Assembly: GCF_910596095.1 (NCBI RefSeq)
Contig: NC_056550.1
Coordinates: 1,488,001 to 1,552,000, forward strand
Length of the DNA stretch: 64,000 bases
Direction: 5' to 3'
DNA from: Thunnus maccoyii
Taxonomy: Eukaryota > Chordata > Actinopteri > Scombriformes > Scombridae
Shown: positions 1-64,000 of the stretch, piece by piece
Numbering within the stretch: the first letter of the stretch is position 1
Layout of the letters: every line of letters begins with the position of its first letter
The notes under the pieces: generated by a model
Told to the model about the DNA's origin: nothing
Seen by the model: only the letters and a program-made list of their open reading frames with translations
Database searches by the model: none
Made by a program: the position numbers and the translations under genes

Positions 1-7622
<7,622 letters not shown>

Positions 7623-8945
7623 ACGCTACACCGCTTCATGTCTTTGGTCCAGTGAAGGCTTGGAGATCCACCAGAGTCCAGCGGGTCTGGGGTGTCGGAA
7701 CAGCAGCAGCGGGCCACACTGGGGGGAGGAAATGGGAAGCGGATGCTTAGCCCGCCCTCCCAAACTCCTGGGCACCCAAACTGAGGCAGCGACCTCGTAG
7801 CACCGCTGCAACCACACTCCCCCAACCATCGGCGATCGGGCTAACAACGCTTAGTGGGCCTGCGAACCCCACCTTCCTTTCTGGTGTTTGACCGGGCAAA
7901 GCTGCGCCGGATGGGGGAGGGGGGAAGGAGGGCAAACGCCTGCTCACCCTCAACTTGGAGATACCTTCCCCCCTCACCTGCACAGCCCACTATCAAGTTG
8001 TACCCATAAACATCACTGCGTCCTGTTGAGCCAATCAAACTCCACCTGAAGGCAGGATGAAGCAGGCAGTGAGCCGTTTCCCTCTGAAGCACACAGCTGA
8101 TGCACTGTGGCAGGACTTCACAAGGGCTGAAGGCTCAGATGGATGGGGCCCACATTTGTTTTCTCTAATCTTTTCCTCAATGGCGTTGTGATATTGATTG
8201 GCCAGTGGGTGACACAGTTGGGCACGAATGATGAGAGCGAAGGTTCAACAGGATTCTAACCTGAACCCTGAAATGAAAAGAAATTTAAAGGGAAAACAAA
8301 AATCAAAACTGTACTTTGACAAAACAGTTAAGACTTTGACACGTCTCTGAAGTGTTGTCAGATTTCACAGAATAAAAGATTAAGTGGAGTTGTTTTCTCA
8401 GGAAGGTTCATAGTGCTTTTGTGGATCAAGCTGAAACGTCCTGTCATGAGACATTGTGTTGGATGGTACATTTATTAGCTATGAACGGACGCATAAAGGT
8501 GAAGTCATTTAGACGAGGGAGAACCTCCGTCTCATCCTTTTTCTTCGGTGTGCATCTTTAGTCTGTGTTGTGCTTTGTAACTATCTTTAGTCTTTCTTTA
8601 GATAGAACTGTAGAAGTAGATTTCTGCCTTTTTTGACTTTCCTGTTAGAAGCTGTTGCTTCCCTCATATGTATTCACTCCCCAGCCCTAATGCTTGCATT
8701 TTATTAATCTTGACCTAGTTTTACATTTTTAGTGGGAGATGTGTTTTTTGGTGATGGTGAAAAATGTTTTCTTAAAGCTTTTATTGGATTTCTTTGGATG
8801 CCAAATAAATATAGAACTGGGAAGTGTTGCGTTTTATTTGACGATGACAAAACTGCATGGACAGCAGAAAAACCATATACAGGAATAAATCTGCAGTAAT
8901 GGCATGTACGAGTTTCTTGATAATATTATTTCAATAAAGTTCAAC
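7623..8945 (+). other. smg1: smg1 3' UTR with poly(A) signals
   Basis: This is non-coding sequence directly after the smg1 stop codon. Three AATAAA hexamers occur near its end, at 8804-8809, 8884-8889 and 8933-8938. The last is the likeliest end of the long transcript. The first 350 bases are GC-rich and hold short chance reading frames. The end point is inferred. Confidence 0.6.
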
Positions 8946-9531
8946 AAGTACTCGTTTTGTTACCAGTTTGCCAGTATTATTACCAAACTCAGAGTTGAAG
9001 TGTTGAGGAGGGAGCAGATTTAAAACCTTCAACTTTCAAAGGAGACCTTAAAGATAAAGTGTGTATCCCGAGCTGTCGGGCATGTGACCATATCAATGAA
9101 GCAACATTATCTTGTGACTGCTGACTGTTGACGAGTTAAAACAAATAGTTTCCTTCTCAGATCTTTAGAGGTCCCAAAGAATTGAAAGTGTCCAGTATGT
9201 TACCAGACTAGCCATCTAGTGTAATCTATGTTTTTGCCTTTCTTCTATTGTACCTTTAATCATCTTGTGTCCCCTCATATTATATGGTCACATGCCAAAA
9301 AGCTTGGGTCCCCTTGGACCCAACCTCTCGGTTGGAAATTGTCACTTTAGACTAAAAGACTAACAAACTGCCAATTCAGGTGTACAAAATAGAATCTGAT
9401 ATATGCATGCACAGTTAGTGTAGTTCAGTGGCACAATATGATATGACTCCATGAAATAAAGTATAAAATAATGGTACCTGCAACATGTAGACCTACAAAT
9501 ACACACTGGAGCATTTTCTGATGTTAAAGAA

Positions 9532-9790
9532 TGGTTCACAATTTTTCAAGTCTGTCTTAAAACAACAGTCAGGAGCACAAATGAACATTGAAACATGTTT
9601 TTCATGCTGTAATCATTCCTCCTGTTCATACTGACCATTAGAAGATCTCTTCATAATGCACTTACAAGTTGTCTGTTGTCTTAAATAAATACATCAGTAA
9701 TGCATTTCAACATGAGGATTCAAAGTTCACTTGCAGCCAGCACTCATAATGTATCAGTCTGAACACACTCAGGATATTCAGGTTCAGTTT
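9532..9790. repeat. Single arm of an inverted-repeat element
   Basis: This stretch of the smg1-hao1 intergenic region is clearly similar to both arms of the palindromic element at 18171-18785. Shared blocks include CTTAAAACAACAGTCAGG and AATCATTCCTCCTGTTCATA. It is a solo or truncated copy of that family. The rest of 8946-9930 shows no gene. Confidence 0.7.
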
Positions 9791-9938
9791 TGTAACCACA
9801 ATGCTCACAACTATCTGGGTTTGTTCTTGCCTTTCCATGTCACATGTGTTTATCTTGTGTAAACTGAGCAGAGTGGAGCAGAAAGCTCTCAGAAGTCAGG
9901 ATTAAGAAGAGGCCTCGGCCTGATGAAGCCTCCTGCAG

Positions 9939-9950
9939 GTTAATGATTAC
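9939..9950 (+). promoter_or_regulatory. HNF1-like site upstream of the hydroxyacid oxidase gene
   Basis: The sequence GTTAATGATTAC, 88 bp before the start codon, matches the palindromic HNF1 consensus GTTAATNATTAAC closely. HAO1 is a liver enzyme in vertebrates, so a hepatocyte-factor site here makes sense. Function is inferred from the motif and its position only. Confidence 0.4.
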
Positions 9951-10037
9951 AGCAGCTCTGCTGGTCACAGTTCGCCCTCTTTCAGGTTACAGACTGAATC
10001 CAGTTCACTCAGTGTTCTTGTGTTTGGGTGGACAGCA

Positions 10038-16216
<6,179 letters not shown>

Positions 16217-16925
16217 GAGCAGATCTGCTGCTGGAATCACAACAAAATACATTCTTGATGGATCACTGGATACATTCATTTGTCCAATTTATTTGCTATG
16301 TTTGTATTCAGATTTGTTTGTTTGAATAAGTAATGTTACAACTGGTTCTATTGAAAATATCATATCATCAAATCTAATGTATGATTTAGGTCATGATACC
16401 TGCTAATATCTTCATCTCCCTGCATATCACATAACGTTAGTTTTCACTTTTGCCTTCAACTATATGAATAAGATTCCCCACATCCCTGGAGTGATGTCAT
16501 GTAGGAGTTTCACCTGTGCTTCATGCTAACCTGTCATCATCTTCATCACTTCACAGAGTTAAAAGTAACTTTAAGAGCAATGCAGTGCATTTGATTTTAT
16601 TGCTTTCATCCACTGTCATTTTGTATCACTTAATATAAAAACCTCAATTTTTTTGCAGTAACTAACAAGTTAGAACTCTCCCCAACAAAGGGAGAGGTAG
16701 TTAGCCCAAGTTCACTGGGTGGAAATATGTTTGTGCTTCTGTGATCAACTGCAAATCTTTTTGGTAACACTGTATGCATCAGGATATCACAATGTGACAC
16801 TTGCATTATTACCAAATCCTGAAGCCATGTCTTGTATCTAAATTTGAGTTATGAGACTATTATTTTAGTTGATATTGTGGTTATATGATGTATATTCCTA
16901 AATAAATTTGTGATTAATCAAATGA
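16217..16925 (+). other. hao1: hao1 3' UTR with poly(A) signal
   Basis: This is non-coding sequence after the oxidase stop codon. An AATAAA at 16901-16906 is the first clear poly(A) hexamer and gives a 3' UTR of about 0.7 kb. The 3' end is inferred. Confidence 0.5.
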
Positions 16926-16998
16926 CCAAACACTAATTAATGTAATACACACTATACACAAGGAGCTGGAGACACAGGGGGTCAATAGAGGCCCCAAA

Positions 16999-17361
16999 GT
17001 GGGTTCATTTGGCCCTGCCCAGCTATTCTGCTACACAATAAAATACAAGAAGCTCCAGATGTTTGTTTCCAGATATAGAGATAAGTTTCACAAATCTGAA
17101 ACATGTTTTCAAAAAGTAATCCAGTTCTTAACCTCATGTCTACTACGTGAGATTGAAAATGTTAACAGAGAATCAGACAAGATATTTCCCAGACATTCCC
17201 ACATTCCCCTTTTATTTGAGAAAGCCTACTTCAGCTGTGTGTACTGGAGGAGGATTATAGAATGTTACCTAGATGCAGTAGAAAAGAAGACGACATTCAA
17301 CTTACACAGACTTTATTTAATGAATAACTTATACAAGTCAATGAATAAACAAATTGATTAA
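16999..17361 (+). other. Unidentified 120-codon open frame between convergent genes
   Basis: An uninterrupted frame lies between the hao1 and lin7b 3' ends. The protein is rich in Lys, Tyr, Cys and Phe, with no motif I recognise. It overlaps the likely lin7b 3' UTR on the other strand. It could be a chance frame, a decayed transposon fragment or a retrocopy. There is no evidence that it is expressed. Confidence 0.15.
17312..17317 (-). promoter_or_regulatory. lin7b: Candidate lin7b poly(A) signal
   Basis: TTTATT on the + strand reads AATAAA on the lin7b strand, about 610 bp past the lin7b stop codon. It is the best candidate seen for the transcript end, giving a 3' UTR of roughly 17295-17925. 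Confidence 0.4.
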
Positions 17362-17925
17362 TTTTAAAAAGTCTCAAAACTCGGACTAATGTAACACTTG
17401 CCAGCCACTGATTTCAGTGTACTTCTTCATAATGCTAATGGTTAGCCCCCTAGATGGGACGTCTGATGGAGAAATGGATGTGAAGGCTGTAGGTTTCAGT
17501 TTCCACAAGTTTCCTCTGCTACTCAGGTCTGACTGCAGACAGTGGACACTGCTGAGGAATGCAGTGCACCACATGAGAATGTTAAAGTAAAACAACTTGA
17601 GAATATAAACACTAGGTTCCAGTTGAGCCACAGACTAAAGAGAATCTGTTGCTCTTATTCGATAGGATGCTGAGGATGATTTCACACAGGGAAGGTGAAA
17701 TTACAGGCATGGTCTGACAACAAGCTTATTCTGATTTTATCTAAGAAACGGAGAGAGGGAGGGAAGAAAATCCTAAACTGCAGCGTTTGACTTCAGTAAG
17801 AAGTTCAGGTAACAGGTGTTGGTAGGCTACTTTGGTTTTTTGCTTCTCGTCTACGGTCATGCCTCCCACTGGAACAGAAAAGTCAGGAGGGTTGGACAAT
17901 GAGGTGGATGGAGGCATTGGATTGG

Positions 17926-20900
17926 CTAGCCCCTGGACTCCAGAGATCTGCAGGAAGAATTATGAGAATTATGTTGCATGCTGGTAAACTAAATACAAAA
18001 ACTGCCAAGACATACGGCGACAACAGTATCCATTTTTCATAATACTGACCTTAATATTAGTTATATTTGTGTCAGATTAGGAAACATTTCATGTTGGACG
18101 TATTGCCTGTTTTTAAACTTGTCTCTTGGTGACCCTTGTTCACTCACTGAACACAAGCTTAAAAGGACATGTTCACAATTTTTCAAGTGTGTCTTAAAAC
18201 AACAGTCAGGTGTCCATATGAACAGTGAAAGAGGTTTTCCTCACTGTAATCATTCCTCCTGTTCATACTGGCTATTAAAAGATCCCCTTCAAATGTGCTT
18301 CATTGTCAGTGATGGAGGCCAAAATCCACAGTGTGTCCACACAGTCATTTTGTGCAAAAATGCATTTAAAAGTTGATGTGAAGCTTATATGAGGCTTCAT
18401 CAGTCTGAGTTAGTCATATCAAGTGGATATCTGCCACATTTACAGTCTTTTTAGCAGCAAATTCCCTCTTTGTGTTTCCTCAGACAGTGTTTCCCTGTTG
18501 AGCTGTGGTGGAAGTATAGTAACAAAAAAGAAAGATATCTACTTGATTTGACTCATTTGGATGCTGAAGCTTCATATTAGCTTCAGATAAACTTTTAAAT
18601 ACATTTTTGCACAGAAGGAGGACTGTGGATTTTGTCCTCCATCACTTCCATTGTAAGTGCATTATGAAGGGATCTTCTAATAGTCAGTATGAACAGGAGG
18701 AATGATTACAGCAAGACAAACATGTTTATCAATGTTCATTTGGGCTCCTGACTGTTGTTTTAAGACAGACTTGAAAAACTTGAAAAATCCATGCACACTA
18801 CATAACCCCAGGCTCTATCACCCTCACCCTAAACCCACATGACACACTAAACAGGAGCAGGTTTAGAATATGCAGTGTGTTCACACTGGAAAAGTAACAA
18901 TCAAATCAGACTGTACTGTTGATAGACACTATTCTCCCACTTTGAAATGCACAGTATCAAATTTTGGAAAAATCTTTTGCTGTCTCATTAAGTTTGTAGT
19001 GACTTTCCAAAGGGACTGTTTGAGACTCAACATTGTATCATTTCCTGTTAGTATAAAATGGAAAAGTCTAATGATTTTCTATATACTGACTGCTACAACA
19101 GGATACTGTAACGCTGAGTATGTAGTACATACTGTATAGAATCAGCATGCAGCATGGATTTGGGATCAGTGTGCACATATATTAATCATGTTTGGGTGCA
19201 GACTAACGAGTAGCTGGTGTGCTGCTGTCGTCTCCGGGCACTCCTCATCTTCTCAAAGCGAGCCTCCATTTCCTCGAGGACCTTCGGGGTGTAGCGGACC
19301 ACCAGCTTGACTGAACCCTGCGCGGCCTTCAACAGCTCCACAGCCTTCTCATGGTGCTCCCCCTCAACACTCTGCATGGACACCAACACACAGTCAGAAC
19401 AACAGTCTGCAGGGTACCATTCCAACCGGTCACAACAGTGACCTATTTCACTGATGAACACCTACAACATTAGAGGAGACATGAATCAGTGAACTCAGCT
19501 GCAGCAGACTCTGGACAACACAACTCTACAAATTTACATCAAAGCTTTTTAACTTCAAGTCTGGACTGCATTTTTGATGGGAAAACATCTTTTGATTGAC
19601 ACTCCACATGATCAACCACAGACCTTTGCTTTGGCGGGACAAGTGGGCAAGACTTGTCTTTTTTAAAATATTATTTATATGATCATTTTAATCCCTCACA
19701 ATAATTACTCCTCAAGAAATCAAACTAATTTACAATAACTATATCCACCCCTCCAATTCCTACAACCAAAAGTTAAAAAAATACAATATATAAGTAATCA
19801 ACTATTAGTCAACTGCAACAGTTATAATAATATGCTGGTTTGTTCAAATAAATAAAGAAAAAGCAGATTTGTCTTAGGGAATATCTTGAAGTATACAATT
19901 TTATTGTATGATATTTGTTTTTTGTATCATTTTCTATCTCACACAGATCAAATTAGCTAAGTTCATGATCCTACAATTTGATCATCTCCATTGTATAGAT
20001 TTTGTTAATGGTGCTTCCAGTTGCTTAGCAGTGGTGCTGCTACTCTCAAAACTCCAATGAGTTTCCTGTCAATTTGTTGGGAGAGCAACTGTGCTGTTCT
20101 TCTGAGCAATAATTGTGCACTGAAACGTGTCCATAGCTGAACTTGTTTCAGTCCAGGACTGCTGCAAAACCAGACAGGAGAAGAATATATGTGTGGTTAG
20201 CTGCTTTGCTTGGATAATAGCTGTTGAACATGAATGTTCCAAGAGTTTTCCATGTATTTCTGCTCTTATCCTTCCATATTTACAATTATATTAAATGTAG
20301 CTCCTTCTCCAAACTGGTGATTGCTTTGATTTTGTTTTCCATAATTCAATAAATCTAACCTAGTATATTTTTTGTATTAACTCTATTAGATGTTCTTATG
20401 ATTTAGGCTATTTACACTTGTCATTTCAAGAATCTTGTCTCCAGATTAAATCCAGATGTTTTTCGAATCTGATTGCATCCGTCTTGGTTTTCCTGGGCTA
20501 GAGTAATCCAGTAATCCACATTAAACTCTGTGGTTACTGCCAAAAACACCAGTAGAGGAAGAACATGTACAGTCATGATTACAACATGAACAGTTTTATC
20601 ACATTTACGAACCACTACTACTACTTGAATACTAGATAAGTAGATTGCATCATTATTCAGTGGTATTATTTGTTCTTTGTGTAATAATAAGTCTGCCTAT
20701 AAGTACTGAAGTGCAGAGGTAAATCAGAGGAGGGCTTTTTGTAACCTCTGTTGACCTGTTTGGATAAAAATGAACTGCAAGACGGAAATTCTTTTTGCTT
20801 ATTTCTGTCACATACAACTTCTTATAATTACTGAATTGCTTGTTAATTGTCAGCTGTTCCATGTTCAGTTGCTGACAACACAGAATTACCAGTGCCTGTA

Positions 20901-23900
20901 TTTAAAGAGTAAAGTTTATTTTATAGTTTTCACTTTCACAAGACTCTGCATGATATAGAATGAACTATTCTCCATGAGGGCCTGCATGGACTATCCACAT
21001 GCAGCCCAACATGTATTCTTCAATGATCATCATGTAGAACTTGGAAGTATTTGGTGTGGATACTCATCTGTATCAGAATATGTCAGCTCATTGTCTAAAT
21101 GTGTTTTAAAACTGGTGTTTCAGTAAACTGCTCTGACTGCAGCTGAGCTTCATACCACTCCATTAACAGACAACAGCTGGTCTCCTCTCTTCAGCCCTCC
21201 CTGGCGGTCGGCCACCCCTCCAGGAATCACTCTGGAGATGTAGATGGGGGAGTTCTGCTCTTTGCCTCCCATGATGTTGAAGCCTAAACCCTCTTCTGTC
21301 TTGGGCAACTCCACCACCCGTGGGTGGGCGTGGCCCTCGCTGGCTGCAAAGGCTGCCACTGTGGCCTGGTCAGAAAGGAAACATAACATCAGCAAAAAAA
21401 TTCTATTCTACATTTTAAAAAATGGTGCCTTTAATTTCCAGTTAAATCCCTGAATTGATCACAGAAAGCTGTCAGCTGGGCTGTGGACTGTTAAAAGGTT
21501 TGGACATAATGGAGCACAAAGAGCAAAGTAAGCACTTGCATTAAATGCACAACAATAATGAAATAACACTTAAAATCGACATCATTTATTTTAATTAAAC
21601 ACTCTCAATCCCGTACATTGTCACCACAGTCACCTCGTTCATTTTTATTGCCATGCCTTTCTACCTGTCATTCCACATCCTGCCACTTCTACCTGCCCTG
21701 CAGTTACCCCTGTTTTCCCTCCATTCCTGCCATCATCTGACTTACCCACTCACCACTGCACCTGTTCCCTGTTCCCTCATTATCTCCCCTGTATCTACAC
21801 TGGCCCTCTTTCCCCAGTTTGCCAGATCATCTAATGTACTACTTAGTCTTAGCGTTCAGCATTCTGTCCTGTTTTTGACCCCATTTAAACAATCTCATTT
21901 TTGTTAATATGTTGTCTGTGTATGTAGCATAGAGGGGGAAAGCACTGCATTTCATTGTGCAATACTGTTCTGTATAATGACAGTAAAGTCATGTTTTTGC
22001 CAGCTGGCTTACTGTCTGCTTTGTTTGCCCTCGCTGACTAATGACCTGTTGCCCAACGCTGCTTCTCAACTAAGAAAAGAACTTTTGCTATTAACTGCTC
22101 TATTCTGGAGTCTTGCTTTTGAGTCCACGTTACTGTGTTCAGAGTTGTTTCATAGATGTGTTTGAATCAGCATCAAAATATAAAATGACAAAGTATTTAT
22201 TGATCACCACACCCTCCTCCCATCTATATTCACCTTCACTCAGCCCCTTTGCACTTTGTGCTGCTGCACAAGCATGAACTAAAACAGTAGGTGTGCTTCG
22301 AGATGCCTGCACAGTCCATGCACCCAAGACCTACCACTTTGCACTTGCATGATTAAAAATAGAGCCCAATTGACCTCATGCAAGAACAACTTGTACAAAC
22401 AGATTTGTTCTATTTCGTTGCTGTGTGCACAAATTCGGGCCCAGTTGAGAGTACACATCTCTAACGGCCTTTGCCTCCGGTAGTTACCAACAGCGAAGCC
22501 TGTTGCACATATGAGTGGAACAGGTAGTTGCCTGGATGTAATTCCAGTTCTAGAAGTACATACAAAGGCCCAGCTGTCCCCTGTTTTATTCCTGCTGCTG
22601 AGCTCAAAAGGGAGACAAACAACACGTGTACTGGTGGTTTATAGTGTGTGGTTGCCACCATCTGATTGGTTGGTGAGTGCAAAGATCTGTCTCAGGGTGC
22701 CAAGGCAGAGCCTCAATGGGGTAAACCACAATAGCGAAGCCTGTTAGAGGGCTATGAAGTACACATAGAACGGGAGTTACATCCAGGTAACTACTATTTC
22801 TTAAGTCCTTACTTTAGGCTATAATATCCTCTCCTCTGATATCTCTATCTCATCTCTTGACAGTCTCCCACCAGTGCTTTGCTTTAGAAAGACATTTTTT
22901 TTAGCATCTTACTTTATGTCAAAGCATTCCCTCTTTATTTCCCTCACACAGCTCTGATGACATGTCATTGGTGGCTGGGATTCATATTTTCTAATTGTTT
23001 CGGGTCCTCTACTACTGACACTGCTTAATTGTTTATGTTTTTGTCTGATGATATTTCTGACAGCAGTAATTGAAGCTCTGTGATGTGAAATTCTTGTTTT
23101 TACTCTTCAGCATTTTTGTGAATCAAACTTGTCCACAAACAGAGCAGAACAGTTTGTTGAATCCAACTTGGAACAGAGTTTTAGGATAAAAATACGAAAA
23201 TGTTCTTGCATGAGGTCCATTGTCTCTAAATAATTCCTCTTATGCAATGCTGAGGTACTCTTGTTATTAGTTTGCATGTAATACCTTTGCTGTTGCCTGT
23301 GCTCGCACCTCAGGTCCTCCAACAATGTCCAGAGTGTCATACAGCTGTTCATATACCTGAGGGATAACAGGGCAGACCACACATGAGTCAGATGCACACA
23401 TGTGATATGTATATATATACACATGTGATATACAACATAACAAACACCCAAGAAAGTGGGTTAGCAAAGTTGAACTAAAGTAATTAAATTATGATTGAAA
23501 CAAATCTGAGATGATGGGAGGTCTTATGATTTGTATTTCATGTGAGAGTTTTCAAAACAAACATGGGGCTAGCAGTGCTTCAAGGTTCACAGTTAAAGAG
23601 TTACCTCTCTGATGGCAGCACAGAATTTGCTCTGTAGGACTCTCTGCAGGGCCTGCAGTTTGGGAGGAGGCAGCTCACCGCTACGCTGCAGCCGGTCCAG
23701 CAGCTCGATCACCCTGCACACATCTGACACACACAAAGCTGGATTACCAACAGAGTAAAGAAGGTAGCTGTCTCAGAGGGCTCCAAAGGCCCCAGCTTCA
23801 CTGTGTAGAAATCAGTTTGCGATAAGATCCAGTAATAACAACTACCATGTAAAGGGCCTTAATGTGGCTCCTACCTAACCAGGAGGCCCTCTCTTGTCAT

Positions 23901-26620
23901 GGGTCCCTATGTCAAGATCTAGTCTAGACGTCTCAACTAGGACACCAATATGTCCAGAAACTATGGAGAGAAATTAGTCTACAAATAAAAACAAGATTTA
24001 CACATGTGTATGATGTTTGTGGGTAATTTATGGTGTTCACAAATACCAAACAATCTGAACAAATTTAAAACAATTTTACAAATAAATACCGATAAATAAC
24101 AAGTCTCTACCCCACCTGCCTCACTGCATAGACTACCAGTCCTGACTAGATGCTCCCAATAAAGTGATATAACTCCACCCTTCAGGCCTGGGACAAAGAA
24201 AGAACTGATGCAAGTTTCAATATGGACTTTTCACTCTTACAATGTTCTGTTTGGTTGATCAGTCATGTATCTGTTTGAATGTTTAACAGATTGTTTTGTA
24301 TTGAATCATACTCCAGCCCTGTGTTTAGTAAGGTGAAGAGAAATGCCAGATTGTGAATGCATTAATGATGTTGTATACAAAAAAACATCAAACAAACAAA
24401 TACATTGCAACTTGAGTTAATATCAGTGTTTTACATAAACACAATACATTTCAAGTTCATACTGTACAGTAGTTCTGATAATATTTGCTTTTGAAAAGCT
24501 TCCTATGAATACAAATATTTATGAAGTTCAGTTACGTGCGTGTGCACAGATCACAGAGTTTTGAGACTCTTTTCAGCTCTCGGATCCACAAATGTATACT
24601 TTGTATTTTTGTACATAAAACAAAGCGGGCGTGACAAAAATATATTTTCTCACATTTAGCTGATAGCTGAACCAGTGCGCTTCTGTTGTTTCTGTGGCTG
24701 TGTGTGATAAGAGCTGATTCAAGAGCAGTTTCTTTTACTTTCTTGTGGTAGTTGTTTAGTTCAACTGTTAGATGTATCTAATAATCTTGTTTGTGTAAAC
24801 ACGTTTGCTATTTTATTTAAACAAGGTGATATACAGTGTAATGCAGTGCAGACAGATAGGCAACAAAATGACATTGATAACATTTTGGCATTAAGATTAT
24901 GCTTTATTAATTTAAACTTTTGACTTTTGCATGTAAAACTGCTGGTAAAGCCTTTAATAATAGCAGTTTTTTTTCTGTTTCATAAGGTGATGGAGTCAGG
25001 TTGAGGCAGTGATGTGTATAACGTGGGCTAGTGACCTACAATCTGTTAATACATGTAGATATTTATATACACAGGAAGCTTTTCAAAAGGAAACTGAATA
25101 AAATACATAGTATGTAAATGTATCTATCTGTGCAATTGTTTTAAAGTTATTCAAATGATTTGGCATGTGTTTGTGGGTTTGATAATGCTTTTGTCAACAC
25201 CATAAATTAACTACACATTTGTAAATCTTGTTTTTATTTGTAGATCATGTAACACTCATTTTTCTCCATAAGAACTGGCCCTGCTAACACTTGCAAAAGT
25301 CAGTCCATTTTGATAGCTGGCCAAACTGGTAGCCCCCCCTTAAAAACGTTATGTATTTACTGGAAATAAGCTAGTAGCGTTATCAGAGTTCTCTCAATGA
25401 AACATGATGTCATGTCTTAGTTAGATTTACTTAGATCTTGGTTATTGTTTATTAATTTCATCAAAATCATCAACAAAAATCAGACTGCACAGAAAACTCT
25501 GGGGGTGGGGGTAGATGTCCCTTTGGCATCTTGCCCCAAACCACCAGGGGGCATCTTGCCCAAGAAGTGTGTTTTTGTTGTTGTTGTTTTTACATTTGTA
25601 TAATTATCATAAAATCAATTTTAAATTTTGCTCCAAACTGATGAATCAATGGTTCCTTACATGAATCTACCAAAATGCTTTCTGTGTTTGGCTTCATTAA
25701 AACACACAGAACCTTAAAAACCAACCAGGAAAAATGTGACGTTACCTCAAAATTACGAAACAGAAGAAAGCAAGATGGATATAAAAAAAAAAACTTTTAC
25801 TACATTCATTTCATTCAAGACATTCATTTTATTGGCATGTGTTGAGCGCAGGCTGATGTGAGTGGGCTTCTTGTCCTGGGGGGCTTCTCCCCCCATCTTA
25901 CCTTCCCCTGTGGTCAAATATCAAAGCCTCAAGTTCAGCTCTTAAATAAACGCATGGTCATTATATTTATATAAACATAGACTGTATATATATAACATAC
26001 AGTCATAGACTGTATATGTAACTATATATACAGTCTATGATAGCAACCCACAGCAGAGAGTGAATACAGTGACCCTCATTCAAAATGAACGTGGATTGAG
26101 GTTTTTCACACCAAGCTTGACTGCCTTTATTTACCTGATGCTTCCGTAAAATTCAAAACTTAAAACCATCAAAATACTTCAATGATGACGTGCTAGTACT
26201 TCGTCCATAATTCTACATACAGCTAATAAGCAGAAGCACATATTGCCAGTAAGGATGCCAACAATTAATTAGGCCTAACTGGCAATCTGAATGGATTCTA
26301 CACATAATGACGTCACTACGAGAGAGAAACATGCTGGGTTCCGACATTTGATGGCGCACAATCATTAACAGGCCTTTACACTTGTTCATTCATTATTCAA
26401 ATTCGACATACAACAAACCACTATTATTTTTGCCACCTTTGAGTAATTTAAGACGAATATCTGACTCTGCATAAGTGTCATCCTTTAATACACACGGCTT
26501 TACTGTCAGTACGTCTATATTATCATTCAGTAGCTAGATTTTTGTTGTAATGATTGTTATTATTATTATTGTTAGTGCGTTACCTCTTTCTAGGCAGAGC
26601 GGCTCTGTCATGGCCGCCAT
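17926..26620 (-). CDS. lin7b: LIN7B scaffold protein (L27 + PDZ), complete
   Basis: LIN7/Veli/MALS is a small adaptor of the LIN2-LIN7-LIN10 complex that organises membrane proteins at synapses and epithelial junctions. Six coding exons in transcript order: 26620-26584, 23723-23605, 23356-23285, 21365-21156, 19371-19208 and 17947-17926 (stop TAG). They encode 207 residues, the same length as human LIN7B. An L27 domain spans about residues 10-65 ([32 protein letters not shown]). A PDZ domain spans about 90-175, with the carboxylate-binding loop in [15 protein letters not shown]. The last exon codes only for the end of SSLESRG, matching the human LIN7B tail and telling it apart from LIN7A and LIN7C. 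Its donor at 19207 is the unusual GTTAGT. An in-frame ATG pair upstream (26659) could add 13 residues. It lies next to snrnp70, as in human. Confidence 0.95.
18171..18785. mobile_element. Palindromic (foldback) element in lin7b intron 5
   Basis: Two arms of about 300 bp are inverted copies of each other around a centre near 18480. Matching blocks include CTTAAAACAACAGTCAGG against CCTGACTGTTGTTTTAAG, and AATCATTCCTCCTGTTCATAC against its complement. A single arm of the same family lies at 9532-9790. No protein is encoded. It is probably a non-autonomous DNA transposon; transcribed, it could form a long hairpin. Confidence 0.8.
22524..22794. mobile_element. MITE with ~36-bp terminal inverted repeats in lin7b intron 3
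   Basis: The left end GTAGTTGCCTGGATGTAATT and the complement of the right end GTAGTTACCTGGATGTAACT match over about 36 bp. A direct repeat AGCGAAGCCTGTT lies outside the left terminus and inside the right one. There is no coding capacity. Confidence 0.75.
23724..26583 (-). other. lin7b intron 1, no gene seen
   Basis: This is AT-rich intron sequence without a credible exon. It has a small palindromic cluster at 25975-26042 built from TATAGACTGTATATA-type repeats, and two GGCATCTTGCCC repeats near 25530-25560. No RNA gene was recognised. Confidence 0.6.
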
Positions 26621-26720
26621 GTCTGCTTCCTTGGCAGGGTGGTAGTAAGAGGACATCATTGTGAGCTCCTCAGCGTCCAGGCGGATCCTCTGTTTATCAC
26701 TGCGTAGATGAGCAGAAAAT
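26621..26720 (-). other. lin7b: lin7b 5' leader with in-frame upstream ATGs
   Basis: The reading frame stays open upstream of the canonical Met. ATGs at 26659 and 26656 would add MMSSYYHPAKEAD. Human LIN7A also carries an extra N-terminal segment ending in ADM, so a longer isoform is plausible. The canonical ATG at 26620 has the better context (GAC ATG G). The transcription start was not identified. Confidence 0.45.
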
Positions 26721-27198
26721 CTGGTTCAGCGCGATGCGTGGTCCATCTTTTATGATGACATTGTTAGCAGACTGTGAGTGAGTGTGAAGTGTGAATGCGG
26801 GCTGCTATGGAGTGTGGATGGTGCCAATTTCAGGATTACCGGGAGAAGGATCAGGAACAGCGACTCCTCCGTCACGCCAGACCGAGCAGAATTTTGAATG
26901 GTCCTTTTGCACTGTTTGGTTTTTACTAAGTATTCCTTTGCTAAAGCCAAGTACAAAGTTATCTGTATTGTATATGTGTATATTGAAATGTATATGATAT
27001 GTATATGAAACACAGATGGATGGACATTACACACAAAACTGCACATTAATAATATTTAGTTTGTTGTTTGATGTAGCCTGTCTTGGAGTTGAACCATCTA
27101 ATATTGAGACACACGCTAGGTAAGTAAATGATAATAAATGATTGTGTGTGCGTTGTTGCGTGGGAGAAACTATACAGTTCAGTGCAGTGGATTATAAA

Positions 27199-27233
<35 letters not shown>

Positions 27234-27239
27234 TTTTAA

Positions 27240-28640
27240 TCTTTTAGTCAGGCAGCCTCATTGAGATTAAGATCTTTTCCAAGAGAGACCGGAGAACAAA
27301 AACGTTCATAAGACAAGAACACAATCAGCAGACAGAAACAACACAACTACACAATAAAGGAAATTAATGAAAACAGTGACAAGAATCATAAAAAAAAAAC
27401 ATCAGATAATAAAGCTTTAAAATCTCCAGGAGGAATATAAGACTCAAGTTTGATTTATATTTAAAAGGTGAAAAATATCTGAAACCAGTTCTGCCAACAT
27501 GAATGTGAACATGAGGGATATCTGACTGGATCCTGTACTGTACTTACTGGATTTAAATGAGAGCAGAGATGTGAGGTAGTTTGGAAGCTTCATAGATGAA
27601 TAACATGAGATGTTTTTTTTCTTCTTGTCTGTAAAGAAGTCCAACCAACCGTGTGATACTGAGAACAATGATGAGTACGAACGTTCTTATTTGTGATAAA
27701 GCGTGTAATACACACACTGTGATACACAGGGTTTAACTGCTGAAGTGTTGATAGGGCAGCATGACAATACAGAATATCTCCATAGTCAAGGACAGACATG
27801 AACATTGACTGGACAATAGTTTTACTGGAACAAGACAAACATCCTTTGATTCTATACAAGAAGCCTACTTCGATTTTTAATTTCTGAGTCAATGTCGAAT
27901 ATGAATCTCGAATGATAGTCTGCTGTCAAGCTAACATCCTAAGTATTTGTATGACTCAGCAAAAGTAATACGGGTGCCATTTCAAGTTTTAATGGCAGGA
28001 TGGTCATGATCACTGGTGGAGGTGGAGAACACAATGTTGGTCTTTTCTGCATTTCAAACTAGTCTGTGATGAAGGAGTGCTAATTGGAACGCATCAAAAG
28101 CAGACTGAAGACAAGTCAGGACCTGGGCTGGGGTGTATCATCTGAAAAAAAGGACATTTATGTGTAATGTAAACAGCAGTGGACCAAGGATAAACCCTTG
28201 TGCAAAGCCATTTCTGATGGTAAGATGGCTGGACTGAGCACCATCAGTAACATCGGTCTGACCTCTCTCTGTAAAGCTTCATCTAAACATAGACTGTCAT
28301 TTATGAAGTAGGATTTTATGATCAATGGTATCAAATGCTTTTGAGAGGTCATTGAAGAGTGCAGCACAAAATTGTTTTTTAATAAGTGAAACTGTGGCTG
28401 ACTGTTGTGGCTGTAGTGAGTTCAGTGAATCAATAAAGGCATGTAGTTATAAATTGACTAATGATTAGGATTTTTGCTAAGAAAGGAAGTTTAGATATTG
28501 GATGGTATTTCTTGAGATGGAAGTCATCACCACTTTTGTTTTTGCGTCACATTGTTTTTGCGTCCATCTTGAGTCTAATGGTGATCAAAGATATAAAGCC
28601 CAACCTTTTCTTAATCCATTTCTCATCTTGTTTATCTTCT
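27240..28640 (-). mobile_element. Decayed LINE (L2/CR1-like reverse transcriptase)
   Basis: The minus strand carries degenerate pieces of a non-LTR reverse transcriptase. The C-terminal part reads VGFLYRIKGCLSCSS and SVLDYGDILYCHAA, then QLNPVYHSVCITRFIT (27590-27892), typical of fish L2/CR1-type elements. Further 5', around 28330-28370, a frame resembles the NDLSKAFDTIDH core. Frameshifts and stops break it throughout. It lies between the lin7b 5' end and the snrnp70 3' end. Confidence 0.75.
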
Positions 28641-29605
28641 CACTTGCCATGAACTAACTCTCCTGTCAGTCCAGATCCTGCTGCCCAACTCTTCCCTGCC
28701 CTCCTGTTTCCACTTCCCCAATCTGCCCAGTTTTATTTATACCAGCCCATACCCATTCATTCTCTGCTGTCTTTGACTCACAGTCATTAGCAGTCCAGCC
28801 ATTTTTTTTCTGCCTACTCACTTTTTGAGTCGTCTGCCTGTTTTTGACTATGAATAATGCTGAGTCTTTTATCTTACCTGATCTTCTGGTAGTTGTGCTT
28901 TTAGGTCCAAATCTGTTTTTGCTGAGCCGTTACATTTAATTAATTTCTAATGTCAAAATATCTTGAAAGTATTACTAAAGTTACTCAATATTTAGGCCTA
29001 CCTCAGTGATACATCATACTGAGAAGTTATACAGTCCCTCATTACTTCATGATTATATTACCCTCACTTACTATTTTTATACTCCCCAAAGTAGATCATC
29101 ATCCTGTAAAACTAACCAGTAGTTTTTACTGGAGAATTCACAAGTAGTTCATAACAAACCAGAGACAGTAGGATTACTATTCTCATCTTGGCTCAGTGTG
29201 ATACCACTTCACATGGAGGTGCACAAAAAAAAGAAACTTTTAATAAGCAATGAATGAGTCATGACTAGTTTTGTGCTGTGGCAGTTTAAAGTTACTGAGG
29301 AATGATTCATTAATACAGAATCACCCAGTCTGTTCTCTACAACTCATTATCTACTATATAGTCCTTGATTAGGACTCACTGATTAGAATTTCACCATTAT
29401 TTTTAATCACTCTATGCTCTTGCTTCTATTTTCATTATACAGTGTTTGATATATTTTTGTACATCCTAGACAGTCTCTGGTTTCTATTCATGCAACACAA
29501 AAATCAGACTTGATATCATTATTCCACCACATCAACACAGATGCACGTCCAGGCTACATTATGGATGCAGGAGAAAATCAACTGTGATTAGCACAACACC
29601 ACACA
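28641..29605. other. Intergenic, no gene seen
   Basis: AT-rich sequence with a pyrimidine-rich stretch at 28660-28900 that resembles 21650-21900, perhaps a shared degenerate repeat. No exon, RNA gene or promoter could be supported. Confidence 0.5.
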
Positions 29606-30181
29606 TAATTTAAAAAAAAAATTTATTCCAGAATGAATAAACAGAACAATCCTCAATTGTCACACAATACTACATTTCCTTCAATTTCACATACATTGAG
29701 CAGAAATAGGTGACTGGGTCCAAACAAGTATGTAATCTAACTGCTTTATGAGCCTGATAAGAAAAGAGAACACAATCTAACCATCTCAAAACGAATAGAG
29801 TTTGTGTTTTATAATTCATCGCAGCACCCCCCCTACCCTCCCCCCCCCGAACCAATGAGGAAAAAAAAAAAAAAAAAAATTGGCTTGAATCACTACGGTA
29901 ATCTGATAACATTTAGTGGCACGGATTAATTGGGCAAAGCAGGAAAGCTGCCACTTTAGTGAGATCGAATCAGTTCTATGCATCAGCTGTGTGTGAAACA
30001 ATATCAATTGGAATATTTCAACAGATCGTGGTCAGATAGGAAAAGCTAGCTAGATGCGGTACTGAAGAAGCCCTGACATAATTTAGGCTTCCTGTGCCTT
30101 GACAGAAAATTAGGGGCCAAGTTAAAGTACAGTATGAAACAACTTATTTATGTGTGGGAGCCTGTTGGTAAAGGGGCCGTC
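29606..30181 (-). other. snrnp70: snrnp70 3' UTR
   Basis: Sequence after the snrnp70 stop codon. TTTATT at 29622-29627 reads AATAAA on the gene strand and gives a 3' UTR of about 560 nt. An A18 run and a C-rich run lie at 29825-29880. Confidence 0.55.
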
Positions 30182-33100
30182 TTAGTACTCATCTCCTGGT
30201 GCCTCCATCTTGTAGCCATTCTCACTGGAGCCGTAGCCGTCAGCCGATGGCACTGACTGCTGGTCCATCATCATCCCATCCTGACTGTACTCCTCCATGT
30301 TAGGCGGTTCTCCTCCCTCATCCTCATTGCCCATGTCATCTTGAGGCCCCATGTCGTCTCGTAGGGAGCCGTGCCGCTCTTCTCTGCGCTCCCCCCTGTC
30401 TCTCTCCCCCCGTTCCCTTTTGTGCTCCCTGTCTCTGTCCCTGTCTCCCCTGCGCCTGTCTCTGTCCCTGTGGCTGCGCCTGCGGTCCCTGTCCCTCTCT
30501 CTGTCCCTGTCTCTGTCTCTACGCTCCTCCATGCCCTCACCCACTTCACCCTCGTTTTCCTCCAGCATGCGCTCCCCGCCCTCAGGGGCACCGTCTCCCT
30601 GGCCGACCTCCTCTCCATCCAGCCCCTTGCCTCTCTCCCTGTCTCTCTTGCGATCCCGGCTCCTGCTCCTTCTCTTCCTGTCTCGACTCCTCTCCCTACT
30701 TCTGCTGTCTCCTCCCGCTGCCCCCCCGCGATCCTTCTCTCGCTCTCGACGCCGGCTACTACTGCTGTTCTCCTCCCCTCCTGCGACTGGTCTTTCTCTC
30801 TCCCTTTCTCGCTCCCGGGAACGGGTACGTCGGCGGCGTTCCCGGGATCGGGATCGCCGCCGCTCTCTGTCCTTATCCCGGTCACGCTCCCGACTGCGCT
30901 CTCTCCGCTCCCCGCGCTCCCGATCACTATGAGTAGTCAGGACAAAGAGAAAAGTGTTAAATACACTACTCAATCTAACACCAAACGACAGGTCCTCACT
31001 AAAAAGTACTCACCCCCCCAGAGGGCGATCATCGTAACGTGATGCATCATCTCGGCCAGAGTGCTTGATGTTGACATCAGCTCCACCTCTCCTAGTGCCA
31101 CCCAATCCACCACCTACAGGGGAAAAAAACACCAACAACAAGCAAAACATAAGAGAAAGTTAAATATGTGTTAAGTTAAGACCCCTAAACCTGTTGACAT
31201 GTTCAGACTGATGACAGCACTGTGTCTAAAAGGGCACGAGGCTGCTGTGGTGTGGGTGTGTCGCTACAGAGAAAATACTACCCCAAAGCTCAAACTTGCA
31301 TCATTCAGCCATAATGGCTGGATCTGTACTTTCATTTGCCACATGCTTGTGGCTTTTTCTTATCTGTAGACACTTTTATTTCTATAAAAACTTATTACTG
31401 AGGGTTTTTCTTGAATGCACCTCATCTCCAATTATTAGGAATATATTATTCACGGCCTTTTCCTCAATACAATACAGTTCAGTGCACCTGTAAAGCGGCC
31501 ACCCACACTAACGTCCAATAAAAGGCAACATGAGTTTCATGTTTAATGCCTTCGTTAATCATCTGTGATGTCAAAATATCTGATGTCAGCACAGGCAAAG
31601 AAATAATAAGAGTGGATTCTGATCATAGTTCAGTTCAAAAAACAAAACACACTCCCTCCTGCATGGCTGCTGACATCACGCTGAACAACAGTAGGAGGTT
31701 GAACCAGTATCAGCCAGTGTTCTCAAGTAGTTGACTAGGCTGCATTCAAGCAACAGAAAGCTTGCACTGCTCTCCTTCCATCAACCCTCCATTCCACTAC
31801 AACAACTAAACTGTCAGGCCTTGATTAAAATGACTGATTTCTCTAATTGAAAATTGTTGGAAACATTTGGGATAATGCAAATACACAACTCACTAAAATA
31901 TATAACATAGGTCTAGTTGTTTTGAGACATTTTAATGTGAAATAGTTACATATTATAGCTTTAATAGGCACTAATGTTTCTCAGCCACAGTACTGTTGGC
32001 TATTCCTTCACTTTGGTTCAGACTAACTATCAGATGGTTTGTGATGTCATTTGAGACATTCATTGTCCCTGGAGGATGAATTTTAATTATAACTTACTGC
32101 AATCATCAGGTCAAAATTTCATTTCATTTCATTTATAAAGGACAACGTGTGCCAGTGTTAGCCAGCTGGCTAATTTTCAACTGCAGTCTTTGGAGAGATG
32201 TTTTGAAACAAAATTTAAAATGATCAAATTTACAGAACAAAGACAAGAAGAAGACAGCAGAAGATAAAAGACAGCAACAAGACAAGTATTCTCAAGACAG
32301 AACACAAGCCATACAAACATCAGTACTGCAATAACAAACACATTGAAATGTGTTTATGAGCAGATTCCTTCAACATTGATGATATTCCCATCAGTCTAAG
32401 CTGTACTTTGTGTTTAGTTGTCATTAAATGTCAGCATGTTAACACACTTAACTAAGATGGTAAAACATACTTTTTAAACATCAGCATTGAGCTGAGTAGC
32501 CTCACAGTGTCAAGTATAGCTGCTACAGAACCTGCAATGCTCCTCTCAAAAGAGTTCATGTAGAGGTCTTGGTACTGTCGCCAAGAACTCTAGTATTAGT
32601 TTGGGTTGAGTTCAGTTTATTCTTCTTTGGTATGAAATGAAAGCGTAATATAAGAAAGGCAGCTGACCTAGCCTTCGAGGATGCCATCCTTTGACAGTGC
32701 GTCCTCGTTCCACGTCCACCAGCACTCTCCTGCCGTCAATCTTCTTCCCATCTGCATGCTTGTAGGCAGCTGGAGAAGAGGAATTGGGAGAGGGAAGACA
32801 GAGGTGAGATAGGAGTAGGACTGCATCAATGTGGCCAAGGAAACAAACAGTGCATTATTATACTGACCAGGAGCAGGCGAGGCCGAGATGGCTGCTCTCT
32901 GGGTAAAAGCCGAAGGATAATGGGAGTAGACTTCCTTCCACCAGATGAGTGATCGATACGTTACACTTTTAACTGCATCATTTGAATACCCAGCTTTCAC
33001 TTCTTTCACTATCTACATTAAATTAGAGTGCTTTAAGTTGTCCGGGTTTCTTAAGGATACTTGTGAGGATTTAATTTCCAATTTTCTTGATGTGCCATCT

Positions 33101-36100
33101 CTTTAAATATATAGTTTACTACCTAATGATTCATTACTACTGTAAAGGCACGGTGGCAAGTTACTCTTCAGATTTGAATAAATACTCAATCTCTCACACA
33201 GATTTGACTGTGACAAACTAGAACTGTCAAACAAACCGCAAAGTGACATTCAATCTTCAGTGCATTTGCTAAATTTAACCAAACATGTTGGGGCAGTTGA
33301 CATTGTAGTTGTATACAATGAAAGCACTGCTGTTATCATAATCATATGTACTGTATTCATCAGATTTTCCAGTTAGCTTACAGGTGAAATGTCTTTTTTT
33401 TTTTTTTTTTTTTTTTAAATCATGTTTTATCATCCTGGCACAATTTGTATCGCTTCAGTATTCTGATTAACAATCTATTGTTTGTTTTAGACCCGACACT
33501 TTGGACACTTGATTATGACTTTTATTTTACAAATGCTTGAGAAAACATTTCTCACAGATTTGTTGATGTCCCAAAGGAAATGATGAAAAACTGAAAATGT
33601 GTGTACATTAACAGTATTATGATATGGCAATGGTCTGTTCTACTGTATTGGCTTTAATCTGCTGAAACCTTTTACCAGCTTACCATCCTCTTAATACAGC
33701 AACATGATGGACGCAACCAACAGTAAGGAGCTGTCATTAACAAGGAGTCTCCAGCATTTGGCATATTTACAACCTTGTGTACAGTCAGACTTTGTCCCAC
33801 ACCTCATCCCATTATACCACACAACAGTCTTTTGATCCATCTTGTATAATGAAAGGACTCTGCGAGATCCAGGTGGCTCCTGGCTGCTACACTGGTCTGA
33901 TGTGGTGATGATCACTGAGGGTACAACTTTTATGTCCAAGAACAGGGCCTTACCAAAACCCATCAGTTATAGCATACAGTCTTGAGGGCCTTACCAAATC
34001 CTCACATACAATAGTATACAGTCTGAGGGCCTTACCAAACTCCCTCACTCAGACTATGCAGTTGATGGTCTTACCATAATACCTCACTCTTGGGCCTTAT
34101 GAAAGTCTCTGCCCCAGTCTTAGGGCCTTACTACAATCCTTCAGCACCAAAATACAAATGCTGTCCCAGCACCTCCACCAGGGGCCTTACCAGAACCCCT
34201 CCAACGTCTGTGTTCACTAAGGATGACAACATCCCATCCAATGATAGGGCCTTACCAAACCCCCACCAGTCCTACCAAACTGACCAACTGAAAAAAAGCA
34301 CAAAAAAAACAAAACAAAAACAAAAAAAAACAAAACAAAAAAAACGGGGCTGCTTCCTTACAGGAGTTGCCTTATCACAACCCCAAACAACTAATGAGGC
34401 TTGAGACATGTCTAGTAGAAATGATCTAGGGCATCCAGTGTCTTAACTTCATTACTGACATGTCATATGATGAAACTGTAGGATCTATTTTTTTTTCTTG
34501 AATTTACTATTGTTTTGAAGGAATCTGTAAGGCCAACTTAACTAGTGTCTACATTTAGTTATGTAGTGAATAAATAATGTATGAATAGCCCATTTAGCAT
34601 AATTACCAAGAAAATTCCCCTCATTTGCCTTTTCTATTAAAGCCAGCTCAGACATATGTATTATATATATCAACTTCTCAGATGAGATTTGAACATTTTC
34701 TAGATCAAACGGGGTTGTGAATAATATCAAGCTAATTGGGCTCCCAAAGTTTGACTGAGAGAAACAGTTTGGGGAATGGAGTCACAGGAAAGTGTCATCT
34801 GAACAGCTGAGTTAATGTCCACTGCCCAGCTTCCATTATTTACATCTTTCATTGCCTTTTTAATTGGCACTAATATTTAGCAGAACACTTGAGCCTAGCA
34901 GACACGTTGAGGTGATAATGATGATAGAATTTGATTGATGTCAACTTTGCCAGTTGACAGTGAATGCCACCCATCCATCTACACACACATTTAGAGAACA
35001 GTCATGAACCTACATGTTTCTAAATTTGCAGACAAAAATGAAACTGTACTAAAACTAAAAAAAGTTAGTATAATTTTTACTCTTATTGAAAATATAATCG
35101 TTCACTTCTTTAAACAAGCACCTTTCCCTGCGGACCTACATTTACACATTACTGCAATTTACTGCTACACACCAAGAACGACTGAAAATTGTGTCACTAT
35201 TGTTCTGAGAAGCTCCTACAAATTCAGTCAATCTGCACAGCATTAATCACAACAAACTCCATAAGAACGTGGTGGGACTGACAGCTGTGTAATGTAGCTT
35301 TTTGATTTCTCTTACTTGCTCACTGACTTCCAGTACCTCCATACAGCTATGTCATTGCTATGTATGAGCCCTGAGCAACCTGAGGTGGCTTTAACATAAA
35401 GGGCAGAATCATTGGGCAATATTTAATACGCTAGTGGTCAGGGGTGCGTTCAATGGTCAAAGCCTAAGATCCAAGTAATAGCAGTTGCACTGAAAGCTCT
35501 TCAGGGCTTGCAAAAGAAAGATGCTTTTCCCATTGAACGTAGCTCCTCTTCCCTATGTAGGAGATGGAGGGTGGAAAGAAATCTTACCCATCATACAAAC
35601 CCATTATACCAACCATATACTGAGCTGTGGTAGTAGGGTGTAGATGAATCATAACCATCATCATCTGCCAGCCAGCTCTGGCCAATAGCCATCACAGATT
35701 GGCGGCTGCAGTGGCAATGAGAACAACACACAGTTAATATACTGTTTAGCCCCACATCCCCCCTCAGTTCACCCCCTGTTGTGACTACATCATAGCTGTG
35801 ATTCAGCAACTCTGGTCTTGAAGAGCTGATAGCACTAACGGCCAAAATACACCAGGCACGGACGTGGTGCGACACGTCTACCACAGCATGGCCACATCAG
35901 TGCACCTCCATTACAATCAAATGAAGCTGCTAGATCCATCATAGAAGCCGCACAGGTATCACACTCCTTATCTCTAGTTTTAAAACAAGGCTGGTCTAGT
36001 TTTTTTTTTGCACAGCTACGCGGCCCTCCAACAGGTAAAAATTACATGAAAACTGTAAAAACGAGTACTATCTGTTTAAAAATGATTAAAATAAATACCT

Positions 36101-39100
36101 CATCGTACCAGAGGCAATGTGACGAAGCAGTGCAACCTTGTGGATTTTTTTTATATTGCACGTTAAAATAAATCAAATCAATGTGTATCCATAATCCTGT
36201 AGTTTAAATGATCTGGTTAATAAATTCAGTACCAGTTAATATAACCTGGTACTGAATTTGGTGAACTAACTTCAGTTGGCTATGCTAATTGAAGTTAGCA
36301 TAGCCCCGAGGCTTCCCCGTCCTCTTGTTGTAGACTATGTAGATCTGGAAGAAACAGGCATGGAGATGTTGGTTGGCTTTGGAATGCATCATAAGACAAG
36401 AATACCCAAACACGCCGCATCAGATGTGTGTATGAATATATCAGTGACACGCAATCCAAAACCACAAACTTCAACCAAAAACAACGCTTCAAAACTCTGC
36501 ATAACTAACTACATTATCTGCTGATCATCATCGTTCCTTCTATTTATCTGTCCATGAATGAACATAACACAGGTAATCTGGAACATACTTTGTCTTTTGC
36601 AACACTCCATCAACTTGTTTACATAACATTAATAGGCAATATGAATTTGATAACTCACAACTAAAAGTACATATGAAAATAAATTTATAGAACACATGTA
36701 GACAGGTCTTATTTTTGTAATAGTTTAAGTGGCAAATGCTTTAACTTTCCAAAGTACCCTACTTGAAATCTACTCAGAAAACACGGTTGGCACGCAACCA
36801 CATGCTACAAGACGCAGTTGGTGTATCAGGTAAAAAAAAAAAAAACCTGCTCCGCCCCGCCTACGTGCTGCGTTGCGTCCGTGCCTGGTGTATTTCAACT
36901 GTTATATCCCAGAATGATGTCATTGTGTTAGATGGCACCATTCACTTGTCTAATTAGACAACACTGCATTTTTCACTGTGGCATCACCACCAGATTAAAA
37001 TCTGTCACTAGTGTGGTGAAGTTGAACTAATCTCACCATGACCAGGGTTGAAGACCACCAATAAAAACTTTGTCAAACAAACAAGCTCAATACCTAGTCA
37101 TACAAAAGATGGGTTTCCATACAGTCCTTGACACATTTCTGGTAAAAAAAAAAAAAAAAAATCCCATTCAATGCTTGGTGACCAGTCTGACCTTGTGCTT
37201 ACCATTACAGTCCAACCAGGAGAGCTGCTCTTCCACAGAGCTACAACGCCTAACAGTTAAGACAATGTGCCCTTGACAGGCAAAGATGTTGAGGTTCACA
37301 AATGAAAGACACTTCTACCTCTTGGTCCTCCCACTTTTCCCATGATGCCCCACTGAATGAAGCAGTTCCCATCCTCAACAAAACTATTAGTCAACTGATA
37401 ACACGCAACAAACACAGACACACACATCACACAACCACCAGACTCCAATTTCAACATGCAAATTGTAAAACATATGTCTATAAGAAGTTCTGATTCCTTT
37501 GATGCCATAAACATCAATTTGCTTTACTAGTAGTTGTCACCTTCCCAAGGTGTTAAAGAAAGCTGCCTCCCCATTACCATAACAAAAATAGCCATGATAG
37601 AATAAAGGGAAGGGGGTCCGACTGAAGAACCACCCTGCATGTCAGAGGTCAGTCTTTACGAACATGTAATATACAGAATGGTTTGAGCTCAGCACTCTTC
37701 ATTGGTACTCACAGTGCATGTCTCGTTCATGCTCATACTCAATGAATGCATAGCCCCGAGGCTTCCCCGTCCTCTTGTTGTAGACTATGTAGATCTGGAA
37801 GAAACAGGCATGGAGATGTTGGTTGGCTTTGGAATGCATCATAAGACAAGAATACCCAAACACGCCACGTCAGATGTGTGTATGAATATATCAGTGACAC
37901 GCAATCCAGAGCCACAAACTTCAACCAAAAACAACCACAGTTGAATCAATGCCTTTCTAACAGTGTCAACAAATATAGAATATTATATAGGTCTCCTAAA
38001 TGTACCATTTATTGCAGATCAGGTAGTAGTTCCATGTTTCCAGTGACTGAGCATATTCCTTTCATTATTTTTTGTTTTCATTTTATATATCCCTCGGTAT
38101 TTGCATTGTTTATTAGGGTGCAATTAGCTGAGTTTTGTCTACAACATATACATACAGTACATGTAACTTCAATTACAACTATTTAGGATTTACATTACAC
38201 TGACATAGCATAACAAAATTCTATTTGTAAAAGTTTTAACTAAGACCTGTCACATTCAGCTTTTCCTGCTTTCTTAGCACACAGCACCCACTACAGTGCC
38301 AGAGAGCAGTGGCAACTCCTGCACATACAAAAGTGCAGCTCATGCCAGTATGCATGTTAATTGTCGCAGCCAGTTGCACAGAAGATTGCACACAGACTAT
38401 GCTGGGAGCTTGACTGTGTAGCTCTTAACGTTTCATATCGTCTGCTGCTCAGGTGTCATTCAGGTTGCAGGTTAAGTTTTGAACATTTGAAAATTGTAGT
38501 GTATGGAGGAAAATTTCCACCCCTAGGCTTTTTTGAGAATATACAATCACAGTGAATTTAATATCAGTGTAGTTAGTAAACTTATTGCAAACATGTGAAC
38601 AGGTCTAGACAAGTGAGCAACAGCAGCTGAGCATACCCGTTTGATGGGGCCATAGACCTCAAACTCACGGCGAAGCTTGGACTCTGTCGTATCATAGTTC
38701 TACAACAAAAAGACAAAAATACCATTAGACATGAGCAGTGATGACAAAAGAATTACAACTGCTGAATTCACAGACCTGCTGTAAGTATACTTGAAAAAAA
38801 AATGGATGTGATTTTAATGTACTCACCACTCGTGCAACAAACAATGTCTTGAAGGCATCACCTTGCGCATTGGGGTCATTATGGGGATCCCCTGATATAA
38901 CGCAAATAGGAAAGCAGGATTAGTTCAAACCATGAAATCATATACAGTGAAAAGAGCTTGTACTGTATGTCAGTGTGAAAACTTACAAAGCTTGAGTTCT
39001 GTCTCCACCACTGCTTGCCTCCTCTCAATCTTCTCTCGTCTCTGCAAAAGCAAAAGACTCAGTAAATGGTAAATCTGCAACAATCACTCAGGGAAGGCTC

Positions 39101-42100
39101 TCTGTGGATAACAATGCTCATAAAAATGCTAGTGCTGGCTTAGAGTCGCTGCCCCAGTCTGTGTGCGGCCCCTTGTGCTATGACCAAAATAAAGGGGAAT
39201 GCACCCAAGTCAAACTTTTCATGTGTACCTGCTGTAAAATGATACAAACTGAGTTACCAAGAGGAAAAACTCAACCATAGTAACATAATAATCTGGTGCA
39301 AAATCCCCAAAATGCTGTCTTTATGAATTTCACTTCCATAAAATCTTGATGCTGTGTGTGAAACCATACTCTGCATAGATTTGCTAATTCCAAGACTTCT
39401 CTTGAACTGTTTGAGTGTCTGATTATGCATTTCACTTGTTTACAAAGCAAAGACTAATGATCATAGACAAGTCATGTGCTTGGGGATAACTTGGCATGGG
39501 ATCAGTCCAGCTAAAATCTAAAACTGGCCACATGATCAAATAAACCATGAAAATAATGGCTATTAAAAAAAAGCTGGTGAATTATTCTGTTAAGTGACTG
39601 GTGCTGTGTTTATGACAATAGATATGCAATCTTATAGATAGCAAGCCAATGATGCTTTGTACGTACACGCACACACGCATGCACACAGCATTCCAAGGCA
39701 GAAAGCCTTGCTGGCCTTACACCAAATGACTTTTCAAATGACCTCACTATCACAGACAAATTTCCAGTGTCAGAGTAAAATCATGACAGTTTTGCTATAG
39801 TTGTGGTGCGCTGCCGTCATCTTGATTGTTTGGTGTAAGGTGATGAACTCAGTCTGAGCTGTCTTAAGTCAGTCTTTTTCTCGTCTTCATGTTCCAACAA
39901 AATCAAACATGTTTAATATTATTGTAAGTCTTTAGTCTCTAGCCTCCTTCTCTCTCATGCAAATAGTGAAGTTCAATGACGTGAACTAGGGATGTCAGTT
40001 TTGGTTAATTTTGCTTTTGACAGACCAACACCCATTAACCGATAATTAGCTGTTTAATTTTCAAGAAAAATTGTGACGTAGTTTTCGTTAGTGAGAGCTT
40101 GTCATGAATTTATTTCCTCTGTGGCAGAAAAACATGTTACACAATCCCTCAGAAACTCCTGCAGGTTAAACTGGACTAACCAAACACTTTTAGTGCTAAC
40201 TGATGCTAACACACTCACTATAAACAGACTTTAAGACACTCACTAGCCTAGCAACATTAATGCTACAAACAACCCATAATGCAACACTCTGTGTAGAAGT
40301 CAGTTTTACACCACTACTTTATCCATTCAAAAAAAGATCTGATGTTGTGAACATGTAACTGTCCAGCCGTTAGCGGAGTGTGTCTGCAAATTAACCTATT
40401 GACCAACATGTGTAACCGGTCAAAATTAATCTCAGCAGTGAACTGTTGACATCCCTGTGAATATTCTCAACAACCAATAAGTGCGCCCTCTTCAGCAGCA
40501 AACAGGAAGCAGCATCTGGGTAGTTACTTTAACAGCCTAAAACACTGTACCATCACACACAGGGTAGACAGAGAATTAACAATGTTATGAGTCGCTGTTT
40601 AATTCAGTGTGTATCTCATCCACTAACCAGCCATTATTTTAGTGAGAAATCTTAATTTTTGAAATGGTTTGCCTCTCATTCCCACAGTGTTCTCCCGCTA
40701 AACTTTCTCAGCTCACCAATGGAGGCTGGTAGCAGGTTGAGGCGAAAAAGACCCAAAATGTGAAGTTTGTATGCAAGTACAGCTTCTTTACAGATTATAT
40801 CGATGCCAAATTGACAAGAAGACTGTTGACATATAACACCTTTTATCTTGTTTCTAGGGCTGTTGTCAATCAAAGAAAATCTTGGTCAACTGAAATGGTA
40901 CATAATCTTCAACTAATCGATTAGTTGGGACAGAGTGCACAGTGAGCTCAGCAGCCACACATTTCTCCTTTCTCTGTTTTGCATCTTCAGGTTAGGCTAA
41001 CCCTTTGTTGCCAACTTTGGAGCTAACCGCCTTCACTTTTCCAGCACTTGGGGAAACAAAAGACGTGACTTTTTAGCATTTATTAACTGTTACACTGTAG
41101 TCTGTACTGTACATTTACTGCCAGACTGACAACTTACCACTAACCTTTTCCTCTGCTCCGCTCACATCCACCGTCATTTTCCTGCCCATCTCTCTTTCCC
41201 ACCCGCTGAGCAAACATATTAAGCAATTCCCTGTTCCTAAACAAAGTTACGCTACCAATAGTGTCCTAGGTAAAAACACAGAGGTTGACTCACGTTTCAG
41301 AACAGCACTGCAAAGAGGCTCCCAAACACTATTGATTTCCAAATGAATGGATATTTGGCATTAAAAAACATTTTTGGCCTCTTGTTGTTTTAATTATAAG
41401 AGAAACACTGGTTCAGTAAAATGTTCAGTACGTTCAGTAAACATTGAGTACAGATAGACCCAGCAGTCTCCATTAGGTTGGGCAAGTTCAAAGTTGTGAA
41501 AACAACGGGGGTGTTTTGAATACACCCCCATTTTCACAGGTAACTTGTTAGTCTGTCCCTCCCGCCGCAGGAAATAATGAATTAGTCCTGGAAAGCTATT
41601 GATGTAGCACTTTTCTCCTTATGAAAATAACACTGAGATTATTCGACCAATGAGAATTTGGTCGGAGGCGAGCATATCGACCAACTAATCCACCAGTCGA
41701 CCTGGAGACTACAGCCCTACTTGTTTCTAGAGTTACGTGATTTTACAGACATGTAAGGAATTGATAATGTATTATTTCTTAAAGGGAGTTTGGCATAATA
41801 TTTTCCCCAGAGAGCACAGGGATCTTCATTTTAATTCAAACTGCTAATATGAATATTTTCTTATGTTTTGTCACCACTAACGTTAGGTAACTGTTAAAGT
41901 ATGATAAGGTTGTCCGACATTGACTGCTGTTAGTTAGTGGTTCGATTAATGGATTACAGTCTATTAATGTGTGTTTGTATTGATTACAGATGGTGGCTGA
42001 TCAGGCATATTATCAGTTAATTGTACTCAGTTTCTAATGGCAGTATGTAGTAAATGGTTGCCCTTTATGTGTGTGTTTTTAAACTTTCCTAATTAAACAT

Positions 42101-42809
42101 GATGTGCTTCGCTGTGTTATTAAGAGTGCCTCTTCACAGTCGTTCAGTTTTAACTGAATTAATTAATTCATTTACATTTTCTTTTTGACTGGTTTTTTGG
42201 AACAAACCACTGCACACACATAAGGGCAGCTGTGACCAAAACCAGCTTCTGTTTATGTTCCATTGTTCAGCAGTTTTTCTTCTTGTAAATTTCCACCAGG
42301 AGCAGGATTGGAAATAATCTCAAAAGGAATCTAGTTATAGTCTTTTAAATAGTGACCCTGCAAGATCTCCAGTCTTTGCAAAATCTTATAGTCTGTGACT
42401 AAAAACTCAGTGACTTATGACACACTGTCTTTAGATGTGAGAGGCTGTCAGTCTTCTAGTGTATGGTAGGTATAAACGTCCATGCTCTTTATTTTCTCAC
42501 CTTCCTCTCCAGCCGCTCCTCACGAGTCTCAGCCCTTGTTGGTGGAGGGGCATCTCTAGGGTCCTGATCACAAAAGAGAATATGTCAACACAGGGTGAAT
42601 GTACTGAGGAAGAAAATGTAGATGAAATAAAATACACATATTACAGAAGACTCAATATTCACCTCGAAGTGCCTGATGAACGGCGCAATGCCACTGTAAG
42701 GCTGGTTGTGATGTTTCTCATGGGGCAGCTTCTCCAGCTGAGGCAGGAAAGGGATGGGGTCCCGCGGTGCAAAAAGGGCCAGCAGGTTCGGAGGTAAAAA
42801 CTGCGTCAT
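30182..42809 (-). CDS. snrnp70: U1 snRNP 70 kDa protein (U1-70K), complete
   Basis: U1-70K binds stem-loop I of U1 snRNA and helps U1 snRNP recognise 5' splice sites in the nucleus. Nine coding exons in transcript order: 42809-42663, 42563-42501, 39041-38987, 38891-38827, 38699-38637, 37794-37713, 32769-32668, 31113-31014 and 30926-30182 (stop TAA), giving 473 residues. Phases agree at every junction. The N-terminus [20 protein letters not shown] is the family hallmark. The RRM carries RNP2 LFVARV (about 105-110) and RNP1 RGYAFIEY (about 144-151). A glycine-rich segment ([15 protein letters not shown]) leads into a long RD/RE/RS-rich tail. One oddity is GWHPRRL near residue 188, where human has GWRPRRL; a CpG transition would explain it. 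The 4.9-kb intron 6 holds a likely poison exon and a transposon with a copied exon fragment. Confidence 0.96.
33676..34287 (-). promoter_or_regulatory. snrnp70: Putative snrnp70 poison exon with clustered 5' splice sites
   Basis: On the gene strand a CAG acceptor (34290-34288) is followed by donor-like G|GTAAG sites after 34256, 34191, 34075, 34036, 33995, 33954 and 33684. A weaker A|GTAAG follows 34132, and G|GTAAA follows 33676. Most share TTTGGTAAGGCCC, and three lie in a tandem unit of about 41 bp. The smallest exon (34287-34256) is 32 nt. Joined between exons 6 and 7 it shifts the frame and ends at TAG 32670-32668, the last three bases of exon 7, with later junctions downstream, so NMD is expected. 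Alternative splicing of U1-70K is known in mammals to balance U1 snRNP proteins. That this is the fish counterpart is inference. Confidence 0.6.
34288..34345 (-). promoter_or_regulatory. snrnp70: Extreme polypyrimidine tract before the poison exon
   Basis: The + strand A-rich run is, on the gene strand, about 55 nt of nearly pure T broken by single G or C bases, ending in TTTTTTTCAG. It is far longer than a usual pyrimidine tract and should strongly bind U2AF, PTB, TIA1 or HuR-type proteins. Confidence 0.6.
35845..36895. mobile_element. DNA transposon-like element carrying a snrnp70 exon fragment
   Basis: The ends are a perfect 20-bp inverted repeat: AAATACACCAGGCACGGACG at 35845-35864 and its complement at 36876-36895. 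Weaker matching continues on both sides. Inside lies the exon 6 copy (36298-36485) and two hairpins at 36224-36297. No transposase is encoded and no clear target duplication was found, so the superfamily is unknown. Confidence 0.6.
36298..36485 (-). pseudogene. Partial duplicate of snrnp70 exon 6 and its acceptor
   Basis: These 188 bp match 37748-37935 at about 98% with no gaps. The copy includes 47 nt of the 5' part of exon 6, the intact CAG acceptor (exon start equivalent to 36344) and 141 bp of upstream intron. It lacks the rest of exon 6 and the donor. Read in the exon frame it runs into TAG soon after the breakpoint. At the breakpoint an 11-bp inverted repeat (GGCTATGCTAA and TTAGCATAGCC) flanks a 6-nt loop. 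Confidence 0.88.
39987..40457. mobile_element. Non-autonomous hAT-like element in snrnp70 intron 2
   Basis: The ends are inverted TAGGGATGTCA and TGACATCCCTG. Flanks GTGAACTA and GTGAATAT resemble a decayed 8-bp target duplication. Sequence such as CATTAACCGATAATTAGCTG is typical of vertebrate hAT MITEs. No open frame. Confidence 0.65.
40857..41719. mobile_element. Non-autonomous hAT-like element with intact target duplication
   Basis: The ends are inverted AGGGCTGT and ACAGCCCT. The sequence CTTGTTTCTA is present at both sides (40847-40856 and 41720-41729), which includes an 8-bp target duplication. Internal CTAATCGATTAGT blocks are common in hAT elements. There is no coding capacity. It lies in snrnp70 intron 2. 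Confidence 0.78.
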
Positions 42810-43149
42810 CTTTCACCTAAATAGACAAATCAGTGCATAATTTATAGGACTATCAGCTGACACGCTGCAGTACTCAACCAGTAGGCGACAGGCCAAAACC
42901 AATAACGGAAGCTGGCACGTAAGGTAACGTTAGCATGATGTGCTAGTTGTTGTCTTTAGCATGTGCCGTTTGTACACGTCTCATCAGTTGAGAAAACATT
43001 ATTCGTCATACACAAAGTACAGTTACACTATGGATAGAAGTTGTGCAGTAATCGTTTTCACTCCAGCAATTAGCTTTGAGACTTTAGTGGAGCCCTTAGC
43101 TCCACTTAGCCAACATGCTAACTGTGCTAACACAGAGCCTCGTTATCTT

Positions 43150-43330
43150 TCTCACCTTCACTCCTCCTGTCCGGACAGAGGTTAGACCATGGACTACGGG
43201 GAGACGCGGGCGGTATATGCCGGTCTCCTGGACCAACTTAATCTAACTAAAGTAGACCAACAACAACTAAAAACACGGACCACTTCTGCCAACCAGACCG
43301 TGTGTCGACAAGAAGTTCAATGTGTGCAAG
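43150..43330 (-). promoter_or_regulatory. snrnp70: snrnp70 5' non-coding exon and promoter region
   Basis: On the gene strand GAGTGAAG|GTGAGAAAG near 43158 is a good donor for a non-coding first exon. Its partner is the TTTAG acceptor just before the ATG at 42809. The region up to about 43600 is CpG-richer than its surroundings. The transcription start is not defined. Confidence 0.45.
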
Positions 43331-43405
43331 CTTATGTTCTCAAAAAATAAAATGGCGGGTTACCGTAAATCGGCGACACCCGACGTAAACGCAAACCTCA
43401 CGCGT

Positions 43406-43593
43406 TTCTTTCCCACCCGCATTCTGCGAAGACCCGCCCCTTCTCTGCCTCTGATTGGCTCTGACTCTGAACCCCAGAGCCATGTCTCACGCCTCACGCC
43501 TAAATCTAACCAACCTTACCAACGAAGGCAACGAGTACTAGCCAATCAGAGGCAGAATAGGGCGGGTCTTCGCGGAACGCGGGTGGGGAAAAA
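43406..43593. repeat. Inverted repeat with CCAAT and GC boxes upstream of snrnp70
   Basis: Arms of about 53 bp (43406-43460 and 43540-43593) are roughly 88% identical in inverted orientation around a loop of about 80 bp. Each arm holds a GC box (GACCCGCCC or its complement) and a CCAAT box (ATTGGCT or its complement). It may be a MITE or a symmetric promoter module. Confidence 0.7.
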
Positions 43594-43619
43594 ATAACGT
43601 AAACCCCACCAGCACAAAG

Positions 43620-44145
43620 CATCACCACAGTGCTGATTTCAACCAATGTTCAATGTTCAATGTACAGTGTGGATAATATGATTTTTTTCCTGCATCATAT
43701 ATATTTAATGTATAACATGTAATTTAGCTCAAATAGAACTCAACCCCAGTAATTCTTTTAGGCATTTCAGGCTTTTTACGCATTTATAAATAAACTAAGG
43801 AAATAACTATCCAACCACTCAGATTATGCCACACAGTGTCAGTGACAGCCAAAACATCTATGTTGGTTATTAACCTAGTAGTACTGGAGGACATGTAATG
43901 CAAATAGAGAAAATAGACCGAATAAATAGGCTCATTCTATTGTGTACTGGTTTCCAAGCAACATTTATATTTTGTTGGTTAAGTCATTTTATAAAGAGAT
44001 TTAGCAACTTTCTCAACCTCACTAACACATGCACACAAAACACAGACAGCAGATTCCAAGACCTTAGAAGCCAAGTGTCAAATGTATTTAAACCATCATC
44101 AATCAGCTGTCCAACGCACTGACAGCTTCAGCTTGCATACTGTCT
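43620..44145. other. Intergenic snrnp70-scaf1, no gene seen
   Basis: AT-rich sequence without a supportable gene or RNA. Confidence 0.5.
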
Positions 44146-44147
44146 GC

Positions 44148-44212
44148 AAAAAAACAAACAAAAAACAAACAAACAAACAAACAAACAAACAAAAAAAACA
44201 AAAAAAACAGAG
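44148..44212 (+). repeat. (AAAC)n simple repeat
   Basis: A run of AAAC units, degenerating at both ends into A-rich sequence. Confidence 0.9.
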
Positions 44213-44329
44213 ACACAGGGAGAGAGGGGATATGTGATGTGATGTAGTGTCCTTACAGTTTGTACAACATATTTTGGTGTGTACAACCGGGTATCACATC
44301 TCCCCTCAGCTTGGATTTGATATACATGG

Positions 44330-44540
44330 GGTAGACAAAATAGCATGAACACCTAATCCAATGCTATTGAAAAAAATAGCACAGCAATTTGTACCACCAT
44401 TGTGAAGCCTCTAATGGGCACAGTCAACAAAAACTATAAATTAGAAGCTTTACAAAGGTAATATTTATTGCAGGGTTGTTGTATTGGACTGTATTAGATC
44501 ACACAGGTGATGATGATGGCATCCACCTCCTGAACCTTGT
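44330..44540. mobile_element. DNA transposon fragment overlapping the scaf1 3' end
   Basis: The sequence starts with GGGGTAGACAAAATAGCATG and continues with blocks (GCACAGTCAACAAAAACTAT, TTGTTGTATTGGACTGTA) that I recognise as a common fish interspersed DNA repeat. It contains the candidate scaf1 poly(A) signal. The class is recalled from memory and was not searched. Confidence 0.5.
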
Positions 44541-44740
44541 ATACATGACACATTTTCTATGTGAGACATATTTACATTGAGATTGCAGAGGTAAGGTGAG
44601 AGACTTCTATAAGATCACATAAAGCATAGACATGGTGGGCTATGAAAATAATAAAAACATTAAACAAAAACAATCAGTGAATGTTCCAGATCATGAACAG
44701 ATGGCCGTGTAAGGGAACATTTTTTTAAAAAGCCCTCCCA
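44456..44740 (-). other. scaf1: scaf1 3' UTR with poly(A) signal
   Basis: Sequence following the scaf1 stop codon. TTTATT at 44464-44469 reads AATAAA on the gene strand. The signal seems to lie within an interspersed repeat. Confidence 0.5.
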
Positions 44741-47700
44741 TCAGGCAGAGGAATGCAGCGCTCCCGGCTCCCTGTCATCCCTCTCTTCCTCGTCCATTTT
44801 GCGTCCATGTTTCCGGAAGTATTTGTAGCGCTGGACGTACAGCTTTACAAGGTTGCTGACTTTGACCGGGTTGATTTCCCCGGTACGGCTGTGGCAGATC
44901 TGAGACAAAGACAGTGTGATTAAATATCCTGGTTCAATTCAAGGACATTAGTTTATATTTTGTTCATGTGGTTTCATGTATTCATTATATTATACAGTGT
45001 ATCTATTTATTACAAATGTATATCAGCCAGATTCATTTCAATCAATCAATCAATCTTTATTTATATAGCGCCATATCACAACAGAAGTCATCTCAAGGCA
45101 CTTTTCACATAGAGCAGGTCAAGACCGTACTCTTTCATTTGTGTTTTAAAGTATTACTCACTAAACGTAGAGTGTGTTTGTGGTAGTTTTTCATAATAAT
45201 AATAATAATACCGAGCCCTATTGTCAACTACATTAAGTAAGATGTGCAGTGAGGGACACACACTGATTTAAATAATCAGTGTTATGCTATGTGTGTCACT
45301 GGATATTAGGGCTGTGCAATATGACCAAAATCTCATATCCCAATATAGGTCATTTTATATCCTGATAATGATACATATCATGATATAAGTGTTGTTGTCG
45401 TCAACTCCAGTATTTCAGCTGGTTCACTGTCTCTCCTCTGCGCTGTGTGTACAGCACACACGTGGCGAGCTCAGCCCCACCCGCAGCAAAGCACAGAGAG
45501 CAGAGGAGAGTAGCATGACAGTAGAAACTCTCACACTGAGCTCAAATGAAACAAGTGCACATAAATTAGGTAAATAACACAAATAAACATAGTCTTTACT
45601 GCCTTTTGAGTTGATGACAACACTCGTTACATTACTCTGAGTGCAATTAAGGCTTTGTGAGTAAAAAGCCAGAAGAGTAATTTATTAATGTAATCCACGC
45701 AAAAGATGGACAGACTCCAAATGATGAAAGATAATTGCGACACAACGAGAATAAAGAATAGAGCATGATATGAAAGGACGGTCATATTGCACAGGCCTAC
45801 TGGATATGTGTGCTGAGGCTAACCTTATGCACAGCTTTCCTGAGGATGTCTTTGTATTCGTCCTTGTTGATGTCTTTGCGCTGATAGTAAGGTTTGATGG
45901 CGAGCTTCACTTCCTCCACTGCTCGCTCCTGGGTGTGCAGCTTTTTCAGGTACTGGGCAATTCAGGGAAGAGACATGTTAAATTAACAATACAATAATAA
46001 TAATAATAATAATACAAACTTGTACCTGTACAGTGCTTTTACAAACACAGTGAAAGAGCTACACAGGATAACAAAGTAAAACACTAAAAATACATTCTGT
46101 TCATGTATTTACCTACATTGCAGAAACAGCCAGGCCTTCATTTATAACCCTGCTCCCTAGTTAATGCAAACTCAACACTTCCTCCATGTTTACCTGTTGT
46201 CTCTGCACATTTCCACAACACTAATTCCATCATACAAACACAGAGTCCTGTTATCCTCTGTGCTGCTCTGAGTTTCTCTTCTGACACAAATACTGTTCAT
46301 TTACTGGTTCTTACAATCAGTATGATCGATTTAACATGCCAGACATTATATCATTATTCAGATATTATTTTGATTCTTGCAGTTGTGAATTTACAGTATA
46401 CAAGATAAAAAATAGTAAATCAAGACAGAAATAAAAGTATGATTATGTATGAAGTATGAATACATAAAGTACCACTATAGTTCTTCAAAACTATTTTAAA
46501 TTGATAACGGTCACTTGACATGAGAGAGGTTTGGTCGTTTTCGCTGGCATTCTTTATAGTTGGGTTGACAGGTATGTCATTTTGACTCAAGACAGGGGTA
46601 CCCATTTATATCCAGCTGCAGCTGCAGCACCAACATGCAGTACCTACATGACACACCCACTTTACTACATGATGCACCCGCTTGGTTAGGTATAGGCATG
46701 AGGAGGGGGATGGTTGGGGTTAGGGGTCAGAGGGGCCATGTGGAGGGGGGTGTCATGTAGGGGTAGGGTAAGTCTGCAACACTACAGCTTAACCTTTCTC
46801 TCTGTACAAGCTGCCCGATCCATTCTGCACATGCACAAGTGGGTCCACCATCTTAGACAGCTAGGTACGGCAACACCACTTGGACAAGCCATGGAAAAAT
46901 TTAAATTCGCTCTACTTTGTCTTATCCGCCTCTCTCTGTTTGTTTCTACTAGAAAAAATCACAAGCCAAGTACAATTCTGTCCTGCAGTTCAATATTGAG
47001 GGAAATGTTACTGATAATAGGAAGAATACCTCCAAGTTTTGTTATAAATATTATTCTACTTTATACAAAACTAAGTTCAATGGGGATGCTATTTCAGCAA
47101 TTTCTAATTATTTGGACAATGTAAATTCAGTTAACCAGGAGGAAAAGAAGTTACAGATGACATAAATCATCTAAAAAATAATAAGTCACCTGGGAATGAT
47201 TAGAGGGCAATCTCCCAGGTTTCATAGTAACAACTGGGTGGAAACAATTAGAGAGTTATTGCAGAACCAATCCAAAGTCTTTAGGGAGGCCTTTCATATT
47301 GGGGCAGTGACATGCAGTTCACTACAGAGGACAATATGGGGGGGGGGGGGCATCATTTCCGGTAAAGCATGTCCTTGACAAAATGTAAGGGGCGTAGGGT
47401 TGTTAGTGGCCATTCAAGCAGCTACCATGCATTTAGAAATCCACAGACTTCGGTAAGCACAGTTCTCAGAGGATTGTCTGGTACCTGAGACTACAAAAAT
47501 GGTGGTCTTGACTTTTTGGACTTCTCTACCTTGAATAATGTATATTTAAGATTAACTGGTTTAAGCATGTTTTCAAAAATGACTCCTCCATGTGGAACTT
47601 CATTCCCAAATTTGTTTTTGATCAAATTAGAGGACTCCCCTTCCTACTGGTATGCAATTATAAAATAAGCTGTCCAAGATGGCGGACCCACTCACCAGGT

Positions 47701-50700
47701 AGCCAGCAGGTCCTGTCCTTTTTATTGTTTTTGTATGACTGTATGACAACTGTTATACCTATTTGTTGTAAATAAATAAAGTTTTGGGAAAAAAGCTGGC
47801 ATGTTCTATTAAATTAAAAAAATGTATTAAACATGGAGTATCAATTTTGTCCAAGTAGTGTTGCTTTACCTAGCTGTCAAAGATGGCGGACCCACCTGCA
47901 AATGCCCGTGCATGTGCAGAAGGGATCGAGCAGCAGGTACAGATCGGGTACTGACACTAGGAGTGCTTTTCATTAAGCTAATTTCTGCTTCCTCTCTTCC
48001 TCTCTCCTCCTGTGACCCGGATATCCTTCCCCTTCTGCCATCATGGAGGATCTTCCAACACCTTAAAAGGTGGAGTAGTGAGGAGAGAGGAGGCCCCTGG
48101 AGGAGCTTAGAGCGAGGAACCACAGGTGTATCCTACACACAAGTTTTTTACTGGACAGCAACACTCCTTCCATCCAACGTGTTTATTGATTGGTCAGCTG
48201 ATCTGACGGGGCAGTAGACAGTCGGGCTGTTGTTGTAATATAGCAGAAAAACTACCTGTGGAACAAGAAGGACGGCACCAACAGCCGCTTTTCATATTTA
48301 TTCATGAAACACAAAACTCTTGTTAACTTTATTATTTTCTTCATAAGCCAAAAGGCTTCTTTTCCTCTTCTTCTTTTCTGTTTCAACTACGTCTCAGCTC
48401 CTTCAGGAGAATATGTCGCTGCACAGCTGTGTTTCCTATAAAATCATCCTGAGCTTGAAAAGGACGTCAGACTTTCACTAACTAAATAAGCTATATTTTA
48501 TTTATTAAACATATTCTGCAGGCTACAGCTCTTTTTATTGCTCCTTTTCATCAGATCTGTTCTTTCAGTAATTAACAGCTTTAAATTGTCTATTTGTGTT
48601 ATTGTGTGACAGCCAGACGCTGCTATAGATCTATAATCAAATGATAAAACACTGGAGCAGTTATCAATATGTAGAAATGATTAAGTAACAGTGTAAAGTC
48701 TTCATTAATTATACATGAATTTGAAGTTGAAACTTTAAACTGTTACTTCATAATTTCTTATATTTGACATTTAAAGTGCTGTGTATCATGAGTGGTTGCT
48801 GTCTCCTCAAAATGACGCTGAGTGAGCGAGGACATCCCGTTGATGAAGTCCTTCATCTCTTACTCACACGTCTCTCACATCCTCGCTGGGAGGAGCTGAG
48901 ATGTGAGGAAGAGGAAGCAAGGAGACACGTTAACATAATGAAAAGCACCCTAGGTTAATAGAGGGATCTGGAGGCTCTCGCCGTCACCATTACTGCAGTG
49001 TCAGCGTGGAAATGTTAACACATTTACACTGACAGTGAAAGCAGAGATGTTTGGAATAATCATGGTTGGAAGTCGCCCCATCCAACAGATGAAGGAATTC
49101 TATGTGGATGTGGAAGTTATTCAGTCTCTTAACGCTTTGTGAAAAAAATGACATAATGTATCGCTTCTGTCAACACTGCCTTCAACTTTACCTTATCAGG
49201 GTCTTTGCTCTCATTATCCCATCCAGTGTCCCCAGAGCTCCCCGTCACTCCCGACAGCCCCACAGGCATGATGGGGGGCGGGGTCTGTGCGCATCCACCA
49301 CCTATGGAGGGGTGCAGGTGAGAGGGTGGAGTTTTGGTGCAACCAACTAACGGGAGGGAGCTGTGTAGGATAAACTGGGCTGGGCTCAGTCCGGGAGGCG
49401 GAGGGAGAGACGGAGGGGGAGGGATCTGTGAGGAGGAGGAGGATGCTGAGGAAGGAGGAGCATGCTGCTGGGACTGGCTCTGATTAGCCTGAGAGAGGAT
49501 CTGCATGAGAGACATACAACAAAGTGAAAAGATTAGTGTGAAAATGAACGTGTGGATACTCTTATTGTCAACAAATCTCATGATTGGAGCTAAACCTGAT
49601 CAAAGCAGCTGAGACAAACTGATCTACTTACAAGTATTGTGTGTGTATCAAAAGCCTTACATATCTTAATCCTCTGTGCTGTAATAAAGTTCTTTACAAT
49701 GCACAATGTAGTACAAAGTCAAGAGGTTGTGATATGTACCACAACAAGCTACCGAAGCTGTAAACAGAACCACGCTACTGCACATGCACAGTCGCTCGTT
49801 GTCCTGTTTTTAATACGTTTTGGACAACAACAGACATCTACAGCACAGAGGAAAAAGCAGAGTGCCCTATGAGCAGGATATCCTAAATGCTTCATTAGGC
49901 ATTATATATATAGTGTGTGTGACAACAAGTGTTTATAGGCATAAATAATCTTCCATAACCAGACTGAAATTGAGGTACTCCATATATCTGACTGACTACT
50001 ATGAGCATCAACATGGTGTTTCCATGGATATTACCTTACTCACATTCCTGCCAGAATCACATTCTGATGTGAGCCAAGCCCTGGTGATAGCAGGTGTGAA
50101 TTTAATAGTCGTGCAATGGTACGCAAAATCTAGCAGGATACGTAATTTGATTTTTTTTGGTCATAGGTTCCTTTCATTTATTTTGAAGTTTTTAACTTTG
50201 AACTGTGACTCTAGGGGCAAGGCTCATAATATCTAGAAATCTGTGTATTTATTTTGAATTTTAAAAAAACTGGTGAAAATTAGATTGAAAAAAATAATAC
50301 AAAATCCAGATGGAAAATAGGTTTTCAAGATAGTATTCACAGCTGAACAAAGCATTTACTTAACAGAATAAATCAGGTACCTACATTCAGGCAGCATTAT
50401 GTCCGGAGCATGTAAGTACAGCTGGTGTTTTTTAACAATGGGAAGGTTTAAGTGGAAACTATATTGCCAATAGGTGTGAATATGAGTGTGTATATTGTGG
50501 GAACAAACCCCAGGCAACAGTGAACAGTGTAAGTGCTTTAACAGTATGGACTGTGTTTACAACGCCCTTAATAACATATTAAAAAAACCACTGAGGAGAA
50601 TGACAGTCAGAGACAGAGGAGCAGTCACTCAGTCTCACTTCCTGACCTGACTGGTTGCTTGGATGAACTCTTGTGCTTTGGCTCTGCTGGCAATATTTGC

Positions 50701-53700
50701 CTCTTCCATTTTGAAGAGCAAAGCAGTCACTGAGAGGAAGAACGTTAGACATCGTTATTTCAGGGAAAGAACATGCATCTATAGGTTTATACATGAACTG
50801 ATGAACATAACATACATGACATGTATTCAAATACACAGAATATTCAACATATTCCAGAAGTCTATTTTAACATAAGTTGACAACAAGCACTGTTGGCGAC
50901 ATTTCCTCCTTCAGTTGTCAGTTGAGAACACTGCCTTTGAATGCAGATGGACAGACTGAACATGCTGAGATCTACTGATGCAGGTCTGAACTGTAGTGCA
51001 GTTTGTTGTAGACCGACTTCCCTTTTAAGCTGAAACAATGGCAGAGTGTTGTTAAGATTACAACTCCAAACCAGAGTTATATATGGAACTATAGTTCTAT
51101 GAATTATAGGTGACCGCCAGAGATGATATGTATGTAATAGCTGGATTTCCACTGTCTGCTGCTATACAACTCTCCACACTGCCCACACTTTATTTCAGTT
51201 TGAAATGTCTTGATAGGGGGGTGTGGCCTAAACAAAGTGAACATGACGTTTCCTTCTACTACTTTGCAATGAACACTATAAACCAGGACTAGAATCAATT
51301 GATAGTATAATAATGATGATAATAATAATAAGACTATACATATAATTTACTAACTCAAAATGTCTCATTTGATAGAAGACAAGATGCAGCAACAGTCGTG
51401 TGGGGATACAGTTCAAAGTGCATAGCAGTCTGAAATGTCTGCAGCGTGTTCCCACAGAACAATAAAATAACTTTTACAAAGATGAAAGTGAACTAAATGT
51501 TGACTCTGATGGATTTCCTGTCACAAGCAAAGTAAAAATCTTATGTTTGAAGTTTCTAAAAGCTGACCTTTATAATAAAGAAACTAGTGTTATTCTGTGA
51601 AATAAGGTTTTTCACTTTGTAGTGAACTCCTTTGTGTGGCTCTTTCTCCTAAAAACATGGCAGACTTGACATCTATGGAGGGAACTCACATGCTAAGACT
51701 CCTCCAGTTGTGCAGTCCACCCCGGTCTGCAGACTCCAAGGGAGGGCAGGAGCTGCCGGAGGTGGGGGAGGAGGAGGAGGAGGCTTACTAGCGGACGAGG
51801 AGGACACCGAGGAGGAGGATGGGTCTGACGAAGACAGAGGCAGAGAAAGGGAAGTGAGACCGCACCCTGCCGAAGAGGACGAGCAAGGAGGTGAGGCCAG
51901 AGATTTGGGTGCGTCATCTGGAGGAGGGGGCTTGGCGGTGGATGTAGACAAGGCATTGCTGAGGCCAGCTCCCTGGGAGGTAGACAGGCTGGATGGGCTG
52001 GACGGTGGGAGCGTGGGGCTGGTCTGAGTTGGACAGTCCTCAGCTAGGAAAGAAGGCTCTGGAGTCTTACAGCTGCTGTCCACCGTCTGAGAGTCTGGTG
52101 AGGACTCCCTGGTGTCCCGCAGAGGAGCCATAGAGGGTGGAGGTGAGTGGGGTGGCGAGGAGGAGGGTGGGAGAACACTGGTGAAGGAGGATGAGGAAGA
52201 GGAAGAAGAGGAGGAAGAACAGGGAGCGGGGCCAGCTTGGCCAGAGTGTGGACTGATTGACTTGGTCCCATCGCCAACAGCTGACTGAATGTCTAAGGAG
52301 GCTCCAGCCCAGCCATCGGATGTGGCTTTTGTTTGGCTGCTGTCTCCGGCGGTCAAGCCTGTCGCTCCGCCTTTCTCCCTGGTCTTCTTGGCCAGGCGAC
52401 GGCGGCGCTTCGTTGCCAGAGATGATGATGGGGAGGAGGCAGAAGAGGAGGTGGATGTGATAGAGCTGGGCTTAGTCTTCTTCGATTTCAGTCCCGTAGG
52501 ACTGGTTAAGGAGGATGGAGGTGCGGCCAGGCTGCTCCGCTTGCCCATACCGGCCAGATCTTTACCGCGGCTGCCCAGTGACAGCGGTTCTGAGCAAGGT
52601 TTGAGGAATGGAGACCTGCTCTCATTGTCTCGGCAGAAGACTACTGCGATTGAGCCACCCACCACAGAGCCCCCGCCACCCCCTCCTGTACCTCCTGGCC
52701 CCAGGAGATCCATGCCCAGCTTTCCAGAGCCGACCGAAGCCCCCGTGGTGCTGCTCACACCGTCACGCACCAGCACAGACACTTTGGATTGAAGCTTGCC
52801 TTTCCGACTGCCGCTGCTCTCTTTCTTGGATTTTCCAGAGCGACCCAAATCCTTTCTACTACTTTGTCTCTCTTTGTCCTTTCCCATCTTCCTGGCTCGC
52901 TTCACTGAGGGGAGACCTGATAAGACAGGGGCGGGGCCTGAAGTGACCGACAACGAGGAAAGGCATTTGCTTTTGGTTCTATTTGAAGAGGAGGAAGAGG
53001 ATTCCGATTGGCCTATTTTCTTTAATGTGCGAGATTTCTTTTTCGGGTGATGTCGTCCAGTCTTGGGGGCTGTTTTAGTTTTGGGGCTGGGGGCAGGTGG
53101 TTCTGGAGGCAGGGCAGCAGGAGGTGTATCCTCCAAAGATGGGTAGTCAGAGTCCAAAGCTTCGCCATCCAAGGACAACACATCTATCTCCAGTTTGTCT
53201 GAATAGCGGTCTGACTCATAGCTGTGATATCTCGGTGGTGACAGTGACTGGGATCGGCTGTGACAACTTGCCTGATCCTCCTCCTCTCCAGCCGAGCGCC
53301 ATTTTCTCTTCTTCTTCCTCTTGTGGGGCTTGTCTGAGTCCTGTGTGGGCCGACAAGGAGAGGCCGGGGCCAGTCTTGGAGAGCCGGGTACGGTGGTGGT
53401 GGTGGTTGTCGTGGTGACGGTGATGGTTCGCTTGATGGCAAAGAGGTCAGAACCATTGAGGTCTTGAATAGATGGCGGGACCACAGGACGACCGTCCCGG
53501 CGCCGTTCCCTCTCGCGCTGCCTGTCTCTTTCGCCTTCCCTCTTTTCCCTGCTTCTTTTGGACCCCTTTGAAATGTCCCGCTCTCTGCTGCTTGAATGTT
53601 GTCTTCCCTTCCTTTCCCTCTCCTCCCTTCTAGAGCTAGAATCTCTAGAGTCTCTTTCGTCTCTTCTGCGGCTACTGGTGCGGTTTTGGTCTCTCTCTCT

Positions 53701-55200
53701 ATCCCTGTCTCGCTCTCTTCCTCTGTCTCTATCCCTCTCTCTGTCGTTGTCCCTCTCTCCAGTTCTGTCCCTCGCTCTGTCTTTATCTCTTTCCCTCTCT
53801 CTGTGTCGTTCTTCGGATAGGCTTGAAAAGGAGCGCCTGGTGTGGCCCCCTCTCCCTGAAGAGTTGTGGGATCCTGAGGCCTCTGGGCTGCTGTGCCGTC
53901 TTTTCTTCCTCTTCCGGCTACTGCTCCTGCTGCTCCTCCGACTTTTCATCTCCTTACCGCTCTTGTGCCCTTGCTCCCTTTCTTTGCTCCTCTCTCGACC
54001 TCCCTCTTTGTCCTTCCTTCTCTTTTTTCTTCTCTCCTCCTTCTCCCCGGCCTTCCTGTCCTTGCTTTTCTGTCTGTCCTGCTCCTTGGAACTCTTGGTG
54101 GACTTACGGTTCTTGCTCGCTTGCTCGACAGGAGGCGCGAGAGGGGAGGAGGGTGGAGAAGCTTCGGGATGGGAGGGAGGGGGTGGTGGTGGTTGAGGAG
54201 AGAGGGGCGAAGAAGCGGGAAAGGAGAGATATCTTTCCTTCCGCCTGCTGACCAGCTTCGTTCTCAGATCCTCTACTCCTACCATAGGCTCATCCTCAGG
54301 CTCCCTATCCACATCCCAGTTGCCCTCTGCACACACGGACACGAAGCCGTCCCCGTCCAGCACTCGGAGGATGCGCTCTGGCTTTGAACCAAAGAAGGAG
54401 ACGTTGGTTGAATTCAAGGGGAGATTTCCACCAGCTGCTCTCTTGTTGCTTCCATCTCTGTCAGCAGCCCCGACTATCTCCCCCTCCTCTATCTCAGAGT
54501 GGTCAGAGTCTGCGCTCTCCCTCTGCTCTCCAGCTTTGGTGATGCTACAGTCCACTCTCCTCCTCAGAGGGAGTTTGGTGGCCAGAGAGGGGCTTGGCAG
54601 ATCAGTGAAGGTATCAGTGGAATCCGGAGGCTCTTCCTCTTTCTCATCATCATTTTCTCTCTCAGCGTTTTTTGTCTCTCCCCTCATTTTGCCGCTCCCG
54701 TCATCGGTGTCTGATGCTGGGGAACCAGTGGGGTCAAAGGGGTCATATTTTTCCCCCTCTCCCTCCTCCCCCTCCCCCTCCTCTCCCTCCACCCTTCCCT
54801 CCTTGTCTCCCTCAGTTGGATGGAAGGGATCATACATTTCCTTCTTCCTGCCCTCTTCTTCACAATCAACACCTTGATGCACTGAGGTGTGAGGGAAGGA
54901 ATCTGAGGTGGTGTTGGGTATAGGTGTAGAGAGAGATGACGTTGCTGGAGAGGCAGAAGTGGAGGACACCCTGGCCACCTCCGTCCCCCGAGTCTGACCT
55001 TTTACATGGTTCTGATAAACTGACGAGTTGGCGCAGACGGAGGAGGATGTAGACAACGGTGAAGATGGATCAGATGAAGGAGATGACGGAGACAAGGAAG
55101 GTGAGCGGGAAGGAGGGCTCCTGGCAATCTCTCTCACTCCAGCAGGGGAAGAGGAGGCAGCAGGTCTCCTTTTGAAGCCTGATGCTGGAGTCAAGTCCAT
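44741..55200 (-). CDS. scaf1: SCAF1, SR-related CTD-associated factor (N-terminus uncertain)
   Basis: SCAF1 links the RNA polymerase II CTD to pre-mRNA processing. Coding exons in transcript order: 55200-51690, 50729-50647, 49500-49192, 45952-45824 and 44899-44741 (stop TGA). They give 1396 residues from the first Met. Matches to human SCAF1 include YDPFHPTE (123-130), KYDPFDPTG (151-159), SEIEEGEIV, the [13 protein letters not shown] block, PPSIQDL then [71 protein letters not shown], and the C-terminal CTD-binding region ([20 protein letters not shown], then [20 protein letters not shown]). A long RS/RD/RE-rich stretch lies between. An in-frame stop sits shortly upstream of Met 55200, so any further N-terminal residues must come from another exon; the human protein has more N-terminal sequence that I could not find. 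Confidence 0.93.
45040..45115. repeat. Short interspersed repeat tail
   Basis: CAATCAATCAATCTTTATTT followed by TATAGCGCCATATCACAACA and AAGGCACTTTTCACATAGAG is a very common fish repeat motif. It is too short to classify. It lies in the last scaf1 intron. Confidence 0.5.
45307..45798. mobile_element. hAT-like MITE beside a scaf1 splice donor
   Basis: The ends are inverted TAGGGCTGTGCAATATGAC and GTCATATTGCACAGGCCTA. ACTGGATAT flanks both sides (45298-45306 and 45799-45807) and contains an 8-bp target duplication. The element is non-coding. It begins 25 bp from the donor of the scaf1 exon ending at 45824. Confidence 0.82.
46801..47945. mobile_element. Element with ~95-bp inverted repeats enclosing an L1 fragment
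   Basis: The left arm (46801-46888) and right arm (47845-47945) match as inverted copies, with TTCTGCACATGCAC, GTGGGTCC, GACAGCTAGGTA and ACTTGGACAA blocks. An inner partial copy of the arm lies at 47671-47700 (AAGATGGCGGACCCACT). The interior holds LINE sequence. No transposase was recognised. It lies in a scaf1 intron. Confidence 0.7.
47466..47690 (+). mobile_element. L1-type LINE ORF2 C-terminal fragment
   Basis: The frame reading [19 protein letters not shown] then VCNYKI resembles the end of the reverse transcriptase region of fish L1 elements (pattern W..P.Y.F...GGL.FLL.CN). It is truncated and frameshifted. AATAAATAAAG follows at about 47770. Confidence 0.55.
47957..48957. mobile_element. 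Non-autonomous DNA transposon with long imperfect TIRs
   Basis: The left end CACTAGGAGTGCTTTTCATT and the complement of the right end CCTAGGGTGCTTTTCATTA match. Similarity continues inward for about 50 bp through TGCTTCCTCTTCCTC-like sequence. The interior of about 0.9 kb has no convincing protein. It abuts the previous element. Confidence 0.65.
49655..49860 (+). mobile_element. MITE family A, copy 3
   Basis: The ends are inverted: TCCTCTGTGCTGTA at about 49670 and CTACAGCACAGAGGA at about 49840. The interior AAGTCAAGAGGTTGTGATAT and TTTTGGACAACAA blocks match the copies at 10610-10895 and 58125-58445. It lies in a scaf1 intron. Confidence 0.75.
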
Positions 55201-57164
55201 GGGCCAGGAGGACTGGTCATGCAGAGGTCAGACAGTGGAACCTGGAGGTTGGAAGTAAAGGGCGAGGCCACACCGAAAGAATGGAATCCAGCAATCAACC
55301 TAGTGGAAAAGGACAGGAGACATGCCATCTTTATCTTATAATAAAAATATATCTGAAAATGTTGAGACCACTGAGGCAAAAGAGGCCGGTGGCATCATTT
55401 GTGGAAATTTTAAGAGTGTGAGAATCATTTTGTGGGGATAGAAGTTGGTTAATTTGAAAGATGTACTGCTCTTTGTCATAGAGCACCTGACTACATTATC
55501 AGATAAGTTTCCCACATTCAACACAGCATCTTATTGATGTCCATGCCAGACCCCTGTCTGTCTGTCTGTCAGAGTGATTTCCCCCCCCCCCCCAAACTTC
55601 ACTCTAGCATCCTTCCTCTTCATCCTACTCCCTGTTAGTCTGAAGGAGGAAATAAAGGGCAGAATAGAGCTTGACTGAAGACTTCAAGTGCTTTTTTAGA
55701 TAACGACTGAAGTTGTGTTTGTACATCTTAAGAGTCTAAACGGATACAACAGCATGACCGATGTTATCAACAGACATGACATTTTGATATCACTGTATTG
55801 ATCAGCCGATGGGTAAAAAGAAATGTCGGCAGAGAAATGCAAAAGATATGTGTGAGGTGTGAGGCTGCCCCCTTAAGTTAGTGAGTTGATGCATCAGAGC
55901 TGACTCGCATTTTGTCAGTCGAATCATTCCCTTTTTTTTTTTTTAGCCACGTCATACAAAGAGTAACACAGGGTAACAGCAGGACAGGCTGTCAACTTTT
56001 ACAGATTCTTGTCTTTAAATGAGCTAAATACATAACCTGGATGGACTGAAATGCTGACTCTGAGTGGACTGATCCTGAGTTGGGGGAAGCCTGAGTGAGC
56101 TCATTTAGATATTAAGTGAACATAGTAAAATGTCCCACTCAGGACAAATCTTGGTCATAGTTTACTAACAAAAACCAATCAAAAATCCAGTATCAGCAAG
56201 GCTATGGTCCAGAAATGCACTTAGTATTAGCTTTACCAAGTAAACTGAGAGTCATTTACAAGAAAGAGGACAAACAATACAAATTCAATAACTACCAGAA
56301 CCAGAGAATGTGTGAGTCAGAGCCCATTTCTGGATGAAGAGAAAAGGGTGGAGACTGTATGACTGAGCATTAACAATTACTCAAGGGCAAAAGTTTGAGT
56401 TATCACTGTTGCATTCTCATCAAGGTTCTCTGGCTTTGCTGATTCATAGCTGACAGAGTGTGTGGGGTGAGGGATAGATCAGTCTGTCAATGAGCCCAGC
56501 AGCATGACACAGACAAGTATCTGTCAACCTCCCAGTCCATCAGTGAGCAGGAGCAGACTGCAGCAGGTCAGTCTTTAACTAGCTTAGTAGCGAATGTCAA
56601 CTGACACGAGCAAGACATGCTTTCTCCTAGCTGCTCATTACTGCTTGCAGAGAGTCCAGTCTGGTCGAATACATTAACTGCGTTATTGAGTATTAGTGTA
56701 ACGTTATGTATCGTTAGGTATCTACAACCCTTTGTTTTTCTCTGTTGTTATTTTGCTCGTCTTGCATTTTCTTTTGTTGAACTTCACGTTTTTTTTCCTG
56801 TTTTCTGTATAAAGTCATTATTTGCCTGTATGATTTCTAACTCTTGTTGATGGAAAAGAAAAAAACAACATTAAGCGTTATGTTAACATGTTAAACACTG
56901 CACTCACTCTTAGCCACTGTTAGCCTTCATTGTATAACTTAGCTTTAAGACTAACGCCACTGGCAGCCCATCTGAACATATTTGTTGATTACATTGCTTG
57001 TAATCCTGTTTTGTCATTGCTCATAAAGTACACAGGACTTTTAAGAGACATTCACTCTGTAAGGATGTGTCGGCAGCAGGTATTCTGCTAGCTAGCGAGC
57101 TAATTTAGCTCACTGTAGCTCGCTGGCTAAATGCAGCAGGAGGAGCTGTGTGCTAATGAGTTAC

Positions 57165-57345
57165 CTTCAGTCCAGTAATGTGCAGTCTCAGACCGAAGCC
57201 TCCGTCTTGATTTACTGGTATCTCTTTTTAAGACATGAAATCGCCTGTTAAAATACAGCAGAAACTGTTTTTTGCCGTTTTAAAAGCGCAACAACAGCCC
57301 CATTCCATCAATCGCCGCCATTTCCATCCCCCTCTAGCCGGACGA
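57165..57345 (-). promoter_or_regulatory. scaf1: scaf1 5' non-coding first exon and promoter (predicted)
   Basis: On the gene strand CTGGACTGAAG|GTAACTCATT gives a good donor (exon end 57165). Upstream is a GC-richer leader starting near GGATGGAAATGGCGGCGAT. The leader contains a short upstream ORF. The acceptor for the coding exon is likely one of two CAG sites at 55210-55245. The transcription start is inferred. Confidence 0.45.
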
Positions 57346-57890
57346 CAAAGGATGATGGGAAACGTAGTTTATTGGATGATGCTGAAATTGACTTTAAACT
57401 CGCAGCTTCTGACCAAAGACTGTAAAAACGATGATATTTAACGGCAGATTCTCCGTTTTTACACCCCTTTTAGCCCAATATTGCGGATATACACTGGTAC
57501 ACTTCGAAAGCAGCTGTTTAAGTAAGACAAGAAATGTATTTTTGTATATTTGTCAATTGACAGAAATAATGCAAAGTGACTTGTTGACAATAAATCATAC
57601 CTTTATTTCTTTTAAAAAGAGATAGCCTACAGTAGACTATGCAGTGAGCACTTCAGAACCCAATATGTAGTTAATGCCATGGAGAGTGTCATTCTCATTG
57701 GACAATGCTGAATGAACTATGATCCTTTGAAAAAAGCACATTTTTTTCATGCCTTCTTCTGTCATCACTCAAGATAAAGTGTCATATGCTTCAGGAAAAT
57801 ATTGTTCATAAGATGTTTACATTATTTCTGTAATAAGATGAATGTGAGTGTGAACAATGATTTTACAAAAATGTTGATTCTAGAGAGTTA
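57346..57890. other. Intergenic downstream flank, no gene seen
   Basis: AT-rich sequence past the scaf1 5' end. No exon or RNA gene could be supported. Confidence 0.5.
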
Positions 57891-57895
57891 AAAGG

Positions 57896-58110
57896 ATGTT
57901 TTTGAAGGTGCAAACACCAAAACAAATTTGGGAGTATATTAAGAAGTTAATTGGGATTACTCACAGTGGATCATCAAAGCAGTTGGAATTAAAATTGAAT
58001 GGAGGTACAGCACAAGATCCAGCAGAACTTGCAGAAGCCTTTAATAGAAACTTTGTCACCTCCAAGCCCAAAGATTGCTTTGGTATGGACTCTGTAATGC
58101 TTAGTTGCTG
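57896..58110 (+). mobile_element. LINE ORF2 fragment, 5' half (split by nested insertions)
   Basis: The frame TPKQIWEYIKKLIG, then LELKLNGGTAQDPAELAEAF and NRNFV, matches the linker between endonuclease and reverse transcriptase of fish LINEs. Its probable continuation is at 60065-60265 on the same strand. Confidence 0.65.
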
Positions 58111-58124
58111 TCTTGTTATGCCAC

Positions 58125-58445
58125 ATATCACAACCTCTTCACTTTGCACTAAATTGTACATTGTGAAGAAGTTAATACAAAGTCAAGAGGTTGTGATATG
58201 TAGCACAACAAGCTAGTGAAGCTCTAAATAGAACCACAAGCATGCTCAATGGTGTCTGCCATACAAGGAACTGCTCTGCTGAGACTGCAAAGGCGATAGC
58301 TGTTTTTACTCTTTGGAGCCGTAAAACTTCCATGCTCACTCTTTGTGGTGAAGGGACATGTCACCCAGTGCAGCAATGTGGCTCACTGACATGTTTTTAA
58401 TAGTTTTTGGACAACAACTGACATCTACGGAGGAATAAGATACAG
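58125..58445 (+). mobile_element. MITE family A, copy 4
   Basis: It shares AAGTCAAGAGGTTGTGATAT, TTTTTGGACAACAACTGACA and GGAGGAATAAGATA with the other three copies. The interior CACAACCTCTTCACTTTG and CAAAGTCAAGAGGTTGTG form a local hairpin. It sits between the LINE 5' fragment and the Tc1 element. Confidence 0.7.
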
Positions 58446-58447
58446 AT

Positions 58448-59975
<1,528 letters not shown>

Positions 59976-60064
59976 GTGTATTATTTAAAAAAAAAAAAAA
60001 AAAAAGCAAAGGTACTAATAATAATAAGAAAACATTATAAATGAAAAAAAAAAAAGAAACATGG

Positions 60065-60265
60065 GAAATTGTCAGCCTTATCCTTTAAGTCTCTAAAGGA
60101 GTCCTCGCCTTCCCCTGTCACAAATATTATTAACCTTTCAATCTCTAAAGGGTTTTTTCAGATACATGGAAAACCGCTAGTGTATCATCCATTTTTAAAG
60201 CAGGTGATCCCAAGCTTATCATTAAATATAGACAGTGAGAAGTGGTGGAGAAGTGGGTGTCACAG
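60065..60265 (+). mobile_element. LINE ORF2 fragment, 3' half
   Basis: The frame with VTNIINLSISKGFF, followed in other frames by a WKTASV..IFKAGDP-like stretch, fits the start of a LINE reverse transcriptase. It continues, in the same orientation, from the fragment at 57896-58110 if the MITE and Tc1 between them are removed. Confidence 0.6.
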
Positions 60266-60279
60266 CTGATAGTCTGTTA

Positions 60280-61340
60280 AGCCCCTTTCACACATGCAGT
60301 CTATCACTGAAATGTTCAGGAACATTTCCTGCATGGGGTCATGTGTGAATGGGATCAGGGATCGATATTCAGGGAAATCTATATCACCAATTTCCCACCT
60401 CAAGACCTTGTAACATCTTAGGGAAAATGCCAGTACGGCCATGTTGTGAAAATAGATGTATAATAAGAGCTGGATAGGGCGCTGCTGCTCAGCCTTGCAG
60501 CCAATTTTTCCCAGTGGCCACTTGTGGTATTGCAGCAAAAAATCCCCCAGCCGAGCAATTCTTATTGGACTGAATGGGCGACATTTTTAGTCTGCTATCA
60601 AGCTCTTATAATACAGGGGACAAGCACATAAAGAGTTATGTCTGTCTCACAAAAGACGCTAGCGTGAGTGAACCAGTCACAAGACTCCGCTGATGACATG
60701 TTTGAATCCACAACTTGTTTACAGTTTCCAATGCTTTCGCAGGTGATTTGTCTCGCAAACTTGTTGAATATTAAATATATTACAAGAACACTAGCATCAA
60801 ACAGCAACTCACCCGCCATGTTCCTGAAAATAATGAGAGACATCTTCTGCCGCGTACACGTACATCTGGCCTTGCCCATTGGCAGAGCTGGATAGGGCTC
60901 CGCCGCTCAGCATTGTAGCCAATTTTTCCCAGTGGCCACTTGTGGTATTGCAGCGACAAATCCCCCTGCAGCCCAAAAAGCGTTTTCCCCATAGACCACC
61001 ATTATAAAAGAGACGTCTGTAAAACTGTTGACAGGACACCTCGAACTGCAAACAACGTCAATTATGACTCTTTCTATTATGAACTTTTGATCCATGGAGG
61101 TTTTATATTTGTAAAACTTTCCTCAAACCGAGAAAAGCACTTTAAAAATCTGTGACGTCATCACAACGTAAAGTCTGTGGGCCAAGCGGGAACTCGTAGG
61201 CGGGGCCAGTGGGGGGAAACACTACTGCGCATATTCAGTGGGCCGCAAAATGCGGAAGCTAGAAACTTTTTTTGGCATATGCGCCAGCCGAGCAATTCCT
61301 TTAGGACTGAATGGGCGCCATTTCCAGCTCTTATAATACA
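60280..61340. repeat. Duplicated interspersed repeat blocks
   Basis: A block beginning AGCTGGATAGGGC and running through CCAGTGGCCACTTGTGGTAT occurs at about 60470-60540 and again at 60888-60960. A second block, CAGCCGAGCAATTC with GACTGAATGGGCG, occurs at about 60550 and 61287. These are partly duplicated copies of an unclassified repeat. No gene was seen. Confidence 0.6.
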
Positions 61341-62855
61341 TTCATGATAATACATTCATGGCCTTGGCCCATCTTCTTTCTGTTGAGTTTTATGGTGGTT
61401 GGTATCCATAAGTGTTGCATTACCGCCATTTGTTGGACTGTCCCTTGCCCCATCTATTCCAGCATTGCCATGGCATGTGTGGAAACGTGCAAGATGGAAA
61501 TTTTTAGGGTCCAAGCACAGGAGCTTTGGGCAATCTGCATGAAATTTGGTACATAGCATATCTGGACCGAGCAAGAAAAAAGTGGTTTTTCAGATTTTCA
61601 ATATTTTATACTGTTTTGAAACTATACATTTTTAAAACTTTGTCTTTAAGTTCAATTTTACATAAATGCTAATAAATCAAATTGGCTTAAGCTATTGTAA
61701 CCAAATTTGGTGCACATGTTCAAAAGCTTGGTCTGAGCTTTGCTGTGCAGTCCTTAGATATTGTGCCCCTAGGGAGCGCTACAAATGCAAAAAGTTTACA
61801 ACCTTGTAATCAGCTGCATGGATTCGGAAATTCATTGAGTCGATGCATAAAATTTGGTAATGATTGATTAAAGTGGGCATGGCTTATTACAACAAATCTA
61901 AATTTCCAGACATTTCACATTGCAAAATTCAAAAAATCTAAATAAATCACCCGTACATCCTACAGAGCTGAAAGTTTTTTCAGTGCATCCACTGAATTGT
62001 GAAAAAAGTTTATCTCACTGCAAACTATGGTCGATTCAGAAGTCTGTCACTCTACAACTACTAGATAAAAGATGTCAAATGTTTCAAACGGTGTTAGAGA
62101 TTGGTCAAATTGTGAGTCTGCAGTGATATTCAATATCTTGCTGTAATTTGTATTGTAAGCACATACTTTCTATTTCATCTAATTTTTAAACAAACTTCAT
62201 CAAAATTTTTGACAGTGCACCCAAAACCAGCAGAAGGGTGTGTGATTTATTATTATCATTGTGATTAAACATCCATTTAATCTGATACTGATGATGAAAA
62301 TTCCTGTATTTTCATACTAACCACCCCTAGGTGTTGCTAGTAGGTATTGCTTGGAATTTATTTATTTTTCCACAAAAAAATTGAAAAAATTGCCGCAGAG
62401 CCCCTGAGGTTACACGTGCAACAAAGTTCTAGTGGCCTGTTGAGCTCTTTAAACTACAGTTTCCTATGCACACTTAAAGTTGTCTTGTATGTACAGGTAA
62501 ATATCCCACAAGAAACCATATCTGGAGCTGGCCAAACATAATGAAACTTATATAAACTTAGCACAAAAAGTAAGGAAATTTGTGTTTGGTGGATTATTTC
62601 TTTGTTGTAACAATGCTTCTTGGCAATAAATCTTATACCGTTGGAAAGCCTGTTCATTTCCCTTTTAAATGGTGCCACATTTGTAAGGAACATGCATTTG
62701 TGGGATGAGCAGAGCTGAGTATGTGGGTTGAAAAATTTGCCAAATCTTTTCTGCCAATGCCAAACAGCTTATTTTGCTGTTGCTATTGACTCTTGTTTTG
62801 AGCTTCTGGTACCCCCAGGTGTGAGCATGGGCCCTGCTACAGTGGTCAGTAGGTG
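61341..62855. other. Unclassified repeat-like sequence, no gene
   Basis: Phrases such as GCATGAAATTTGGTACATA, AGGGAGCGCTACAAATGC and CCAAATTTGGTGCACATGTT are typical of a long non-coding interspersed repeat in fish. I cannot name the family. No open frame is credible. Confidence 0.4.
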
Positions 62856-62859
62856 TCAG

Positions 62860-63200
62860 CTCCAAGAATCGGCATGCCATGTTTGACTGATCTGGATAGG
62901 GCCCGTGCGATAGGGCAACTTCTGGTGTTCCGCAAAACCAAGTTGCAGCATTATTTGGAGTGAGCCCTAGTACCATCTCAAAAGTGAAGGCCAAGTTGCA
63001 TAGAACGGGGGATGTCAGAGATTGGCCGCGAAGTGGTCGTCCCAAGAAGTAGACACCCTAAGAAGACCGTTTCCTCACCCTGTCAGCATTTAGATACCGT
63101 AGGCTGTCTTCTACAGATTTGCAGTCAAGGTTTGCAGGACAATATGGCCGACGGCTCCCTGCCCAGACAATCTGGAACATTGGTGCAAATGTAGCTCAGT
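62860..63200 (+). mobile_element. Tc1/mariner-like transposase fragment (N-terminal HTH)
   Basis: With frameshifts, the + strand encodes LTDLDRARAIGQLL, then STISKVKAKLHRTGDVRDW and PRSGRPKK, the paired helix-turn-helix region and GRPR-like hook of a Tc1/mariner transposase. Further on comes a STDLQSRFAGQYGRR stretch. It differs from the two Tc1 copies elsewhere in the window. The catalytic domain is missing. Confidence 0.7.
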
Positions 63201-64000
63201 GCACTTATGTTTTGTCTCTACTATGTAAAACAATAACAGACAGAAAATAATTTGTCACTTGTAAAGCAAAACTACTCAAAATCAGATGTGTGAAAATTGT
63301 TTGCCTGAACACTAGTCAGTCACCGGTAAGCATTATTATAACCAATTAGAACATATATATTTCTGCTGTGTTTGTTATGAAATAGAAGAATCTGTGTGCA
63401 ATACAGCTGGTTTCTGATGTGCACTAAACTGTTCCCAGTGCACATTAGTGGGATTTCTTCCTGCATATAATTTCAGGAGCTCTCTGTAAACAGTACCTTA
63501 TCAAAATTATCATTCAAATGAATATATCTTTATTCAATAAAAATATCACAGTAACTCACTAATACATACAACAACTCCTCTTGTGACTCCTGAAAACATG
63601 CATTTTTTACATGTTGGCATGACTTATTGGCTGTAAAACAAGTGTGCACAAAAATGAAAATGAGGGCACAAATGAACAGAAACAATAAAAATGTGTGTAA
63701 AAAAAAATGAATCATAATGTTTATGTTGTGCACAGTCAGTACCTTGTGAATGTCACTGGAGACAATCTAAAATCAAACTGTGTTTTGTTCTGTTCTTCGG
63801 TTTGGGCATCCAGACCAAAGAGAACAGACAGAGGACGGGCAAAGAATAGAACTGAGTTTGAAAAAGCCTTAAAAGCCTTAAACTCTCAGTTGGACATGTC
63901 AATCACTCAGTCCTGCAAAGTTTCCTTTTAAGAACTATGGAACCACAGAGAATTGTTTTATAGTATCAAAATATTTAAGCTCCAAAGCATTTACAACATG
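63201..64000. other. Window end, no recognised gene
   Basis: AT-rich sequence. One open stretch (about 63790-63931, + strand) reads RPKRTDRGRAKNRTEFEKAL and follows a possible TTGGGCATCCAG acceptor. I do not recognise it, and it may be a chance frame or the start of something beyond the window. Confidence 0.35.

What the first reader, a model, noticed from the sequence alone, without database searches (positions are those of the whole stretch)
33676..34345. U1-titrating poison exon inside the U1-70K gene: long U-tract plus repeated 5' splice sites
Seen: on the snrnp70 strand a T-rich tract of about 55 nt ends in CAG, then at least seven G|GTAAG donors and one A|GTAAG follow over about 0.6 kb, most within TTTGGTAAGGCCC. 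The shortest exon (32 nt) shifts the frame and yields TAG as the last codon of exon 7. Known, recalled: U1-70K and U1C levels are cross-regulated through alternative splicing of U1-70K in mammals. Inferred: the donor array acts as a U1 snRNP sensor. High U1 activity would engage the donors, favour exon inclusion and trigger NMD; low activity would skip it. The multiplication of donors by a 41-bp tandem repeat may be a lineage-specific tuning device.
Basis: partly seen in the sequence, partly recalled or inferred. Interest (0 to 1): 0.85.

Follow-up and report, generated by a model that had tools for sequence, protein, structure and literature searches.

The report
Second U1-site cluster in U1-70K intron
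In a vertebrate genome, probably a fish, the gene for a core splicing protein carries an extra cluster of splice-donor-like sites inside an intron already known in other vertebrates to switch the gene off when splicing machinery is plentiful; the cluster may reinforce that switch or may be leftover repeat DNA.

Summary
The letters are as described: on the minus strand a 54-nt T-rich tract ends in CAG (34290-34288), and seven GGTAAG plus one AGTAAG follow within 0.6 kb. The regulatory idea is already published: U1-70K 'exon 7a' with clustered regulatory 5' splice sites, dependent on U1C, in human, mouse and zebrafish (PMC3798272). The array is a second cluster. It is not one clean 41-bp tandem: eight copies of a roughly 15-nt motif, TTTG|GTAAGGCCCT, at spacings of 26-65 nt, core better kept than most flanks. 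Its spacing from exon 7a and from the next exon resembles that of a block kept in the human minigene; homology could not be tested. Best reading: an auxiliary U1 decoy or retention element. Strong rival: a decayed minisatellite.

The parts
37713..37794 (-). snrnp70 exon equivalent to human exon 7 ([27 protein letters not shown] + 1 nt); donor GTGAGT at 37712
   Evidence: tblastn of human U1-70K, translation, PDB U1-70K chains E 7.5e-36 for the joined two exons
32668..32769 (-). snrnp70 exon equivalent to human exon 8 ([10 protein letters not shown]...)
35588..35705 (-). homologue of the published U1C-dependent exon 7a, acceptor TGCCACTGCAG|CCG; reading T+CC GCC AAT CTG TGA = S A N L stop
   Evidence: human antisense-oligo sequences align at 35620-35581 with score 63 against at most 36 in 200 shuffles; stop codon; acceptor position inferred (ninth of 331 AGs by a rough score)
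35581..35610 (-). regulatory 5' splice sites of exon 7a; letters inferred from oligo coverage: A TTG|GTATAATG (+1 at 35609), B TGG|GTTTGTAT (35600), C TGG|GTAAGATT (35587)
34291..34344 (-). 54-nt T-rich tract upstream of the CAG at 34290-34288
   Evidence: acceptor is second-best of 331 AG dinucleotides by a rough score from recalled frequencies
   Evidence: no transcript evidence
33940..34270 (-). array of eight copies of TTTG|GTAAGGCCCT; +1 positions 34255, 34190, 34131, 34100 (GT lost), 34074, 34035, 33994, 33953
33679..33684 (-). isolated GGTAAG (ATG|GTAAGCTGG), not a copy of the array motif
33521..33526 (-). the only AATAAA on the sense strand of the intron, about 157 nt downstream of the last GGTAAG
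35836..36904 (-). stretch bounded by 42-nt inverted repeats (76% complementary), possibly an inserted DNA element, which lengthens the distance from exon to exon 7a
36298..36485 (-). partial copy of the upstream exon with its 3' splice site (188 nt, 97.9% identical to 37748-37935)

Best explanation
The array is a second, auxiliary U1 snRNP docking cluster in the regulated intron of snrnp70, downstream of the true switch, exon 7a. Shown here: a close match to the exon 7a donor cluster is present with an acceptor-like site and a stop, and a separate array of six GGTAAG cores (plus one AGTAAG and one decayed copy) with one shared motif lies about 1.4 kb further on. Published, not shown here: intact U1 snRNPs on exon 7a sites activate its 3' splice site, the rest of the intron then stays largely unspliced, and the product is lost by NMD. 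Inferred: when intact U1 is plentiful, several U1 particles also sit on the array. Together with the strong T-rich acceptor they form a decoy that hinders removal of the remaining intron and helps hold the non-productive transcript in the nucleus. When U1-70K or U1C is short, both clusters empty and the whole intron is removed.
For: Exon 7a found by human oligo sequences with an immediate stop. Intron at the same codon position of U1-70K as the published one. GGTAAG excess. By the rough score six array donors (7.7-9.3) exceed the real upstream exon donor (6.7). Motif core 9.3 of 11 identical on average over 28 pairs of copies, while 12-nt flanks score 2.9 and 2.1 against 2.7 and 1.9 for shuffles. 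Acceptor second best of 331 AGs scanned. Array lies 1418-1752 nt after the exon 7a acceptor and 1184-1518 nt before the next exon; the block 1928-2227 kept in the human minigene lies 1285-1584 nt after and 935-1234 nt before. Published: the remainder of intron 7 stays largely unspliced, and a further downstream cryptic site D exists; Snrnp70 non-productive RNAs show some nuclear retention in rat cells; U11-bound 65K RNA is held in the nucleus and U1-70K is said to be able to promote retention.
Against: No transcripts and no second species were available. Donor-like triples are about as common genome-wide as a reversed control (754 versus 667). Looser donor scoring gives only a moderate excess (10 against a shuffle mean of 3.8, maximum 12). 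The motif is not an optimal donor: T at -2 in 8 of 8, G at +6 in 7 of 8, and the shared GCCC at +6 to +9 is not explained by U1 pairing. Copies were picked by their core (one of them with its GGCCC), so core identity is partly built in. One copy has lost GT. The 3' copies are a partly decayed tandem (76.6% identity over 64 nt at 82-bp offset). In smooth muscle cells the non-productive Snrnp70 splicing is higher where U1-70K protein is lower, so the feedback is not the only control.
Confidence: 0.4

Rival explanations
1. Decayed minisatellite: a short tandem repeat whose unit happens to contain GGTAAG arose in this intron by slippage next to a T-rich simple repeat; it has no role, and U1 binding, if any, is incidental.
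For: Hundreds of GGTAAG triples at similar spacing exist in this genome, about as many as for a reversed control; the last copies show 41-bp spacing and flank homology at 82-bp offset; a probable decayed copy lies on the far side of the T tract; one copy has lost GT.
Against: The first copies have flanks that do not align while the core stays; spacings are irregular; position is in the one intron known for clustered regulatory 5' splice sites, about where the human minigene keeps a second block.
Confidence: 0.36
2. One reading: the array is itself the main U1 sensor, through inclusion of a 32-nt or longer cassette exon from acceptor 34287, which triggers NMD.
For: Strong acceptor, donors present, all eight proposed products read carry a stop.
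Against: The published and zebrafish-tested switch is exon 7a, whose sequence is present here; in human cells the cryptic donors are not significantly used unless NMD is blocked, and the cluster acts by activating the acceptor. Insertions that break the frame usually give a stop, so stops are weak evidence.
Confidence: 0.13
3. U1 sites guarding an intronic poly(A) signal: the array suppresses cleavage at the AATAAA at 33526 (telescripting), so that intronic polyadenylation responds to U1 level.
For: The only sense-strand AATAAA of the intron is about 157 nt downstream of the last GGTAAG; an internal poly(A) event, or intron retention, is reported for mouse Snrnp70; a conserved U1 site affects cleavage in the U11/U12-65K gene (abstract, section titles, section 12).
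Against: No evidence of cleavage here; the sign of the loop would be positive rather than homeostatic; one AATAAA in 4.9 kb is unremarkable.
Confidence: 0.07
4. Competing RNA structures: array copies pair one at a time with a complementary stretch upstream of the T tract (about 34534-34505), as in docking-selector exons.
For: 30-nt arms 77% complementary; all eight copies give a predicted duplex with it, -11.8 to -29.1 kcal/mol.
Against: Not significant: 37 of 150 shuffles match the consensus energy and 12 of 174 match the sum over copies.
Confidence: 0.03

Closest known systems
[quoted passage not shown] 2013, PMC3798272)
   Same: Same gene, same intron, clusters of regulatory 5' splice sites downstream of an alternative 3' splice site, premature stop. 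The window contains its homologue at about 35588-35705.
U12-type splicing enhancer (USSE) of U11-48K and U11/U12-65K (PMC5473595, abstract and section 12 seen)
   Same: Tandem 5' splice sites of the snRNP's own class sense that snRNP in a gene for one of its proteins and lead to unproductive or nuclear RNA.
   Different: Minor spliceosome, two particles on the element; here major-spliceosome-like sites, eight copies.
Decoy exons promoting intron retention (Parra and Conboy; recalled, papers not held)
   Same: Splice-site-rich, rarely spliced pseudo-exon inside a large retained intron.
   Different: Retention of this intron in this species is not shown, and the element has a donor array rather than one donor.
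Minisatellites containing GGTAAG in the same genome
   Same: Several GGTAAG in a few hundred bases.
   Different: The roughly 100 places printed, of 754, look by eye mostly like near-identical repeated units; here spacing is irregular and most flanks are unrelated.

Membership tests
U1-70K exon 7a switch (as a feature of this gene) | Located in the intron between the exons ending ERDMH and starting SAYKHAD of U1-70K | tested here: met
U1-70K exon 7a switch (as a feature of this gene) | Sequence match to the human regulatory 5' splice sites A-C | tested here: met
   35620-35581, 37 of 39 aligned human positions identical, one 1-nt gap; score 63 against at most 36 in 200 shuffles
U1-70K exon 7a switch (as a feature of this gene) | Alternative 3' splice site giving a premature stop | tested here: inconclusive
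   acceptor-like site at 35705 gives S-A-N-L-stop; its use is not shown, and the distance to site C is 118 nt here versus about 85 computed for human
   best match of the human cluster is at 35620, not in 33676-34345
   needs RNA
Second block of human intron 7 (positions 1928-2227) | Sequence homology | not testable with these tools
   human and zebrafish intron sequences not available; only relative position compared
41-bp tandem repeat / minisatellite | Regular head-to-tail units with similar divergence along the unit | tested here: inconclusive
   not reported by Tandem Repeats Finder; spacings 65, 59, 31, 26, 39, 41, 41; 3' copies partly homologous in flanks
Decoy exon causing intron retention | Retained intron and rare junctions to the pseudo-exon | not testable with these tools
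   no RNA data

The most novel reading that the evidence does not exclude
This species has a two-stage U1 sensor in snrnp70: the vertebrate exon 7a and, downstream, a lineage-expanded array of a 15-nt motif that combines a deliberately sub-optimal 5' splice site with a second, unknown signal (GCCC at +6 to +9). Copy number sets how many U1 particles must be free before the remaining intron is locked, unspliced, in the nucleus.
Probability: 0.15. Interest if true: 0.65.

Novelty: new variant of a known kind. Interest (0 to 1): 0.38.

Why it matters
It shows that the published U1-70K/U1C feedback element can be recognised in this genome from sequence alone, and it points to a second U1-site cluster in the same intron. 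If functional, that cluster would be an independent natural test of how the number and strength of 5' splice sites set the threshold of spliceosome self-regulation, and of how non-productive transcripts are kept unspliced and nuclear.

Tried and rejected
Docking-selector pairing between the array and an upstream complementary stretch: not significant (37 of 150 shuffles; 12 of 174). Known RNA families: none at gathering threshold in the whole window. Other vertebrate copies of exon 7a in viral contigs and genome contigs: 0 matches to one exact 21-base pattern. A second snrnp70 copy in the genome: of 4 matches at E <= 0.001, two are this gene's exons and two are more distant, 46% and 40% identical. 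The 416-nt array stretch as a dispersed repeat: one place only in this genome. The column-permutation test (0 of 20000) is not used as evidence, because the copies were aligned on their core. Whole-genome counts of TTTGGTAAGGCCCT, of the inverted-repeat element and of exon 7a did not complete. Literature strings of the motif: 58 papers hold at least one of three strings; the titles of the 15 listed are not about U1-70K. PMC8211703 (abstract and section 17) treats U1-70K isoforms in animals; the section seen does not mention such an array. I saw no title or abstract start describing this array in the listings; those are capped lists and the library lacks most subscription papers. Splice-site scores use frequencies recalled from memory, not MaxEnt.

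Full report
What is in the sequence. The finding lies on the minus strand in snrnp70. The intron runs from 37712 to 32770 (4943 nt) and sits between ERDMH and SAYKHAD, which is the human exon 7-8 junction as far as I recall the human exon limits; the exon 7a match below supports it. In the genome that holds the window (782 Mb, unnamed, no relatives held) this is the only close copy found.

The T-rich tract, the CAG, seven GGTAAG and one AGTAAG are where it says. The excess of GGTAAG is strong locally: 7 against a mean of 0.29 and a maximum of 3 in 2000 shuffles, 0 of 20000 random placements give such a cluster, and 20 stretches of 10 kb from the same genome hold at most 2 within 320 nt. With a looser donor score the excess is moderate: 10 against a mean of 3.8 and a maximum of 12. 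The genome as a whole holds 754 matches to a triple-GGTAAG pattern, close to the 667 of the reversed control; the roughly 100 printed look mostly like plain minisatellites. A donor cluster as such is therefore not special. All eight products read give stops: the 32-nt exon gives TAG at the end of the next exon, and the longer ones stop inside the array.

What is already known. Rosel-Hillgartner et al. 2013 (PMC3798272; I read the abstract and parts 1 to 6 of 7 of the main text, with passages) describe U1-70K exon 7a. [quoted passage not shown] it introduces a stop; the rest of the intron stays largely unspliced; the product is expected to be removed by NMD; the effect depends on U1C in human, mouse and zebrafish.

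Where the known element really is. The paper prints two human antisense oligos against sites A-C. Their sense sequence, joined at the overlap, aligns at 35620-35581 with 37 of 39 aligned human positions identical and one 1-nt gap: score 63, against at most 36 for 200 shuffled queries and 29 for the best place on the plus strand. Upstream lies TGCCACTGCAG|CCG, exon start 35705, and the frame reads S-A-N-L-stop. Sites A (35609), B (35600) and C (35587) are my assignment from oligo coverage; my note named other A and B positions, and this replaces it. One mismatch with the human geometry: 118 nt from acceptor to site C here, about 85 in human as computed from one stated transcript length, and the paper gives two different lengths for that transcript.

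What the array is. Eight copies share a motif of about 15 nt, TTTG|GTAAGGCCCT. Positions -4, -2, +2 to +5, +7 and +8 are the same in 8 of 8; +1, +6 and +9 in 7 of 8. The seventh GGTAAG, at 33684, lacks the motif and is not counted. Spacings are 65, 59, 31, 26, 39, 41, 41. Over all 28 pairs of copies the 11-nt core agrees at 9.3 positions on average, while 12-nt flanks score 2.9 and 2.1 against 2.7 and 1.9 for shuffles; d6 against d7 and d5 against d6 stand out, and 34087-34026 matches 34005-33944 at 76.6% over 64 nt. This fits either an old repeat whose core has been kept, or dispersed copies of a motif. Most copies were picked by GTAAG and one by TAAGGCCC, so mainly the agreement outside GTAAG (T at -4 and -2, G at +6, CCC at +7 to +9) is independent evidence; U1 pairing does not need it. 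A probable decayed ninth copy sits on the other side of the T tract (34375), which hints that the tract lies inside an older, longer array. By the rough score six array donors exceed the real upstream donor, and the acceptor at 34287 ranks second of 331 AGs.

Likely role. In the published scheme the 3' part of the intron is left unspliced once exon 7a is joined. The array lies in that part, 1418-1752 nt after the exon 7a acceptor and 1184-1518 nt before the next exon. The human minigene, said to maintain the most highly conserved regions, kept intron 7 positions 1928-2227, which lie 1285-1584 nt after the acceptor and 935-1234 nt before exon 8. Without the inverted-repeat stretch, exon 7a would start 938 nt into the intron here, about 643 in human. 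The human paper also mentions a further downstream cryptic site D. Position is thus compatible with homology to a human block, but I could not obtain that sequence. I favour an auxiliary U1 docking cluster that keeps the remainder unspliced and nuclear. Published support for such effects: competing 5' splice sites inhibit each other (cited in PMC3798272); Snrnp70 non-productive RNAs show some nuclear retention in rat cells (PMC5062968, passages); snRNP-bound 65K RNA is held in the nucleus and U1-70K is cited as able to promote retention (PMC5473595, abstract and section 12). Against a simple loop, the same PMC5062968 reports more non-productive splicing where U1-70K protein is lower. None of this was shown for the array.

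Verdict. Observation confirmed; interpretation partly supported. I cannot separate these without relatives or RNA.

Noticed in passing
36298-36485 (copy) and 37748-37935 (source), minus strand: Partial copy of the upstream snrnp70 exon with its 3' splice site and 47 nt of coding sequence lies in the intron, 97.9% identical over 188 nt; its downstream edge runs into overlapping inverted repeats, which might reflect a template switch. Splicing to it would read [23 protein letters not shown].
   Followed up: partly
35836-36904: 42-nt inverted repeats, 76% complementary, 985 nt apart, enclosing the exon copy: looks like an inserted DNA element that holds a piece of its host gene. No copy in 20 sampled stretches of 10 kb; the whole-genome search did not complete.
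   Followed up: partly
33526: The only sense-strand AATAAA of the intron, about 157 nt after the last GGTAAG; an internal poly(A) event or retention is reported for mouse Snrnp70.
   Followed up: partly
34505-34534 against 33987-34016: Stretch upstream of the T tract complementary to the array motif (30 nt, 77%); not significant in two shuffle tests.
   Followed up: yes
37138: An acceptor-like site, long T run then ACCAG, scores above all others in the intron by the rough score, with ATG|GTAAGCACA upstream at 37202.
   Followed up: no
51673-55227, minus strand: 1184-codon open frame rich in Ser, Pro and RD/RE repeats, no Pfam family at E <= 0.001; resembles an SR-related CTD-associated factor (recalled, not tested).
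   Followed up: no
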